DNA from: Pseudomonas sihuiensis
GTDB taxonomy: Bacteria > Pseudomonadota > Gammaproteobacteria > Pseudomonadales > Pseudomonadaceae
Direction: 5' to 3'
NCBI RefSeq assembly: GCF_900106015.1
Contig: NZ_LT629797.1
Location: 930,001 to 994,000 of the forward strand
Length of the DNA: 64,000 nucleotides
How positions within the stretch are numbered: position 1 is the first letter of the stretch; each line of letters starts with the position of its first letter. The notes beneath the pieces are model-generated. The model saw only the letters and a program-made list of their open reading frames with translations. It did not search any database and had not been told where the DNA came from. Positions 1-64,000 of the stretch are shown piece by piece. The translations under genes were made by a program, and so were the position numbers.

Positions 1-638
1 GGGTGACCCGTGGTGTGGCGCTCAAATACGGCCATCGCGCCAGCTTCATGGCCAAGCCTTATCTGCAGTATCCCGGCAGCGGCATGCACATCCACGTCAG
101 CCTGTACGACGAAGCCGGTGACAACCTGCTGGCGCGTGATGAGCAGCGTCCGCTGCGGCATGCCGTGGCCGGTTGCCTGGAACTGCTGCCGGAGCTGATG
201 CCGATCTACGCGCCGAACCACAACAGCTATCGTCGCTTCGGCGCTCAGGTGAACTCGGCGAGCAAGGCCAGTTGGGGCTTCGAAGACCGCGACGCCTGCG
301 TGCGTATTCCCGAGTCGGACGCGCGCGACCTGCGCCTGGAATTCCGCCTGCCGGGCGCCGATGCCAACCCCTATCTGGTGCTGGCGGCATTGCTGACCAG
401 TATCGAGCATGGCCTCGACGCCAAGGTCGAGCCCATTGCACCGCTCAATGACGACCGCACCAGCGGCGTCGACTTTCCCAAGGACATGCTCGACGCCGTG
501 CGCCGCATGCAGGCCAGTGAGCGCGTTGCCGCGGGGCTGGGCAGCGAGTTCGTCATGGTCTATTGCGAGAACAAACGCCAGGATCACCTGGCCTTCATGC
601 ACGACATCAGCCCGCGCGAATACCGCTGGTACCTGTGA
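1..638 (+). CDS. spuB: gamma-glutamylpolyamine synthetase (glutamine synthetase family), 3' part
   Basis: The gene enters from the left edge; 211 codons of the C-terminal catalytic half are visible (frame begins at base 3). Glutamine synthetase signatures are present: GSGMHIHVSL near the start, then NSYRRFG and DRDACVRIPES, which supply ATP- and substrate-binding His and Arg residues. GS-family enzymes of about 450 residues that sit next to a polyamine aminotransferase ligate glutamate to putrescine or other polyamines in the cytoplasm. Only 23 bases separate it from the SpuC-like gene, so the two are probably co-transcribed. The polyamine role is inferred from that neighbour; a different GS paralogue cannot be excluded because the N-terminal half is missing. 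Confidence 0.85.
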   Translation, partial: VTRGVALKYGHRASFMAKPYLQYPGSGMHIHVSLYDEAGDNLLARDEQRPLRHAVAGCLELLPELMPIYAPNHNSYRRFGAQVNSASKASWGFEDRDACVRIPESDARDLRLEFRLPGADANPYLVLAALLTSIEHGLDAKVEPIAPLNDDRTSGVDFPKDMLDAVRRMQASERVAAGLGSEFVMVYCENKRQDHLAFMHDISPREYRWYL

Positions 639-661
639 TGTCACGGATAGAAGGAGGCGCC

Positions 662-2041
662 ATGAACAACGCCGTAAACAACCCCAAGACCACACACTGG
701 CAGGCCCTGAGCCAGGCTCACCACCTGGCACCATTCAGTGATTACAAGCAGCTGGCCGAGAAGGGCCCGCGCATCATCACCGAGGCAAAAGGCGTGCACC
801 TGTGGGACAGCGAGGGCAACAAGATCCTCGATGGCATGGCCGGTCTTTGGTGCGTGGCGGTCGGCTATGGTCGCGAGGAGCTGGTCGAAGCTGCCGCTAC
901 GCAGATGCGCCAGTTGCCGTTCTACAACACCTTCTTCCAGACCGCCCATCCACCGGTGCTGGAGCTGGCCCATGCCATCTCCCAGCTGGCGCCGGCCGGC
1001 ATGAACCATGTGTTCTTCACCGGGTCGGGCTCGGAGGGCAACGACACCATGCTGCGCCTGGTACGCCACTACTGGGCGTGCAAGGGGCAGCCTGCGAAGA
1101 AGATCATCATCGGCCGCGACAACGGTTATCACGGTTCCACCGTGGCCGGCGCCAGCCTCGGCGGCATGAAGTTCATGCACGAGCAGGGCGATCTGCCGAT
1201 TCCGGGCATCGCCCATATCCCGCAGCCCTACTGGTTCGGCGAGGGCGGCGACCAGTCGCCGGAGGAATTCGGCATCTGGGCAGCCGATCAGCTGGAGAAG
1301 AAGATTCTCGAGCTGGGCGAAGAAAACGTTGCCGCCTTTATCGCCGAGCCGATCCAGGGCGCCGGCGGCGTGATCATCCCGCCCGAGACCTACTGGCCGC
1401 GGATCAAGGAGATCCTGGCCAAGTACGACATTCTGTTCGTGGCCGACGAGGTGATCTGCGGTTTCGGCCGTACCGGCGAGTGGTTCGGCAGCCAGTACTA
1501 CGACCTCAAGCCGGACCTGATGACCATCGCCAAGGGCCTTACCAGCGGCTACGTGCCGATGGGCGGGCTGATCGTCAGCGACAAGGTATTCGAGGTGATC
1601 GAGGCGCATGGCGACTTCAACCACGGCTTCACCTATTCCGGGCATCCGGTGGCGGCAGCGGTGGGGCTGGAGAACCTGCGCCTGCTCCGGGAAGAAGGCA
1701 TCGTCCAGCGGGTGAAGGCAGACACCGCGCCTTACCTGCAAAAGCGCCTGCGTGAACTGGCGGATCATCCGCTGGTGGGCGAAGTGCGTGGCGTCGGTAT
1801 GCTCGGTGCCATCGAGCTGGTACAGGACAAGGCCACGCGCAAGCGCTTCTCCGGTGATGTGGGCGTGGGTATGGTGTGCCGTGGCCACTGCTTCAACAAC
1901 GGCCTGATCATGCGCGCGGTGGGCGACACCATGATCATCGCGCCGCCTCTGGTAATCAACCAGGCGGAAGTGGATGAGCTGGTGGAGAAAGCGCGCAAGT
2001 GTCTGGATCTGACCTGGGAGCAGGTTCGCGGTCTGGCGTAA
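662..2041 (+). CDS. spuC: polyamine (putrescine):pyruvate aminotransferase
   Basis: Encodes a 459-residue class III PLP aminotransferase. The cofactor site is clear: GSGSEGND near 121-128, the ADEV aspartate at 262, and the Schiff-base lysine at 291 in TIAKGLTSG. The ATG at 662 is chosen because AAGGAGG lies at 650-656; an in-frame start further upstream at 563 would overlap the preceding gene. Members paired with glutamylpolyamine synthetase move the amino group of putrescine or related amines to pyruvate, giving the aldehyde for GABA formation. In P. aeruginosa the homologous operon continues into the spuDEFGH transporter; here a terminator follows instead, so uptake genes must lie elsewhere. 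Confidence 0.92.
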   Translation: MNNAVNNPKTTHWQALSQAHHLAPFSDYKQLAEKGPRIITEAKGVHLWDSEGNKILDGMAGLWCVAVGYGREELVEAAATQMRQLPFYNTFFQTAHPPVLELAHAISQLAPAGMNHVFFTGSGSEGNDTMLRLVRHYWACKGQPAKKIIIGRDNGYHGSTVAGASLGGMKFMHEQGDLPIPGIAHIPQPYWFGEGGDQSPEEFGIWAADQLEKKILELGEENVAAFIAEPIQGAGGVIIPPETYWPRIKEILAKYDILFVADEVICGFGRTGEWFGSQYYDLKPDLMTIAKGLTSGYVPMGGLIVSDKVFEVIEAHGDFNHGFTYSGHPVAAAVGLENLRLLREEGIVQRVKADTAPYLQKRLRELADHPLVGEVRGVGMLGAIELVQDKATRKRFSGDVGVGMVCRGHCFNNGLIMRAVGDTMIIAPPLVINQAEVDELVEKARKCLDLTWEQVRGLA

Positions 2042-2082
2042 TTCAAGAAGGTGCGCGTAGCGCGCACCGGCCAGGCAAATGA

Positions 2083-2120
2083 AAACCCCGCGACCGGTGA
2101 CGGTGGCGGGGTTTCGTTTT
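2083..2120 (+). terminator. terminator between spuC and the convergent esterase gene
   Basis: AAACCCCGC at 2083-2091 pairs with GCGGGGTTT at 2106-2114, followed by CG and a run of T to 2121. It lies 41 bases after the spuC stop and just before the end of the convergent esterase gene, so it may serve both. Confidence 0.85.
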
Positions 2121-2128
2121 TCAGCCGC

Positions 2129-3145
2129 TTACTTGAGGCTGTTTTTCAACGTCTGTGCTGCCTGATCCATGGCGGAGCGTACCGCCGGGACTTCGGACAC
2201 CACATTGAGCAGGCCGTAGTCGTGGATCATGCCGTTGTAGCGCACGGCGGTCACCGGTACGCCGGCGGCGTTCAGGCGGCGAGCGTAGGCTTCGCCTTCG
2301 TCGCGCAGCACGTCCATCTCGGCGGTCTGCACCAGTGCTGGCGGCAGGCCTTTGAGCTGTTCCAGGCTGGCGCGCAGGGGTGATGCATGGATCTCGTTAC
2401 GCTGCTTCGGGTCGGTGGTGTAGTTGTCCCAGAACCATTCCATCATGCCGCGGGTCAGGAAGTGGCCTTCGGCGAACTGGTTGTAGGAGCCATTGTTGAA
2501 GTTGGCGTCGGTCACCGGCCACAGCAGCACCTGGGCGCGCAGTTTCGGCGTCCCGGCTTCCTTGGCCTTGATGGCCACCACGGCGGCCATGTTGCCGCCG
2601 ACGCTGTTACCGGCCACTGCCAGGCGCGAGCCGTCGACACCGATCTGGCTGCCGTTGTCAGCCACCCACTTCGTGGCGGCATAGGCCTGGTTGATCGCGG
2701 TCGGGTATTTGGCTTCGGGTGATGGCGTGTAGTCGACATAGATCGCGGCGGCGCCGGAACCTACTACCAGGTCGCGGATCAGGCGTTCGTGGGTCGGATA
2801 ATCACCCAGTACCCAGCCACCGCCGTGGAAGAACATGAAGCCCGGCAGAATGCCGCGAGCGCCTTCAGGACGTACCACCTTGAGGGTGAGCGACTGGCCA
2901 TTAACCTGGATCACCTTGGTGTCCACGATAATGCCGGACAGGTCCACCTTGACGCTGGCCTGAGCACCTACCAGTACGGCGCGGGCGTCTTTCGGCGAGA
3001 GGGTTTCCAGCGGCTGACCACCACCGGCTGCCAGGGCATCGAGAAAGCCCTGGGTGTTGCGCTCCACGCCGGGGCTGCCTGCGGCGAAGCTGCTGTTGAT
3101 GGCCAGGGCAAGCAGCCCGGCAGTCAGAGTGCGAGAAAATTTCAT
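2129..3145 (-). CDS. exported alpha/beta hydrolase (HSL-type esterase)
   Basis: 338 residues with a signal peptide of about 22 residues, so probably periplasmic or secreted. Hallmarks of the hormone-sensitive-lipase family are visible: oxyanion-hole HGGG at 107-110, nucleophile Ser181 in GNSVGGN, likely Asp278 in EMDVLRDEG and His308 in IHDYG. The nucleophile elbow has Asn where GDSAGG usually has Asp. ATG 3145 is preferred over a TTG two codons upstream because ACAGGAG stands seven bases before it. The substrate is unknown; short-chain ester or lactone hydrolysis is the family expectation. The DUF2790 gene is just upstream on the same strand (36-bp gap). Confidence 0.85.
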   Translation of the reverse strand: MKFSRTLTAGLLALAINSSFAAGSPGVERNTQGFLDALAAGGGQPLETLSPKDARAVLVGAQASVKVDLSGIIVDTKVIQVNGQSLTLKVVRPEGARGILPGFMFFHGGGWVLGDYPTHERLIRDLVVGSGAAAIYVDYTPSPEAKYPTAINQAYAATKWVADNGSQIGVDGSRLAVAGNSVGGNMAAVVAIKAKEAGTPKLRAQVLLWPVTDANFNNGSYNQFAEGHFLTRGMMEWFWDNYTTDPKQRNEIHASPLRASLEQLKGLPPALVQTAEMDVLRDEGEAYARRLNAAGVPVTAVRYNGMIHDYGLLNVVSEVPAVRSAMDQAAQTLKNSLK

Positions 3146-3181
3146 GGTCAAACTCCTGTCGATCAGTTGGGTGGCTGGTTG

Positions 3182-3442
3182 TCAGTTCTGGTTGGTGCAA
3201 ACGCTGGAGAGTTGTTCGTAGTCGAGAACTTCCACGTCACCCGCGCTGTTGCGGTAGGTCATCGTTGCCGTGACCACTTCGCACTGCGAGCTGTTAGGCA
3301 CGTCGATGGAAATCACCTTGGCGATATCCAGGTTCTGGCCGTAGCGGTAGGGCGTGGCCTCGGCGCTGTGGGCGAGGGTGGTGAGCGACGCGCTGAACGC
3401 GAGGGCAGTCAGGGCGGTGGCGAGCAGGGTGCGGGTTTTCAT
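3182..3442 (-). CDS. DUF2790 small exported protein
   Basis: 86 residues: a cleavable signal peptide (about 26 residues ending in an Ala-rich AHSAEA stretch) followed by a roughly 60-residue domain with two cysteines. This resembles the DUF2790 family of small periplasmic Pseudomonas proteins, whose role is unknown to me. The start is fixed by AAGAGGAG five to eight bases before ATG 3442; the longer reading frame upstream is not exported-protein-like. It lies between ohr and the esterase on the same strand, but the gaps (59 and 36 bp) do not prove an operon. Confidence 0.75.
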   Translation of the reverse strand: MKTRTLLATALTALAFSASLTTLAHSAEATPYRYGQNLDIAKVISIDVPNSSQCEVVTATMTYRNSAGDVEVLDYEQLSSVCTNQN

Positions 3443-3501
3443 GGCGGTTCTCCTCTTGGAGCCGCGCTCGGGCTGTGGCCGCGAGCGCTGGCTGCTAACT
3501 G

Positions 3502-3927
3502 TCAGACGATGGTCAAGGTGACGTCGATGTTGCCGCGGGTGGCGTTGGAGTACGGGCAAACGATGTGCGCGCGATCCACCAGGGTTTGTGCGGCTTCCGG
3601 GGTCAGGCCGGGCAGGCTGATGCGCAGTTCCACCTCGATACCGAAGCCGGTGGGGATGGCGCCGATGCCGACGGTGCCTTCGATGAAGGTGTCAGCCGGG
3701 ATGCTCAGCTTGTCGCGGGCGGCGACGAATTTCAGGGCACCGAGGAAGCAGGCGGAATAACCGGCGGCGAACAGCTGCTCCGGGTTGGTGCCGTTACCGC
3801 CGGCGCCACCCAGTTCTTTCGGGGTGGACAGGGCGATGTCGAGGATGCCGTCGGAGGAGACAGCGCGGCCTTCACGGCCACCAAAGGCTTCAGCGGTTGC
3901 ACGGTAGAGAACGTTTTCGATAGTCAT
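3502..3927 (-). CDS. ohr: organic hydroperoxide resistance protein (OsmC/Ohr family)
   Basis: 141 residues, the usual Ohr length. Reactive Cys60 ([10 protein letters not shown]) and resolving Cys124 ([10 protein letters not shown]) are at the positions typical of Pseudomonas Ohr, and Arg18 lies in the N-terminal loop. Ohr is a cytoplasmic thiol peroxidase that reduces organic and lipid hydroperoxides using lipoylated proteins. The sensor gene ohrR lies upstream on the same strand, separated by 360 bp that holds a candidate operator. Confidence 0.95.
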
Positions 3928-4010
3928 GGCATTGATCCTTGTCGGTGGGGTAGTGATGGATTGGCTTGCTAATCTTTTGTGCGCTAACCGTTTCCATGGA
4001 GCGAACTATA

Positions 4011-4042
4011 TTGCGCAAAATATTAGTGCACAAGACAATTGT
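4011..4042. promoter_or_regulatory. candidate OhrR operator in the 360-bp ohrR-ohr gap
   Basis: The gap 3928-4287 carries no credible gene but is AT-rich near ohr. Two dyads stand out: TTGCGCA (4011-4017) facing TGCACAA (4027-4033), one mismatch, and the perfect ACAATTGT at 4035-4042. OhrR proteins bind AT-rich dyads containing ACAATT-like half sites, and the position 85-115 bp before the ohr ATG fits repression of ohr. No footprint is known to me for this exact sequence. I see nothing coding in the remainder of the gap, only a GC-rich stretch after ohrR. Confidence 0.45.
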
Positions 4043-4287
4043 ATGGAAGATTTGGTTATAGATTTTTGATTTTCAGGAATAAGCAGGCACGACAGGGGGG
4101 GGTAGCCATGCTTTGCAGTAGATGCCGTAGGTGATTTGGCAGAATCAGACCGAATAGAGGCTCAGGAGAAGCCCGTGATGCGTGGAGATGGACGATGAGG
4201 CCGCTGAATACGGCGCGCACGAGACTTTGCCCGGCTAGGGGGTTCTACGGGGCAGCGGAAGCAGGCGATGGCCGGCACCGCCTGGGA

Positions 4288-4740
4288 TCAGAGGGCGTCT
4301 TGCAGATGGCCGCGCAGTTCTATCAGGTCATCACGCAGCTTGCCCAGTTGCGCCATGTTCAACGCAGAAGCCTTGAGGATGCAGGCAGGCAATGCTTTGG
4401 CCTGTTCGTGCAGGGCGCGACCCTTGTCGGTCAGGTACAGCTGTACCACACGTTCATCCTGGCTGCTGCGCTGGCGCTGCAGCAGGCCTTCGCTCTCCAG
4501 GCGCTTGAGCAGAGGCGTCAACGAGCCCGGATCGGTCAGCATGCGTGCGCTGATCTCACTGACGGTGATGCCCTCGTTTTCCCACAGCACCAGCATGGCC
4601 AGATATTGCGGATAGGTGAGACCGAGCGCCTGCAGCAGGGGCTTGTAGGTCTTGGTCATCATCAGCGAGGTGGAATAGAGGGCGAAGCACAGCTGGTTAT
4701 CCAGCATCAGCTCGGCGCAGGGTTCCACTTGGGAGGTCAT
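4288..4740 (-). CDS. ohrR: MarR-family organic peroxide sensor OhrR
   Basis: 150 residues. The N-terminal LDNQLCFALYS carries the reactive Cys18 that OhrR oxidises on meeting organic peroxides, followed by the family-typical TKTYKPLLQALGLTYPQYL. A winged helix follows (ISARMLTDPGSLTPLLKRLE). ATG 4740 is chosen by alignment with the family; the ribosome site before it is weak. Reduced OhrR represses ohr, which lies downstream on the same strand. Confidence 0.93.
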   Translation of the reverse strand: MTSQVEPCAELMLDNQLCFALYSTSLMMTKTYKPLLQALGLTYPQYLAMLVLWENEGITVSEISARMLTDPGSLTPLLKRLESEGLLQRQRSSQDERVVQLYLTDKGRALHEQAKALPACILKASALNMAQLGKLRDDLIELRGHLQDAL

Positions 4741-4811
4741 GGCATTGGCCTGTGCAAATGTGGTTGGTGTTGTCGGCAAGCGGTGCGGAGGTAATCCGCA
4801 CCCAGATGGCA

Positions 4812-5129
4812 TCAGCCGCAGGATACGCGGGTGATCACTCGCTGATCATCAACGTTGAGGTTAAGGCGTTGACCATTGTATTCCAAGGTCACCACGCTGT
4901 CGGGTGTGAGTATGCGAGCCGTGCTGGCCCCGGCTTGCTGGCGTGCCTGCTCGAGCAGTTCGGGCGTTGCGGTCTTGCCTTTGAAGTGCTCGACGGCGGA
5001 CGAGGTGCAGCTGTCCGGCGTCGGGCCACTCGGTGCGGCAGCGGAGGTCGGTTTCTCGGCGGTGCTGCTGCAGCCGGCTGCAAGCAGGGTGGCGCCCAGG
5101 ATGAGGCAGAGACGAGTTTTGAAATTCAA
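4812..5129 (-). CDS. lipoprotein with I78-type peptidase inhibitor domain
   Basis: 105 residues. A type II signal peptide ends at lipobox LAAGC (Cys20), followed by a low-complexity Ala/Pro/Ser linker. The C-terminal part (about 47-105) ends in the I78 signature: DSVVTLEYNGQRLNL and a terminal R-V-S-C-G. I78 proteins are small potato-inhibitor-like serine protease inhibitors. Here it would be lipid-anchored in the envelope. The target protease is unknown. Confidence 0.8.
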   Translation of the reverse strand: MNFKTRLCLILGATLLAAGCSSTAEKPTSAAAPSGPTPDSCTSSAVEHFKGKTATPELLEQARQQAGASTARILTPDSVVTLEYNGQRLNLNVDDQRVITRVSCG

Positions 5130-5146
5130 TGCATGAGCTCCTTGGG

Positions 5147-5797
5147 TTATTGCGCGCCTTCCAGGCGCGCCAGACGTTCTTCGAGGGCGGCGATGCGCGT
5201 TTCCAGTTCGACCAGTCGATCTTCGTTAGGTGCCGCAGCCTCCCCACGAGCAGCAGGGCGGCTGGCCAGCAAGCTTTCCATATCTGCAGATTCGCCCAGC
5301 AGATGCATGTAGCGATCCTCGCGCTGACCACTCTGGCGTGGTAGCAGAAGCGCCAGACCGCGACCGATCAGACGTTCCAACTGATGCTGGACCTCGGCGA
5401 CATCGTCGAAATCGTGCATGCGATTGCTGCGCGTGAGCAGCTCATTGAGCGTCTGCGGGCCACGCAACAGCAGCAGACCGAGCAATACCGTCTGCGGCTT
5501 GACCAACTCCAACTGCTTGTCGCAACGCTGTTCCCAGCGGTCGGCACGGCTGCCCATCACCAGATGTACCAGCTTGCGACCTTCGAGGCTGCGCAGATAG
5601 CGCCCGACTTCACCGGTTTCCAGGTTCATCAGCGGTTCGCGGCTGGTCTTCTGGTTACAGGCCAGTTGCACGGCATTGAGCGTCAGCGGGTAGGTTTCCG
5701 GCGTGGTCAGCTGCTTTTCGATCAGGCAGCCGAGGATGCGCACCTCGACGGCGTGCAGCGGGGTTTCACCAACCAGCGGGGATGGGGTGTGCGACAT
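5147..5797 (-). CDS. YceH family (DUF480) protein
   Basis: 216 residues, the normal size for YceH. The N-terminus shows the family-typical motif [21 protein letters not shown], followed by [11 protein letters not shown]. Two tandem winged-helix domains are expected, and a C-terminal helix rich in Glu, Arg and Leu (about 185-216) is likely a coiled coil. Function is uncharacterised; the fold suggests nucleic-acid binding. It is 17 bp upstream of the I78 lipoprotein gene and could be read through into it. Confidence 0.88.
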
Positions 5798-5845
5798 GGA
5801 TCGATCCTGGCAGGAAGAACGCGCCTAGGTTAACGGCATCCGCGC

Positions 5846-6412
5846 TCAGCTGACAGGCTTCAATGTGTGTTCGAGCATGTCCAGGCTGGCGCCGAGCACC
5901 TGCTGGCGCGATTCCTGGCTGGCCATCATGCGCGCCAGCAGCAGGCTGCCCAGGCATTGCGCGAGAATCGTCCAGGCCAGTTGCGCGTCGCCGATGATCT
6001 CGGCCCAGGTGTTCTGCAACTGCAGGATCTGCTGCTCGGTACGCAGCCGCACGCGTTCATCGGCACGGGCGATCTCCGCGCCCAGGGCAGGCAGCACGCA
6101 ACCTTTATCCGGTTGCTCGACATGCGCCAGGCTGAGATAGGCCGCCAGGCAGCGTTGCAGCTTGTCGCGCCCAGCGTCACCCGCTTCGCCGCCAAGCCGG
6201 CTCAGGCTGTTACGCAGCTCGCGTTCGATCAGTTCAGCGAACAAATCGTCCTTGCTCGGGAAATGGCTGTAGAAGGCTGCGCCGGTCAGACCTATGGTTT
6301 TCATCAGCGCGTCCACGCCGGTCACGGCAAAACCTTGCTGCTTGGCAATCGCGCCGCTGCTGGCGAGCAGGCGCTCGCGGGTTTCGGCCTTGTGTTCGGC
6401 GGAATAACGCAT
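5846..6412 (-). CDS. TetR/AcrR family transcriptional regulator
   Basis: 188 residues. The N-terminal HTH spans about 10-55 and includes GVDALMKTIGLTGAAFYSHF, the classic TetR recognition helix. The C-terminal ligand domain is poorly conserved. The gene is divergent from the SDR gene at 6502, and an exact 14-bp palindrome lies between the two, so it probably represses the SDR/isomerase pair and itself. The ligand is unknown. Confidence 0.9.
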   Translation of the reverse strand: MRYSAEHKAETRERLLASSGAIAKQQGFAVTGVDALMKTIGLTGAAFYSHFPSKDDLFAELIERELRNSLSRLGGEAGDAGRDKLQRCLAAYLSLAHVEQPDKGCVLPALGAEIARADERVRLRTEQQILQLQNTWAEIIGDAQLAWTILAQCLGSLLLARMMASQESRQQVLGASLDMLEHTLKPVS

Positions 6413-6459
6413 GGATGACTCCGTTCTATGCTGGGTTGACCTGCCCGAGATAGTAGCAT

Positions 6460-6490
6460 AACGTTCGTTCAGCTAACGATCGTTAGTTAA
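6460..6490. promoter_or_regulatory. probable TetR operator between divergent genes
   Basis: CTAACGATCGTTAG at 6473-6486 is a perfect 14-bp palindrome, and the half-site-like AACGTTCGTT lies directly before it (6460-6469). The sites sit 11-40 bp before the SDR start and 50-75 bp before the regulator start. A TTGACC at 6436-6441 may be the -35 of the rightward promoter, but no good -10 is evident. Confidence 0.65.
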
Positions 6491-6501
6491 TGGAGGAAGC
6501 C

Positions 6502-7233
6502 ATGAACGAGAACAAGAAAGTCGCTTTGATCATCGGCGCGGGTGATGCCACCGGCGGCGCCATTGCTCGGCGTTTTGCTCGCGAGGGGTATGTCGCCTGC
6601 GTCACCCGGCGCAGCCTCGATAAACTGCAACCGCTGCTGGAAGAAATCCGTAGCGAGGGCGGCGAAGCCCATGGCTTTGCTTCCGATGCGCGACGTGAGG
6701 AGCAGGTGGCTGAACTGGTCGAAAGCATCGAGCGTGACATCGGGCCGATCGAGGTGATGGTGTTCAATATCGGCGCCAACGTGCCCTGCAGCATCCTCGA
6801 TGAAACCGCACGCAAGTACTTCAAGATCTGGGAAATGGCCTGCTTCTCCGGCTTTCTCACCAGCCAGGCGGTGGCCAGGCGCATGGTCACCCGCGGACGC
6901 GGCACCATCCTGTTCACCGGTGCTACTGCCGGCCTGCGTGGCGCCGCCGGATTTGCCGCTTTCGCCGGGGCCAAGCACGGCATCCGCGCGCTGGCGCAGA
7001 GCATGGCGCGTGAACTGGGACCGCTGAATATTCATGTCGCCCATGTGGTGGTGGACGGTGCCATCGATACCGCCTTTATCCGCGACAGCTTTCCCGAGCT
7101 ATACGCCAAGAAGGATCAGGATGGCATTCTCGATCCCGAGCATATCGCCGACAGCTACTGGTTCCTGCACGCTCAGCCGCGCGATGCCTGGACCTTCGAG
7201 CTGGATCTGCGCCCGTGGATCGAGCGCTGGTAA
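6502..7233 (+). CDS. atypical short-chain dehydrogenase/reductase-like protein
   Basis: 243 residues with a Rossmann fold; the glycine-rich GAGDATGGA is at 12-20. The start at 6502 is set by GGAGGAA eight bases before; an upstream in-frame ATG at 6490 contains that ribosome site. The catalytic tetrad is damaged: the expected Tyr-X3-Lys reads F154-A-G-A-K158, the usual Ser is Ala/Thr in TGATAG, and NNAG is replaced by NIGAN. Cofactor binding is likely, but classical SDR redox chemistry is doubtful. It probably forms an operon with the isomerase 43 bp downstream and is controlled by the divergent TetR protein. Confidence 0.85.
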   Translation: MNENKKVALIIGAGDATGGAIARRFAREGYVACVTRRSLDKLQPLLEEIRSEGGEAHGFASDARREEQVAELVESIERDIGPIEVMVFNIGANVPCSILDETARKYFKIWEMACFSGFLTSQAVARRMVTRGRGTILFTGATAGLRGAAGFAAFAGAKHGIRALAQSMARELGPLNIHVAHVVVDGAIDTAFIRDSFPELYAKKDQDGILDPEHIADSYWFLHAQPRDAWTFELDLRPWIERW

Positions 7234-7276
7234 CCTGCGCTGAACCCATAATCACAATAACGAGCGAGTGAAGCTG

Positions 7277-7870
7277 ATGAGCAAGACGGTGGAATTCTTC
7301 TTCGACCTGGGCAGCCCGGCGTCCTACCTGGCCCATACCCAGTTGCCTGATCTGTGTCGCGACGCCGGCGCTGAATTGGTCTATCGACCGATGCTGCTGG
7401 GCGCAGTGTTCCAGGCCACCGGCAACGCCTCGCCGGCAATGATTCCGGCCAAGGGGCGCTACATGCTGCGCGACCTGGCACGCTTTGCCGAGCGCTATGG
7501 CGTACCGATGCGCTTCAATCCGCATTTTCCGATCAATACCCTGACGCTGATGCGCTTGCTGGTGGCCGTTCAACTGCATCAGCCGGAGCGCTTCGACGAT
7601 GCCTTGCAGGCGCTATTCCGGGCGATCTGGGTCGACGGGGTGAATATGGGGGATCCGGCCAAGGTAGCAGGCGTGCTGGTCGCCGCTGGTTTCGATGCAG
7701 CCGCCCTGCAGGCGCAGATCGCTGAACCGGCAGTGAAGGACGCGCTCAAGGCGACTACCGAAGAGGCGGTCAAACGCGGCGTATTTGGCGCGCCGACCTG
7801 CTTTGTTGGCGGCGAGATGTTCTTCGGTCAGGATCGCCTGGATTTCGTTCGCGAAGCGCTTCGCGGCTAG
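7277..7870 (+). CDS. 2-hydroxychromene-2-carboxylate isomerase-like (DsbA family)
   Basis: 197 residues with a thioredoxin-like fold and helical insertion. FFFDLGSPASY near 7-17 carries the serine (Ser13) that replaces the redox cysteine in kappa-GST/HCCA isomerases, and the cis-Pro loop is GAPTCFVGGE near the C-terminus. Family members are glutathione-dependent isomerases, first known from naphthalene breakdown, but many chromosomal copies have no assigned substrate. No aromatic catabolism genes are nearby. The pairing with a TetR-controlled SDR suggests a detoxification or stress role (inference). Confidence 0.85.
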   Translation: MSKTVEFFFDLGSPASYLAHTQLPDLCRDAGAELVYRPMLLGAVFQATGNASPAMIPAKGRYMLRDLARFAERYGVPMRFNPHFPINTLTLMRLLVAVQLHQPERFDDALQALFRAIWVDGVNMGDPAKVAGVLVAAGFDAAALQAQIAEPAVKDALKATTEEAVKRGVFGAPTCFVGGEMFFGQDRLDFVREALRG

Positions 7871-7938
7871 GTGCTTTTCGTCCAGGGGCTGATGCCTGGC
7901 ACAATGGCCGGATCATTTTCCGGTCATTCGAGTAACCG

Positions 7939-8154
7939 ATGAACCCCGAAACGCTGAAACTCCTGGTGACCCGCCGTATGCCTTACGGCAAGTACAAGGA
8001 TCGACTGATCGCCGATCTACCGGGCCACTACCTCAACTGGTTCGCCCGCACGGGTTTCCCCAAGGGCGAGCTGGGTCAGCTGCTCGCGCTGATGCAGGAG
8101 ATCGATCACAACGGCCTCAAACCGTTGCTCGATCCGTTGCGCGACCGTTCGTAG
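7939..8154 (+). CDS. DUF3820 family small protein
   Basis: 71 residues, almost all one domain: MPYGKYKDRLIADLPGHYL then WFARTGFPKGELG. This matches DUF3820, a family annotated in Pfam as a putative quorum-sensing-regulated virulence factor; the molecular function is unknown. The TAG stop is formed by the first bases of the palindromic repeat beginning at 8151, so the repeat inserted at or shaped the gene's end. Confidence 0.85.
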   Translation: MNPETLKLLVTRRMPYGKYKDRLIADLPGHYLNWFARTGFPKGELGQLLALMQEIDHNGLKPLLDPLRDRS

Positions 8155-8209
8155 CCCGGATGCAATCCGGGGACAACTTCCGATCTCTCCCGGATTTCAT
8201 GCGGGCTAC
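8151..8209. repeat. REP-like palindrome, GTAGCCCGG type
   Basis: GTAGCCCGGATGCAATCCGG (8151-8170) faces its reverse complement at 8190-8209 with two mismatches and a 19-base loop. The same unit recurs at 16629-16688 and 54091-54150. REP palindromes of this kind are scattered between Pseudomonas genes and mobilised by RAYT transposases. Confidence 0.85.
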
Positions 8210-8230
8210 GACCCTACGTCTGGGTTGCCC

Positions 8231-8479
8231 TCAGTGCCAATTGCGGCCGTGATCCAGCTTCTGATCTACCAGCCATTTGCCATGGGCGATAGACGCGTGC
8301 TGGGCCTTGTTCAGGTCATCCATGAAGGCGTAATCCACCGGCAAGGTCTGGCGTTTGCTGGTGTTGCCGTTGGGATCGGTAATCTGGCAACCGCCGGCCC
8401 AGGGTGTCGGCAGGCCGGGGTGTTCCATGACGCTGGCGCGGATGGTGTGGTCGCGGTGGGTGCAGGTAAGCGCGCTCAT
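8231..8479 (-). CDS. hypothetical protein
   Basis: 82 residues; I do not recognise a named family. ATG 8479 is preferred because GAGGTGG precedes it. The sequence is hydrophilic, has no signal peptide, and contains WAGGCQITDPNGN, a pattern like that of small Pseudomonas proteins of unknown function. The 230 bp upstream (8480-8709) carry no other credible gene. Confidence 0.6.
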   Translation of the reverse strand: MSALTCTHRDHTIRASVMEHPGLPTPWAGGCQITDPNGNTSKRQTLPVDYAFMDDLNKAQHASIAHGKWLVDQKLDHGRNWH

Positions 8480-8709
8480 GAGGCCACCTCGTGGATCAAG
8501 GCGCCGCCCTCGGCGTCGACGCCACACCGAGGTTCCAGCCGGGAGCCGGTAGCGGCGCCGCGTGGATGAGTGATGCGTCTGTCTCCTCACCTTAGCGCAA
8601 ATGTTGGCGAACCGAATGTTGGCCGACAAACGTGCCACGTTCTCTCGCATGGTCGCAGGCGCCCAGGGCCGCGTACCTCCCAGGGGCATGCAAGCAATGT
8701 CGGCTCACC

Positions 8710-9594
8710 CTAGGAAATCTCGCGCACCCCGTCTGCGCTCCGTGCTTTGGGCGCGAAGCGGGCAGCCAGGCGCATCGACAGAGTGACCAGGCGCTGATAC
8801 AGCGCCGGCATGCTGCGCTGCATCCAGTCCAGAGCATGGGCATCGGCGCCGATAAGAATGCGCCGCTTGTTGGCCAGCACTCCATTTACGATGACCTTCG
8901 CCGCCTGTTCCGGCGTGGTGCGCAGCAGCTGGTCATTGAACTGCTGGCGCGCCTGTTCGGCTTCCTGGCCGGTGACCTTGGCCAGGCTATCGTTCATCCG
9001 CGCGGTCTTGGCGATGTTGGTGCGGATGCCGCCGGGATGCACGCAGCTGGCGGAAACCCCGCAGGCGGCCATATCCAGCTCCTGGCGCAGCGACTCGGTA
9101 AAGCCGCGCACGGCGAACTTGCTGGCGTTGTAGGCGCTCATTCCGGGCTGGGAGAACAGGCCGAACACGCTGGACACATTGACTACATGGCCCTGGCCGG
9201 CTGCCTTGAGGTAGGGCAGGAAGGCCTTGGTGCCGTTGACCACACCCCAGAAGTTGATGTTCATGATCCATTCGTAGTCGGCGTAATCGTTGCCCTCCAC
9301 GGTGCCGCCCTGGGCCACGCCGGCATTGTTGAAGATGGCGTTGACCCGGCCGAACTCGCTGACGATCTGCTCGGCCCAGGCCTCGACGGCGAAGCGATCA
9401 GCAACGTCGACCCGCTGCTGGCTGACGGTGACGCCGAGCTTGCGGGCCTGCTCGACGGTTTCCTTGAGGCCCTCGACGTTGACGTCGGACAGCGCCAGGT
9501 GGCAGCCCTGGCGGGCCAGGTGGTAGGCGAGGGCGCGGCCGATGCCGGAGCCAGCGCCGGTGATGGCGGCAACCTTGTTCTCGAAGGATTTCAT
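8710..9594 (-). CDS. short-chain dehydrogenase/reductase
   Basis: 294 residues, classical SDR: TGAGSGIG cofactor loop at 12-19, NNAG, the catalytic Ser in VNVSSVFG and the intact Tyr-X3-Lys in SAYNASKFA. The C-terminal 45 residues extend beyond the usual 250 and are basic. Its ATG overlaps the TGA of the upstream monooxygenase by four bases, showing translational coupling. Substrate unknown; the pair probably acts on the same ketone or alcohol. Confidence 0.92.
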   Translation of the reverse strand: MKSFENKVAAITGAGSGIGRALAYHLARQGCHLALSDVNVEGLKETVEQARKLGVTVSQQRVDVADRFAVEAWAEQIVSEFGRVNAIFNNAGVAQGGTVEGNDYADYEWIMNINFWGVVNGTKAFLPYLKAAGQGHVVNVSSVFGLFSQPGMSAYNASKFAVRGFTESLRQELDMAACGVSASCVHPGGIRTNIAKTARMNDSLAKVTGQEAEQARQQFNDQLLRTTPEQAAKVIVNGVLANKRRILIGADAHALDWMQRSMPALYQRLVTLSMRLAARFAPKARSADGVREIS

Positions 9595-11144
9595 GCGCTG
9601 ACCTCCTGCGCGTCGAGGCTGATGGCATTGCTCTGCGCCGGGTGAGCGGCGTGCTGGCGACTGAAGTGATAGGCATGCGGATCGAAGTTGCGCGTCAGCA
9701 TGCGAAAGCGCCAGGTGAAACCGGGCCATACCGTGCAGTTGCGCCCACTGATCGGATGCAGGTACCAGCTCATGCAGCCGCCGGCATTCCATACGGTGCT
9801 GCCGAGGGTGCCCTGGATCTTGCGATTGAAGGCGTCCTGCGCCTCGCGCTTGGGCTCCAGACTCTGCAGCCGGCCTTCTTCTAGCTGCTTGAGGGCGCCG
9901 AGCACATAGGTGATCTGCGACTCGATCATGTAGACCATGGAGTTGTGGCCCAGGCCGGTGTTCGGCCCCATGAGGAAGAACAGGTTGGGGAAGCCCGCGG
10001 TCATGGTGCCCTTGTAGGCTTCCGGACCTTCGGGCCAGGTGTCGAGCAGATCGACGCCGTCGCGGCCGAACACGGTGCCGCGCGGCAGCGGGTCGCTGGG
10101 GGTGAAGCCGGTGCCGAAGATGATGGCGTCCACTTCGCGCTCCTGGCCGTCGGCAGTGCGCACGGCGCCCGGCAGGATTTCGGCGATACCGTCGGTGATC
10201 ACCTCGACGTTGGCCTGGGTCAGCGCCGGGTAGTAGTCATTGGAGATCAGCACCCTCTTGCAGCCCATGGTGTAGTCCGGGGTGACCTTGGCGCGCAGTG
10301 CCGGATCCTTGATCTGCTTCTTGATGTACAGCTTGGCGATGCCCTGGGCCATGCGCAGCAGGCGCGGGGCGAAGGCGAAGGCGATCACCCGGCTTTCGAG
10401 GATGCTGTACAGGGCGCCGCGCCAGAGTTTCTGCGCCAGAGGGAAGCGCTTGAAGCGCTCGCGTTCATCATCGCGAATGGCGCGGTCCGGCTTGGGCATG
10501 ATCCACGGTGCCGTGCGCTGGTAGAGATCGAGCTGCGCAACCTGCTTTTGTATCTGCGGCACGAACTGGATGGCCGAGGCGCCGGTACCGATCACCGCCA
10601 CGCGCTTGCCGCTCAGGTCGTAGTCGTGATTCCACTGCTGTGAGTGGAACACCTCGCCGGTGAAGTTCTCCAGGCCCTTGAGTTTGGGAATCGACGGCGT
10701 CGACAGTGCGCCCATACCGGATACCACGAACTGCGCGCTGTACTGGTTGCCGGCGCGGTCCTGCAGATGCCATAGCTCGGCGTGCTCGTCCCAGCGCATC
10801 TGCACCACTTCTGTGTCCAGCAGGGTCTTGTCCTGCAGCCGATACTTCTCCCAGCAACCTTGCAGATAGGCCTTGATTTCCGGCTGCCTGGCGAACATCC
10901 GCGTCCAGTTCGGGTTCGGCTCGAAGGAGAAGGAATACAGATGCGATTGCACGTCGCAGCCGCAGCCCGGGTAGTTGTTCACCCGCCAGGTGCCGCCGAC
11001 GCCGGCTTCCTTTTCGAACAGCAGGAAGTCCTGCTCGCCCTGTTGCTTGAGGCGAATGGCCATGCCGAGGCCGGAAAAGCCGCTGCCGAGGATGGCGATC
11101 TTGCAATGGCGGCCAGCGATAGGGGGTGACACGGGCGCATTCAT
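9591..11144 (-). CDS. flavin-containing (Baeyer-Villiger type) monooxygenase
   Basis: 517 residues. FAD-binding GSGFSG is at 20-25, the Baeyer-Villiger fingerprint F-X-G-X3-H-X3-W runs from Phe161 to Trp171, and the NADPH-binding GTGASA is near 186-191. Such enzymes insert oxygen into ketones, giving esters or lactones. AGGAG seven bases before ATG 11144 supports the start. It is the middle gene of a three-gene operon with a ferritin-like hydrolase and an SDR, an arrangement I recall in P. aeruginosa upstream of apt and anr. Substrate is unknown. Confidence 0.92.
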   Translation of the reverse strand: MNAPVSPPIAGRHCKIAILGSGFSGLGMAIRLKQQGEQDFLLFEKEAGVGGTWRVNNYPGCGCDVQSHLYSFSFEPNPNWTRMFARQPEIKAYLQGCWEKYRLQDKTLLDTEVVQMRWDEHAELWHLQDRAGNQYSAQFVVSGMGALSTPSIPKLKGLENFTGEVFHSQQWNHDYDLSGKRVAVIGTGASAIQFVPQIQKQVAQLDLYQRTAPWIMPKPDRAIRDDERERFKRFPLAQKLWRGALYSILESRVIAFAFAPRLLRMAQGIAKLYIKKQIKDPALRAKVTPDYTMGCKRVLISNDYYPALTQANVEVITDGIAEILPGAVRTADGQEREVDAIIFGTGFTPSDPLPRGTVFGRDGVDLLDTWPEGPEAYKGTMTAGFPNLFFLMGPNTGLGHNSMVYMIESQITYVLGALKQLEEGRLQSLEPKREAQDAFNRKIQGTLGSTVWNAGGCMSWYLHPISGRNCTVWPGFTWRFRMLTRNFDPHAYHFSRQHAAHPAQSNAISLDAQEVSA

Positions 11145-11200
11145 GACCGAACTCCTGCTTGTCGTTCTTGTTGGTGTCTAAATCCGTACACCAAGAGGCC

Positions 11201-12037
11201 TCAGCTGCTGAAACCGAGGCGCTCGCGCCAGCGATTTTCCAGCTTGTCGGTGTCGTGATCCTTGGGGTGGAAGCCGGGGCGGTAGTAGTCCAGATAGGGG
11301 CCGAGCAGCCTGGTGAAGAAGCCATTACGCGGGCCGAACAGCTTCTTCAGGCCGAAGCCCCAGCTGCGCCAGTTGAACAGTTGACCGTCCTTGCGCAGCA
11401 GGTGAATCTGGAACCAGCCGATCACGCCGAGGAACATCAGGGTGGTCAGCATCATCACTAGTGTGCGGGTGAAGTAACCGCCGTAGACCTTCTGATAGAC
11501 GTCGTAGCACACGGCCTTGTGCTCGTTCTCCTCGATGGCGTGCCACATCCACAGTTGATAGAGCTTCGGGTCGTTCATCTGTGTGGTGAGATCTTCACGC
11601 TTGAGCAACTGCTCGGCCATGGTCGCGGTGAAGTGTTCCAGGGCGCAGGTGGCTGCCAGGCGTTGCTTCTTGGTGCTGAAGCGGGTCGTCCATTCGAGCA
11701 GTACCTTGATGCGCAGCTCGAGGCGCTCCAGGTCGATACCGTGCTCATTGGCATAGTCGTTGTAGGCCGCATGGTCCTTGGAGTGCATGGCCTCCTGACC
11801 GATGAAGGCGCTGATGTCTTTTTTCAGCTGCGGCTCGCTGACCTGATCGCGTACGGCGCGCACGCTGTCGACGAAGAACTTCTCGCCGTAGGGGAACAGC
11901 GACGACAGATTGTTCATGAAATGGCTCATGAACGGGTCGTCGTAGAACCAGTACTTCGGTGTCTCGCTGAAACTGAAGTCCATGCGACGCACCGGAAAGC
12001 TGGGTTTCGGCTGGGGTAGGGTGGTACTTGCGCTCAT
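11201..12037 (-). CDS. predicted metal-dependent hydrolase (PF10118-like)
   Basis: 278 residues with helices carrying spaced Glu/His residues (GQEAMHSKDH, ALEHFTATMAEQ, WHAIEENEHKAVCYD) typical of the ferritin-like di-metal family once called predicted metal-dependent hydrolases. A single hydrophobic segment near 205-225 may anchor it. AAGAGGAC lies seven bases before ATG 12037. It is the first gene of the operon with the monooxygenase (56-bp gap) and SDR. True chemistry is unknown; an oxygen-dependent activity is possible from the fold. Confidence 0.8.
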   Translation of the reverse strand: MSASTTLPQPKPSFPVRRMDFSFSETPKYWFYDDPFMSHFMNNLSSLFPYGEKFFVDSVRAVRDQVSEPQLKKDISAFIGQEAMHSKDHAAYNDYANEHGIDLERLELRIKVLLEWTTRFSTKKQRLAATCALEHFTATMAEQLLKREDLTTQMNDPKLYQLWMWHAIEENEHKAVCYDVYQKVYGGYFTRTLVMMLTTLMFLGVIGWFQIHLLRKDGQLFNWRSWGFGLKKLFGPRNGFFTRLLGPYLDYYRPGFHPKDHDTDKLENRWRERLGFSS

Positions 12038-12225
12038 CGTTCGAGTCCTCTTCTGGGCGTTGGTACTCCCGATTGTCGTGCGGCTCTGGCTGGCAGCACT
12101 CGGGGTCGCAGATGGCTAATCTCGACAGACCAACTGTGTCATTGAACGATGTAACTATCGGGCGTGCGGGCGCTGAGCGCCGCCAACTTAAGGCGGGTCT
12201 GATGGGCAGAATCAGGAAAGAGGTA

Positions 12226-12258
12226 CGCAATCCGCCGCGCTAGACGTGGCGGATTGCG
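12226..12258 (-). terminator. hairpin after the sodium-channel gene
   Basis: CGCAATCCGCC (12226-12236) pairs with GGCGGATTGCG (12248-12258), just after the channel stop on the minus strand. The following stretch is only moderately T-rich. The rest of 12038-12271 presumably holds the monooxygenase-operon promoter; I could not place it. Confidence 0.6.
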
Positions 12259-12271
12259 CTGACGACGGGGC

Positions 12272-13087
12272 TTACGGTGAGTTACGGCGCAGCTCGGCCA
12301 CTTCGCTGCGCAGCGCGCGCAACTCGTCGAGAATTGCCTGTTCGCGAGTTGCTGCGGCCTGCTCCTCGGCATTGGGCTCGTGGGTGCTCTGCATCGCGTT
12401 GACGATAACGGCGATGAACAGGTTGAGCATCATGAATGTCGCGACGAGGATATAGGGCACGAAGAACAGCCAGGCCAGTGGATGCTCTTCCATCACCGGG
12501 CGCACGATGCCCATCGACCAGCTTTCCAGGGTCATCACCTGGAACAGGGTGTACAGACTGGCGCCGATATTACCGAACCACTCGGGGAAGCTCTGGCCGA
12601 ACAGCTGGGTGGCCATCACCGCGGCGACATAGAACACCAACCCCATCAGCATGACGATGCTGCCCATGCCAGGCAGAGAAGCGAGCAGCGCCTGCACCAC
12701 CTTGCGCATGCTCGGATTGATCGACACCAGTCGCAGTACCCGCAGCACGCGCAAGGCACGCAGCACGGCGAAGGGGCCGCTTGCCGGTACCAGGGCGATG
12801 CCGACTACCAGGCAATCGAATACTGCCCAGGGATCGCGCAGCAGGCCGATGCCGCGGGCGGTGAAACGTAGCGCCAGTTCGATAACGAAGCAGGTGAGGA
12901 TGAAGGTATCGAGAATCAGCAGCGGCGTGCCCCAGTCGGTCATGATCGACGGTGAGGTCTGCAGGCCGAGAATGACGGCATTGATGATGATCAGCAGGGT
13001 GATCAGGCGCTGCATGATGGCGCCGTTCATGAGAGCGCCCAGGCGTTGACGCCAGTCGCTGGATGGATTCAGTTCGAGTTCGTGCAT
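12272..13087 (-). CDS. bacterial voltage-gated sodium channel (NaChBac/BacNav type)
   Basis: 271 residues from ATG 13087 (a longer start at 13123 is possible; neither has a good ribosome site). Six membrane helices are evident. S4 has arginines at 110, 113, 116 and 119 every third residue (VLRALRVLRVLR). The pore loop holds TLESWS at 186-191, the exact selectivity filter of homotetrameric bacterial sodium channels. After S6 a charged heptad-like helix (about 240-268) matches the cytoplasmic coiled coil that assembles the tetramer. It would give inward Na+ current on depolarisation, possibly coupled to motility or pH homeostasis. Located between apt and the monooxygenase operon. Confidence 0.92.
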   Translation of the reverse strand: MHELELNPSSDWRQRLGALMNGAIMQRLITLLIIINAVILGLQTSPSIMTDWGTPLLILDTFILTCFVIELALRFTARGIGLLRDPWAVFDCLVVGIALVPASGPFAVLRALRVLRVLRLVSINPSMRKVVQALLASLPGMGSIVMLMGLVFYVAAVMATQLFGQSFPEWFGNIGASLYTLFQVMTLESWSMGIVRPVMEEHPLAWLFFVPYILVATFMMLNLFIAVIVNAMQSTHEPNAEEQAAATREQAILDELRALRSEVAELRRNSP

Positions 13088-13171
13088 GGGAGTCTGGCCA
13101 AGGTAATCGGTGATGCCGGGCATTGCCCGGCTGAATCATCAACCCACTTGCGGGTTGGCAGGCGCTTTGGC

Positions 13172-13720
13172 TCAGTGATCGTCGAGGGCGAAGGCCGTCA
13201 GTGTGAAGGTGGGGATGCCGGCGTCCTGCAGTTTCTGCGAACCGCCCAGCTCAGGCAGGTCGATGATCGCAGCGGCCTCGAAGACCGTTGCACGCATGCG
13301 TCGCACCAGGTTGGCTGCGGCGATCAGGGTGCCGCCGGTAGCGATCAGGTCATCGAAGATCAGTACCGAATCGCCTTCGCAGAGACTGTCGCTGTGCACT
13401 TCGAGGAAGGCTTCGCCATATTCGGTCTGGTAGCCCTCGCTGAGCACGTCAGCCGGCAGTTTGCCCTGCTTGCGAAACAGCACCAGCGGCTTGTTCAGTT
13501 CGTAGGCGATGATCGAGCCGATCAGGAAGCCGCGCGCGTCCATGGCGCCGATGTGACTGAATTCGGCCTCCACGTAACGCTGGATAAAACTGTCGGCGAC
13601 CATGCGCAGGGCGCGCGGTGACTGAAACAGCGGGGTGATGTCGCGAAATATGACGCCCGGTTTGGGGAAGTCCGGTACCGGGCGGATCAGGGTTTTGATG
13701 CTGAATTCGTCAAAGATCAT
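13172..13720 (-). CDS. apt: adenine phosphoribosyltransferase
   Basis: 182 residues, standard length. The PRPP-binding loop [13 protein letters not shown] and the N-terminal [16 protein letters not shown] motif are diagnostic. Apt salvages adenine and PRPP to AMP in the cytoplasm. It lies 41 bp after anr on the same strand, as in P. aeruginosa, and may be partly co-transcribed with it. Confidence 0.97.
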
Positions 13721-13761
13721 CGTGGGGTCCTAATGCGTTGAGCCCGCGAAATCGTGCGAAC

Positions 13762-14496
13762 TCAAACGTCGAGGTTGCCGCCGGCCAGAGCACACAGCTC
13801 GATTGGGTCGAGAATGTGCACTTCCTTGCCTTCGGCTTCGAGCAGCTTGTTCTGTTGGAAGCGGGTAAATACGCGAGACACCGTCTCTACCGCAAGGCCC
13901 AAATAGTTACCAATTTCGTTGCGCGACATGGCCAGGCGGAACTGGTTGGCCGAGAAGCCGCGGGCGCGGAAGCGGGCGGAGAGATTGACCAGGAAGGTGG
14001 CGATGCGTTCGTCCGCGGTCTTCTTCGACAGCAACAGCATCATCTGCTGATCGTCGCGGATTTCACGGCTCATGATACGCATCAGCTGGCGACGCAGTTG
14101 CGGCAACTGCAGAGCCAGGTCGTCAAGGCGCTCGAAGGGAATCTCGCAGACCGAGGTGGTTTCCAGTGCCTGCGCGGAAACCGGGTAGCGCTCGCCGTCG
14201 ACCCCGGACAGGCCGACCAGCTCGCTGGGCAGGTGGAAGCCGGTGATCTGCTCCTCACCGCCATCGCTCAGGCTGAAGGTCTTCAGCGCACCGGAGCGTA
14301 CGGCGAACACGGAGCCGAAGGTGTCGCCCTGGCGGAACAGGAATTCACCCTTCTTCAGCGGGCGGCCGCGCTTGACGATGTCGTCGAGCGCGTCCATGTC
14401 TTCCAGGTTCAGCGAGATCGGCAGGCACAGGCTGGCCAGGCTGCAATCCTTGCAATGGGCTTGATGCTGCTTGTGCAGCTTGATGCTCTCGGACAT
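13762..14496 (-). CDS. anr: oxygen-sensing CRP/FNR-family regulator Anr
   Basis: 244 residues. Four Fe-S ligands are visible: Cys15, Cys18 and Cys24 at the N-terminus ([11 protein letters not shown]) and Cys117 in SVCEIP. A cyclic-nucleotide-like beta roll follows, and the C-terminal HTH contains the E-SR recognition motif ([11 protein letters not shown]) for TTGAT-N4-ATCAA. The 4Fe-4S form activates anaerobic and microaerobic genes. Candidate targets in this window are hemN, ccoN2 and the universal stress gene. ATG 14496 has GGGAAG upstream. Confidence 0.96.
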
Positions 14497-14649
14497 CGTT
14501 GGGCTTCCCGGATATACACGCAATGTTCGTAAGGGTACCGCAGGGCTCGGGTGGCGGCCAGCCATATAAGGGCTGACCGAGCGCTCAAGTTTAGCCTCTG
14601 GGTGCCGATCCAGACTGTAGAACCATAGTCCAAAGCAGGGAGCAGCGCG

Positions 14650-15093
14650 ATGCGCATACCATCCAGTGGGCCGCTGAATAATCTGGTGCAGGGCGTTCAG
14701 CGACAATTTACCGCAGTCGAGCGGAGCCCCGAGGAGGTGCGCGAGGGGCTCCGTGTGAGTCTGTCCGAGTTGGGCAAGAGCATGTTGGCCAAGTCCGACA
14801 AGAACGAGGACATCGACAACAGCGATCTGCCCAAGGCGATCAAGGACCTGCTCAAAATGATCCGCGAGTTGCGTGCGCAGATCGTCGAGAAGCAGGCGCA
14901 GATAGAGGCGATCATGAGCGATCAGAGCCTTGATGCGAAAACCAAGCGCCAGCAGCTTGAAGGATTACAGACCGAGCTGGCGTCGCTCAACAGCGCATTG
15001 ACTGCGGCCAATGCCAACCTGATTAAGCTCATGCGTGAGAACGGCCTGTCGAACGAGCAGATGCAGACCGCCGCCACGCTGGCGATGGGGTGA
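14650..15093 (+). CDS. hypothetical coiled-coil protein
   Basis: 147 residues, soluble, no signal peptide. Residues about 70-135 form a long Leu/Gln/Glu/Lys helix pattern with heptads, suggesting a coiled coil. GGGAG stands about nine bases before ATG 14650. It is divergent from anr (153-bp gap) and convergent with hemN. An equivalent hypothetical gene occupies the same place in P. aeruginosa as I remember it. No function can be assigned. Confidence 0.75.
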
Positions 15094-15140
15094 TACGCCA
15101 GCCAGTGACGGAAGCCGTCACTGGCGCAGGCTACTGGTGT

Positions 15141-16523
15141 TCAGATCACCCGAGAAAAACGCTGGCGTACCTGATCGTTGAGATAGCGGTCGAACAGCAT
15201 GCATAGCGAGCGCACCAGCAGACGCCCGGCCGGGCGCACCTGAATCCCTTCTGCACCCAGCTCGATCAAACCGTCACGGTCGAGCTGCTGAAGCTCAGGC
15301 CAAAGCGCCGCGAAGTAGTCGCGGAATACCACGCCGTGGGCCTGTTCGATGTCGTCGAAACGCAGCTCGAAGTGGCAGATCAGCTGCTGGATCACGGCGC
15401 GGCGCAGGCGGTCGTCGGCATTGCAGTGCAAGCCGCGACGCGTTGCCAGCTGGCCATTGCCCAGGGTCTGCTGATAGCTGGCGATATCGCTGTCATTCTG
15501 GCTGTACAGATCACCGATCTGGCTGATGGCAGAGACGCCCAGGCCAATCAGGTCACAGTGGCCGTGGGTGGTGTAGCCCTGGAAGTTGCGTTGCAGCGTG
15601 CCTTCTTCCTGGGCGATGGCCAGTTCGTCGTCGGGCAGGGCGAAGTGGTCCATGCCTATGTAACGATACCCGGCGCGTGTCAGCTGCTCGATGCTGTTCT
15701 GCAACATGGCCAGCTTGTCCGCCGGGCTCGGCAGGTCGTCGGCGCTGATGCGCCGTTGCGGCATGAAGCGTTCCGGCAGGTGTGCGTAGTTGAACAGCGA
15801 CAGGCGATCCGGCTGCAGGGCGATGACCTCGGCCACGGTGCGGGCGAAGCGCTCTGGCGTTTGTTTGGGCAGGCCGTAGATCAGGTCGATGTTCACCGAG
15901 CGGAACTGCAGGGTACGCGCCGCCTCGACGATGGCGCGGGTTTCCTCCAGGGTCTGCAGGCGGTTGACCGCGCGTTGCACCTCGGGGTCGAGGTCCTGCA
16001 CGCCGAGGCTGACACGGTTGAAGCCCAGCTCACGCAGCAGGCCCATGGTCGACCAGTCGGCCTCGCGTGGGTCGATCTCGATGCTGTAGTCGCCGGAGTC
16101 ATCATCGAGCAGGTTGAAGTGCCGACGCAGGTGCTGCATCAGCCGGCGCAGTTCGTCGTGGCTGAGGAAGGTCGGTGTACCTCCACCGAAATGCAGCTGT
16201 TCGATTGGCTGGTTGCGGTCGATGTAGCGGCTGATGATCTCGATTTCCCGCTCGAGCTTTTCCAGATAGGGCAGGGCGCGGCCGCGGTCCTTGGTGATGA
16301 CCTTGTTGCAGGCGCAGTAGTAGCAGATGTGCGCGCAGAAGGGCACGTGCACGTACAGCGACAACGGGCGTCCGGCCTTGCGGCTGTCGCGCAGGGCATG
16401 CAGCAGGTCGAACGGGCCGATATCGTCGTGAAACTGTACGGCAGTCGGGTAGGAGGTGTAGCGCGGGCCGGCGAGATCGTAGCGGCGGATCAGGTCGGCA
16501 TCCCACTGGATGGCGTCGAGCAT
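15141..16523 (-). CDS. hemN: oxygen-independent coproporphyrinogen III oxidase
   Basis: 460 residues. The radical-SAM cluster ligands are Cys63, Cys67 and Cys70 (CAHICYYCAC), followed by the GGGTPTF motif that binds SAM. HemN decarboxylates coproporphyrinogen III without oxygen, feeding haem to the cbb3 oxidases encoded next door. Control by oxygen is expected from the Anr box 59-72 bp upstream. Confidence 0.97.
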   Translation of the reverse strand: MLDAIQWDADLIRRYDLAGPRYTSYPTAVQFHDDIGPFDLLHALRDSRKAGRPLSLYVHVPFCAHICYYCACNKVITKDRGRALPYLEKLEREIEIISRYIDRNQPIEQLHFGGGTPTFLSHDELRRLMQHLRRHFNLLDDDSGDYSIEIDPREADWSTMGLLRELGFNRVSLGVQDLDPEVQRAVNRLQTLEETRAIVEAARTLQFRSVNIDLIYGLPKQTPERFARTVAEVIALQPDRLSLFNYAHLPERFMPQRRISADDLPSPADKLAMLQNSIEQLTRAGYRYIGMDHFALPDDELAIAQEEGTLQRNFQGYTTHGHCDLIGLGVSAISQIGDLYSQNDSDIASYQQTLGNGQLATRRGLHCNADDRLRRAVIQQLICHFELRFDDIEQAHGVVFRDYFAALWPELQQLDRDGLIELGAEGIQVRPAGRLLVRSLCMLFDRYLNDQVRQRFSRVI

Positions 16524-16546
16524 GGGAAATAATCCTGGACAGGCTG

Positions 16547-16595
16547 TGCGGCCAGTCTAGGGATGCGCGTAGGTGGTGGCCTTGACCTGAATCAA
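16547..16595 (-). promoter_or_regulatory. Anr-dependent class II promoter of hemN
   Basis: TTGACCTGAATCAA at 16582-16595 matches the Anr/FNR consensus TTGAT-N4-ATCAA at nine of ten positions. On the minus strand a -10 hexamer TAGACT falls at 16559-16554, giving a start near 16547. The box is then centred at about -41.5, the exact class II spacing. Confidence 0.8.
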
Positions 16596-16628
16596 GGGCA
16601 CGTTGAGCACTGGAGGTGTTGTCGCGGC

Positions 16629-16688
16629 GTAGCCCGGATGCAATCCGGGGATGTTGGGTACCTTGCTCCCGGATTACATCCGGGCTAC
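16629..16688. repeat. REP-like palindrome, GTAGCCCGG type
   Basis: GTAGCCCGGATGCAATCCGG (16629-16648) faces CCGGATTACATCCGGGCTAC (16669-16688), one mismatch. It lies between the stop of the TauE-like gene and the hemN promoter, and may also weaken read-through from the cco assembly genes into hemN. Confidence 0.88.
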
Positions 16689-16691
16689 GCC

Positions 16692-17375
16692 TCAGTGCCC
16701 CATCAGCCAGTGCTGGTGTGGGCCGGGCAGGGTCCAGATACCGAACAGGATGACCAGCAGGCCGCCAGCCATGCGCACGCCGCGCTTGCGTAGCAGGGTG
16801 GTGATGCGTTCTGCTGCCAGCCCGGTGGCCAGCAGCACCGGCCAGGTGCCCAGGCCGAACGCTAGCATCAGCAGGGCACTGTTGACTGCATTTCCCTGGC
16901 TGGAGGCCCACAGCAGGGTGCTGTAGACCAGCCCGCACGGCAGCCAGCCCCATAAACCACCCAGGACCAGGGCGCGCGGCAGATTGCTGACCGGCATGAA
17001 GCGCCGGGTCAGCGGCTGGATATGCCGCCACAGGCCGCGACCCAGCGCTTCGATGCGTGTCAGCCCGCTCCACCAGCCGGCCAGATAAAGACCCATGGCA
17101 ATCAGCAGCAAGGCAGCCATTGTGCGCATCGCCACTTCGGCTTTGCTGCCGGCAATGGCCCAGCCGGCCAGGCCCAGGAGCAAGCCTGCAAGGCTGTAGC
17201 TGAGAATGCGCCCGAGGTTGTAAGCCAGCAGCAGTTGTAGACGCCTGCCGCGTTGCTCGGCAGGGATCGCTAGAGTCAGCGCGCCCATCAGGCCGCCGCA
17301 CATGCCGAGGCAATGGCCGCCACCGAGCAGGCCGAGAATCAGCGCCGACACCAGCAGCGGTGCCAGCTCAAGCAT
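16692..17375 (-). CDS. TauE/SafE-like (UreH/DsbD-type) membrane protein of the cco cluster
   Basis: 227 residues, about six membrane helices. The first helix carries GGHCLGMCGG and a later one GWLPCGLVY; these paired Cys/Gly motifs are typical of the sulfite-exporter/heavy-metal branch found beside ccoS. Its start overlaps ccoS by eight bases, showing coupling. A role in copper or thiol handling during cbb3 assembly is inferred from position and the cysteines; transport activity is not shown. Confidence 0.85.
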   Translation of the reverse strand: MLELAPLLVSALILGLLGGGHCLGMCGGLMGALTLAIPAEQRGRRLQLLLAYNLGRILSYSLAGLLLGLAGWAIAGSKAEVAMRTMAALLLIAMGLYLAGWWSGLTRIEALGRGLWRHIQPLTRRFMPVSNLPRALVLGGLWGWLPCGLVYSTLLWASSQGNAVNSALLMLAFGLGTWPVLLATGLAAERITTLLRKRGVRMAGGLLVILFGIWTLPGPHQHWLMGH

Positions 17376-17574
17376 CAGGTTTGCCCGGCTTGTTGTGGTC
17401 CTCGGCCTGCTCGACGCCAGCCTTGTGCAGTGGATCTTCGTCGTCGAACAGAATGCTGTGCGCTGGGCCGTCGAGATCGTCGTACTGACCGCTGTCTACC
17501 GCCCAGAAGAACAGCCAGATGGCGAAACCGACCAGGCCGATGGCGACAGGGATCAGGATGTAGAGGGCGGACAT
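17368..17574 (-). CDS. ccoS: cbb3 oxidase maturation protein CcoS
   Basis: 68 residues with one N-terminal membrane helix (about 4-26) that includes the conserved FFWAVDSGQYDDLDGP motif, followed by an acidic tail. CcoS is needed for insertion of haem b and copper into CcoN. Located between ccoI and the TauE-like gene as usual. Confidence 0.94.
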   Translation of the reverse strand: MSALYILIPVAIGLVGFAIWLFFWAVDSGQYDDLDGPAHSILFDDEDPLHKAGVEQAEDHNKPGKPDA

Positions 17575-17597
17575 GCGGTCTCCAGGGGGGCATCTGA

Positions 17598-17652
17598 GTA
17601 GGAGCCAGCGCTGCTCGCGAACCGCTTCTTCGCGAGCAGAGCTCGCTCCTAC
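17598..17652. repeat. REP-like palindrome, GTAGGAGC type, overlapping the ccoI stop
   Basis: GTAGGAGCCAGCGCTGCTCG (from 17598) faces CGCGAGCAGAGCTCGCTCCTAC (to 17652) as an imperfect inverted repeat. The minus-strand TAG stop of ccoI at 17651-17649 lies inside its GTAGGAGC end. Related units occur near 38866 and 52264. Confidence 0.8.
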
Positions 17653-20057
17653 GTGTTCGGGGTGCGGCTCAGGCGCAGGGCGTTGAGCACCACCAGCAGC
17701 GAGCTAAGGGACATGCCCACGGCTGCCCAGATCGGCGTGATCCAGCCCAGGGCGGCGAAGGGCAGTACCAGGCCATTGTACAGCGTCGCCCAGGCCAGGT
17801 TCTCGATGATGATACGGCGCGTGCGCTTGGCCAGCTTCAGGCCGTCGACCAGGCTGCTCAGTCGGTTCGACAGCAACACGGCGTCGGCGCTGGTTTTCGC
17901 CAGGTCGGAGGCCGAGCCCATGGCCACGCTGATGTCGGCGGCAGCCAATACCGGTACGTCGTTGACGCCGTCGCCAAGCATCAGCACGCGCCGCCCTTCA
18001 CCGTGCAACTGCTTGAGCACTGCCAGCTTGGCATCCGGGGTCAGGCCGCCCCGAGCGTCGTCGATGCCCAGCTGGCGGGCGACTTCACCCACCATCGGTG
18101 AGCTGTCACCAGAGAGCAGGTGAATGTTCCAGCCCCGCGCGCGCGCAGCGGAGATCAGGTCGGGAGCATCCTCGCGCAGGCGGTCGTCGAGGACGAACCA
18201 GGCCAGTGGGCCCTGTTCGTCGCCCAGCAGCAGCCATTGGCCGTGCTCGCTGGCAATCGGTGGTACGGCCTGGCCGCTCAGGGCGCAGACGAAGCTGGCC
18301 TCGCCTATGCGTAGCAGGCGGCCATCGACGCTGCCCTGTAGACCCTGGCCCGGATGACTGTCCACGGATTGCGCCGCGCGGGGCGCTTGGCTGAACGCGC
18401 GGGCGATGGGGTGTTCCGAACGGTTCTCCAGCGCGGCCGCCAGCGCCAGGCAAGCGCCCTGGTCGAGATCGCGCAGCGGATGGATGGCCTTGAGCGTCAG
18501 GCGGCCTTCGGTCAGCGTGCCGGTCTTGTCGAGCACCAGGGTGTCGATCTGGTTTAGGCCTTCGAGCACATGGCCGCGCGTCAGCAGCATGCCCAGCTTG
18601 TGCAGGGTGCCGGTGGCGGTGGTCAGCGCAGTCGGGGTGGCCAGGGCCAGGGCGCAGGGGCAGGTGGCCACGAGCAGGGCGAGCACGACCCAGAAGGCGC
18701 GACTGGAGTCTATCTCCCACCAGGCGAAACCGACCGCGGCGGCCGCCACCAGAATGAACAGCAGGAACCATTGCGACACGCGGTCGGCGATTTCCGCCAG
18801 GCGTGGTTTTTCGCTTTGCGCCCTATCCAGCAAGCGCACGATGGCCGACAGGCGCGTGGCATCGCCCAGCGCCTGCACTTCGACGGTCAATGGGCCTTCG
18901 ACGTTCAGCGTGCCAGCGGTAACGCTGTCGCCGATGCCGCGTGGCAGCGGCAGGTACTCGCCGGTGAGCAGCGATTCGTCGACACTCGATTGGCCGGCGA
19001 GGATGCGCCCGTCGGCGGGAATCAGCGAGCCGGGTTGCACCAGCACCTGCTCGCCTTCACGCAGTTCGCTGAGCAGGATGCGCTGGCTCTGGCCGTCGGC
19101 GCTCAGGCGCAGACAGGAGGCCGGCAGCAGCTTGACCAACTGCGCCGTAGCGGCGGCTGTGCGTTCTCGCGCACGCCGCTCCAGATAGCGGCCGGCGAGG
19201 AGGAACAGGGCGAACATGCCCACCGCGTCGAAATACAGCTCGCCCTGGCCGGTGATGGTCGACCAGATGCCGGCGACATAGGCGCCGCCAATGGCCAGCG
19301 AGACCGATACGTCCATGGTCAGGTGGCGCGTGCGCAGGTCGCGCAGGGCACCGCGGAAGAACTGGCCGCAACAGTAGAAGACGATAGGTGTGGTGAGGAA
19401 CAGGCTGGTCCAGCGCAGGATCTTGTCCAGTTCCGGCGACAGGTCGATGTTGAACTCCGGCCAGGTGGCCATGGTCGCCATCATCACCTGCATCCACAGC
19501 AACCCGGCCACACCCAACTCGCGCATGCGCCGGCGATTCTCCGCAGCCATGCGTTCGGCCGCCTCGTCGGCGCGCCACGGATGGGCGGCGTAGCCAATGC
19601 GGCGCAATTCGGCGAGCAGTTGGCTCAAGGGTATCCGGCTATCCTGCCAGCGCACCTGCAGGCGGTGGTTGGACAGGTTCAGGTGCGCTTCGGCCACGCC
19701 CGCTACGCCGCGCAGATGCTTTTCGATCAGCCAGCCGCAGGCGGCGCAACTGATGCCTTCGATCAGCAATTGGGTTTCGCTCAGTTCGCCTTCGTGCTGG
19801 ACGAAAGACTGCTGCACGTCACTGCGGTCGTAGAGCGCCAGTTCGTCAGGCAGGGCGGCGGGCAGTGCCTGCGGGTTGGCGGCACTTTCGCTGCGATGGC
19901 TGTAATAGTGCTCAAGCCCGCCGGCGACGATGGCTTCGGCCACCGCCTGGCAGCCGGGGCAGCACATTTGCCGGGCCTGGCCGAGCACGTCGGCACTGAA
20001 CTGACTGCCGGCAGGCACCGGCAGGCCACAGTGGTAGCAGGGAGTAGGGGCGGGCAT
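17649..20057 (-). CDS. ccoI: copper-transporting P1B-type ATPase of cbb3 assembly
   Basis: 802 residues. An N-terminal Cys-rich segment (CYHCGLPVPAG and MCCPGC, residues 7-36) precedes a heavy-metal-associated domain with Cys104 and Cys107. The membrane CPC motif is at 466-468, phosphorylated Asp510 in DKTGTLT, and the hinge near GDGVNDVPVLA. CcoI (FixI) exports Cu to the periplasm for the CcoN binuclear centre; it is assembly-specific rather than for copper resistance. The last codon is followed by a TAG embedded in a REP-like repeat. Confidence 0.96.
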   Translation of the reverse strand: MPAPTPCYHCGLPVPAGSQFSADVLGQARQMCCPGCQAVAEAIVAGGLEHYYSHRSESAANPQALPAALPDELALYDRSDVQQSFVQHEGELSETQLLIEGISCAACGWLIEKHLRGVAGVAEAHLNLSNHRLQVRWQDSRIPLSQLLAELRRIGYAAHPWRADEAAERMAAENRRRMRELGVAGLLWMQVMMATMATWPEFNIDLSPELDKILRWTSLFLTTPIVFYCCGQFFRGALRDLRTRHLTMDVSVSLAIGGAYVAGIWSTITGQGELYFDAVGMFALFLLAGRYLERRARERTAAATAQLVKLLPASCLRLSADGQSQRILLSELREGEQVLVQPGSLIPADGRILAGQSSVDESLLTGEYLPLPRGIGDSVTAGTLNVEGPLTVEVQALGDATRLSAIVRLLDRAQSEKPRLAEIADRVSQWFLLFILVAAAAVGFAWWEIDSSRAFWVVLALLVATCPCALALATPTALTTATGTLHKLGMLLTRGHVLEGLNQIDTLVLDKTGTLTEGRLTLKAIHPLRDLDQGACLALAAALENRSEHPIARAFSQAPRAAQSVDSHPGQGLQGSVDGRLLRIGEASFVCALSGQAVPPIASEHGQWLLLGDEQGPLAWFVLDDRLREDAPDLISAARARGWNIHLLSGDSSPMVGEVARQLGIDDARGGLTPDAKLAVLKQLHGEGRRVLMLGDGVNDVPVLAAADISVAMGSASDLAKTSADAVLLSNRLSSLVDGLKLAKRTRRIIIENLAWATLYNGLVLPFAALGWITPIWAAVGMSLSSLLVVLNALRLSRTPNT

Positions 20058-20065
20058 CGGCAGGG

Positions 20066-20584
20066 TCAGTAGGAGGGATTGTCACCGATCATGATGGTCT
20101 GGCCATCGGCGATGGTTTCCTCCTCGAACAGGCGCCAGTTCTGGCTGCCTTCCTGGCCGAGCAATTCGACGAAGCGGCGACCGCTGACCTGATCGACCAT
20201 CTGACCACGGTAGTGACCGTCAGCAGTGGGTTGCAGGATCACCCGGCGGTCACGTTCCGGCTGGGTCGGCGAGATCAGGTTGAGCACAATCTGCTGTGGC
20301 CGGCTGTTGCCCTGCAGGCTCAGCAGTGCGGTGCCGGTGGTGTTGTCCAGCACCAGTTCGCCATGCAGCTGCAGGCGTTCTGCCAGTTTCTCACGTTCCA
20401 GCGACTGGTTGATGCCTTTGCCGACGTCGTAGTAATCATCCGAGATGAGGCCCGGCGGGTTCTTGGTGGCGATGGTGAGCAGGGTCAGCCCCTGCACCAC
20501 CGAGTAGCCCAACAGGAATAGGATGAACCAGGGCCAGAACTGCTTGTACCAGGGTTTGACTGGCGATGTGTTGTGTTCGCTCAT
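20066..20584 (-). CDS. ccoH: cbb3 assembly protein CcoH (FixH)
   Basis: 172 residues. One membrane helix near 14-38 (FWPWFILFLLGYSVVQGL) is followed by a periplasmic beta-rich FixH domain with the conserved DDYYxxGKxINQ-like motif. CcoH associates with the oxidase during assembly. It is eight bases from ccoI and 13 bases after ccoG, so ccoGHIS forms one operon. Confidence 0.93.
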   Translation of the reverse strand: MSEHNTSPVKPWYKQFWPWFILFLLGYSVVQGLTLLTIATKNPPGLISDDYYDVGKGINQSLEREKLAERLQLHGELVLDNTTGTALLSLQGNSRPQQIVLNLISPTQPERDRRVILQPTADGHYRGQMVDQVSGRRFVELLGQEGSQNWRLFEEETIADGQTIMIGDNPSY

Positions 20585-20597
20585 GCGTTTTCCGTCG

Positions 20598-22010
20598 TCA
20601 GCGGACGCTGGGGCCGATAAATCGGCTGTCGGCGTCGTTCTTGATACTGGGGTCGTCTGCCGATTGTACGTGGAAGACGATGTTATTGGCGCTGGAAGGC
20701 AGTTTTTCCGGTGCGATGGACAGCTCGACCGGGAAGGAGTACACCTCACCGGCCAGCGCCCGTACTTCGCGCTTGCCTTCGTAGACCAGGCCGTCGAGAC
20801 CGTCGACGGTGATCACGTAGGTCATGTCGCGCTGCGCCTTGTTCATGATCTTCAGGGTGTAGACGTTCTCGATGTAGCCGCGCTCGTTCTCGCGGAAAAG
20901 TACGCGATCCTTGAGCACGTCCAGTTCCACCAGCGGACGAGTGGCCACAGCCCAGGCGAACAGGCCGATCATCGCGACCAGTGCGACAGCGTACCCGATC
21001 AGGCGCGGGCGCAGCAGGCGGGTCTTGCGCCCGGACAGGTTGTGTTCAGTGGTGTAGCTGATCAGCCCCTTGGGGTAGTTCATCTTGTCCATGATGTCGT
21101 CGCAGGCGTCGATGCAGGCGGCGCAGCCGATGCATTCGATCTGCAGGCCGTCGCGGATATCGATACCGGTGGGGCAGACCTGTACGCACATCTTGCAGTC
21201 GATGCAATCACCCAGGCCCTGTGCCTTGTAGTCGGCGTCCTTCTTGCGCGGACCGCGCTTCTCGCCGCGGCGCGGGTCGTAGGAGACGATCAGGGTGTCT
21301 TGGTCGAACATCACGCTCTGGAAGCGCGCATAGGGGCACATGTAGATGCATACCTGCTCGCGCAGGTAGCCGGCGTTGCCGTAGGTGGCGAGGGTGAAAA
21401 AACCGATCCAGAAATAGGCCCAGCCGCTGGCCTGGCCGGTGAAGATCTCGATCACCAGGTCGCGAATCGGCGTGAAGTAGCCGACGAAGGTGATTGCGGT
21501 GAGCAGTGACACGCCCACCCAGATGCCGTGCTTGGCCAGCTTGCGTGTAAATTTCTTGCCGCTCATGGGTTGTTTGTCCAGCTTCATCCGCTGGTTGCGG
21601 TCACCTTCGGTAACTTTCTCGGCCCACATGAACACCCAGGTGAACACGCTTTGCGGGCAGGTGTAGCCGCACCAGACGCGGCCGGCGAACACGGTGATGA
21701 AGAACAGACCGAAGGCGCAGATGATCAGCAGCCAGGACAGCAGCATGAAGTCCTGCGGCCAGTAGGTGGCGCCGAAGATATGGAACTTGCGTTCCGGCAG
21801 GTTCCACCAGACGGCCTGGCGGCCTTCCCAGTTCAGCCAGACGGTGCCGAAGTACAGCAGGAACAGCAGGGCGCCGCCGGCAAGTCGCAGATTGCGAAAC
21901 AGGCCCGTGAATGCGCGGGTATAGATCTTCTCGCGGCTGGCGTAGAGATCGACGCTGGCATTCTTGGCAGGAGGAGGGGTGACGTCCTGGACGGGAATCT
22001 GTTCGCTCAT
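20598..22010 (-). CDS. ccoG: cbb3 assembly ferredoxin/copper reductase CcoG
   Basis: 470 residues, several membrane helices. Two 4Fe-4S motifs at about 269-279 and 293-303 (CIDCKMCVQVCP, CIGCAACIDAC) and two membrane CX3CP motifs at 114-118 and 221-225 are all intact. CcoG has been shown elsewhere to reduce Cu(II) for delivery to cbb3 oxidase. The C-terminal third is an Ig-like periplasmic domain. It heads ccoGHIS after the ccoP1 terminator; the promoter must lie within 22011-22101. Confidence 0.95.
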   Translation of the reverse strand: MSEQIPVQDVTPPPAKNASVDLYASREKIYTRAFTGLFRNLRLAGGALLFLLYFGTVWLNWEGRQAVWWNLPERKFHIFGATYWPQDFMLLSWLLIICAFGLFFITVFAGRVWCGYTCPQSVFTWVFMWAEKVTEGDRNQRMKLDKQPMSGKKFTRKLAKHGIWVGVSLLTAITFVGYFTPIRDLVIEIFTGQASGWAYFWIGFFTLATYGNAGYLREQVCIYMCPYARFQSVMFDQDTLIVSYDPRRGEKRGPRKKDADYKAQGLGDCIDCKMCVQVCPTGIDIRDGLQIECIGCAACIDACDDIMDKMNYPKGLISYTTEHNLSGRKTRLLRPRLIGYAVALVAMIGLFAWAVATRPLVELDVLKDRVLFRENERGYIENVYTLKIMNKAQRDMTYVITVDGLDGLVYEGKREVRALAGEVYSFPVELSIAPEKLPSSANNIVFHVQSADDPSIKNDADSRFIGPSVR

Positions 22011-22101
22011 CGATGCATACCACGGCGGTTGGTTGGCAGCCCGGGCCGATGCGTGCCGGTCAGGGTCATTTCACGATGACTATATGGTACGCCTGAAAGA
22101 C

Positions 22102-22139
22102 AACGCCCGGGTGCGACCAGCGGTCGCGACCCGGGCGTT
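22102..22139 (-). terminator. terminator of the ccoN1O1Q1P1 operon
   Basis: AACGCCCGGG (22102-22111) pairs with CCCGGGCGTT (22130-22139), with partly paired inner bases. It lies about 33 bp after the ccoP1 stop on the minus strand and is followed by TGTCTTT. Confidence 0.75.
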
Positions 22140-22171
22140 CATTGACCCTTGTCAAAAGAGCCGCTTTGCGC

Positions 22172-23167
22172 TTACTGCTCTTCGGCCTTGTGCGACAGGC
22201 TGTACACATAGGCAGCCAGCAGGTGCACCTTGTCGTTGCCAAGGAATTCTTCCTGGGCTGGCATGTTGCCGTGACGGCCGTAGCGAATGGTCTGCTGCAG
22301 TTGCGCGTAGCTGCTGCCGTAGATGAACGCGGCCGGGTTGGTCAGGTTCGGTGCCCCAAGGGCCTGCATGCCGGTACCGGCCGGAGTATGGCAGGCCGCG
22401 CAGGCGGTGCCGAACACTTGCTTGCCAGCCTCGATGTCAGCCTCGACACCTTCCGGCAGTTCGCGACCGCCGAGCTCGGTGAGGACGTAGGCGGCAACGT
22501 TGCGCACGCCATCTTCACCAATGATCGGACCCTGAGCAGGCATCATGCCCTGACGGCCCTTGAGCAGGGTGGTCTTGATGGTTTCCGGGTCGCCGCCCCA
22601 GCGCCATTCGTTGTCGGTCAGGTTGGGGAAGCCGTAGCTGCCCTTGGCATCGGAGCCGTGGCACACCGAGCAGTTGGAGGCGAACAGGCGGCCACCCATT
22701 TTCAGGGCTTGCTCGTCCTTGGCCACTTCCTCGATGGGCATGGCAGCGTACTTGGCGAACAGCGGGCCGTATTGCTCATCGGCACGCGCCATTTCCTTTT
22801 CCCACTGGTGCACGCCGGTCCAGCCGGAGTAACGCATGGAACCGTCAGCGATCTGTACACCGGCAGCGAAAGGGGTCTGCTTCTCGCTGTCGACGTAGTC
22901 GTAGCCCGGCAGCAGGCCCTTGAAGTTACCCAGGCCCGGGTACAGGGCGAGGTAGCCGAGGGCGAAGACGATGGTGGCGACGAACAGCATGAACCACCAC
23001 TTCGGCAGTGGGTTGTCATACTCCTCGATGCCATCGAAGCTGTGCCCGACGGTTTCTTCGGTGGTTTCCTGGCGCTGGCCCTTGCGGGTGCCGAAGATCA
23101 GCCAGGTCAGGGCGAAGATGGTGCCCAGAGACAGAATGGTTACGTACCAACTCCAGAACGTGGTCAT
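22172..23167 (-). CDS. ccoP1: cbb3 oxidase dihaem subunit CcoP, copy 1
   Basis: 331 residues. Two N-terminal membrane helices (about 5-25 and 57-78) are followed by two periplasmic c-type haem domains, CSVCH at 166-170 and CAACH at 256-260. A stretch of about 25 residues near 91-116 (after [13 protein letters not shown]) is absent from CcoP2. CcoP passes electrons from cytochrome c to CcoO. Its ATG overlaps the end of ccoQ1 by four bases. Confidence 0.96.
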
Positions 23168-23352
23168 TGGTTATTGCTCCTGGAAGAGTCCTGATCGCGC
23201 GTGGACTCGGGCTTGGGATCGTCGGCGAAGGGCAGGTTGGCAGCTTCGTCGAAGTTCGATTTGCGCTTGCTGCTGTAAGCCCAGAGCACCACGCCGATGA
23301 AGGCGATGAACACCACCGCCGTGCCGATGCCGCGAATCATCCCGATGTCCAT
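23164..23352 (-). CDS. ccoQ1: cbb3 oxidase small subunit CcoQ, copy 1
   Basis: 62 residues: one membrane helix (about 8-28, ending LWAYSSKRK) and a short polar tail with the shared AANLPFADD motif. CcoQ stabilises the complex. It lies six bases after ccoO1 and overlaps ccoP1. Confidence 0.93.
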
Positions 23353-23358
23353 AGCGTC

Positions 23359-23966
23359 TTACCGTTTGTTCTTGATGGAAGTGCCGAGAACCTGCAGGTA
23401 CGCGATCAGCGCGTCCATTTCGGTCTTGCCTTTCACGGCATCGCGGGCGCCGGCGATATCTTCGTCGGTGTAGGGGATGCCGAAGCCACGCATGACTTCC
23501 ATCTTCTTCGCGGTGTCGCGACCGTCGAGCCTGTTTTCCACCAGCCATGGGTAGGCAGGCATCTTCGACTCCGGCACGACGTTGCGCGGGTTGTACAGGT
23601 GGGCGCGATGCCACTCGTCCGAGTAGCGACCGCCGACGCGAGCCAGATCCGGGCCGGTACGCTTGGAGCCCCACAGGAAGGGGTGATCCCAGACGCTTTC
23701 GCCGGCGACGGAGTAGTGACCGTAACGCTCGGTTTCGGCGCGGAACGGGCGGATCATCTGCGAGTGGCAGCCGACACAACCTTCCTTGATATAGATGTCG
23801 CGGCCTTCCAGTTGCAGCGCGGTGTAGGGCTTGAGGCCTTCCACCGGCTCATTGGTGACGTCCTGGAAGAACAGCGGGACGATCTGCGTCAGGCCGCCGA
23901 TGCTGACGGCGATCACCATCAGCAGCGCCATCAGGCCGATGTTCTTCTCGATGATTTCGTGTTTCA

Positions 23967-23967
<1 letters not shown>
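23359..23967 (-). CDS. ccoO1: cbb3 oxidase monohaem subunit CcoO, copy 1
   Basis: 202 residues. One N-terminal membrane anchor (about 8-34) and one c-type haem site, CVGCH at 64-68, in the family motif [14 protein letters not shown]. Its ATG overlaps the ccoN1 TGA by one base. Roughly residues 62-133 are identical in CcoO2, pointing to recent sequence exchange between copies. Confidence 0.97.
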
Positions 23968-25726
<1,759 letters not shown>

Positions 25727-25751
25727 CCGGCGACCTTGCTGCGGTCGCCGG
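25727..25751 (-). terminator. terminator of the ccoN2O2Q2P2 operon
   Basis: CCGGCGACC (25727-25735) pairs with GGTCGCCGG (25743-25751) 13 bp after the ccoP2 stop on the minus strand, followed by CTCCCTCCTTAT. The tract after the stem is only moderately T-rich. Confidence 0.7.
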
Positions 25752-25763
25752 TAAAGCCGTGGA

Positions 25764-26690
25764 TTACTTGTCTTCGCCCTGGCTCAACTTGAGCACGTAA
25801 GCAGCCAGCAGGTGAGCCTTGTCGTTACCGAGAAAATCACCCTGAGCCGGCATGTTGCCGCTGCGACCATAGCGAATGGTCTGCTGCAGTTGGGCGAAGC
25901 TGCTGCCGTAGATGAAGGCGCTGGGCTGAGTCAGGTCCGGCGCGCCCATCACTGCCATGCCGGTGCCGGCCGGGGTGTGGCAGGCGGAGCAGAGCGTGGC
26001 GAAGATCTGCTTGCCGGCGGCGACATCGGCCTGCGCATCTTCCGGAAGGTCGCGACCGCCCAGTTCGGTGAGGACGTAGGCAGCGACGTTACGCACACCA
26101 TCTTCGCCGATCATCGGGCCTTGTGCAGGCATCACTCCGACGCGGCCATGCATGATGGAGGTCTTTATGGTCTCCGGCTCGCCACCCCAGCGCCAGCTGT
26201 TGTCCGTCAGGTTGGGGAAGCCGTAGCTGCCCTTGGCGTCGGAGCCATGGCAGACCGAGCAGTTTGAGGCGAACAGGCGTCCGCCCATCTTCAGCGCGCG
26301 CTCGTCCTTGGCCACTTCCTCGATGGGCATGGCGGCATATTTGGCGAAAATCGGGCCGTACAGCTCATCGGCGCGATCCATTTCGCGCTGCCACTGGTTG
26401 ACCTGGGTCCAGCCATCCTCGTAGCCCGGCAGCAGGCCCTTGAAGTTACCCAGGCCCGGATACAGCAGCAGGTAAGCCACGGAAAACACCAGGGTGCCGA
26501 CGAACAACATGAACCACCACTTGGGCAGCGGGTTGTCGTACTCCTCGATGCCATCGAAAGAGTGGCCCATGGTCTGCTCGGTGGGGTTCTTGTGAACTTC
26601 GCCCTTGCGGGTGGCGAAAATCAGCCAGAACAGCGCAACCAGCGAACCAACGGTCAGCAGGGTGATGTACCAACTCCAGAAGGTGGTCAT
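25764..26690 (-). CDS. ccoP2: cbb3 oxidase dihaem subunit CcoP, copy 2
   Basis: 308 residues with the same layout as copy 1: two membrane helices, then haem sites CSVCH (144-148) and CSACH (232-236). It lacks the extra loop of copy 1 after the second helix. It is the last gene of the distal cco operon and overlaps ccoQ2 by four bases. Confidence 0.96.
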
Positions 26691-26866
26691 GCTTGGGTCC
26701 TCGAAACGGCGGGCTTGGACTCATCGGCGAAGGGCAGGTTGGCGGCCTCGGCGAAGGCGTCGCGGCGCTTGCCGCTATAAGCCCAGAGGGTAACGGCGGT
26801 GAAGGCGATCAGAACCAGTGCGCTGCCCAGGCCGCGCAGGGTGCCGATATCGATAAGCTCGAACAT
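26687..26866 (-). CDS. ccoQ2: cbb3 oxidase small subunit CcoQ, copy 2
   Basis: 59 residues: one membrane helix (about 11-31, ending LWAYSGKRR) and the [12 protein letters not shown] tail, clearly homologous to CcoQ1. ATG 26866 lies five bases after the ccoO2 stop with a GAGGTGAG ribosome site overlapping that stop. A longer frame that runs through ccoO2 is not used. Confidence 0.92.
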
Positions 26867-26871
26867 GGCGC

Positions 26872-27479
26872 TCACCTCTTGTTCTTCACGGCGGTGCCAA
26901 GCACCTGCAGGTAAGCGACCAGAGCATCCATCTCGCTCTTGCCCTTGACCGCGTCGCTGGCGCCGGCGATGTCTTCTTCGCTGTAGGGCACGCCCAATGT
27001 GCGCAAGGCGCTCATCTTCTTGGCCGTGTCCTGGCCATGGAGGCTCTGTTCGACCAGCCAGGGGTAGGCGGGCATGATCGACTCCGGCACGACGTTGCGC
27101 GGGTTGTACAGGTGGGCGCGATGCCACTCGTCCGAGTAGCGACCGCCGACGCGGGCCAGGTCCGGGCCGGTGCGCTTGGAGCCCCACAGGAAGGGGTGAT
27201 CCCAGACGCTTTCGCCGGCGACGGAGTAGTGGCCGTAGCGCTCGGTCTCGGCGCGGAACGGGCGGATCATCTGCGAATGGCAACCGACGCAGCCCTCGCG
27301 GATGTAAATGTCGCGGCCTTCCAGTTGCAGCGCGGTGTAGGGCTTGAGGCCATCGACCGGCTCGTTGGTGACGTCCTGGAAGAACAGCGGGACGATCTGC
27401 GTCAGGCCGCCGATGCTGACCGCCAGGATCATCACCAGGGCCATCAGGCCGATGTTCTTCTCGAGAATCTCGTGTTTCA

Positions 27480-27480
<1 letters not shown>
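26872..27480 (-). CDS. ccoO2: cbb3 oxidase monohaem subunit CcoO, copy 2
   Basis: 202 residues, membrane anchor plus one haem site (CVGCH at 64-68). Differences from copy 1 are concentrated in the anchor and in the last third; the central haem domain is identical in protein and nearly so in DNA. The ATG overlaps the ccoN2 TGA by one base. Confidence 0.97.
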
Positions 27481-28919
<1,439 letters not shown>

Positions 28920-29010
28920 GTCTGGGCTTCCATCCACGGTTATGGCAGAGCGGCCGATATCCGTGGCACCCCCAGGCATGAGCAGGCCACGAACACCACG
29001 GATATCGACG

Positions 29011-29059
29011 CGAGGCAAGCATGAGCAAAGGGCCATCTGGGTTTATTGACGCGGGTCAA
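29011..29059 (-). promoter_or_regulatory. Anr box for ccoN2 inside the divergent hydrolase gene
   Basis: TTGACGCGGGTCAA at 29046-29059 has perfectly symmetric half sites, TTGAC and GTCAA. Class II spacing predicts a leftward start near 29011 with -10 CATGCT at 29023-29018, a weak hexamer. The box overlaps codons 9-13 of the rightward hydrolase gene. Confidence 0.7.
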
Positions 29060-29695
29060 TGTGAGCGGGAACTGCCAGGGTTGTGGGACGAGCCGCCGCA
29101 GGCAGCGTCTGGCACGCTGATCCTGGCGCACGGTGCCGGTGCGCCGATGGACAGCCCATTCATGCAGTACATGGCTCAAGGTCTTGCCGCGCGCGGTGTG
29201 CGCGTGGTGCGCTTCGAGTTCGCCTATATGGCGCAGCGACGGGTGGACGGGCGCAAGCGCCCGCCCAATCCGCAGGCGCAACTGCTGCAGCAATGGCGTG
29301 ACATACATGCTCAGGTGCGCCAACGGGTCGCAGGGCCTGTGGCCATCGGCGGCAAGTCGATGGGCGGGCGCATGGCCAGCCTGCTGGCCGATGAACTGGG
29401 CGCTTCAGTGCTGATTTGTCTGGGCTATCCCTTCTATGCCGCTGGTAAACCGGAAAAACCGCGAGTCGCCCATTTGGCTGCGCTGCGCACGCCGACGCTG
29501 ATCATTCAGGGCGAGCGTGATGCTCTGGGCAATCGCGAGACTGTTGCAGGCTATGACCTTTCAGCGGCGATCGAACTGCACTGGTTGCCAGCCGCCGATC
29601 ACGACCTCAAGCCCCTCAAAGCATCCGGCTTCAACCATGAGCAGCACCTCGACAGCGCGGTTCAAGCCATCGCCGACCGTCTGCAGTCGTGCTGA
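29021..29695 (+). CDS. alpha/beta hydrolase (KANL3/Tex30-like)
   Basis: 224 residues. [13 protein letters not shown] near 34-46 and nucleophile elbow [11 protein letters not shown] are typical of the small KANL3/Tex30-like hydrolase group, with a C-terminal ADHDL supplying Asp/His. Cytoplasmic. GAGGCAAGC precedes ATG 29021. It is divergent from ccoN2 (101-bp gap), and the ccoN2 Anr box lies within its first codons, so its own expression may respond to oxygen. Substrate unknown. Confidence 0.85.
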
Positions 29696-29916
29696 TGGGG
29701 TGGTGAAGCTCCTTCATCCGTCCTTTTTTCATGGCGCGGCTGCGGTAAAAGTGGTTGCGCTTGACCGGGCGGTCACGCAGTGTGGCAGGCAAGTGTCTGA
29801 GCCCTTTCGCAGGGGCTTGCGGTCGTGTCGACCGTCGCGCGACGCGGTACTTGCCGTGTTTCAACGCAAGCTGTGCCACGCATTGGGGCGGAGCGTCATG
29901 ACAGAAACATTGCCGC

Positions 29917-29931
29917 GCACCATGATGGTGC
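29917..29931. promoter_or_regulatory. NtrC-type enhancer site
   Basis: GCACCATGATGGTGC is a perfect 15-bp palindrome and matches the NtrC consensus GCACCA-N3-TGGTGC exactly. It is centred about 72 bp upstream of the -12 element of a sigma-54-like promoter. The non-coding stretch 29696-30035 contains only this site, that promoter and a T-rich spacer. Confidence 0.8.
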
Positions 29932-29983
29932 TTAATGTTTTTGGTTTTTCTGTAACTAGTTGATATTAAAGGATTAATTGCTC

Positions 29984-29999
29984 TGGCTCGGGGCTTGCA
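29984..29999 (+). promoter_or_regulatory. sigma-54 (RpoN) promoter of the ATP-grasp operon
   Basis: TGGCTCGGGGCTTGCA fits TGGCAC-N5-TTGCW with the invariant GG and GC in correct spacing and one mismatch in the -24 element. Transcription would begin near 30010, 26 bp before the ATP-grasp start. Confidence 0.75.
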
Positions 30000-30035
30000 G
30001 AGATACCCGCAAGTCCGGGTGACAAGGAGTACGGC

Positions 30036-31445
30036 ATGGCCCGCACCTTTTATGACGAGATGTACGACGCGAGCGGCGCTGTCCGCCCGCACTACTGCGA
30101 ATTTGCCCGCTGGTTGGCAGACACGCCGGATGATCTGCTGGCCCAGCGCCGACGAGAAGCCGACCTTCTGTTCCACCGTGCCGGTATCACCTTCACCCTC
30201 TATGGGGATGATCAGGGCACCGAGCGCCTGATCCCCTTCGACATCATCCCGCGCGCCATCCCTGCCAGCGAATGGCGCGTCGTCGAACGCGGCTGTATCC
30301 AGCGCGTACAGGCGCTCAACCTGTTCCTTGCCGATCTTTACCATGACCAGCGCATCATCAAGGCGGGGATCATCCCGGCCGAGCAGGTGCTGGCCAACGA
30401 GGGCTACCAGATGGCCATGCAGGGCCTCGACCTGCACCGCGATATCTACGCGCACATCGCCGGGGTCGACCTAGTGCGTGACGGTGATGGCAGTTACTAC
30501 GTGCTCGAAGACAACTTGCGCACGCCCAGCGGCGTCAGCTACATGCTCGAAGACCGCAAGATGATGATGCGCCTGTTCCCCGAGCTGTTCGCCGCGCAGC
30601 GCGTGGCGCCTGTGGATCACTACCCGAACCTGCTGCTCGATGCACTGAAGAGCTCCAGCCCGCTGGACAACCCCACGGTGGTGGTACTGACCCCCGGGCG
30701 CTTCAACAGCGCCTACTTCGAACACGCGTTCCTCGCCCGTGAAATGGGCGTGGAGCTGGTGGAAGGCGCTGACCTGTTCGTGCGCGACGACAAGGTCTAC
30801 ATGCGCACCACCGCCGGTGCGCGGCAGGTGGACGTGATCTATCGCCGCCTTGATGACGCCTTCCTCGATCCACTGGCTTTCAACCCCGACTCGATGCTCG
30901 GCGTGCCTGGCCTGCTGTCGGCCTACCGCTCGCGCAACGTGGTGCTGGCCAACGCCATCGGCACTGGCGTGGCCGACGACAAGTCGGTCTACCCGTACGT
31001 CGGCGACATGATCCGCTTCTATCTGGACGAGGAGCCGATCCTCAAGAATGTACCCACCTGGCAGTGCCGCAAGCCGGAGGAGTTGTCCCATGTGCTGGCC
31101 AATCTGTCCGAGCTGGTGGTCAAGGAAACCCAGGGCTCCGGCGGCTACGGCATGCTGGTCGGCCCGGCGGCGAGCAAGGCCGAGATCGAGAGCTTCCGCG
31201 CGCGCCTGATCGCCAAACCGGAGGCTTACATCGCCCAGCCGACGCTGTGCCTGTCGACCTGCCCGACCTTCGTCGAGCGCGGCATCGCCCCGCGCCACAT
31301 CGACCTGCGCCCGTTCGTCCTGACCGGCCGTGAAACCCGCCTGGTGCCCGGTGGCCTGACCCGCGTGGCATTGCGCGAAGGCTCGTTGGTGGTCAACTCG
31401 TCGCAAGGCGGCGGCACCAAGGACACCTGGGTGGTGGAGGACTAG
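30036..31445 (+). CDS. circularly permuted ATP-grasp protein
   Basis: 469 residues of the COG2308-type family. Landmarks are GYQMAMQGLDLHRD, YVLEDNLRTPSGVSYMLEDR, VVKETQGSGGYGMLVGP (the glycine-rich ATP loop) and a C-terminal SSQGGGTKDTWV. ATP-grasp enzymes form peptide or amide bonds through acyl phosphates; members of this group are predicted peptide or amino-acid ligases with unproven substrates. AAGGAG lies six bases before ATG 30036. It is first in an operon with alpha-E and transglutaminase-like genes, under a putative NtrC/sigma-54 promoter. Confidence 0.9.
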   Translation: MARTFYDEMYDASGAVRPHYCEFARWLADTPDDLLAQRRREADLLFHRAGITFTLYGDDQGTERLIPFDIIPRAIPASEWRVVERGCIQRVQALNLFLADLYHDQRIIKAGIIPAEQVLANEGYQMAMQGLDLHRDIYAHIAGVDLVRDGDGSYYVLEDNLRTPSGVSYMLEDRKMMMRLFPELFAAQRVAPVDHYPNLLLDALKSSSPLDNPTVVVLTPGRFNSAYFEHAFLAREMGVELVEGADLFVRDDKVYMRTTAGARQVDVIYRRLDDAFLDPLAFNPDSMLGVPGLLSAYRSRNVVLANAIGTGVADDKSVYPYVGDMIRFYLDEEPILKNVPTWQCRKPEELSHVLANLSELVVKETQGSGGYGMLVGPAASKAEIESFRARLIAKPEAYIAQPTLCLSTCPTFVERGIAPRHIDLRPFVLTGRETRLVPGGLTRVALREGSLVVNSSQGGGTKDTWVVED

Positions 31446-31712
31446 CAGGGCGCACTCACGCTAAATGACGGCCACGCCGCCGCCCCGCAAGGTGCAAGAC
31501 AAGGAATGAGGAGAGAGGTTTGGTTATTCCACATGAACGACGAATGACGCGGGATTGCGCCTTGCGGGGCGCGGCCCTTCGGGTTGGCGCTGTGAGCCCG
31601 CCATGCTGCGTTGCGGGACTTGACGAGGGAGTGGCCATCGCCTGCGTCCCACGCCTTGCCTGGCAGGCTCACAGCGCCAACGTGGCTCGCCATTTAGCAT
31701 GAGGGCGCCCTG
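31446..31712. mobile_element. 267-bp MITE-like element with 25-bp inverted ends
   Basis: The first 25 bases (31446-31470) and last 25 (31688-31712) are inverted copies with three mismatches, beginning CAGGGCGC. Inside are two further long hairpins: CGCCCCGCAAGG (from 31480) with CCTTGCGGGGCG (ending 31571), and TTGGCGCTGTGAGCC (from about 31593) with GGCTCACAGCGCCAA (ending near 31680). No transposase or credible gene fits. The first inverted repeat starts at the base after the ATP-grasp TAG stop. No obvious target duplication is seen. It may be a non-autonomous mobile element or a structured RNA. Confidence 0.65.
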
Positions 31713-31715
31713 ATT

Positions 31716-32666
31716 ATGCTGTCGAGAACTGCCTCCGACCTGTACTGGATGTCGCGTTACCTGGAGCGTGCCGAGAACCTGGCACGTATGCTCGACGTCA
31801 GCTATTCGCTGTCGCTGATGCCGCAGGACGGCCGTGGCGATGGCCTCGATGAACTGGCCATGCCGCTGCTGATCACCGGCACCCTGGACGATTACCTGGA
31901 GCGTCACGGCCCGTTGCACGCCGAGCGCATGCTGCATTTCTTCGCCCTCGATGCGAGCAACCCCGGCAGCATCTACTGCTGCCTGCAGGCTGCGCGGATT
32001 AATGCCCATGCGGTGCGCGGGCGGATCACCGCCGACATGTGGGAAAACATCAACGCCACCTGGCTGGAGATGCGCGGTATTGCCGAGCAGGGCCTGGGCC
32101 GTTACGGCATCAGCCGCTTCTGCGAGTGGGTCAAGGAGCGTTCACACCTGTTTCTTGGCGCCACCTTCGGCACCATCATGCGCGGTGAGGCCTATCGCTT
32201 CATTCGCCTGGGCACCTTCATCGAGCGCGCTGACAACACCCTGCGTCTACTCGATGCTCGTTATGAAATGCTCGGCGAGGAAATCGACGAGCTGGAAGAG
32301 CGTACGGCGCGTAGCTATTACCAATGGAGTGCCTTGCTGCGCGCGCTGTCCTCGTTCGAGGCCTTCGCCGAGATCTATCGAGGCTCGCCACGCACGCGCA
32401 AGGTCGCCGAACTGCTCTTGCTGCGCCCCGAGGTACCGCGCTCGCTGCGTGCCTGCATGGAAGAACTGAATCTAATGCTTTCCGGTCTGCCGGGTGAGAA
32501 CGGTCGCCCGGCACAACGCCTGGCCGCCGAACTGGATGCGCGCCTGCGCTACACCAGTATCGATGAAGTGCTCGATGAAGGCCTGCATGCCTGGCTCACC
32601 GACTTCATCCTGCTGGTGCGCCAGTTGGGCAACACCATCCACACGTCCTACCTGGAGGTCGCATGA
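31716..32666 (+). CDS. alpha-E domain protein (DUF403)
   Basis: 316 residues, nearly all helical, starting with the family signature SRTASDLYWMSRYLERAENLARML. Alpha-E proteins accompany permuted ATP-grasp and transglutaminase-like proteins in many bacteria; their biochemical role is not established. The ATG follows the MITE-like element by three bases and the ribosome site (AGGGCGCC region) is supplied by that element, so its translation may depend on it. It overlaps the next gene by four bases. Confidence 0.9.
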   Translation: MLSRTASDLYWMSRYLERAENLARMLDVSYSLSLMPQDGRGDGLDELAMPLLITGTLDDYLERHGPLHAERMLHFFALDASNPGSIYCCLQAARINAHAVRGRITADMWENINATWLEMRGIAEQGLGRYGISRFCEWVKERSHLFLGATFGTIMRGEAYRFIRLGTFIERADNTLRLLDARYEMLGEEIDELEERTARSYYQWSALLRALSSFEAFAEIYRGSPRTRKVAELLLLRPEVPRSLRACMEELNLMLSGLPGENGRPAQRLAAELDARLRYTSIDEVLDEGLHAWLTDFILLVRQLGNTIHTSYLEVA

Positions 32667-33460
32667 GACTCTCGATCAGCCATGACACCACCTACCGTTA
32701 CGATGACCAGGTACGCGCCAGTATCCAGTACCTGCGCCTGACCCCGCATGACAGCGAACGCCAGCAGGTGCTCAGCTGGCAGCTCGACCTGCCGCGCCCG
32801 GTGCACGCCCAGCTCGATCCCTACGGCAACATCCTGCACGTGCTGACCCTGGACGAGCCGCACGAATCCATCGTCATTGGCGCACGCGGCCAGGTGGAGA
32901 TCGACGAAACCTGCGAGGCCGAGCACGAGCGTCAGTCGGCGCTGCCGTTTTTGCGCTTCACCTGCCTGACTCAGGCCGATGACGCCATTCGTGAATTTGC
33001 CGCGCAGCAGAGCAGGGCGCGGACCGATCGCAGCGGCCTGATCGAGCTGATGCACGCGCTCAACGCCCATATCGCTTATCAGCCGGGTATCACCGCTGTG
33101 GATACCAGCGCGACCGAAGCATTCGCCGGCCGTCGTGGCGTCTGCCAGGATCACACCCACGCCTTTCTCGCCTGCGCGCGCAGCCTCGGCGTGCCGGCGC
33201 GTTACGTGTCGGGCTATCTCTACACCGATGATGCCGAGCACCTGGCCAGCCACGCCTGGGCTGAGGCCTGGGTCGGCGATGCCTGGTACAGCTTCGACGT
33301 GACCAACTGCCTGGCACGCCCGGAACGACATCTGAAGCTGGCAGTCGGCCTGGACTACCTCGATGCCTGCCCGGTGCGTGGCATGCGCCGAGGCGGTGGT
33401 TGCGAGCAGATGCACGCGCAGGTACAGGTGGCGCCGCTGCTGCAGGTGCGTCAGCAGTGA
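32663..33460 (+). CDS. transglutaminase-like cysteine peptidase family protein
   Basis: 265 residues. The transglutaminase-like triad is intact: Cys161 in RRGVCQDHTHAF, His197 in SHAWAEAW and Asp212 in FDVTN. An N-terminal beta-sandwich region (1-90, starting ISHDTTYRYD) is typical. Such proteins may act as peptidases or amide-transfer enzymes. Last gene of the ATP-grasp operon, translationally coupled to the alpha-E gene. Confidence 0.92.
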   Translation: MRLSISHDTTYRYDDQVRASIQYLRLTPHDSERQQVLSWQLDLPRPVHAQLDPYGNILHVLTLDEPHESIVIGARGQVEIDETCEAEHERQSALPFLRFTCLTQADDAIREFAAQQSRARTDRSGLIELMHALNAHIAYQPGITAVDTSATEAFAGRRGVCQDHTHAFLACARSLGVPARYVSGYLYTDDAEHLASHAWAEAWVGDAWYSFDVTNCLARPERHLKLAVGLDYLDACPVRGMRRGGGCEQMHAQVQVAPLLQVRQQ

Positions 33461-33472
33461 TGTACCGATAGG

Positions 33473-33542
33473 CGCGTGTCGGGTGCGCCATTTGCGCACC
33501 AGGCGCCTGGTCAAAACGCCTGTGCGCATGGCGCACCCTACC
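33473..33542. repeat. imperfect palindrome after the transglutaminase gene
   Basis: GGGTGCGCCATTTGCGCACC facing GTGCGCATGGCGCACCCTAC. It is a third type of dispersed hairpin, similar in size to the REP-like units, and lies between convergent genes where it may terminate transcription. Confidence 0.65.
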
Positions 33543-33559
33543 TGAATCGTTCCTACAGG

Positions 33560-34372
33560 CTAGGTGTTGTCAGGTTTCGGGGCGTTCTTGCGCTGGCTCA
33601 TGTGCTGCAGGTAGGCGATCAGTCGTTCCAGTTCGGCAGGTGCTGGTACCTGTTCGCTGAACCCCGGCATGCGCCCCTGCGGCCAACGTCGCAGGCTTTG
33701 TGGGTCACGGATGTACTGGCGCAGGAAGTCGCCGGTGAAATATTCGGTCGGGCTGTGCGGAATGTTCAGGTCCGGGCCGAACTCGGAGTCGCCAGCGCCA
33801 TTGAGTCGGTGGCAGGCCATGCAGTTCTTCTGATACGCGGTGAAGCCGGCACGGATTTCGGTGCTGGCATCCACTGCCGGCAGCAAGGCAGGGAAGCGTT
33901 GTTCAACAGTGGCGAGCTGGCGAATCCGGGCGACCTGGAAGGGCCACTGCTCCGGGCCGATCTGGCTGGCGGCCGGATCGGTCCAGACCAGATAGAAGGG
34001 ACCGGCGCTGGGCTTATCCTTGGCCAGCGGTGGCCAGGGGCGTTGTGGATCCTCGATGGCCAGCCACGCCTTGGCACCCTCGCGCGCCAGCAGGGTGGCG
34101 GCCGGTAGCTCGGCAGCAAAGCCGTCGAGGGCCACGGCCTGTAGGTGGTCGCCAGCAGTTACGCCGTCCAGCAGGGCGCTTATGGGCACCGCTCGGTAAC
34201 GCATGGGCCGCTTGTAACTCACGTCGTCGTCTATCTCGATATCACGTGCTTGCGGATGGCCGAGCAACTCGCTGCTGCTCCAGCTGCGTTGTCCGCCGCT
34301 CAGATGTATCTCAAGCTGCGCCGCCTGCGCTGTGCCGCCCAGAACCAACAGTGCAAGTAGCAGAGCCCTCAC
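33560..34372 (-). CDS. exported monohaem cytochrome c with N-terminal accessory domain
   Basis: 270 residues. Signal peptide of 18 residues (GTAQA end), a beta-rich domain of about 140 residues that resembles the Mo-cofactor-binding fold of oxidoreductases but shows no obvious ligand Cys, then a c-type haem domain: CMACH at 184-188 with likely axial Met in GRMPGF near 238. Probably periplasmic electron carrier. Its ATG overlaps the stop of the rhodanese gene by four bases, so the two act together. Confidence 0.82.
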   Translation of the reverse strand: MRALLLALLVLGGTAQAAQLEIHLSGGQRSWSSSELLGHPQARDIEIDDDVSYKRPMRYRAVPISALLDGVTAGDHLQAVALDGFAAELPAATLLAREGAKAWLAIEDPQRPWPPLAKDKPSAGPFYLVWTDPAASQIGPEQWPFQVARIRQLATVEQRFPALLPAVDASTEIRAGFTAYQKNCMACHRLNGAGDSEFGPDLNIPHSPTEYFTGDFLRQYIRDPQSLRRWPQGRMPGFSEQVPAPAELERLIAYLQHMSQRKNAPKPDNT

Positions 34373-34728
34373 TCCTCGGCCTCCAGCAGAGGTAGCAGAT
34401 CGTCATAAGCGCCGGCATTGATCACCTGGCGGTAACCCAGGTTCTCCAGGCTTTGCTTGGCCAGTCCCGAGCGGCGACCGCTGCGGCAATAGAGCACCAG
34501 AGGCCGGTCCTTGTCCGGTGCGATGCTGGCGATCTGCGCAGCGATCTCGTCATGACCGATGCGAATGGCGCCAGGCAGGGCGCCAGCGGAAAATTCTTCG
34601 CTGCTGCGTACGTCGATAAGCAGGCTGTCGGCCCGTTGCAGGGTGGCCAGAGCGGCGGCTTGATCGATTTCTTCAGCCTGGGCGCCAAGAAAGGTGAGCA
34701 GGCTGCTCAACAAAATGAGAAAACGCAT
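34369..34728 (-). CDS. exported single-domain rhodanese
   Basis: 119 residues: signal peptide (about 18 residues) and one rhodanese domain with active-site Cys81 in LYCRSGRRSG. Periplasmic sulfurtransferase of PspE type. TGGAG stands about eight bases before ATG 34728. Coupling with a cytochrome c suggests periplasmic sulfur redox chemistry (inference). Confidence 0.88.
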   Translation of the reverse strand: MRFLILLSSLLTFLGAQAEEIDQAAALATLQRADSLLIDVRSSEEFSAGALPGAIRIGHDEIAAQIASIAPDKDRPLVLYCRSGRRSGLAKQSLENLGYRQVINAGAYDDLLPLLEAEE

Positions 34729-34852
34729 GTCCGGCTCCAGGGCAGGGGGCTTTTGCCTATCTTTGCCCGAAGTCAGCACGCCGTCCACAAGCAAGCGCCC
34801 GCCCTGCACTGAGCGCACTACGGCGTCGGCGCAGCAGCGGGGAAGTATAAAG

Positions 34853-34948
34853 TCAGCTGACCAGACGGGTCAGATTGGGAAGGATCAGGATGATTGCCGT
34901 GGCGAAAAGTATTACGCCAGCTTGGCGATATTTCGGCTGTTTGAACAT
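34853..34948 (-). CDS. 31-residue putative membrane protein
   Basis: Very short frame: a basic start MFKQPKYRQAG followed by one hydrophobic helix (VILFATAIILILPNL) and a short tail, a typical layout for a single-pass small inner-membrane protein. AAAGG lies nine bases before ATG 34948. It is in the non-coding gap upstream of the rhodanese gene, 125 bp away. I rate it real because of composition and ribosome site, but translation is unproven. Confidence 0.5.
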   Translation of the reverse strand: MFKQPKYRQAGVILFATAIILILPNLTRLVS

Positions 34949-35406
34949 GGCTGCATGCCTTTTGTTGTTATGGGGGTGGCACCGGGAGCCTGCATCACCA
35001 TGCGGCAGGCTGCTGCGTCACACCTGGGCGTTGCTTTGATTGCCCGCCCCGGCATGACCCGGCGACGGTTCCCTGCACCCGTTTTTCTATACGGGCGTAG
35101 AAGTAACTCTAGGGCTGGCGTCACAGTTTCCTTAGATGGTTTGGTTGCTAACGAAGTGCTGTTAGGAAGCTGGGGCTATGTGCGACATCCTCCAGAACAA
35201 TGCAGGCCTTGAAGCAGACAGCTTGCTCGCCCTTGCAGCTGTCAGTTTGAGCAAACGACCATTCGTCTGAGCTCAGCGGTCAATGGTGCTGAGCGCTTAG
35301 GTCATTGAGCGCTGATGTACCAGCGCTATGGTAGTCAGGCTCAATAAGAACAGGCGCGGCCGGTTTGTGATGTTCCGCCAGCGCCGTATCAGTCTCCGAG
35401 GACGCC
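34949..35406. other. non-coding region upstream of the thiolase gene
   Basis: About 460 bp with no credible gene. It contains a small hairpin (AGCCTGC 34987-34993 with GCAGGCT 35005-35011) and three copies of AGCGCT at 35292, 35308 and 35322, spaced 16 and 14 bp, which may form an operator for the fatty-acid genes downstream. No clear promoter hexamers were found. Confidence 0.5.
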
Positions 35407-36612
35407 ATGACCGAAGCATATATTTTCGATGCGCTGCGCACACCGCGTGGCAAGGGCAAGAAGGACGGCGCGCTGTACAGCGTCAAGCCGGTTCAGCTGA
35501 TTGCCGGCCTGCTCAATGCCCTGCAAACGCGCAACGATCTGGATACCAGCCAGGTCGACGACATCGTGCTGGGCTGCGTGACGCCCGTGGGCGATCAGGG
35601 CGCCGATATCGCCAAGACCGCCGCCATGGTCGCGGACTGGGACGTTAGCGTCGCCGGCGTGCAGCTCAACCGCTTCTGCGCCTCGGGCCTGGAGGCGGTG
35701 AACATGGGCGCGATGAAGGTGCGCTCCGGCTTCGAGGATCTGGTGGTGGTCGGTGGCGTGGAGTCCATGTCGCGCGTGCCAATGGGCTCGGACGGCGGCG
35801 CCTGGGTCATGGACCCGGAAACCAACATCCACAGCAATTTCGTCCCGCAGGGTATCGGTGCCGACCTGATCGCCACCCTGGAGGGTTTCAGCCGCGCCGA
35901 TGTCGATGCCTTCGCCCTGCGCTCGCAGCAGAAGGCGGCGCGCGCCAGCGCCGATGGCTCGTTCGCCAGGTCGCTGGTGCCGGTGATCGACCAGAACGGC
36001 ATCGTGCTGCTCGACCATGACGAATTCATCCGTGGCGATTCGACTCTGGAAGGCCTCGGCAAGCTCAAGCCGAGCTTCGAGATGATGGGGCAGATGGGCT
36101 TCGACTCCACTGCACTGCGCGTCTACAGCCATGTCGAGTGCATCGAGCACGTGCATACGCCGGGCAACAGCTCCGGCATCGTCGACGGTGCGGCGCTGAT
36201 GCTGATCGGCTCGGCGGCCAAGGGCAAGGAACTGGGCCTGAAGCCGCGCGCGCGGATCGTCGCCACGGCGGTGACCAGCACCGACCCGACCATCATGCTC
36301 ACCGGCCCGGCGCCGGCCACGCGCAAGGCGCTGGCCAAGGCGGGACTCTCCATCGACGACATCGACCTGTTCGAGGTCAACGAGGCTTTTGCCTCCGTTG
36401 TCATGAAGTTCATGAAGGACATGGGCGTGAGCGAGGACAAGGTCAACGTCAACGGCGGTTCCATCGCCATGGGCCACCCGCTGGGCGCCACCGGCTGCGC
36501 GATCCTCGGCACACTGCTCGATGAACTGGAGAAGCGCCAGTTGCGCTACGGCCTTGCCACCCTCTGCGTGGGCGGCGGCATGGGCATCGCCACCATCATC
36601 GAACGAATCTGA
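35407..36612 (+). CDS. acetyl-CoA C-acyltransferase (thiolase)
   Basis: 401 residues. Acylated Cys91 in NRFCASG, His in [15 protein letters not shown] and the final Cys in LCVGGGMG form the thiolase active site. It cleaves 3-ketoacyl-CoA in beta-oxidation. It is paired with the multifunctional protein 90 bp downstream, an arrangement I recall as PA1736-PA1737 in P. aeruginosa; this is distinct from the fadBA pair. Confidence 0.94.
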
Positions 36613-36615
36613 TCG

Positions 36616-36668
36616 GTAGGGCGGGCGCAACCCGCCATTCGTGTGCTGGCGGGTTGCACCCGCCCTAC
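36616..36668. repeat. palindromic repeat between thiolase and FadB-like genes
   Basis: A 21-bp arm starting GTAGGGCGGGCGCAACCC at 36616 faces its complement ending at 36668, one mismatch. It begins with GTAG like the other REP-like units. Located within an operon, it may reduce read-through or stabilise upstream RNA. Confidence 0.85.
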
Positions 36669-36702
36669 GCAGCTCCCACAGCTTTGGGAAGAGAATACAA
36701 AA

Positions 36703-38847
36703 ATGACTGACGCCATCCGTTACGAAAAAGGCCAGGACAATATCGTCGTCCTGACCATGGACATGCCCGGCCAGAGCGCCAATACCATGAACGCGATCTA
36801 CCGCGAGGCCATGGGCCAGATCGTCGACCGCCTGGAGGCCGAAAAGGACTCGATCACCGGGGTGATCGTCACCTCGGCGAAGAAGACCTTCTTCGCCGGC
36901 GGCGACCTCAATGAACTGATCAAGGTAACCCAGGCCGAGGCCCAGGGCTTCTACGAGATGATTCTGAAGATCAAGGGCCAGCTGCGCCGCCTGGAAACCC
37001 TCGGCAAGCCGGTGGTTGCCGCCATCAACGGCGCAGCGCTGGGCGGCGGCTGGGAAATCGCCTTGGCCTGCCACCACCGCATCGCGCTGAACCAGAGCCA
37101 CGTCCAGCTCGGCCTGCCGGAAGTCACCCTCGGCCTGCTGCCGGGCGGCGGTGGGGTAGTGCGCATGGTGCGCCTGCTTGGCCTGGAAAAGGCCCTGCCG
37201 TATCTGGCCGAAGGCAAGAAGGTGCGCCCGGACGCAGCGCTCAAGGCCGGCCTGATCCACGATCTGGCCAGCGACCGTGACGAGATGCTGGCCAAAGCCC
37301 GCGCCTGGATCGCCGCCAACCCGTCAGCCAAGCAGCCGTGGGACGTGCAGGGCTACAAAATTCCCGGTGGCACGCCAAGCTCGCCGAATGTGGCGCAGAT
37401 GCTGGCCATCGCTCCGAGCGTGTTGCGCGACAAGACCAAGGGTTGCTTCCCGGCGCCGGAGAAAATCATGTGCGCTGCTGTCGAGGGCGCCCAGGTCGAC
37501 TTCGACACCGCGCAGATCATCGAGGCGCGTTACTTCACCGAGCTGACCACCGGCCAGGTGGCGAAGAACATGATCGGCACCTTCTGGTTTCAGCTCAACG
37601 AAATCAATGCCGGAGGCTCGCGCCCGCAGGGCTACCCGAAAACCCAGACGAAGAAGGTCGGCGTGCTCGGCGCCGGCATGATGGGGGCGGGCATCGCCTA
37701 CGTATCGGCGGCAGCTGGTATCGAGGTGGTGCTCAAGGATGTATCCGTCGAGGCGGCGGAGAAGGGTAAGGCCTACTCGGCCAAGCTGCTCGACAAGAAG
37801 GTCGGCAAGGGCCATATGACGGCCGAGCAGCGTAAGGCGTTCCTGGCGCTGATCAAGGCCACCGACAGCGAGGCGGATTTCGCCGGCTGCGACCTGATCA
37901 TCGAAGCCGTATTCGAGGATCGCTCACTCAAGGGCAAGGTTACTGCCGCTGCAGAAGCCGCTGCGCTGAGCGATGCGCTGATCGCCTCCAACACCTCGAC
38001 GCTGCCGATCACCGGCCTGGCCACTGCCGTGGCCAAACCGGAGAAATTCATCGGCCTGCACTTCTTCAGTCCGGTGGACAAGATGCCGCTGGTGGAGATC
38101 ATCCGTGGCGAGAAGACCAGCGATGAGACTTTGGCGCGCGGCTTCGACTATGTCATGCAGATCAAGAAGACGCCCATCGTGGTCAACGACAGCCGCGGCT
38201 TCTTCACCTCGCGGGTGTTCGGCACCTTCACCAACGAAGGCCTGGCCATGCTCGGTGAGGGCGTCAGCGCGGCGATGATCGAGAATGAGGCGCGCAAGGC
38301 CGGCATGCCGGTCGGCCCGCTGGCGATCAGCGACGAGGTGTCGATGAGCCTGATGAATCACATCCGCCAGCAGACCATCAAGGATCTGGCGGCCGAGGGC
38401 AAATCCATCCCCGAGCACCCGGCCTTTGCCGTGATCGATCTGATGCTCAATGAGTACAAGCGTCCGGGCAAGGCGGCCGGGAGTGGTTTCTACGATTACC
38501 CGGCGGGTGGCAAGAAGTACCTGTGGCCCGAGCTCAAGGCGCGCTTCGAGAAAGCCGATGCGCAGATTTCGCAGGAGGACGTGCGCGACCGCATCCTGTT
38601 CATCCAGGCCATCGAGACGGTGCGCTGCGTGGAAGAGGGCGTACTGAAGTCGGTGGCCGACGCCAATATCGGCTCGATCTTCGGCATCGGCTTCGCCGCC
38701 TGGACTGGCGGTGCGCTGCAGTTCATCAACCAGTACGGGGTGAAGGATTTCGTCGCGCGTGCGCAGTACCTGGCCGAGCAGTACGGCGAGCGTTTCCTGC
38801 CGCCAGCGCTGTTGCTGGAGAAGGCGGCCAAGGGCGAGATGTTTTAA
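36703..38847 (+). CDS. 3-hydroxyacyl-CoA dehydrogenase/enoyl-CoA hydratase, multifunctional
   Basis: 714 residues. The N-terminal crotonase domain (about 1-200) holds the oxyanion motifs FFAGGDLNEL and NGAALGGGWEIAL. A Rossmann NAD-binding domain follows near 315 (GVLGAGMMGAGIAY), then the dehydrogenase C-terminal domains with the His/Glu/Asn triad region HFFSPVDKMPLVEI. It performs the hydration and oxidation steps of beta-oxidation. ATG 36703 is preferred over a longer frame that would include the repeat. FadB/FadJ-like paralogue. Confidence 0.94.
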   Translation: MTDAIRYEKGQDNIVVLTMDMPGQSANTMNAIYREAMGQIVDRLEAEKDSITGVIVTSAKKTFFAGGDLNELIKVTQAEAQGFYEMILKIKGQLRRLETLGKPVVAAINGAALGGGWEIALACHHRIALNQSHVQLGLPEVTLGLLPGGGGVVRMVRLLGLEKALPYLAEGKKVRPDAALKAGLIHDLASDRDEMLAKARAWIAANPSAKQPWDVQGYKIPGGTPSSPNVAQMLAIAPSVLRDKTKGCFPAPEKIMCAAVEGAQVDFDTAQIIEARYFTELTTGQVAKNMIGTFWFQLNEINAGGSRPQGYPKTQTKKVGVLGAGMMGAGIAYVSAAAGIEVVLKDVSVEAAEKGKAYSAKLLDKKVGKGHMTAEQRKAFLALIKATDSEADFAGCDLIIEAVFEDRSLKGKVTAAAEAAALSDALIASNTSTLPITGLATAVAKPEKFIGLHFFSPVDKMPLVEIIRGEKTSDETLARGFDYVMQIKKTPIVVNDSRGFFTSRVFGTFTNEGLAMLGEGVSAAMIENEARKAGMPVGPLAISDEVSMSLMNHIRQQTIKDLAAEGKSIPEHPAFAVIDLMLNEYKRPGKAAGSGFYDYPAGGKKYLWPELKARFEKADAQISQEDVRDRILFIQAIETVRCVEEGVLKSVADANIGSIFGIGFAAWTGGALQFINQYGVKDFVARAQYLAEQYGERFLPPALLLEKAAKGEMF

Positions 38848-38865
38848 CAGGAGGGGCGCCGAACC

Positions 38866-38940
38866 TGTAGGAGCGGTGCCCCGCCGCGAACCTGGGCGGC
38901 GGGTGCTCGCAAAGCTTCGCCCCGGGGCGGGGCTCCCACG
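38866..38940. repeat. REP-like palindrome, GTAGGAGC type
   Basis: TGTAGGAGCGGTGCCCCG opposite CGGGGCGGGGCTCCCACG, with an inner GCGAACC/GCTTCGC stem. Placed directly after the FadB-like gene, it likely doubles as its transcription terminator. Confidence 0.75.
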
Positions 38941-39009
38941 AAAGAAAGCTGTGGGCGTTTTATCTGGTTGGGACAAGCCCGGCAGGGCGAGTTTCCTCGG
39001 TGGCGTGAG

Positions 39010-39276
39010 TCAGTCTTCCAACTGGTCGCGGATCACCTGGCCGCTCTTGCCGTCGATGCGAAACTCGTAGAGGCGGCCATCCTGTTTCAGACCTTCGCCC
39101 TCCCAGTAGCCATCATTGTCGGCTTCGATCTTGTGCAGCTCGGTATAACCGGCTGCACGGGCCTTGCTCAGGGCGTCCTCGATGCTGATCCAGTCACTGC
39201 CGGGGCGATCCGCCAGGGCGTTACCAGCCAACAGGAAACTGCCTGCGAGCAGGGCGATCAGGTTGCGTGTATGCAT
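39010..39276 (-). CDS. PepSY-domain exported protein
   Basis: 88 residues: signal peptide (about 22 residues, ending ALA) and a single PepSY-like domain with the typical SIEDALSKARAAGYTELHKIEAD start and DGKSGQVI end. Such small periplasmic proteins may inhibit or modulate proteases or bind calcium/metal; function not established. Confidence 0.85.
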   Translation of the reverse strand: MHTRNLIALLAGSFLLAGNALADRPGSDWISIEDALSKARAAGYTELHKIEADNDGYWEGEGLKQDGRLYEFRIDGKSGQVIRDQLED

Positions 39277-39331
39277 GGTCTGGTTCCTCTTTCCGTTGAA
39301 GATACCCGGAGGAGTCTAGACCATCGAGACT

Positions 39332-39532
39332 TCACGCCGCCTGGCACCATCCCTGGCGAATGCACACGGCCTCGTGGATCGCCAGCATCTCGCTGTGCCG
39401 GGTAGGCATGCGCAGGGTCAGCATGCTGCCATCATCGAGCTGCAGAGCGGCTTCGGTTTCGAATTGCAGGCTGCCATCTTGCAGGTGAGCGTAGGTGACG
39501 CCGTAGGCGTCCAGGCTGAGTTGGCTATGCAT
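39332..39532 (-). CDS. small hypothetical protein
   Basis: 66 residues, soluble, two cysteines close to the C-terminus (VCIRQGWCQ). A good ribosome site, AGGAGA, lies six bases before ATG 39532. No family recognised. It is followed by the PepSY gene on the same strand and preceded 20 bp away by another tiny gene. Confidence 0.6.
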   Translation of the reverse strand: MHSQLSLDAYGVTYAHLQDGSLQFETEAALQLDDGSMLTLRMPTRHSEMLAIHEAVCIRQGWCQAA

Positions 39533-39552
39533 GGCTGCTCTCCTGGGTCGTG

Positions 39553-39666
39553 TCAGCGCGGACGAGCGTCGCGGGCTGCGGCGGCAGCCTGCTCGGGACG
39601 AACCGGTGCGACGGTCTGGAAGGCGGAGGCGGCGGCGAAACTGGCGAGTGCGGCGTAGATGCTCAT
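39553..39666 (-). CDS. 37-residue Ala-rich small protein
   Basis: A short frame with a strong ribosome site: GAAGGAAAT ends five bases before ATG 39666. The product begins MSIYAALASFAAASAFQ, a weakly hydrophobic Ala-rich segment, and ends basic (ARDARPR). It may be a small exported or membrane-associated peptide. It sits 20 bp before the 66-residue gene and could share its transcript. Confidence 0.5.
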   Translation of the reverse strand: MSIYAALASFAAASAFQTVAPVRPEQAAAAARDARPR

Positions 39667-39891
39667 GATCGATTTCCTTCTGTGCAAGTGGGCAGGGCCC
39701 GATGACGAAATCATCCGGCACATGCATGAGGCGCAGAAGTGAAAGGTATTTATGATGACTATCGAGCGTACTGATAAGACGCTACGCGGCGGCCTTTGGC
39801 GGGAAAACCAATGTTTGCGTGGTGAGCGGTTATATGAGGGTTAAGTTATTGCGGGGGCGGTGCTTATGAACATCCCTGTTCATGTTTTGTC

Positions 39892-40551
39892 TTAGCGAGT
39901 AGCCAAAGCGTAGTTGCTCTGCATCCAGTTATGATGATGCCTTTCGCTGCGGTTCATCGACCAGTTGGTGAGTGCCACCATAGCCAGAGTTCCGCCGATA
40001 ATCATAAGGGGATAGGCTACTGTTAGTTCGACCAGTGAATACTTCCAGGCCAGCGGTCGGCCAACGCCGAGAAGGGCCGCGTAGAACCAGGAAACACCGG
40101 ACAGTGCGCCAGAAAAAATGGCCAGGTGACGCATGTTCGCTGACAGCTTGAGCAAAGACCCGGTTTTTTGCAGAGCTGGCAGTATCGAGTTGTGCAAGAC
40201 CATACCATTGAGGGTCAATAGCACGACAATACTGATCTTGGCTTGCAGTTTGGGGTTCATGAAGTACTGCATGCCGGCGCTGGAGGCGTCTAGCGCAATG
40301 ATGGCGATGCCACTGATCCATAGGGCAATAAGTGAGATGCCGACCACGCTTTTCAGATGTGCCAGGTGTTCGCGACACTGTTTGGCGCCTTCACCTTTAA
40401 GCAGCTGCTTAATCATGGCGATATCGCTGGTTAGTATCAAGCCAATGGCAACGCAGCAGGCGATGAGGTGTATATAAATGATCCCTAAACGTAATAGTTC
40501 CATTGCTTCTTTGTTTTGGAGAGCGGAAATTAGAAGTGTGTAAAGGTCCAT
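39892..40551 (-). CDS. integral membrane protein of unknown function
   Basis: 219 residues, about five or six membrane helices (first IIYIHLIACCVAIGLIL). ATG 40551 has GAGG eight bases upstream; an earlier in-frame ATG lacks one. Codon use is clearly more AT-rich than in neighbouring genes, as is the flanking DNA to 41138, suggesting acquisition by transfer. I do not recognise the family; polar residues in the membrane (His23-like HL-CC, Lys/His in loops) are not diagnostic. Confidence 0.8.
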   Translation of the reverse strand: MDLYTLLISALQNKEAMELLRLGIIYIHLIACCVAIGLILTSDIAMIKQLLKGEGAKQCREHLAHLKSVVGISLIALWISGIAIIALDASSAGMQYFMNPKLQAKISIVVLLTLNGMVLHNSILPALQKTGSLLKLSANMRHLAIFSGALSGVSWFYAALLGVGRPLAWKYSLVELTVAYPLMIIGGTLAMVALTNWSMNRSERHHHNWMQSNYALATR

Positions 40552-41138
40552 GTAAATACCTCGGACTCTGCAAAAATAAATAAAAATAACCATGCGTCAG
40601 AGCATATTTAATTGGCACTGACTTTGTTTTGTGTGTGGTTACTGATCGCTAATCACTTTCTGGTAATTATTAACTGCAGAAAACCTCTTTTATCTGGACA
40701 ATAGCAAACCACCGACGCAATCTCTTGCAGTCAAGGAATCTTCCAGATTCGGGGGGGCGATGGAGCGATGGACAGGGTTTGTGCTCGAGCCGGGGGAAGG
40801 CCCACGACTATGAGAGCAATGGTAAGCGCTGTAGTTCATTTTTTGATCAGCCGTTCGTCGTTCATGGGCCCTCGGGCTGTGACCTGCTGAGCATTTTCTA
40901 ATCAATCAGGTCGTTAGGGTGGTCCTGAGGTCTTGGCTCGCTCATGCGCTAACGGCGCCTGGCTGGGGCTCGTTCGGCAGGTTGTAAAATTTTCTTGACG
41001 AGAGTCAGACTCCTCTCAGAGCCTGGCATGCGGCACTTCTATCGGTGTTCAGGGTTATGGCGCTATTTCATTGGGCTGCATGATGTGTTAAGAAAAACGC
41101 ACAAATCACCCGCCCGCATGTTCACCACAGGAAACCTC
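40552..41138. other. AT-richer non-coding region before the amidotransferase gene
   Basis: About 590 bp without a credible gene and with lower GC than the surroundings. It contains TTGACGAGAGTCAG at 40995-41008, one base from an Anr half-site pair but too far (130 bp) from the amidotransferase start to call a promoter with confidence. An upstream in-frame extension of the amidotransferase from 40995 is rejected for lack of a ribosome site. Confidence 0.5.
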
Positions 41139-41864
41139 ATGTCGCTGCGTATCTGCATCCTGGAAACTGACATCCTCCGCCCCGAACTGGTCGACCAGTA
41201 CCAGGGTTATGGCCACATGTTCGAGCAGCTGTTCGCTCAACAGCCGGTCACGGCAGAGTTCAGTGTCTACAACGTGGTGGAAGGGCATTACCCGCCCGAT
41301 AGCGAGAAATTCGATGCCTATCTGGTGACCGGCAGCAAGGCGGATTCTTTCGGCAGCGATCCCTGGATTCAGACCCTCAAGGAGTATCTGCTCGAGCGCT
41401 ACAAGCGCGGCGACAAGCTGCTGGGCATCTGTTTTGGCCATCAACTGCTGGCGCTGCTGCTTGGCGGCAAGGCCGAGCGTGCCGAACAGGGCTGGGGCGT
41501 TGGCGTGCACAGTTATCGTCTGGCAGGCAAGCCCGAGTGGATGAGCCCGGCTCTGGACGAGCTGCAACTGTTGATCAGCCACCAGGATCAGGTCACCCGC
41601 CTGCCAGAGAAGGCCACGCTGCTGGCTTCCAGTGACTTCTGCCCGATTGGCGCCTACCACATCGAGGATCAGGTGCTGTGCTTCCAGGGGCATCCTGAGT
41701 TCGTTCACGACTACTCGCGGGCATTACTCGATCTGCGCCAGCAGCATCTCGGTGAGCAGGTCTATCAGCAGGGCGTGGACAGCCTCAAGCATTCGCAGCA
41801 GGGCAGTGCAGTGGCTGAGTGGATGATGCGCTTTGTCGCTCAAGGCAAGGAAAGCAAGGCCTGA
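41139..41864 (+). CDS. class I glutamine amidotransferase family protein
   Basis: 241 residues, one domain. Nucleophile Cys98 in LLGICFGHQLL and the catalytic pair His185/Glu187 in CFQGHPEF are intact. It resembles stand-alone GMP-synthase-like amidotransferases; the acceptor partner is unknown, and a hydrolase acting on gamma-glutamyl compounds is possible. ACAGGAAA before ATG 41139 fixes the start. A strong terminator follows. Confidence 0.9.
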   Translation: MSLRICILETDILRPELVDQYQGYGHMFEQLFAQQPVTAEFSVYNVVEGHYPPDSEKFDAYLVTGSKADSFGSDPWIQTLKEYLLERYKRGDKLLGICFGHQLLALLLGGKAERAEQGWGVGVHSYRLAGKPEWMSPALDELQLLISHQDQVTRLPEKATLLASSDFCPIGAYHIEDQVLCFQGHPEFVHDYSRALLDLRQQHLGEQVYQQGVDSLKHSQQGSAVAEWMMRFVAQGKESKA

Positions 41865-41881
41865 GCCTGATTCGGTCCATG

Positions 41882-41907
41882 AAAAAGCCCGGTTTGCCGG
41901 GCTTTTT
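41882..41907. terminator. bidirectional terminator
   Basis: AAAAAGCCCGG (41882-41892) and CCGGGCTTTTT (41897-41907) form an 11-bp stem with A and T tracts on both sides. It serves the rightward amidotransferase gene and the leftward tiny genes at 41907-42354. Confidence 0.95.
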
Positions 41908-42149
41908 CATGCCTGCTGGGTGAGCACGAAGTAAGGCGAGAGCTGTTCGCTTCTGCTTGGCGGTGGGCTGCTACGTTGCCGCTTGAGACTCTCGGCCAGG
42001 TCCAGGTGGTGAGCCAATTTGTGGCTGCACTCGATATTGCGCGCCACGGCGCCAGCCGAGCCTTTACCAATACCACTGAGTGCGAGCAGGGTGGTCAGCA
42101 GAGACAGACTGGCAAGCATCAGCAGGCGAGTGCGTTGGGTTCTGATCAT
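41907..42149 (-). CDS. small exported or membrane-anchored protein
   Basis: 80 residues: basic start MIRTQRTR, a hydrophobic segment of about 20 residues (LLMLASLSLLTTLLALSG), then a polar tail with one Cys. Possibly a signal anchor. GAGGGAAC stands six bases before ATG 42149. No family recognised; it follows the next tiny gene by ten bases on the same transcript. Confidence 0.6.
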   Translation of the reverse strand: MIRTQRTRLLMLASLSLLTTLLALSGIGKGSAGAVARNIECSHKLAHHLDLAESLKRQRSSPPPSRSEQLSPYFVLTQQA

Positions 42150-42159
42150 GGCCGTTCCC

Positions 42160-42354
42160 TCATCCCTGCGAGAGCGTGCCGAGCAGGGTGGGCAAATGCG
42201 TGATCAGGCTGTGCAGTGGGCCTGGTTGTTCAAAGGTTGGAGTGCTTGGCTGCAAGGTGGCGTAACTCACGACCAGCACCGTCGAGGTGCTGATCAGGTA
42301 CAGACCGATGGCAGCGAGGGCGCCGTTGCGGGCAGCTTGAGAGAGGCGGGACAT
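42160..42354 (-). CDS. small single-pass membrane protein
   Basis: 64 residues with one membrane helix near 12-33 (GALAAIGLYLISTSTVLVV) and a polar C-terminus. TGGAG lies about nine bases before ATG 42354. Forms a two-gene unit with the 80-residue protein. Unknown function. Confidence 0.6.
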   Translation of the reverse strand: MSRLSQAARNGALAAIGLYLISTSTVLVVSYATLQPSTPTFEQPGPLHSLITHLPTLLGTLSQG

Positions 42355-42500
42355 GTTCTGTGCTCCAGGTCCGGAGTGGGTGTGGGCACAGAATCGTCGA
42401 AGTCATTTCGATTGAATAATGGATGTTCTGCAGAGTAACTATCGATGGATTTGATAGCAGGCGCGGGTTGCCTGCTCGCTCCGGCACCCCGCGTCACGCT

Positions 42501-43223
42501 TCACGCAGATGCCAGCTCCTTGTCCATGCTGCTGATGCATTCGCTCATGGCCTGCTGACAACGCTCCATCAGCGCGGGCATGTCGTCCAGGCTCAGGCCG
42601 GCAGTAGGAATTGCCGGCAGCGAGCGAATCAGGATGCGGCCGCTGTTCCAGCGATTCAGGCGCATGGCTTTGCTGTAGTTGCTCACGCACACCGGGATGA
42701 TCGGAACACCGGCCGTGATCGCCATCTGAAACGCGCCTTTCTTGAACGGCAGCAGGCCTCGGCCAAGGTTGCGCGTGCCTTCCGGGAAGACCCAGATCGA
42801 AGTGTCGCGATTGCGCAGGGTTTCGGTGGTCGTCAGCATTGCGCGTTTGGCGGCTACGGCATTGCTGCGATCGATCAGCACGTTACCGGCCAGCCAGTAG
42901 AGCTGACCGAAGAATGGCACCCACTTGAGGCTCTTCTTGCCGATGCTCACGGTGCGCTCCGGTACCACGCGGCCAAGCACGTAGAGATCGAAGTTGGACT
43001 GGTGGTTGGCGATGATCACGCAGGAGCGCTGGTGTTCTAAAAGCGGGCGTACGTCGGTCTTCAGCTTCAGGCGCAGCAGGCATAGGGCGGGCAGCGAATA
43101 GAGACGTGCGCAGAGGCGGCTGTTGTCGGGGTTGAACGGGCGGCACAGGCCGAGCAGCAGGCCAAGCAGGCCGGCCAGGATGAAATGCACGCCCATCAGC
43201 AGCATGCGCAAGACGTAAAGCAT
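42501..43223 (-). CDS. plsC: 1-acyl-sn-glycerol-3-phosphate acyltransferase
   Basis: 240 residues. The acyltransferase block I motif is NHQSNFDL (HX4D), block III is FPEGTRN and block IV VPIIPV. A membrane helix at 5-30 anchors it to the inner membrane. It acylates lysophosphatidate to phosphatidate. Pseudomonas carries several PlsC paralogues, so the exact role is uncertain. Confidence 0.92.
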   Translation of the reverse strand: MLYVLRMLLMGVHFILAGLLGLLLGLCRPFNPDNSRLCARLYSLPALCLLRLKLKTDVRPLLEHQRSCVIIANHQSNFDLYVLGRVVPERTVSIGKKSLKWVPFFGQLYWLAGNVLIDRSNAVAAKRAMLTTTETLRNRDTSIWVFPEGTRNLGRGLLPFKKGAFQMAITAGVPIIPVCVSNYSKAMRLNRWNSGRILIRSLPAIPTAGLSLDDMPALMERCQQAMSECISSMDKELASA

Positions 43224-43357
43224 TGGGGAGAACCGTCAGGGAAGGGGCGCGCAGTGTACGGGCGTTCACTCTGGCGGGCAATTGCTCGAAACTACCGCTT
43301 GGCGTGCGTAACGTCATGAATTGTCGCAGAACTTGTCGGTTTCCGTGCCCATGTAGA

Positions 43358-43379
43358 AAGGGCGCCTCACGGCGCCCTT
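43358..43379 (-). terminator. terminator of alaC
   Basis: AAGGGCGCC (43358-43366) pairs with GGCGCCCTT (43371-43379) seven bases after the alaC stop on the minus strand. The T tract after the stem is short (CTACAT), so strength is moderate. Confidence 0.7.
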
Positions 43380-43385
43380 CAATAC

Positions 43386-44615
43386 TTACTCGGTCTCGGT
43401 TTTGGCCGGCTTACCCGGCAGTAGGCCGTCTGCGCGGAACATCGACTTGATGCCGCGCAGCGCCTGACGGCTGCGGTCCTGGTTCTCGATCAGGGCGAAG
43501 CGCACATGGTCGTCGCCATAGTCGCCAAAACCCAGGCCGGGCGAAACGCAGACCTTGGCTTCTGCCAGCAGCTTCTTGGCGAACTCCAGCGAGCCAAGAT
43601 GAGCATAGGCGTCGGGAATCTTGGCCCAGATGTACATCGAGGCCTTGGGCTTCTCCACCATCCAGCCGATCTCGTGCAGGCCCTTGACCAGCAGGTTGCG
43701 GCGTTGCCGGTACTGTTCGGCGATATCGCGCACGCACTGCTGGTCACCTTCCAGCGCGGCGATGGCCGCGACCTGCAGCGGGGTGAAGGTGCCGTAGTCG
43801 TGGTAGCTCTTGATCCGTGCCAGGGCGCTGACCAGCTCGGGATTGCCGACCATGAAGCCGATGCGCCAGCCGGCCATGTTGTAGCTCTTGGACAGGGTGA
43901 AGAACTCCACCGCGATGTCCTTGGCGCCCGGCACCTGCATGATCGACGGCGCTTTCCAGCCGTCGTAGACGATGTCAGCGTAGGCCAGATCGTGAATCAC
44001 CAGCACATCGTACTGCTTGGCTAGGGTGACCACGCGCTCGAAGAAATCCAGCTCCACGCACTGCGCGGTGGGGTTGGAGGGGAAGCCGAGGATCATCATC
44101 TTCGGCTTGGGGATCGACTCGCGAATCGCCCGTTCCAGCTCGGCGAAGAAGTCCACGCCCGGTACCAGCGGTACAGAGCGTACCTGAGCGCCGGCGATCA
44201 CCGCGCCGTAGATGTGGATCGGGTAGCTGGGGTTGGGCACCAGTACGGTGTCACCGTGGTCCAGGGTGGCCAGCATCAGGTGCGCCAGGCCTTCCTTGGA
44301 GCCGATGGTGACGATGGCTTCGCTTTCCGGATCGATCTCCACGTCGTAGCGGTCCTTGTACCAGCGCGAGATGGCGCGGCGCAGGCGAGGAATACCGCGG
44401 GAGGTGGAGTATCCGTGGGTGTCTTCACGCTGGGCGACCTGCACGAGCTTTTCAACGATGTGCGGTGGAGTCGCGCCGTCGGGGTTGCCCATGGAGAAGT
44501 CGATAATGTCTTCACCGCGACGGCGTGCGGCCATCTTGAGTTCGGCGGTAATGTTGAAGACGTAGGGGGGGAGACGATCGATGCGCGCAAAGCGGCGCTT
44601 GGCGTTGTCAGCCAT
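43386..44615 (-). CDS. alaC: glutamate-pyruvate aminotransferase AlaC
   Basis: 409 residues, class I PLP aminotransferase. The PLP lysine is in [15 protein letters not shown] (about residue 240), with NPTAQ and the ENQDR arginine near the C-terminus. The N-terminus [14 protein letters not shown] and length match AlaC/YfdZ, which makes alanine from pyruvate and glutamate. GAGGAAATC precedes ATG 44615. Confidence 0.92.
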
Positions 44616-44748
44616 GATTTCCTCGGATACGTAAGCGCCCGGAACCGTCCGAGCGACGTTGGCCACTGCGGTGGCCGGTGGTAAAGATAAGGGTTGCCGA
44701 ACTGCGCTGTCCAGCGCAGTTGCAGGCTAAAACAGCGAATCAGTCGAT

Positions 44749-46098
44749 TCAGCTCAACTCATCTTTCAAGCGCAGCAGCAAGGCGCCCAGTGCCTCCACA
44801 TCGGCGTCTTCGGTACGCCAGGAGCAAAGGCTCAGGCGAAAGGCGGGGCGCCCCTGCCAGACGGTCGGGCCGAACCAGACTTCGCCAGATGCCTGGGCTG
44901 CTTGGCGAATGGCGATGGTCTGTTCGTCCGTATCGCCACGCACCAATACCTGGTTCAGCACAACCCGGTTCAGTACCTGATAGCCGGCGTTACGTAATGT
45001 GTTGGCCAGTTCTTCAGCCTGGCGGATATGGCGGTCGATCATCGCTTGCAGGCCGGTGCGGCCCAGGTTGGCCAGGGCCGCCCAGATGGCGATGCCACGG
45101 GCGCGACGAGAGAACTCCAGTGTCAGGTTCTTCTGCGCATCCTTACTTGCCGAGGCGTAGGCAGCATCGCTGTTCATCGCGGCGGCCAGTGCATCGGCGT
45201 CACGGCAGATCGCCATGGCACTGTCGTAAGGGGTGTTCAGCCACTTGTGTCCATCGGTCGTCCAGCTATCTGCCAGCTCGACGCCCTCAAGCAAATGCGC
45301 TGAGGATGAGGCTCGCGCCCATAGGCCGAATGCGCCGTCGACATGCACCCAGGCGTTAGCCTCGCGGGCGATGGCAATCAGTTCGGCAAAACGGTCGAAC
45401 TCGCCGGTGTTGACCTCGCCGGCCTGCAATATCAATAGCGTGCGTTCATCCAGTTCAGGGAGTCGGGCCGGGTCGATACGCCCGTACTCGTCCACGGGCG
45501 CATAATGCAGGTGGTTCATGCCGAAACCGAGCACGCGCAGTGCTTTCTTCACTGTGATGTGCGCCGTTTCTGCGAGTACGACGCGGATCTGTGGTGCGCC
45601 GAGTAATCCGTCACCGTCGAAATCCCAGCCCTGGCGTGCCAGCAGCACGCGCCGTGCGGCAGAAATACAGGCCAGGGTGCAGGCGGTCGCACTGGTGCCA
45701 AATCCCACGGCGCTCTGATCCGGTAGCCCCAGTGCTTGGCAGACCCAGCGTCCGGCAATTTTCTCCAGCCGATCAGCGACTGGAGAATTGTCGAAAGACG
45801 AGGCGCATTGATCCCAGGCCAGTACCAGGCGTTCGGCAGCTGCTGCCACTGGCAGCGTCGCGCCGATGACGAAGCCGAAGTAACGCGCGGCATTACTCGC
45901 CACGGTGGCTGGTGAGCCAATTTCGTCGAGCTGGCAGAGTACCTGATCGGCAGCATGGCCTTGCTCTGGCAGGGACCGGTCGAAGGTGGCCAGGGCGGTG
46001 ATGGCTGAGGCGTCGGGGAAGACCCGGCGCGTGGGGATGCCGTCCAGGTAGGCCAGGGCGCGGCGGTCGGCTTCGACCAGCAGGTCGTGTTCGGTCAT
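44749..46098 (-). CDS. group II pyridoxal-phosphate-dependent decarboxylase
   Basis: 449 residues. The PLP Lys is in TDGHKWLNTPYD (about residue 290), with HVDGAFG supplying the Asp for the cofactor ring. The family includes glutamate, aromatic amino acid and cysteine-sulfinate decarboxylases; the substrate cannot be told from sequence. Upstream lies a cluster of TACAGT half-sites resembling MocR/GntR operators, which suggests amine- or amino-acid-linked control. Confidence 0.9.
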   Translation of the reverse strand: MTEHDLLVEADRRALAYLDGIPTRRVFPDASAITALATFDRSLPEQGHAADQVLCQLDEIGSPATVASNAARYFGFVIGATLPVAAAAERLVLAWDQCASSFDNSPVADRLEKIAGRWVCQALGLPDQSAVGFGTSATACTLACISAARRVLLARQGWDFDGDGLLGAPQIRVVLAETAHITVKKALRVLGFGMNHLHYAPVDEYGRIDPARLPELDERTLLILQAGEVNTGEFDRFAELIAIAREANAWVHVDGAFGLWARASSSAHLLEGVELADSWTTDGHKWLNTPYDSAMAICRDADALAAAMNSDAAYASASKDAQKNLTLEFSRRARGIAIWAALANLGRTGLQAMIDRHIRQAEELANTLRNAGYQVLNRVVLNQVLVRGDTDEQTIAIRQAAQASGEVWFGPTVWQGRPAFRLSLCSWRTEDADVEALGALLLRLKDELS

Positions 46099-46180
46099 GA
46101 GGGAATCCTCGGCTAGGGGCTGTCTACCCTAGCCGAGCCCTGCAGAGCGCGGCATACACAGGCGCCAACGAAGGCGGCTG

Positions 46181-46240
46181 CTACAGTTGACTGAGTGATA
46201 CAGTCTGAACCGATACAGTGCACTGTATTAGCGGTACAGT
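46181..46240. promoter_or_regulatory. TACAGT operator cluster upstream of the decarboxylase gene
   Basis: TACAGT occurs four times in 60 bp (46182, 46199, 46214, 46235), one copy inside the perfect 16-bp palindrome ATACAGTGCACTGTAT at 46213-46228. On the minus strand these read as repeated ACTGTA(T/C)C boxes. Such direct repeats are typical for MocR-type GntR regulators. No such regulator gene is in this window. Confidence 0.6.
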
Positions 46241-46243
46241 TGC

Positions 46244-46822
46244 TCAACCACCCAACATGTCATGCATCGCAATGATCTGTTCGGCCACCTGAATCAGCTT
46301 CTGCTGGCGACTCATGGCCTGCCGGCGCATCAGCGTATAGGCCTCTTCCTCATTGCAGCTCTTCATCTTCATCAGCAGGCCCTTGGCCAGTTCGACGCGC
46401 TTGCGCTCGGCCAGTTGGGCATCGCGTGCCTGGAGCTGGGCACGCAATGCCTGATCGCTCTCGAAGCGGGCCATGGCGACGTCGAGGATGGGTTGCAGGC
46501 GCTGGGCATGGATGCCTTCGACGATGTAGGCGCTGACGCCACTCTGGATCGCCTGGCGCATCACGCTGGGGTCGTGTTCGTCGGTGAACATGACGATTGG
46601 ACGCGGTTGGTCACGGCTGACCAGTACCACCTGTTCCATCACGTCGCGGCCAGGGGACTCGGTGTCGATCAGAATAACGTCGGGGCGCACGGCCTCGACC
46701 CGCTCCGGCAGGTCGATGGTCAGCCCGGATTCGTCGATGACCTCGAAGCCGGCCTCGATCAGCGCGCACTTGAGGCGGCCGACCTTCTTCGGGGTGTCGT
46801 TGATCAGAAGGATACGCAGCAT
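46244..46822 (-). CDS. nasT: ANTAR-domain antitermination regulator NasT
   Basis: 192 residues: receiver-like domain (1-120, phospho-Asp region LLINDTPKK and IDTESPG) and a C-terminal ANTAR three-helix RNA-binding domain (about 130-190, ERKRVELAKGLLMKMK and EEAYTLMRR). NasT binds leader hairpins of nitrate assimilation mRNAs and prevents termination. The nasS gene is 18 bp upstream on the same strand. Confidence 0.93.
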   Translation of the reverse strand: MLRILLINDTPKKVGRLKCALIEAGFEVIDESGLTIDLPERVEAVRPDVILIDTESPGRDVMEQVVLVSRDQPRPIVMFTDEHDPSVMRQAIQSGVSAYIVEGIHAQRLQPILDVAMARFESDQALRAQLQARDAQLAERKRVELAKGLLMKMKSCNEEEAYTLMRRQAMSRQQKLIQVAEQIIAMHDMLGG

Positions 46823-46840
46823 CGATGGATCTCCCGGCGG

Positions 46841-48052
46841 TTACAGGGCGACAGCCGGGCTGTCGGCCAGGGCATGGAGGCGGAAGCTGCGCGCGTACGC
46901 GGCAGGGGCGCTGCCGTCCCAGCAGGTGCCGTCCTGCAGGATGGAGCTGCGCATCTCGCCCGGCACGGCAATTCCCAGCGCCGTAGCGGCTTCGCGGTAC
47001 AGGGCCAGTTGCTGCACCTGGCGGGCCACGCCCAGGTAGTCGGGGTCCTTGCGTAGCAGGCCCCAACGGCGGAATTGGGTCATGAACCACATGGCATCGG
47101 ACAGGTAGGGCTGGTTGACCAGGCCGCCGGCATGAAAGCGCAGCGGATGCTCGTCCTGCCAGGCGTGGCCGAGGCCGTCCTGATACTGGCCGAGAAAGCG
47201 TGGGGTGATCGCCGAGACCGGCGCGTTGACGTATTCGCTGCCGCTGAGCAGCAGGGCGGTGCTGCGCTTGTTTTCCTCGTTGTCATCGATGAAGCGTGCG
47301 GCGTCGAGCACCGCCATGATCAGCGCACGGGCGGTATTGGGGTTCTGTTCGGCGAAGGCGCGGGTGCAGCCCAGCACCTTTTCCGGGTGATCCGGCCAGA
47401 TTGCCTGGATGGTGGTAACGGTACAGCCGAGTTGTTCATCGACAGCCTTGGCGGTCCAGGGTTCGCCGACGCAGAAGCCGTCGATGCGCTTGGCCTCGAG
47501 GTGTTCGATCATCTGCGGCGGTGGCACCACCACGCTGTCCACGTCGCGCAGCGGATGGATGCCCTGGCTGGCCAGCCAGTAGTAAAGCCACATGGCATGG
47601 GTGCCGGTGGGGAAGGTCTGCGCGAAGGTCAGTCTTGCTCTGTTCTGGTGCGCATGCTGGTGCAGTGCTTCACCGCTGGTCACGCCGGCGCTTTGCAGCG
47701 TGTGCGACAGGTTGATGCTCTGGCCATTCTGGTTCAGCCCCATGAGCACCGCCATGTCGGTTGCCGCTGCACCACCGAGGCCGAGCTGGACCCCATAGAT
47801 CAAACCATACAGGCTGTGGGCGGCGTCCAGCTCGCCGCTGAGCAGGCGGTCGCGCAGGCCGGCCCAGGAGGCCTGGCGTCGCAGTTTTAGACTCAGCCCG
47901 TATTTTTCGGCAAAGCCCTGGGTGGCCGCGACTATCACCGAGGCGGAATCGCTCAGGGCCATGAAGCCGATGTTCAGCACGCTCTTTTCCGGTGCATCGC
48001 TGCCGCCGACCCAGGCCAGTGCGTCGCCGCGAGGGATATGCTGTTCGCTCAT
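46841..48052 (-). CDS. nasS: nitrate/nitrite sensor NasS (NrtA-like binding protein)
   Basis: 403 residues, related to periplasmic nitrate-binding proteins (NrtA/CmpA) but without a signal peptide, hence cytoplasmic, as expected for NasS. NasS sequesters NasT until nitrate or nitrite binds. GAAGGAAG before ATG 48052 fixes the start; a short in-frame extension to 48070 is less likely. A strong leader hairpin lies 79-127 bp upstream. Confidence 0.93.
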   Translation of the reverse strand: MSEQHIPRGDALAWVGGSDAPEKSVLNIGFMALSDSASVIVAATQGFAEKYGLSLKLRRQASWAGLRDRLLSGELDAAHSLYGLIYGVQLGLGGAAATDMAVLMGLNQNGQSINLSHTLQSAGVTSGEALHQHAHQNRARLTFAQTFPTGTHAMWLYYWLASQGIHPLRDVDSVVVPPPQMIEHLEAKRIDGFCVGEPWTAKAVDEQLGCTVTTIQAIWPDHPEKVLGCTRAFAEQNPNTARALIMAVLDAARFIDDNEENKRSTALLLSGSEYVNAPVSAITPRFLGQYQDGLGHAWQDEHPLRFHAGGLVNQPYLSDAMWFMTQFRRWGLLRKDPDYLGVARQVQQLALYREAATALGIAVPGEMRSSILQDGTCWDGSAPAAYARSFRLHALADSPAVAL

Positions 48053-48130
48053 GTCACTTCCTTCATCCACGCATTAGGTTCCGAGCCGCCGGCTTAGGTT
48101 TGCAGGGCTGTGCGGGTGGCCCACAAAAAA

Positions 48131-48179
48131 GGCGTCGTACCGATCACCGCCGTAAAGGGCCGAGTTCGGATACGACGCC
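48131..48179 (-). terminator. terminator or attenuator before nasS
   Basis: On the minus strand GGCGTCGTA (48179-48171) pairs with TACGACGCC (48139-48131) and is followed directly by six T, a canonical intrinsic terminator with a long inner loop that can fold further. It lies 101 bp after the YgdI-like gene's stop and 79 bp before nasS. It could end the lipoprotein transcript or act as a regulated attenuator of nasST. Confidence 0.8.
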
Positions 48180-48279
48180 ATTGTCGTTCGGGCCTTGTCC
48201 GTCGCCGGAGAGGCTCACTGTACGTAGAGAAAGCAAGGCATATGCCAGTGCGCAGAGCATGCGCTGTTGGATGAGGCGT

Positions 48280-48489
48280 TCAGCGCTCCAGCATCTGCTT
48301 CACGCTGCTTTGCGGTATCTGCTGCTTGCGGCCCTCGCTATCGGTGAATTCGAGCATGCCGGTGTCCTTGTCCAGTTCCGGCTTGCCGTCGCTGGTGAGC
48401 ATCTGGCCATCGGTAGTGGTGATGATGTACTCGCTGCTGCAACCGGCCAGGCCGAACAGACACAGGACGGCGATGATCCATGGTTTCAT
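48280..48489 (-). CDS. YgdI/YgdR-family (DUF903) lipoprotein
   Basis: 69 residues: lipobox LAGC with Cys17 and the DUF903 pattern EYIITTTDGQMLTSDGKP. Small envelope lipoproteins of unknown function. A start at 48489 with GGAGC before it is good. Confidence 0.9.
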   Translation of the reverse strand: MKPWIIAVLCLFGLAGCSSEYIITTTDGQMLTSDGKPELDKDTGMLEFTDSEGRKQQIPQSSVKQMLER

Positions 48490-48593
48490 GACGTGCTCCT
48501 GAATGATGATCTGGGGGCTCCCATTTCAGAAGGTAGACGGTGGCGCACTGGCTGCAAGCCGGGTGCGGCAAAAGGCCCGTGTGTGCGTGCATA

Positions 48594-48622
48594 AAAAAGC
48601 CCCGCACTAGGCAGGGCTTTTT
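48594..48622 (-). terminator. acnB terminator
   Basis: AAAAAGCCC (48594-48602) pairs with GGGCTTTTT (48614-48622) 14 bp after the acnB stop. Confidence 0.85.
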
Positions 48623-48636
48623 CTACGACGCTTTGA

Positions 48637-51237
48637 TCAGGCCTGAACGACCGGGATCTTGGCGTTCGCCGCCGCTTCGCGGAAGTCGGCGATCTGGTCG
48701 AAGCTCAGGTAGCGGTAGATGTCGCCAGCCATGCTGTCGATATCCTTGGCGTAAACCATGTACTCCTCGACGGTCGGCAGTTTGCCGAGAATCGAGGCGA
48801 CCGCAGCCAGTTCGGCAGAGGCCAGATACACGTTGGCGCCATCGCCCAGACGGTTGGGGAAGTTACGGGTGGAGGTCGATACCACGGTGGAGTTGGCAGC
48901 GACGCGCGCTTGGTTACCCATGCACAGTGAGCAGCCCGGCATCTCCATGCGTGCACCGGCCTTGCCGTAGATGCCGTAGTAGCCCTCTTCGGTCAGCTGG
49001 TGAGCATCCATCTTGGTCGGCGGCGACAGCCACAGGCGCGTCGGGATACCGCCCTTGACCTTGTCAAGCAGCTTGCCGGCAGCACGGAAGTGACCGATGT
49101 TGGTCATGCACGAACCGATGAACACTTCGTCGATCTTGTCGCCGGCCACGGTGGACAGCAGGCGGGCGTCGTCCGGGTCGTTCGGGGCGCAGAGGATCGG
49201 CTCCTTGACTTCGGACAGATCGATCTCGATGACTTCGGCGTACTCGGCGTCCTTGTCGGCTTCCAGCAGTACCGGGTTGGCCAGCCAGGCTTCCATCGCC
49301 TGGGCACGACGCTCCAGGGTACGAGCATCACCATAGCCTTCGCTGATCATCCAGCGCAGCAGGGTGATGTTGGATTTCAGGTACTCGGCGATAGCTTCTT
49401 CCGGCAGCTTGATGGTGCAGCCGGCAGCCGAACGCTCGGCGGAGGCGTCGGATAGCTCGAACGCCTGCTCGACGGTCAGGTTGTCCAGGCCTTCGATCTC
49501 GAGGATGCGGCCGGAGAAGATGTTCTTCTTGCCTTTCTTCTCGACGGTCAGCAGGCCCTTCTGGATGGCGTAGTAGGGGATGGCATGGACCAGGTCACGC
49601 AGGGTGATACCCGGTTGCATCTTGCCTTTGAAGCGCACCAGCACCGACTCCGGCATGTCCAGCGGCATCACGCCGGTGGCGGCGGCGAAGGCGACCAGGC
49701 CGGAGCCGGCCGGGAAGCTGATGCCGATCGGGAAGCGGGTGTGCGAGTCGCCACCGGTGCCGACGGTGTCCGGCAGCAGCATGCGGTTCAGCCAGCTGTG
49801 GATGATGCCGTCGCCCGGACGCAGGGACACGCCGCCACGGGTGCGGATGAAATCCGGCAGGGTGTGGTGGGTGGTGACGTCGATCGGCTTCGGATAGGCC
49901 GCGGTGTGGCAGAAGGACTGCATCACCAGGTCAGCCGAGAAGCCCAGGCACGCCAGGTCTTTCAGCTCGTCACGGGTCATCGGGCCGGTGGTGTCCTGAG
50001 AGCCGACGGTGGTCATCTTCGGTTCGCAGTAGGTGCCCGGACGGACGCCTTCGACGCCGCAGGCCTTGCCGACCATCTTTTGCGCCAGGGTGAAACCCTT
50101 GGTGCTGGCAGCAGGCTGATCCGGCTTCTTGAACAGCTCGGAAGCACCCAGGCCCAGTTCGGCACGCGCCTTCTCGGTCAGGCCGCGGCCGATGATCAGC
50201 GGGATACGGCCACCAGCGCGGACTTCGTCGAGCAGTACCGGGGTCTTCAGTTCGAAGGTGGTGATGACGTCGTCGGTGCCGTGCTTGCAAACTTTGCCGG
50301 CAAACGGGTAGACATCGATCACGTCGCCCATGTTGATGTTCGACACATCGAACTCGATCGGCAGGGCGCCGGCGTCTTCCATGGTGTTGTAGAAGATCGG
50401 GGCGATTTTGGTGCCGAAGCAGAAGCCGCCTGCGCGCTTGTTCGGAACGTACGGAATGTCGTCACCAAAGAACCACAGCACCGAGTTGGTGGCGGATTTG
50501 CGCGAGGAGCCAGTACCGACCACGTCGCCGACGTAGGCAACCGGGAAGCCCTTGGCCTTGATTTCTTCGATTTGCTTCAGTGGGCCGATGGAGCCCGGCT
50601 GATCGGGGGTGATACCATCACGGGGCATCTTCAGCATGGCCAATGCGTGCAGCGGGATGTCGGGGCGCGACCAAGCGTCAGGAGCCGGGGAGAGGTCGTC
50701 GGTGTTGGTCTCGCCGGGCACCTTGAACACGGCCAGGCTGTATTTCTCGGCGATGGCCGGCTTGTTGGTGAACCACTCGCCGTCAGCCCAGGACTGCAGT
50801 ACGGCCTTGGCGTTGACGTTGCCGGACTTAGCCTTCTCGGCTACGTCATGGAAGGCGTCGAACATCAGCAGAGTGTGCTTGAGCTGCTCGGCTGCAACTG
50901 CGCCCAGCTCGGCATCGTCCAGCAGTTCCACCAGAGTGGCAATGTTATAGCCGCCCTGCATGGTGCCGAGCAGTTCGACAGCACGCTGTTTGCTGATCAG
51001 CGGAGAGGTGGCTTCGCCTTTGGCGACGGCGGAGAGGAAACCGGCCTTGACGTAGGCCGCTTCGTCCACACCTGGCGGTACGCGGTTGGTGATCAGGTCT
51101 ACGAGGAATTCTTCTTCGCCAGCCGGCGGGTTTTTCAGCAGCTCGACCAGGCCTGCGGTTTGTTCGGCGTTCAGCGGCTGGGGCACGATACCCTGAGCGG
51201 CACGCTCTGCTACGTGTTTGCGATAGGCTTCAAGCAC
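48637..51237 (-). CDS. acnB: aconitate hydratase B
   Basis: 866 residues, AcnB-type domain order with the HEAT-like N-terminal domain. Cluster cysteines are in [10 protein letters not shown] and GCSLCMGNQ, plus an earlier one. The start is taken as GTG 51237, since family proteins begin [14 protein letters not shown] lies eight bases before. An ATG at 51252 has no ribosome site. AcnB is the main aconitase of the TCA cycle. Confidence 0.95.
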
Positions 51238-51354
51238 AGTTATTACCCTCATCAGTGGTCCCAAAGGGTTGTCCGGGACGCGATCCAGATACTCATGACC
51301 AGGCGCTTTTCGACTTTATGAGCCGATCAGCCGAGGTTGCATGAGTCTCTTGTA

Positions 51355-51493
51355 GAAGCTGCTTTCAAAGTTTTACGCCGGCAGGACGGTTTCTGATGAG
51401 GGCTGACGCAGACGCTCGGGGGGACTCCAAGTGGCTGCGTCGCCATCGTACCTGCAGGATCGACTGTGCTCGTGACGCTTTGAAAACAGCTTC
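51355..51493. repeat. 139-bp segment with 16-bp inverted ends
   Basis: GAAGCTGCTTTCAAAG (51355-51370) and CTTTGAAAACAGCTTC (51478-51493) are inverted copies with one mismatch. The region 51238-51746 upstream of acnB holds no credible gene. The segment may be a structured leader RNA of acnB or a small element. Confidence 0.5.
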
Positions 51494-51570
51494 CAACGGA
51501 CATTGGCGCCGTAAAAGGCGGGCCGATTCTAATGGAAAGCGTGGATAAAGTTAAGCCGATGTCCCCGTAT

Positions 51571-51713
51571 CGGCAGGCTGCTGAAAATGTGGGCGAGGCA
51601 GGCAATACAAGGCAGAACATGGCCGAAAAGCGCAGTTTAGCTGTTCTAAATGAGCATTTAGAGGCCGTTTTAACGCAGTAGTGCCAACGCAGGTAGTTTT
51701 CGGTGGCCTGTCG
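51571..51713. repeat. 143-bp MITE-like repeat with degenerate inverted ends
   Basis: CGGCAGGCTGCTGAAAA (51571-51587) and TTTTCGGTGGCCTGTCG (51697-51713) are inverted with four mismatches; the interior (GCGCAGTTTAGCTGTTCTAA) resembles a repeat I have seen between Pseudomonas genes. Copy number cannot be judged in this window. Confidence 0.45.
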
Positions 51714-51746
51714 GCAGGGGTGATCTGAATTAGACAAAGGGCTAAG

Positions 51747-52259
51747 ATGCCAGGTCATTCTGCTGTCTATTCTGCTTTTGCCATGTCCAATCAGCGCATC
51801 AAGACGCCTTGTGTGGGGCTGTGTTCGACCGTTTACGGCGATGTCGTGTGCCGCGGTTGCAAGCGCTTCCACCATGAGGTGATCAACTGGAACAGCTACA
51901 ACGATGACGAGAAGCGTGCGGTGTGGACGCGACTGGAATTGTTGCTGGTGCAGGTGATGACGGCCAAGGTGGAGGTGTTCGATGAGCTGCGTCTGCGTAG
52001 CCAGCTGGAACAGCGTCAGATTCGCTTCGTGCCGCAGCAGTCGCCTTATTGCTGGGCCTATCAGCTGATTGCGCGGGGCGCTCGGGTGATCAATCAGCTG
52101 GAGGCGTACGGCATGGTTGTACTGCCTGAATTCCGCAATTGGGCCTTGCCGGAATTGCGTGACGCCATTGACCGCGAATTCTTCCTGCTCTCGGAGGCGC
52201 ATTACGAGCGCTATATTGCGCCGAAGTTTTTGCGCGAAGGGCTGGAACTGCGGGTTTAG
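51747..52259 (+). CDS. DUF1289 domain protein
   Basis: 170 residues. The N-terminal DUF1289 Cys motif TPCVGLCSTVYGDVVCRGCKRF (here split) could bind a metal. The first ATG (51747) has AAGGG six bases before; 51783 is an alternative, aligning better with family starts. Function unknown. Convergent with the usp gene and followed by a long perfect palindrome. Confidence 0.85.
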   Translation: MPGHSAVYSAFAMSNQRIKTPCVGLCSTVYGDVVCRGCKRFHHEVINWNSYNDDEKRAVWTRLELLLVQVMTAKVEVFDELRLRSQLEQRQIRFVPQQSPYCWAYQLIARGARVINQLEAYGMVVLPEFRNWALPELRDAIDREFFLLSEAHYERYIAPKFLREGLELRV

Positions 52260-52263
52260 CGTT

Positions 52264-52325
52264 TGTAGGAGCCAGCTTGCTGGCGATCTTTAGCACCACA
52301 GATCGCCAGCAAGCTGGCTCCTACA
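52264..52325. repeat. perfect 25-bp palindrome, GTAGGAGC type
   Basis: TGTAGGAGCCAGCTTGCTGG begins the left arm (52264-52288), which is exactly complementary to 52301-52325. Located between convergent genes, it probably terminates both. Same family as 17598 and 38866. Confidence 0.9.
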
Positions 52326-52346
52326 GATGAACATGCGTCCTTGTCG

Positions 52347-53216
52347 TCAGCGTTGGGCAACGAGCTCTTCGAGGTGGGCGATGATTTCGTCCGGCTTGAG
52401 CACCAGTACGTCACATTCCAGGGCGTCGAGTATGATTTCGGCTGTATTGCCGATCAGCGCACCGGAGAGTCCGGTGCGGGCCACGGTGCCAATCACCGTG
52501 ACAGCGGCGTTGAGCTGGCTGGCGACCTGCGGAATCACTACGTCGGCAGGGCCTTCGAGCACATGCAGGCGCTCGTCACTGATGTCGTATTCGCTCTGGA
52601 AGCTGCGGCATTGCTCGCGGTAGCGCGCTTCGATGGTTTCCTTGAGCTGAAAGGTCGGGTCGGCGGCCGACAGCATTGGCGTCGGATGCGCAGTGACCAC
52701 GTGCAACGTACCTTTGGCCAGGCCGGCGATATCGTAGCCGTGGCTGACGATGCCGGCATGCAGGGTGCGGTGCTCGCCATCGGCGTTGCCGACGTCCACT
52801 GCGGCGAGGATGTTGCCGCCGGTCCAGGGGCGTTCGGTCTTGACCATCAGCACCGGCGCCGGGCAGTAGCGCAGCAACTTCCAGTCTTCCGGGGTGAGAA
52901 TGGCTTTTTTCAGCGGGTTGTCGGGGACATGCTGCTTGATGACCAGGCCACAGCCCTCGGCTTGCTGTGCAGCGATTACGGTCTGATGCGGGTTGTCATG
53001 CCAGGACTGCTGCGACGAAACGCTGAAGCCTTCCTTGCCCAGTTCGCTGCTGAGGTCATTGAGCCAGGCGCTGTGGTCGCCTTTCTTGTCGCAGACTAGC
53101 AGGTGCAGGTGTGATTGGGTTACCCCGGCTATCAGTTTGGCCCGTTTCAGTGCGAGGGCTTCTGGGTGTTGGGGATCCATCACCACCAGAATGCTGCGGA
53201 TCGCTTGCATGGTCAT
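52347..53216 (-). CDS. tandem-domain universal stress protein
   Basis: 289 residues, two UspA domains (about 8-140 and 150-287). The C-terminal domain contains the GTVARTGLSGALIGNTAE phosphate/nucleotide loop. Start ATG 53216 follows AGGGAGATGACC. Universal stress proteins of this type support survival at low oxygen in P. aeruginosa; an Anr class II promoter lies just upstream. Confidence 0.92.
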   Translation of the reverse strand: MTMQAIRSILVVMDPQHPEALALKRAKLIAGVTQSHLHLLVCDKKGDHSAWLNDLSSELGKEGFSVSSQQSWHDNPHQTVIAAQQAEGCGLVIKQHVPDNPLKKAILTPEDWKLLRYCPAPVLMVKTERPWTGGNILAAVDVGNADGEHRTLHAGIVSHGYDIAGLAKGTLHVVTAHPTPMLSAADPTFQLKETIEARYREQCRSFQSEYDISDERLHVLEGPADVVIPQVASQLNAAVTVIGTVARTGLSGALIGNTAEIILDALECDVLVLKPDEIIAHLEELVAQR

Positions 53217-53237
53217 CTCCCTGAGCGTGAATGGCAG

Positions 53238-53287
53238 TTATCTAACTATAGGCAGGTCGTTATCAGCGGCATGTTGACCTGTATCAA
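53238..53287 (-). promoter_or_regulatory. Anr class II promoter of the universal stress gene
   Basis: TTGACCTGTATCAA at 53274-53287 is an Anr box with one mismatch. The -10 TATAGT is at 53250-53245 on the minus strand, giving a start near 53238, so the box is centred about -42. The arrangement is textbook. Confidence 0.85.
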
Positions 53288-53317
53288 CGGCATGCTGGTC
53301 GTCCGGCCTGTCACTCG

Positions 53318-53323
53318 TATAAT
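53318..53323 (+). promoter_or_regulatory. -10 element of the miaE promoter
   Basis: Perfect TATAAT 45 bp before the miaE start. No good -35 is evident at 17 bp (CTGGTC). Confidence 0.55.
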
Positions 53324-53367
53324 GGCCCGCCATTTCCAACCTCGCCAGCACCGAGAGCGCTTCAAAT

Positions 53368-54021
53368 ATGATGTCAATTACCAAGCATGTTCCGAGTAAT
53401 GGCGAGGAACCTGTAACGATCCTGCAGGAAATTCTCGAGTTTCTCGGTGGCGTCGCTACCCCTGGCGCCTGGCTGGACGAGGCCCTGCGCCAGCAGGAGA
53501 TCCTCCTGCTCGATCACCGCAACCTGGAATACAAAGCGGCGCAAACGGCCCTGAGCCTGATGGGGCGCTATCTGACCAAGACCGAATTGACCGCGAGAAT
53601 GTCGCGTTTGGCTCGTGAGGAGCTGGTGCACTTCGAGCAGGTGAGCAAGATCATCCGCGGGCGTGGCATCGAGGTTCGTCATGTTTCCGCCTCGCGTTAC
53701 GCGGCTGGCCTGCGCGCGTTGCTGCGCGGTGGCGAAGTGGAAAGGCTGGTGGACGTGCTGGTGGTGGGCGCGTTCATCGAGGCACGCTCGTGCGAGCGCT
53801 TCGCCGCGCTGGTGCCGCGTCTGGATGCCGAACTGGCCAAGTTCTACGCCGGGTTGCTGGAGAGCGAAGGGCGCCACTATCGGGGCTATCTCAAGCTCGC
53901 TTACCTGTATGGCGACGCGGCCGATGTCGATGCGCGTATCGAGGTGGTGCGCGCGGTGGAGCAGGAGCTGATCACCACGCCGGATGAGCAATTCCGTTTC
54001 CATAGTGGCGTGCCCGCATAA
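53368..54021 (+). CDS. miaE: tRNA-(ms2io6A) hydroxylase
   Basis: 217 residues of the MiaE ferritin-like family. Di-iron ligands are in LAREELVHFEQV, EARSCERF and ESEGRHYRGY. It hydroxylates the isopentenyl group of ms2i6A37 in tRNA using oxygen. Start tentative; ATG 53368 and 53371 are adjacent. Confidence 0.92.
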   Translation: MMSITKHVPSNGEEPVTILQEILEFLGGVATPGAWLDEALRQQEILLLDHRNLEYKAAQTALSLMGRYLTKTELTARMSRLAREELVHFEQVSKIIRGRGIEVRHVSASRYAAGLRALLRGGEVERLVDVLVVGAFIEARSCERFAALVPRLDAELAKFYAGLLESEGRHYRGYLKLAYLYGDAADVDARIEVVRAVEQELITTPDEQFRFHSGVPA

Positions 54022-54047
54022 AGTAGTCGCGAAGCGGCCATCTGATG

Positions 54048-54073
54048 CCCCTCTCCCGCAAGCGGGAGAGGGG
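54048..54073. terminator. hairpin between miaE and lpxH
   Basis: CCCCTCTCCCGC (54048-54059) pairs with GCGGGAGAGGGG (54062-54073), 12 bp with a two-base loop and no T tract. Likely terminator or RNA-end stabiliser. Confidence 0.65.
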
Positions 54074-54090
54074 AGCAAAGCCCTGCAGTC

Positions 54091-54150
54091 GTAGCCCGGA
54101 TGAAATCCGGGGATTTATCGAAAGATCGCCCCGGATTTCATCCGGGCTAC
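54091..54150. repeat. REP-like palindrome, GTAGCCCGG type
   Basis: GTAGCCCGGATGAAATCCGG (54091-54110) is exactly complementary to 54131-54150. Third copy of the family after 8151 and 16629; it ends two bases before the lpxH stop codon. Confidence 0.9.
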
Positions 54151-54152
54151 GG

Positions 54153-54881
54153 TCAGGCTGGCGTCAGTTCGAACGGCGCCTGGTTGAAGCCCGTTTCGTC
54201 GACCTGCAGCGCCCAGCCCTGACGGTCCCAGTCCCCCAGCACGATGCGCCGTGCCGGTTGGCCGTTGACTTCCAGCTCATGCACCGCCGGCCTGTGGGTG
54301 TGGCCATGGATCAGCGTGCGCACGCTGTGCTCGGCCATCACCTTGACCACTTCCTGTGGTGTGACGTCGACAATCTCGCTGGCTTTCATTCGCGTCTGTG
54401 CGCGGCTTTCGTTGCGCAGCTTGCGCGCCAGCTTCTGTCGCGTGCTCAGTGGCAGGTTGCGCAGGATCAGCAGCGACAGCGGATTGCGCAGCCAGCGGCG
54501 CAGCTTCATGTAGCCGACATCGAGGGTGCACAGGCTGTCGCCGTGCATCAGCAGTACCGGCTCGCCATTCACCTGCAGTTTGTGCGGATCACTCAACAGG
54601 GTGCAGCCCGCTTCGCGGCAGAACGCCTTGCCGATGAGAAAGTCGCGATTACCGTGCATCAGGTAGATGTGCGTGCCGGCGTCGCTCAGTTCGCGCAGGG
54701 CGCCGGCGATCTCATGCTGGAAGGGCGTCATGCCATCGTCGCCGATCCAGACCTCGAAGAAGTCACCGAGGATGTACAGGGCTTCGGCTTGAGGTGCGCG
54801 CGTAGCGAGAAAATGCAGAAACGCCCGGGTGATGTCCGGGCGTTTCTCTTCGAGATGCAGATCGGAGATCAGCAGGATCAT
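54153..54881 (-). CDS. lpxH: UDP-2,3-diacylglucosamine hydrolase
   Basis: 242 residues. Calcineurin-like metal motifs are [26 protein letters not shown] and HGHTHRPA. LpxH releases UMP to give lipid X in lipid A synthesis on the inner membrane's cytoplasmic side. Four bases after ppiB on the same strand, so probably co-transcribed. Confidence 0.97.
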
Positions 54882-54885
54882 CGAC

Positions 54886-55383
54886 TTACTCGGCTACGAT
54901 TTCAGCCTTCTCGATGATCACGTCGTCGACCGGTACATCCTGATGACCGGCTTTCATGGTGGTGGCCACGCCCTTGATCTTTTCGACCACGTCCATGCCT
55001 TCGACCACTTCACCGAATACGGCGTAGCCCCAGCCCTGTACGGTCGGTGCGCTGTGGTTGAGGAAGCTGTTGTCAGCAACGTTGATGAAGAACTGCGCGC
55101 TGGCCGAATGCGGCTCCATGGTGCGGGCCATGGCGATGGTGCCGACCTTGTTGGCCACGCCGTTGTTGGCTTCGTTCTTGATCGGTGCGCGGGTTGGCTT
55201 CTGCTTCATGCCCGGCTCGAAACCGCCGCCCTGGATCATGAAGTTGCCAATCACGCGGTGGAAGATGGTGCCGTCGTAATGGCCTTCCTTCACGTATTGC
55301 TCGAAGTTGGCCACGGTTTCCGGGGCCTTGTCGGCGAACAGGTTCAGGGTGATGACGCCGTGGTTGGTGTGCAGTTTGATCAT
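54886..55383 (-). CDS. ppiB: peptidyl-prolyl cis-trans isomerase B
   Basis: 165 residues, cyclophilin fold without signal peptide, hence cytoplasmic. Active-site stretches [13 protein letters not shown] and [13 protein letters not shown] are intact. ATG 55383 starts exactly at the conserved MIKLHTNHG. Confidence 0.96.
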
Positions 55384-55542
55384 GATCGTATCCGTGATGA
55401 GGCAGATTCGAGCCGCTGGCTCGTGGGTGAACAGCCCTGACAGGTTGGCATGCACCCTGTCAGGGGCTTGACAGGTTGGTTATGATACGGACTTTGCCCG
55501 ATGCGGCCTACCCTGTGCCGCGCCAGTATTGTTAAGGACACC

Positions 55543-57207
55543 ATGAGCAAGCCCACTGTCGAAAAAGCTGCCAACTTCCTGCGCCCCATCGTCCAGGCCG
55601 ATCTTGACAGCGGCAAGCACGCCCAGATCGTGACCCGCTTCCCGCCGGAGCCCAACGGCTACCTGCACATTGGCCACGCCAAGAGCATCTGCCTGAACTT
55701 CGGCCTGGCCGAAGAGTTCGGCGGCCAGTGCAACCTGCGTTTCGACGACACCAACCCGGCCAAGGAAGATCAGGAATACATCGACGCGATCAAGGCCGAT
55801 GTCGAATGGCTGGGCTTCAAGTGGGCGGGCGAGGAGCGCTATGCCTCCAACTATTTCGAGCAACTGCACGCCTGGGCCATCGAGTTGATCAAGGCGGGCA
55901 AGGCCTTCGTCTGCGACCTGAATGCCGAGCAAATGCGCGAGTACCGCGGCAGTCTGACCGAACCAGGCAAGAACAGCCCGTTCCGTGACCGCTCCGTCGA
56001 GGAAAACCTCGACCTGTTCGCCCGCATGAAGGCCGGCGAGTTCCCCGATGGCACCCGTTCGCTGCGCGCCAAGATCGACATGGCCTCGCCGAACATCAAT
56101 CTGCGCGACCCGATCCTCTACCGCATCCGTCATGCCCACCATCACCAGACCGGTGACAAGTGGTGCATCTACCCGAGCTACGATTTCACCCATGGCCAGT
56201 CAGACGCCATCGAAGGCGTGACCCACTCGATCTGCACCCTGGAGTTTGAGGATCACCGCCCGCTGTACGAATGGTTCCTGGCCAATCTCCCAGTACCGGC
56301 GCAGCCGCGTCAGTACGAATTCGCCCGGCTGAACCTGAACTACACCATCACCAGCAAGCGCAAGCTCAAGCAACTGGTCGATGAAGGTCACGTCAATGGC
56401 TGGGACGACCCGCGCATGTCGACGCTGTCCGGCTACCGTCGCCGCGGCTACACCCCGGCTTCGATCCGCACCTTCTGCGACATGATCGGCGTCAACCGCG
56501 CTGGTGGCCTGGTCGACATCGGCATGCTGGAATTCGCCATCCGCGAAGACCTGGACGCCAACGCCTCGCGCGCCATGTGCGTGCTCAAGCCGCTGAAGGT
56601 GGTGATCACCAACTACCCGGAAGGCCAGGTCGAGAACCTCGAGCTGCCGCGCCATCCGAAGCAGGACATCGGCACCCGCGTGCTGCCGTTCTCCCGTGAG
56701 ATCTACATCGACGCCAGCGACTTCGAGGAAACCCCGCCGGACGGCTTCAAGCGCCTGATCCCCGGTGGCGAAGTGCGCCTGCGCGGCAGCTACGTGATTC
56801 GTGCCGATGAGGCGATCAAGGATGCCGCCGGCAATATCGTCGAGCTGCGCTGCTCCTATGACGAGAACACCCTGGGCAAGAATCCGGAGGGCCGCAAGGT
56901 CAAGGGCGTGATCCACTGGGTGCCGGCCGCCGAAAGCGTCGCGTGTGAAGTGCGCCTGTACGACCGTCTGTTCAAGTCCGCCAACCCGGAGAAGAGCGAG
57001 GAGGGCGGCAGCTTCCTCGACAACATCAACCCGGACTCGCTGGTGGTGCTCACCGGCTGCCGCGCCGAGCCGTCGCTGGTCAAAGCCGCTGCCGACGACC
57101 GCTTCCAGTTCGAGCGTGAGGGCTACTTCTGCCTGGACAAGGACTCGACGGCGGACGCCCTGGTGTTCAACCGCACCGTGACCTTGCGCGACTCCTGGGG
57201 GCAGTAA
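55543..57207 (+). CDS. glnS: glutaminyl-tRNA synthetase
   Basis: 554 residues. HIGH motif [15 protein letters not shown] near 34-48 and the KMSKS equivalent ITSKRKLKQ near 266; the anticodon-binding beta barrels occupy the C-terminal third. AAGGA lies four to eight bases before ATG 55543. Charges tRNA-Gln. Its stop overlaps the cysS start by one base. Confidence 0.98.
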
Positions 57208-58592
57208 TGGCACTGTCGATCTACAACACGCTGAGCAAGGTCAAGGAACCGTTCAAGCCGCTGATCGGTAACAGCGTACGCATGTACGTGTGCGGCATGA
57301 CCGTCTACGACTTCTGCCATATCGGCCACGCCCGCGTGATGGTCGCCTTCGACGTGGTCACCCGTTGGTTGCGTCAGCGCGGCTATGACGTGACCTACGT
57401 GCGCAACATCACCGACATCGACGACAAGATCATCAAGCGTGCCAACGAGAACGGCGAACCGTTCGAGGCACTGGTCGAGCGCATGATCGCGGCGATGCAC
57501 GAGGACGAGGCGCGTCTGTCCGTGTTGCGCCCGGACATCGAACCGCGTGCCACCGGCCATATCGCCGGCATGCACCAGATGATCCAGACCCTGATCGACA
57601 AGGGCTATGCCTATGCGCCGGGCAATGGCGACGTGTATTACCGCGTCGGCAAGTTCGTTGGCTACGGCAAGCTGTCGCGCAAGAAGATCGAAGACCTGAA
57701 GATCGGTGCGCGCATCGAGGTCGACGAGGCCAAGGAAGACCCGCTGGACTTCGTCCTGTGGAAGGGCGTCAAGCCGGGCGAACCTAGCTGGGAGTCGCCT
57801 TGGGGCGCAGGGCGCCCGGGCTGGCATATCGAGTGCTCGGTGATGTCCACCTGCTGCCTGGGCGAGACTTTCGACATTCATGGCGGCGGCCCGGATCTGG
57901 TGTTCCCGCACCACGAGAACGAGATCGCGCAGAGCGAGGCGGCCACCGGTAAGCAGTACGCCAATGCCTGGATGCACGCCGGCGCGGTGCGAGTGGATGG
58001 CGAGAAGATGTCCAAGAGTCTGGGCAACTTCTTCACCATTCGCGAGGTGCTGGAGAAGTACCACCCGGAGGTGGTGCGCTACCTGCTGGTGTCCAGTCAC
58101 TACCGCAGCCCGATTAACTACTCCGAGGAGAGCCTCAAGGAAGCCAAGGGCGCCCTGGAGCGTTTCTACAACGGCCTCAAAGGCTTGCCGGAAGCCGCGC
58201 CTGCCGGTGGCGAGGAATTCGTCGAGCGCTTCGGCGCGGCGATGGACGACGATTTCAACTCGCCGGAAGCCTGCGCCGTGCTGTTCGAGATGATCCGTGA
58301 GGTCAACCGCCTGCGGGAGTCCGATGTGCAGGCCGCTGCCGGCCTGGCTGCCCAGCTAAAGCAAGTGGCCAGCGTGCTTGGCGTGCTGCAACTGGAGCCA
58401 GAGGCCTTCCTCCAGGCCGGTGCTGCCGGCAAGGTCGATGCAGCAGAGGTCGATGCGCTGATCGCCGCGCGCCTGCAAGCCCGTGCGGAGAAGAACTGGG
58501 CGGAAAGCGACCGCATCCGCGACCAGCTCACCGCCATGGGCGTGGTGCTGGAAGATGGTAAGGGCGGTACCACCTGGCGCCTGGCCGAGTAA
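57207..58592 (+). CDS. cysS: cysteinyl-tRNA synthetase
   Basis: 461 residues. Zn-binding Cys in [17 protein letters not shown] with the HIGH motif, and KMSKSLGNF near 268. Charges tRNA-Cys. Coupled to glnS (TAATG). Confidence 0.98.
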
Positions 58593-58609
58593 GCCTCGCG
58601 CTCAACGAC

Positions 58610-58631
58610 AAAGGCCGCTTTCGCGGCCTTT
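58610..58631 (+). terminator. terminator of glnS-cysS
   Basis: AAAGGCCGC (58610-58618) pairs with GCGGCCTTT (58623-58631), then TTCATTTTT. Confidence 0.92.
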
Positions 58632-58952
58632 TTCATTTTTCGGTTTCTTACGCTGTGAGCGAGCTGCCGAGACCCATAAGGAGCGGTCCAGGTAGGGGGC
58701 GAAAGTGTGGCGGTCAGATTTCCCATAACTTTTGCCGATGCGACAGTCAGTTACGCCAGTTCGACAGCTCGTCCGCCAACTGTGCTGCTGGCGGGCGCTT
58801 TTCGTTAGTATGCGCGCCTTATCGTGTCCGTGGCGCCACAAGCGCCTGGCGATGCTTGCAGTGGTTCGAGCCAAACGCTCGGGCGACGTTTCCCCGATCC
58901 CTCAAGGAAACCCCCGCAACTCTTCGATTTCCTGCTTGTGGTATTTCCCTTT
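58632..58952. other. non-coding leader region upstream of brnQ
   Basis: About 320 bp. I see no credible gene. TCAAGGAAACCC near 58903 looks like a ribosome site but lies about 45 bp before the brnQ start and could serve a short leader peptide. No riboswitch was recognised. Confidence 0.45.
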
Positions 58953-60269
58953 ATGACTCGTTTGAAAGGCTCGGACCTCCTGGCCCTCGGCTTCATGACA
59001 TTTGCGTTGTTTCTCGGCGCAGGCAATATCATCTTCCCGCCCAGTGCTGGTCTTGCCGCCGGGGAGAATCTGCTTCCCGCAGCACTCGGTTTCCTGCTGA
59101 CCGGCGTCGGCTTGCCGCTTTTGACTGTGGTGGCCCTGGCCCGAGTGGGCGGTGGTATGGATCTGCTTACCGCTCCTCTGGGTAAGGTGGCGGGTGCAAT
59201 CCTCGCGGTAGCGGTTTACCTGGCCATCGGTCCGCTGTTCGCCACGCCGCGTACCGCCGTGGTGTCCTTCGAGATGGGCATTGCGCCGTTCACCGGTAAC
59301 GAAGGGGCGCCGCTGCTGATCTATACCCTGGTGTATTTCGCGGCCGTGCTGTTCCTCTCGCTCAATCCCGGCCAGCTGGTCGACCGTATCGGTAAATTCA
59401 TCACGCCGGTACTGCTCGCAGCGCTGCTGGTGCTGGGCGGCGCTGCGCTGTTCGCGCCGGCAGGCGAGATTGGCGCGGTAGCCGAGAGCTACCGCGAAGC
59501 GCCGCTGGTGCAGGGCTTCCTGCAGGGCTACCTGACCATGGATACCCTGGGCGCGCTGGTGTTTGGCATCGTGATCGCCAGCGCCATTCGCGACCGTGGT
59601 GTCAGTGATGCAGGCCTGGTAACCCGTTATTCGATAATTGCCGGCGTTATCGCGGCCATCGGTCTGTCGCTGGTGTATCTGGCGCTGTTCTATCTCGGTG
59701 CTACCAGCCAGGGCATCGCCGGTGATGCGCAAAATGGCGTGCAGGTGTTGACCACCTACGTGCAACATACCTTCGGCACCCCCGGCAGCCTGCTGCTGGC
59801 GGTGGTCATCACCCTGGCCTGTCTGACCACCGCGGTTGGCTTGTTGACTGCCTGCGGCGAGTTCTTCAGCAAGCTGCTGCCGGTTTCCTATCGAACGGTA
59901 GTAATCGTTTTCGGTCTGTTCAGCCTGGTGGTGGCCAATCAGGGCCTGACCCAACTGATCAGTTTCTCGATTCCGGTTCTGGTGGGGCTGTATCCGCTGG
60001 CTATCGTGCTGGTTGCATTGAGCCTGGCCGATCGCCTGTGGGTTTCCCAGGCGCTGGTTTTCGTGCCGGTGATGGCCGTTACGCTGGTCTTCGGTGTGGC
60101 CGACGGTGTTGCCGCGACCCCATGGGCCGACAAGGTCCCCGCCTGGTTCGGGCAACTGCCTCTGGCCGGTCAGAGCCTGGGCTGGCTGCTGCCGGTGGCG
60201 GTGACGCTGGTTCTGGTGGTGGCGCTCGACCGCCTTCTGGGCCTGCGTCAGAGCGCTACCACTGCGTAA
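58953..60269 (+). CDS. brnQ: branched-chain amino acid:cation symporter
   Basis: 437 residues, about twelve membrane helices. The N-terminus KGSDLLALGFMTFALFLGAG with NIIFPP is the BrnQ family hallmark. It imports Leu, Ile and Val with Na+ or H+. ATG 58953 fits family starts, but the bases before it (GTATTTCCCTTT) lack a ribosome site; an extension to 58824 is unlike the family. Confidence 0.93.
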   Translation: MTRLKGSDLLALGFMTFALFLGAGNIIFPPSAGLAAGENLLPAALGFLLTGVGLPLLTVVALARVGGGMDLLTAPLGKVAGAILAVAVYLAIGPLFATPRTAVVSFEMGIAPFTGNEGAPLLIYTLVYFAAVLFLSLNPGQLVDRIGKFITPVLLAALLVLGGAALFAPAGEIGAVAESYREAPLVQGFLQGYLTMDTLGALVFGIVIASAIRDRGVSDAGLVTRYSIIAGVIAAIGLSLVYLALFYLGATSQGIAGDAQNGVQVLTTYVQHTFGTPGSLLLAVVITLACLTTAVGLLTACGEFFSKLLPVSYRTVVIVFGLFSLVVANQGLTQLISFSIPVLVGLYPLAIVLVALSLADRLWVSQALVFVPVMAVTLVFGVADGVAATPWADKVPAWFGQLPLAGQSLGWLLPVAVTLVLVVALDRLLGLRQSATTA

Positions 60270-60288
60270 TAGACCCTCGAAACAAAAC

Positions 60289-60316
60289 AAGGCTGCCCAC
60301 GAGGCGGCCTTTTTTG
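60289..60316 (+). terminator. terminator of brnQ
   Basis: AAGGCTGCC (60289-60297) pairs with GGCGGCCTT (60303-60311) with one G-U pair, followed by TTTT. Confidence 0.85.
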
Positions 60317-60342
60317 TCGAACAAGAAAACAGGCAGCCTGGC

Positions 60343-60348
60343 TATAAT
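60343..60348 (+). promoter_or_regulatory. -10 element upstream of the DUF599 gene
   Basis: Perfect TATAAT 27 bp before the start codon. No clear -35 at the right distance. Confidence 0.5.
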
Positions 60349-60374
60349 CCGCAGCAGTCTTACAAGGAGTTGGC

Positions 60375-61109
60375 ATGCTCAACAGCTATCCGTACCTGCC
60401 TCATTTTCTGGCCGCACTGTGGTTCGTTCTGTGCTGGGGCGGCTACACCCGCTATGCCTCCTCGAAGGCGCGAACCACACCCTGTCTGGCCAGCGTCCTG
60501 CACCTGTACCGTGAAGACTGGATGCGCCGCATGCTGCTGCGTGACAATCGCATTGCCGACGCCAACGTGATCGGTAACCTCGAGCGCAACGCCTCGTTCT
60601 TCGCCTCCAGCACGCTGATTATCCTGGCCGGTATCCTCACCGTGCTGGGTGCCTCCGACCGCGCCCTGTCGCTGCTGGCCGACATTCCTTTCGTGCAACA
60701 GGCCAGTCGTGGCCTGTCCGAGATCAAGCTGCTGTGCCTGGGCATCATCTTCGTCTATGCCTTCTTCACCTTCAGCTGGTGCATGCGCCAGTACAACTTC
60801 GCAGCGGTGCTGGTGGGGTCGGCGCCGATGGTGGGTGAGCGGCATGTCACCGAGCAGGAGCGCAAGGCTTTCGCAGAGCGCACAGCACGGGTGATCTCGA
60901 TGGCTGCCAACCAGTTCAACTTCGGTTTGCGCGCCTACTATTTCGGGATGGCAACCCTGGCGTGGTTCATCAACCCCTGGTTCTTCATGCTGGTGACTGC
61001 CGGCGTAGTCGTGGTGCTGTATCGCCGCGAGTTCCATTCGGACGTGCTGGAAGTGATGGTGTATACCCCAACGCCGGCCGCCGAGGTGGCCAAGGAGAAG
61101 AGTGAATGA
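60375..61109 (+). CDS. DUF599 membrane protein
   Basis: 244 residues, four membrane helices, with the family-typical DNRIADANVIGNLERNASFF and SMAANQFNFGLRAYYF. Function unknown. AAGGAGTTGGC before ATG 60375. Overlaps the MAPEG gene by four bases. Confidence 0.88.
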   Translation: MLNSYPYLPHFLAALWFVLCWGGYTRYASSKARTTPCLASVLHLYREDWMRRMLLRDNRIADANVIGNLERNASFFASSTLIILAGILTVLGASDRALSLLADIPFVQQASRGLSEIKLLCLGIIFVYAFFTFSWCMRQYNFAAVLVGSAPMVGERHVTEQERKAFAERTARVISMAANQFNFGLRAYYFGMATLAWFINPWFFMLVTAGVVVVLYRREFHSDVLEVMVYTPTPAAEVAKEKSE

Positions 61110-61501
61110 GCCTGCCGTTCTGGTGTGTCTTCATCAGCGCCTTGTTGATCTTCATCGCCAAGGCCCCGGTGGCCAGGGCCATGGCCGAGGAGGGCGGTGG
61201 TCGTTATGACAACCATCACCCGCGTGCCCAGCAGGCGCGTCTGACGGGTTTCGGCGCGCGTGCTCTGGCGGCGCATTTGAATAGTATCGAGGCCTTCCCA
61301 CTGTTCGCGGCAGGTGTGCTGATGGCGCACACCACGCAGACCTACGGCTTTCTGATCGACATTCTCGCCGTCACCTTCGTCGTCAGTCGCGTGCTGTATC
61401 TGCTGTTCTATTGGTGGGATCTGCACTGGCAGCGCAGTCTGGTATGGGTGGTGGGCCTGGCCTGTAGCCTGCTGCTGATGATCAGCCCGGCGCTGAAATG
61501 A
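61106..61501 (+). CDS. MAPEG-family membrane protein
   Basis: 131 residues, four membrane helices, with the ARAQQARLTGFGARALAAHLN-like MAPEG motif followed by ES/IEAFPLFAAGV. Eukaryotic relatives are glutathione transferases; bacterial ones are uncharacterised. Coupled to the DUF599 gene. Confidence 0.88.
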   Translation: MSLPFWCVFISALLIFIAKAPVARAMAEEGGGRYDNHHPRAQQARLTGFGARALAAHLNSIEAFPLFAAGVLMAHTTQTYGFLIDILAVTFVVSRVLYLLFYWWDLHWQRSLVWVVGLACSLLLMISPALK

Positions 61502-61503
61502 AA

Positions 61504-61526
61504 GAAGGCCCGCATTGCAGGCCTTC
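61504..61526. terminator. hairpin between convergent MAPEG and lipoprotein genes
   Basis: GAAGGCC (61504-61510) pairs with GGCCTTC (61520-61526). Short T runs follow on the plus side (CTGATTTTC). Confidence 0.7.
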
Positions 61527-61543
61527 CTGATTTTCAGCGGAGG

Positions 61544-61834
61544 TTACTGGCCGTCTACAGCGTCTTTGGCTTCGTCGCCGGCATCCTCGATGGCATCGGC
61601 CGCATCGCTGGCCGCATCCTCAATTTTCTCGCCAGTGGTAGGTTCATTACCCAAGGCTTCGTTGGTCTTCTGTTCGATGGCATCGCCGGTGTCTTTGGCG
61701 GCATCGCCCAGGTTCTCCATCGCTTCGGAGACTGACTCCTTGGCCGACTCCATCTTGTCTTCCGGGGTTTTCTCGCAGGCGGCGAGACCCAGGGCAGTGG
61801 CAAGCAGCAGGGCATAAGTCAGAGGTTTGTTCAC
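61544..61834 (-). CDS. small acidic lipoprotein
   Basis: About 96 residues with lipobox GLAAC and a highly acidic, Ala/Asp/Glu-rich repetitive tail (EDAASDAADAIEDAGDEAKD). The start is ambiguous: GTG 61834 has GGAG at eight-base spacing, while ATG 61840 is only two bases from it. Probably helical and envelope-anchored. Function unknown. Confidence 0.8.
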   Translation of the reverse strand: MNKPLTYALLLATALGLAACEKTPEDKMESAKESVSEAMENLGDAAKDTGDAIEQKTNEALGNEPTTGEKIEDAASDAADAIEDAGDEAKDAVDGQ

Positions 61835-62015
61835 GGTCATCACTCCATGTGTGAGAGTTATAAGTGGCTGGGCTTACCCCAGAGCACACAGTCACTTTGA
61901 ATGTCGGCGCTGCCAATAAGTTCCCTTGGCCTTGAAGGCTGGCCCCCGGACGGGTGTTAGTCCGGGAGCAAGGCGCTATCATGCGCAGCCTTTTTTGCGG
62001 CAGAGCAGCAGTGTG

Positions 62016-62495
62016 ATGAGTGAGCAGTCGATCAAGGAGCGGGCGCAGCGGTTTCTGGCCGTGCTACGTCATTGTCAGGTGCTGGGCATGAGTGTCGAGT
62101 CGGCCGACGGCAAAGGACTGACGCTGCGCTTGCCTTACGCGCCGCATATTGTCGGCAACCCGGACACCGGTGTGATCCACGGTGGCGCCATTACCACGCT
62201 GATGGACACCACCTGCGGTATCTCCACGGTCTGCGTGCTGCCGGAGTTCGAAATATGCCCGACCCTGGATTTGCGCATCGATTACATGCACCCGGCCGAG
62301 CCCGGCAAGGACGTCTTTGGTTTCGCCGAGTGTTATCGGGTCACGCCCAACATTATCTTCACTCGCGGCTATGCCTATCAGGACGACCCCGAGCAGCCAA
62401 TTGCTCACGTGGTCGGTGCCTTCATGCGCATGGGCAAGGCCGTGCAGGGCGGCGCTGAGCTGAAGCGCAATATCCAGCAAGGCGGTGACGCATGA
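62016..62495 (+). CDS. PaaI-family thioesterase (first of pair)
   Basis: 159 residues, hotdog fold. The motif GNPDTGVIHGGAITTLMDT contains the catalytic region. Hydrolyses acyl- or aryl-CoA; specificity unknown. ATG 62016 is chosen from the family; ribosome site weak. Overlaps the second thioesterase by four bases. Confidence 0.9.
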   Translation: MSEQSIKERAQRFLAVLRHCQVLGMSVESADGKGLTLRLPYAPHIVGNPDTGVIHGGAITTLMDTTCGISTVCVLPEFEICPTLDLRIDYMHPAEPGKDVFGFAECYRVTPNIIFTRGYAYQDDPEQPIAHVVGAFMRMGKAVQGGAELKRNIQQGGDA

Positions 62496-62938
62496 GCGAG
62501 CTGAGTCTGGAGCAACTGGTAGCGCGTGCGCACCAGCAGAACGATTATGACCCGCTGATCAATCTGATTCCCTACGCCAAGCTGCTGGGCATCGAATGCC
62601 TGCGTCTGGGCGACGACATGGTCTTTCGTCTGCCAGCCAACCACGACTGCATCGGTAACCCGGTATTACCGGCGCTGCATGGCGGCGTAATCGCTGGTTT
62701 CATGGAGCATGCAGCCATGCTCCATCTGTTGATGTTCATGGGCATTCCACATTTGCCCAAAATCATCGACTTCTCGATAGATTACCTGCGCGCCGGCCAT
62801 TATCGTGACACCTATGCGCAGTGCCAGGTCTGGCGGCAGGGGCGTCGGGTGGCCAACGTGGCGATCACCGCCTGGCAGACCAAGCAGACCGAACCGATTG
62901 CCACCGCCCGTGCCCACTTCAAGGTCGATGAGCCCTGA
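62492..62938 (+). CDS. PaaI-family thioesterase (second of pair)
   Basis: 148 residues, hotdog fold with the corresponding motif GNPVLPALHGGVIAGFMEH. The two tandem copies are divergent in sequence and could form a heteromer. Translationally coupled to the upstream copy. Confidence 0.9.
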   Translation: MSELSLEQLVARAHQQNDYDPLINLIPYAKLLGIECLRLGDDMVFRLPANHDCIGNPVLPALHGGVIAGFMEHAAMLHLLMFMGIPHLPKIIDFSIDYLRAGHYRDTYAQCQVWRQGRRVANVAITAWQTKQTEPIATARAHFKVDEP

Positions 62939-63007
62939 GTCGTTGAGACTTGCCCGGCAATTGGAGCGGATCGGCAGCGCAGCGAAATCATGACAAGGAC
63001 CCTGTAG

Positions 63008-64000
63008 ATGGATGCGTTGCTGATAATTGGTGGCCTGGTGCTGATGCTGGCCGGTCTGGTATGGCTGGTCATGCGGGCGTTCGCCACCAGCCTGTTGTGG
63101 GGCTGGGGCAGTCTGATCCCACCGATCACCTTGATCTACATCGTGCGCCACTGGCGGCGAGCGCGTAGCGCGGTCACTCTTATCGGGCTTGGCGTCATCC
63201 CGCTGGTGGTGGGTTTGACCTTGCTGGCGAGCAAGGATGCCGAGCGTCTGGCGGCGATCGTCCGTCTGGACTGGCTCAAACCCGAGGTGCAAGTGCCGGC
63301 AGAGCTGGCCATCGATCTGGACGGTGAGCTCAACGGCCAGCCATTTCGCCCGCAGCAAGGTGAGCTGATCGATGGCGTATTGGTGCTGCGCGAGGGCCTG
63401 GATTTCTTCGCCCTGCGCGAACTGAGTATCCGCCTGCCGCAGCCAGTCGATGGTCCTGTACGTATCGACGTGCTGCCCCAGGACAGCGGTAACCTGCCAG
63501 AGGTCGAGCTGAGCTGGCTGTTACCGGAGCAGGACCTGCCCGAGGCGCGTCGCCTGAGCCGTGGCTACACCCTGCATCTGGACCTGCAACCGCAGGAACC
63601 GAATCGACTGGTCGGTGATTTCCATCTGGTCATGCCGCCACGCTTCAAGACCAGCCTGAGTGGCCGGGTCGAGCTGTACCGTGATCGCCTGCGCTATGTG
63701 GATGGCAAGGTCGATACCCGGTACGACTCCAATGACACCATCGCCCATCTCCTGCAGGACTATCTGCAACGACGTTTCGCTACGCGCGACGTGCGCGAGT
63801 TGAAACTGCCGGTGTTCACCTTCGAGGGCGATACCCTGGAATTGCAGGTTGACGCGCAGATCGACGGGCGTAACGAGCGCTTGCCAATTCGTTTGCACAA
63901 GCGCTCTGAGCAAGGCTGGATGGTGGAGGGCGATCGCTTCCCGGCATTGCCCTCCGTTGCGGCCAAGCAACTGACACAACAAGTTGAAGCGACTGCCGTC
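63008..64000 (+). CDS. membrane-anchored protein of unknown function, 5' part
   Basis: 331 codons are visible and the frame stays open to the window edge. Two N-terminal membrane helices (about 2-25 and 58-75, WLVMRAFAT and GLGVIPLVVGLTLL) are followed by a large hydrophilic, beta-rich domain. AAGGA lies nine bases before ATG 63008. I do not recognise the family. It is 69 bp after the thioesterase pair. Confidence 0.75.
   Translation, partial: MDALLIIGGLVLMLAGLVWLVMRAFATSLLWGWGSLIPPITLIYIVRHWRRARSAVTLIGLGVIPLVVGLTLLASKDAERLAAIVRLDWLKPEVQVPAELAIDLDGELNGQPFRPQQGELIDGVLVLREGLDFFALRELSIRLPQPVDGPVRIDVLPQDSGNLPEVELSWLLPEQDLPEARRLSRGYTLHLDLQPQEPNRLVGDFHLVMPPRFKTSLSGRVELYRDRLRYVDGKVDTRYDSNDTIAHLLQDYLQRRFATRDVRELKLPVFTFEGDTLELQVDAQIDGRNERLPIRLHKRSEQGWMVEGDRFPALPSVAAKQLTQQVEATAV

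Follow-up and report, generated by a model that had tools for sequence, protein, structure and literature searches.

The 64,000-nucleotide window of the Pseudomonas sihuiensis genome analyzed here (contig NZ_LT629797.1, positions 930,001 to 994,000, renumbered from 1) contains three genes on the plus strand, in the order ATP-grasp, alpha-E, transglutaminase, as expected of an operon. The first (30036..31445) encodes a circularly permuted type 2 ATP-grasp protein of 469 aa (CP_ATPgrasp_2, 551 bits), for which a single solved structure was matched, PDB 3n6x, a putative glutathionylspermidine synthase. The second (31716..32666) encodes an alpha-E protein of 316 aa (Alpha-E, 318 bits) with no match to a solved structure, and the third (32663..33460) encodes a transglutaminase-like protein of 265 aa that has the Pfam domains Bact_transglu_N and Transglut_core, a best structure match to 3isr, and, by eye, the residues Cys, His, and Asp that normally make up the triad. 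An Rfam search of 29600-33600 returned nothing credible. The gene set fits a predicted ligase together with a thiol peptidase or transferase. Since only the domains speak to their roles, our best guess is that these enzymes would carry out ATP-dependent peptide or amide ligation, complemented by a trimming or transfer reaction of the transglutaminase-like protein, and that the product may be used in nitrogen recycling or storage. The earlier note on this DNA had gone further and proposed the making or breaking of a glutamine- or glutamate-containing peptide; this is not implied by the promoter, and we found no evidence for glutamine or glutamate peptides specifically, the one solved relative of the ATP-grasp protein being itself only putatively assigned. 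Metagenome correlations tie these domains to urea metabolism (PMC3597751).

Upstream of the ATP-grasp gene lie the elements of a predicted NtrC-dependent promoter. Scored against the NtrC consensus GCACCANNNTGGTGC, which specifies 12 positions, the proximal dyad GCACCATGATGGTGC (29917..29931, plus strand) matches at 12/12, which bears out the exact match claimed for it before, and a distal NtrC-like dyad GCCACGCATTGGGGC (29875..29889, plus strand), 42 bp further upstream, matches at 8/12 in the window. Both conserved dyads lie 5' of a sigma-54 -24/-12 promoter element, TGGCTCGGGGCTTGCA (29984..29999, plus strand), which agrees with the sigma-54 consensus TGGCACRNNNNTTGCW at 11 of the 12 scored positions and has its -24 GG and -12 GC separated by 10 bases, the correct spacing that the earlier note had ascribed to it. 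The spacer between enhancer and promoter carries an IHF-type site on the minus strand, TATCAACTAGTTA (29953..29965), matching all 9 scored positions of the IHF consensus WATCAANNNNTTR; further 8/9 IHF matches are present in the spacer. Because the spacer is AT-rich, single IHF matches are weak, and the fixed position of the site among relatives is the better argument. If C29998 is taken as -12, transcription is predicted to start at 30010 (plus strand), the position also given before, leaving a predicted leader of 26 bases that ends at the ATG at 30036 and includes a ribosome-binding site AAGGAG (30024..30029, plus strand). The arrangement resembles classical NtrC/sigma-54 promoters such as glnAp2, where a -24/-12 promoter is likewise preceded by a pair of NtrC dyads, but in glnAp2-type promoters the dyads are spaced about 32 bp apart and IHF is not known to be involved, whereas the spacing here is 42 bp and there is an IHF-type site. 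The earlier note did not mention the second dyad, the site for IHF, or a repeat of 270 bp that separates genes 1 and 2.

Taken alone, the sigma-54 match in the window would be weak evidence, because matches with up to 2 mismatches are no commoner in the window than expected by chance (23 vs 26.1 expected, 2 of the 23 having 1 mismatch). In the 5.48-Mb genome, the NtrC consensus is matched exactly at 3 places, and its reversed control at 0; one of the 3 (L003) lies within open frames. The joint pattern GCAC-N7-GTGC, N35-65, TGGC-N7-TTGC is found at 2 places in the genome, the other of which is within a long open frame, and at 0 in the control. By themselves, both motifs would amount to moderate evidence for the predicted promoter. 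The genome contains an ntrC gene (795 bits against an NCBIfam cut-off of 558.6). Upstream of its glnK, scored with the same consensus, there is no clear NtrC/sigma-54 pair. An identical GCACCATGATGGTGC stands elsewhere in the genome where one open frame ends (L002 1501-1515, G000:C1:2396775) and precedes a frame that we named by eye as an MFS-type transporter, with no good sigma-54 match within the 220 bases examined by eye.

Conservation among close relatives carries most of the argument. We collected 80 loci encoding a close ATP-grasp relative, the best 80 of at least 589 in a scan of named genomes; 78 of these best 80 are labelled Pseudomonas, and the window together with the 80 forms a set of 81 loci. 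Across this set (the window plus the best 80 of at least 589), 77/81 loci have a sigma-54 match scoring 11/12 or more in the same position ahead of the ATP-grasp ATG, the four without a sigma-54 promoter at this place being L037, L062, L070, and L081. In 73/81 loci, the distance from the best NtrC-like match down to the best sigma-54 match is exactly 67 bp, with L015, L021, L036, L037, L038 (68 bp), L062, L070, and L081 as the exceptions, and the 15-mer found 67 bp upstream of the sigma-54 site scores at least 9/12 in 74/77 loci (12 in 1, 11 in 13, 10 in 55, and 9 in 5). After dereplication at 85%, the footprint of the remaining 50 Pseudomonas loci includes a pair of conserved dyads that precede the -24 element by 67 and 109 bases, with 42 bp from one to the other; the distal one, at 29875-29889 in the window, is the second strongest. 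A minus-strand IHF match of at least 8/9 occupies one fixed place in 46/50 of the dereplicated loci. A search of orthologous upstream regions for both motifs had been proposed in the earlier note, and these counts give it a positive answer. In our reading, this conservation settles the reality of the predicted NtrC/sigma-54 promoter, and the picture is one of a putatively complete NtrC/IHF/sigma-54 architecture, richer than had been described.

The gene family reaches well beyond these relatives, the ATP-grasp protein having a match at E<=1e-60 in 182/349 genomes of the phylum. From the matches listed, we hand-picked 60 upstream regions across families, with gene starts projected from the query. 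Sigma-54 matches of at least 10/12 within 160 bp were found at 3/3 loci of the same family, at 18/28 from the remaining families of the class (shuffles predict 0.89), and at 11/29 in other classes (shuffles predict 0.68), which places a sigma-54 site before the ATP-grasp gene in 29/57 hand-picked loci outside the family where about 1.6 would be expected; matches on the reverse strand numbered 0, 1, and 0 in the same three groups. NtrC-like matches of at least 10/12 within 350 bp occur at 3/3 loci of the same family, 13/28 in other families of the class (0.95 expected), and 1/29 in other classes (0.45 expected). It is on the shuffle-backed counts in other families and classes that we take the predicted sigma-54 link to extend beyond Pseudomonas. 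NtrC-like dyads, by contrast, occur in the class and, with this consensus, hardly outside it. The sigma-54 sites before the ATP-grasp gene in other families are new here.

A second ATP-grasp copy in this genome is fused to alpha-E, with a large transglutaminase/DUF2126 gene before it and another transglutaminase-like gene after it. The large DUF2126 gene finds some match in 55/59 genus genomes, many of them only to shorter transglutaminases. We examined the best 30 loci of a longer list (L235-L264), for which the counts are raw and have no shuffled background. A TGGC...TTGC sigma-54 site of 10-11/12 lies 52-55 bp before the start of the DUF2126 gene in 30/30 of these loci; it reads TGGCATAAGTCTTGCG in 26/30, with close variants in L238, L239, L240, and L241, and in this genome it stands at L094 3484-3499. 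An NtrC-like match of at least 9/12 lies 55-68 bp further upstream in 22/30 (again the best 30), and in this genome the match is weak (9/12, 96 bp up). That the fused DUF2126 operon carries a predicted sigma-54 site in 30/30 Pseudomonas loci examined is also new here.

Some Pseudomonas contain a second, more diverged copy of the operon, which we call type-B and which is without the promoter at this place. Among 20 hand-picked genus loci, the 67-bp architecture is present in 9 and absent in 11; since the selection favoured second copies and lower identity, 9/20 is not a frequency. Nine of those 11 type-B loci (L158, L160, L162, and L164-L169), together with L062, L070, and L081, have a GG-N10-GC site of 10-11/12 located 68-358 bp before the ATG, which on raw counts without shuffled background is a candidate only. 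Most of these sites come with a long leader. Close to the gene, many type-B copies also share a conserved palindrome resembling GCACnNTGAGGTGC, and an Rfam search of the nine type-B loci gave no credible match.

An Anbu partner in this genome was considered and rejected. The sole proteasome-family match (E<=1) adjoins HslU and is therefore HslV, which leaves the genome with no Anbu gene found. In the genus, the ATP-grasp match is present in 165/199 genomes and a second proteasome-family match in only 10. Scanning with an Anbu motif placed it in at least 10/80 named loci (L012, L017, L020, L021, L025, L026, L027, L036, L043, and L081), a minimum since part of the loci are truncated; 9 of these 10 have the sigma-54 site. 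The predicted sigma-54 promoter is thus independent of Anbu, and the fact that a conserved promoter of this type serves both paralogous operons and recurs in other classes suggests that the system can do without Anbu.

We consider it very probable that phosphorylated NtrC activates the sigma-54 promoter and thereby raises expression of the ATP-grasp, alpha-E, and transglutaminase genes in nitrogen scarcity. The sites and their conservation were computed here, while nitrogen induction and NtrC dependence come from papers on related operons. NtrC dimers would bind the two dyads, centred about 74 and about 116 bp upstream of the -12 GC, IHF would bend the AT-rich spacer, and the NtrC oligomer would contact sigma-54 RNA polymerase at 29984-29999, with transcription starting near 30010; when nitrogen is scarce, the result would be more expression of the whole operon. 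The control by NtrC and sigma-54 in nitrogen limitation proposed in the earlier note is well supported by the architecture, by the ntrC gene, and by the published related operons.

In Pseudomonas putida, PP_2686, PP_2687, and PP_2688 are 12.6-, 11.0-, and 14.7-fold up in nitrogen limitation and PP_2685 only 1.1-fold (PMC7801951), a study that credits Hervas 2009 with the induction of PP_2685-2688. PP2685-2687 are listed as up in PMC3325844, PP_2688 has a log2 fold of 3.99 for nitrate/ammonium, and its promoter shows a 3.7-fold response to nitrogen depletion, with no response from the PP_2685 and glnK promoters (PMC8050072). Anbu is also upregulated in nitrogen-limited P. putida (PMC5666114). 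The P. putida KT2440 cluster PP_2688-PP_2685 (ATP-grasp, PP_2687, transglutaminase, Anbu) is like the operon described here in that ATP-grasp and transglutaminase genes are clustered, and it is induced in nitrogen limitation, but it includes Anbu, which was not found in this genome; the likeness is one of genes and induction, with promoter type outside the comparison. Induction there persists in an rpoN mutant. In an ntrC mutant of Burkholderia cenocepacia, I35_5080, 5081, 5082, and 5083 change by -8.2-, -9.4-, -9.4-, and -6.0-fold, and I35_5080-83 are named among the common sigma-54 and NtrC targets (PMC5491218). These genes (BCAM1233-1236) encode DUF404/407, DUF403, transglutaminase, and large transglutaminase proteins and resemble those described here, except that there they form one cluster that includes the large transglutaminase, whereas here the split and fused operons lie apart. 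In Caulobacter, NtrC affects a transglutaminase homologue, hvyA, which goes upwards in the mutant (PMC10274813). A response of the same gene set to nitrogen and to NtrC is already on record from P. putida and B. cenocepacia, so the nitrogen regulation is not new in kind. The covered part of the main text of a comparative sigma-54 study (PMC3162934) mentions no transglutaminase, COG2308, COG2307, DUF403, or proteasome, and the covered parts of PMC8407117, PMC5427061, and PMC13289732 hold nothing on regulation of this operon.

Several observations count against our preferred explanation. The distal dyad is weak in the window, at 8/12, the promoter is missing from its usual position in 4/81 loci, and glnK of this genome, taken as a positive control, shows no clear NtrC/sigma-54 pair with the same consensus. 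In addition, in the P. putida rpoN mutant PP_2686-2688 are still 14.2- to 19.6-fold up (PMC7801951, Table 2), which conflicts with sigma-54 dependence. In the same mutant, urtA-D are still 6.9- to 16.7-fold up in nitrogen limitation (PMC7801951). Doubt falls either on the strain or the condition used or on sigma-54 dependence in P. putida; the B. cenocepacia data speak in favour of such dependence.

A broader proposition, whose chances we put at about even, is that sigma-54 control is ancestral and phylum-wide for the gene family, with split and fused operons each having their own conserved promoter, with or without Anbu. The promoter type is common to both paralogous operons and recurs in other classes. 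If this proposition were true, then the enzyme set would belong to the core response to nitrogen scarcity, its product would be made only during shortage, and Anbu would be a dispensable accessory. The regulatory link having already been reported in P. putida and B. cenocepacia, the surprise is limited, and the value of a conserved nitrogen-starvation promoter is that it tells when to seek the product and which mutants to compare.

The activator of the sigma-54 promoter could instead be a different enhancer-binding protein that recognizes a GC-rich palindrome of similar sequence, in which case the signal would not be nitrogen limitation as such. The genome does encode many other proteins with NtrC-type sigma-54 activator domains (about twenty strong partial matches), and in other classes sigma-54 sites accompany 11/29 loci and NtrC-like dyads 1/29, but the dyad here matches the NtrC consensus at 12/12, and published operons of the same kind respond to nitrogen and to ntrC, which together make this a quite improbable reading. 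We give even less credence to the possibility that the palindrome at 29917-29931 and its T-rich tail are the terminator of the upstream hydrolase gene (29021-29695), with the NtrC match arising by chance. A terminator scan flags exactly this stem and T-rich tail, as one of 3 sites found where 2.5 are expected; however, a relative of the upstream hydrolase was found in only 5/80 loci, yet the dyad is at the same offset in 74/77, and at least 5 T occur in the next 10 bases in only 15/77. It is the conservation of the dyad that leads us to reject the terminator and to retain NtrC activation of the sigma-54 promoter.

Even with NtrC as the activator, the promoter may in this strain drive mainly gene 1, with alpha-E and transglutaminase uncoupled by the 270-bp self-complementary repeat that separates genes 1 and 2 (31446..31715, plus strand; ends about CAGGGCGC...GCGCCCTG). 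This is unlikely, though the least unlikely of the three alternatives. The repeat has a very stable predicted fold (z -8.5), and the gap between genes 1 and 2 is only 2-13 bp in 79/80 relatives (the best 80 of at least 589), with 143 bp in L036. Set against this, no terminator-like site and no sigma-70-like promoter is flagged inside the repeat, and another Pseudomonas species (G148, locus L151) has the repeat at the same place, directly after the stop codon of an ATP-grasp gene and followed by the alpha-E gene and the beginning of the transglutaminase gene. The ATP-grasp protein of G148 is 91% identical and the repeat arms have diverged. Because G148 has the repeat at this site while closer relatives are without it, the repeat would either have inserted here more than once or have been lost from many lineages.

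The repeat itself is a mobile-looking, highly structured element. Rfam 15 gave no match in it at E<=0.5; repeat families of P. fluorescens have been catalogued (PMC2718517). Matches at E<=1e-8 are found in 52/149 genus genomes, with at most 5 candidates scored per genome. For covariation, we hand-picked 18 copies from the longer matches, 17 of them distinct. In the predicted 91-pair structure, 95.9% of cells are paired over the 18 copies, and 61/91 pairs have changes on both sides, against 38.6 for shuffled and 18-26 for slid controls. Prediction and scoring drew on one and the same alignment, which favours the structure, but the margin is large. The stem arms of the copies (among them L087-L091 and L275-L303) differ yet stay complementary. 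The repeat is also present in 4 plasmid records, 2 from Azotobacter, 1 from Pseudomonas, and 1 from Halomonas.
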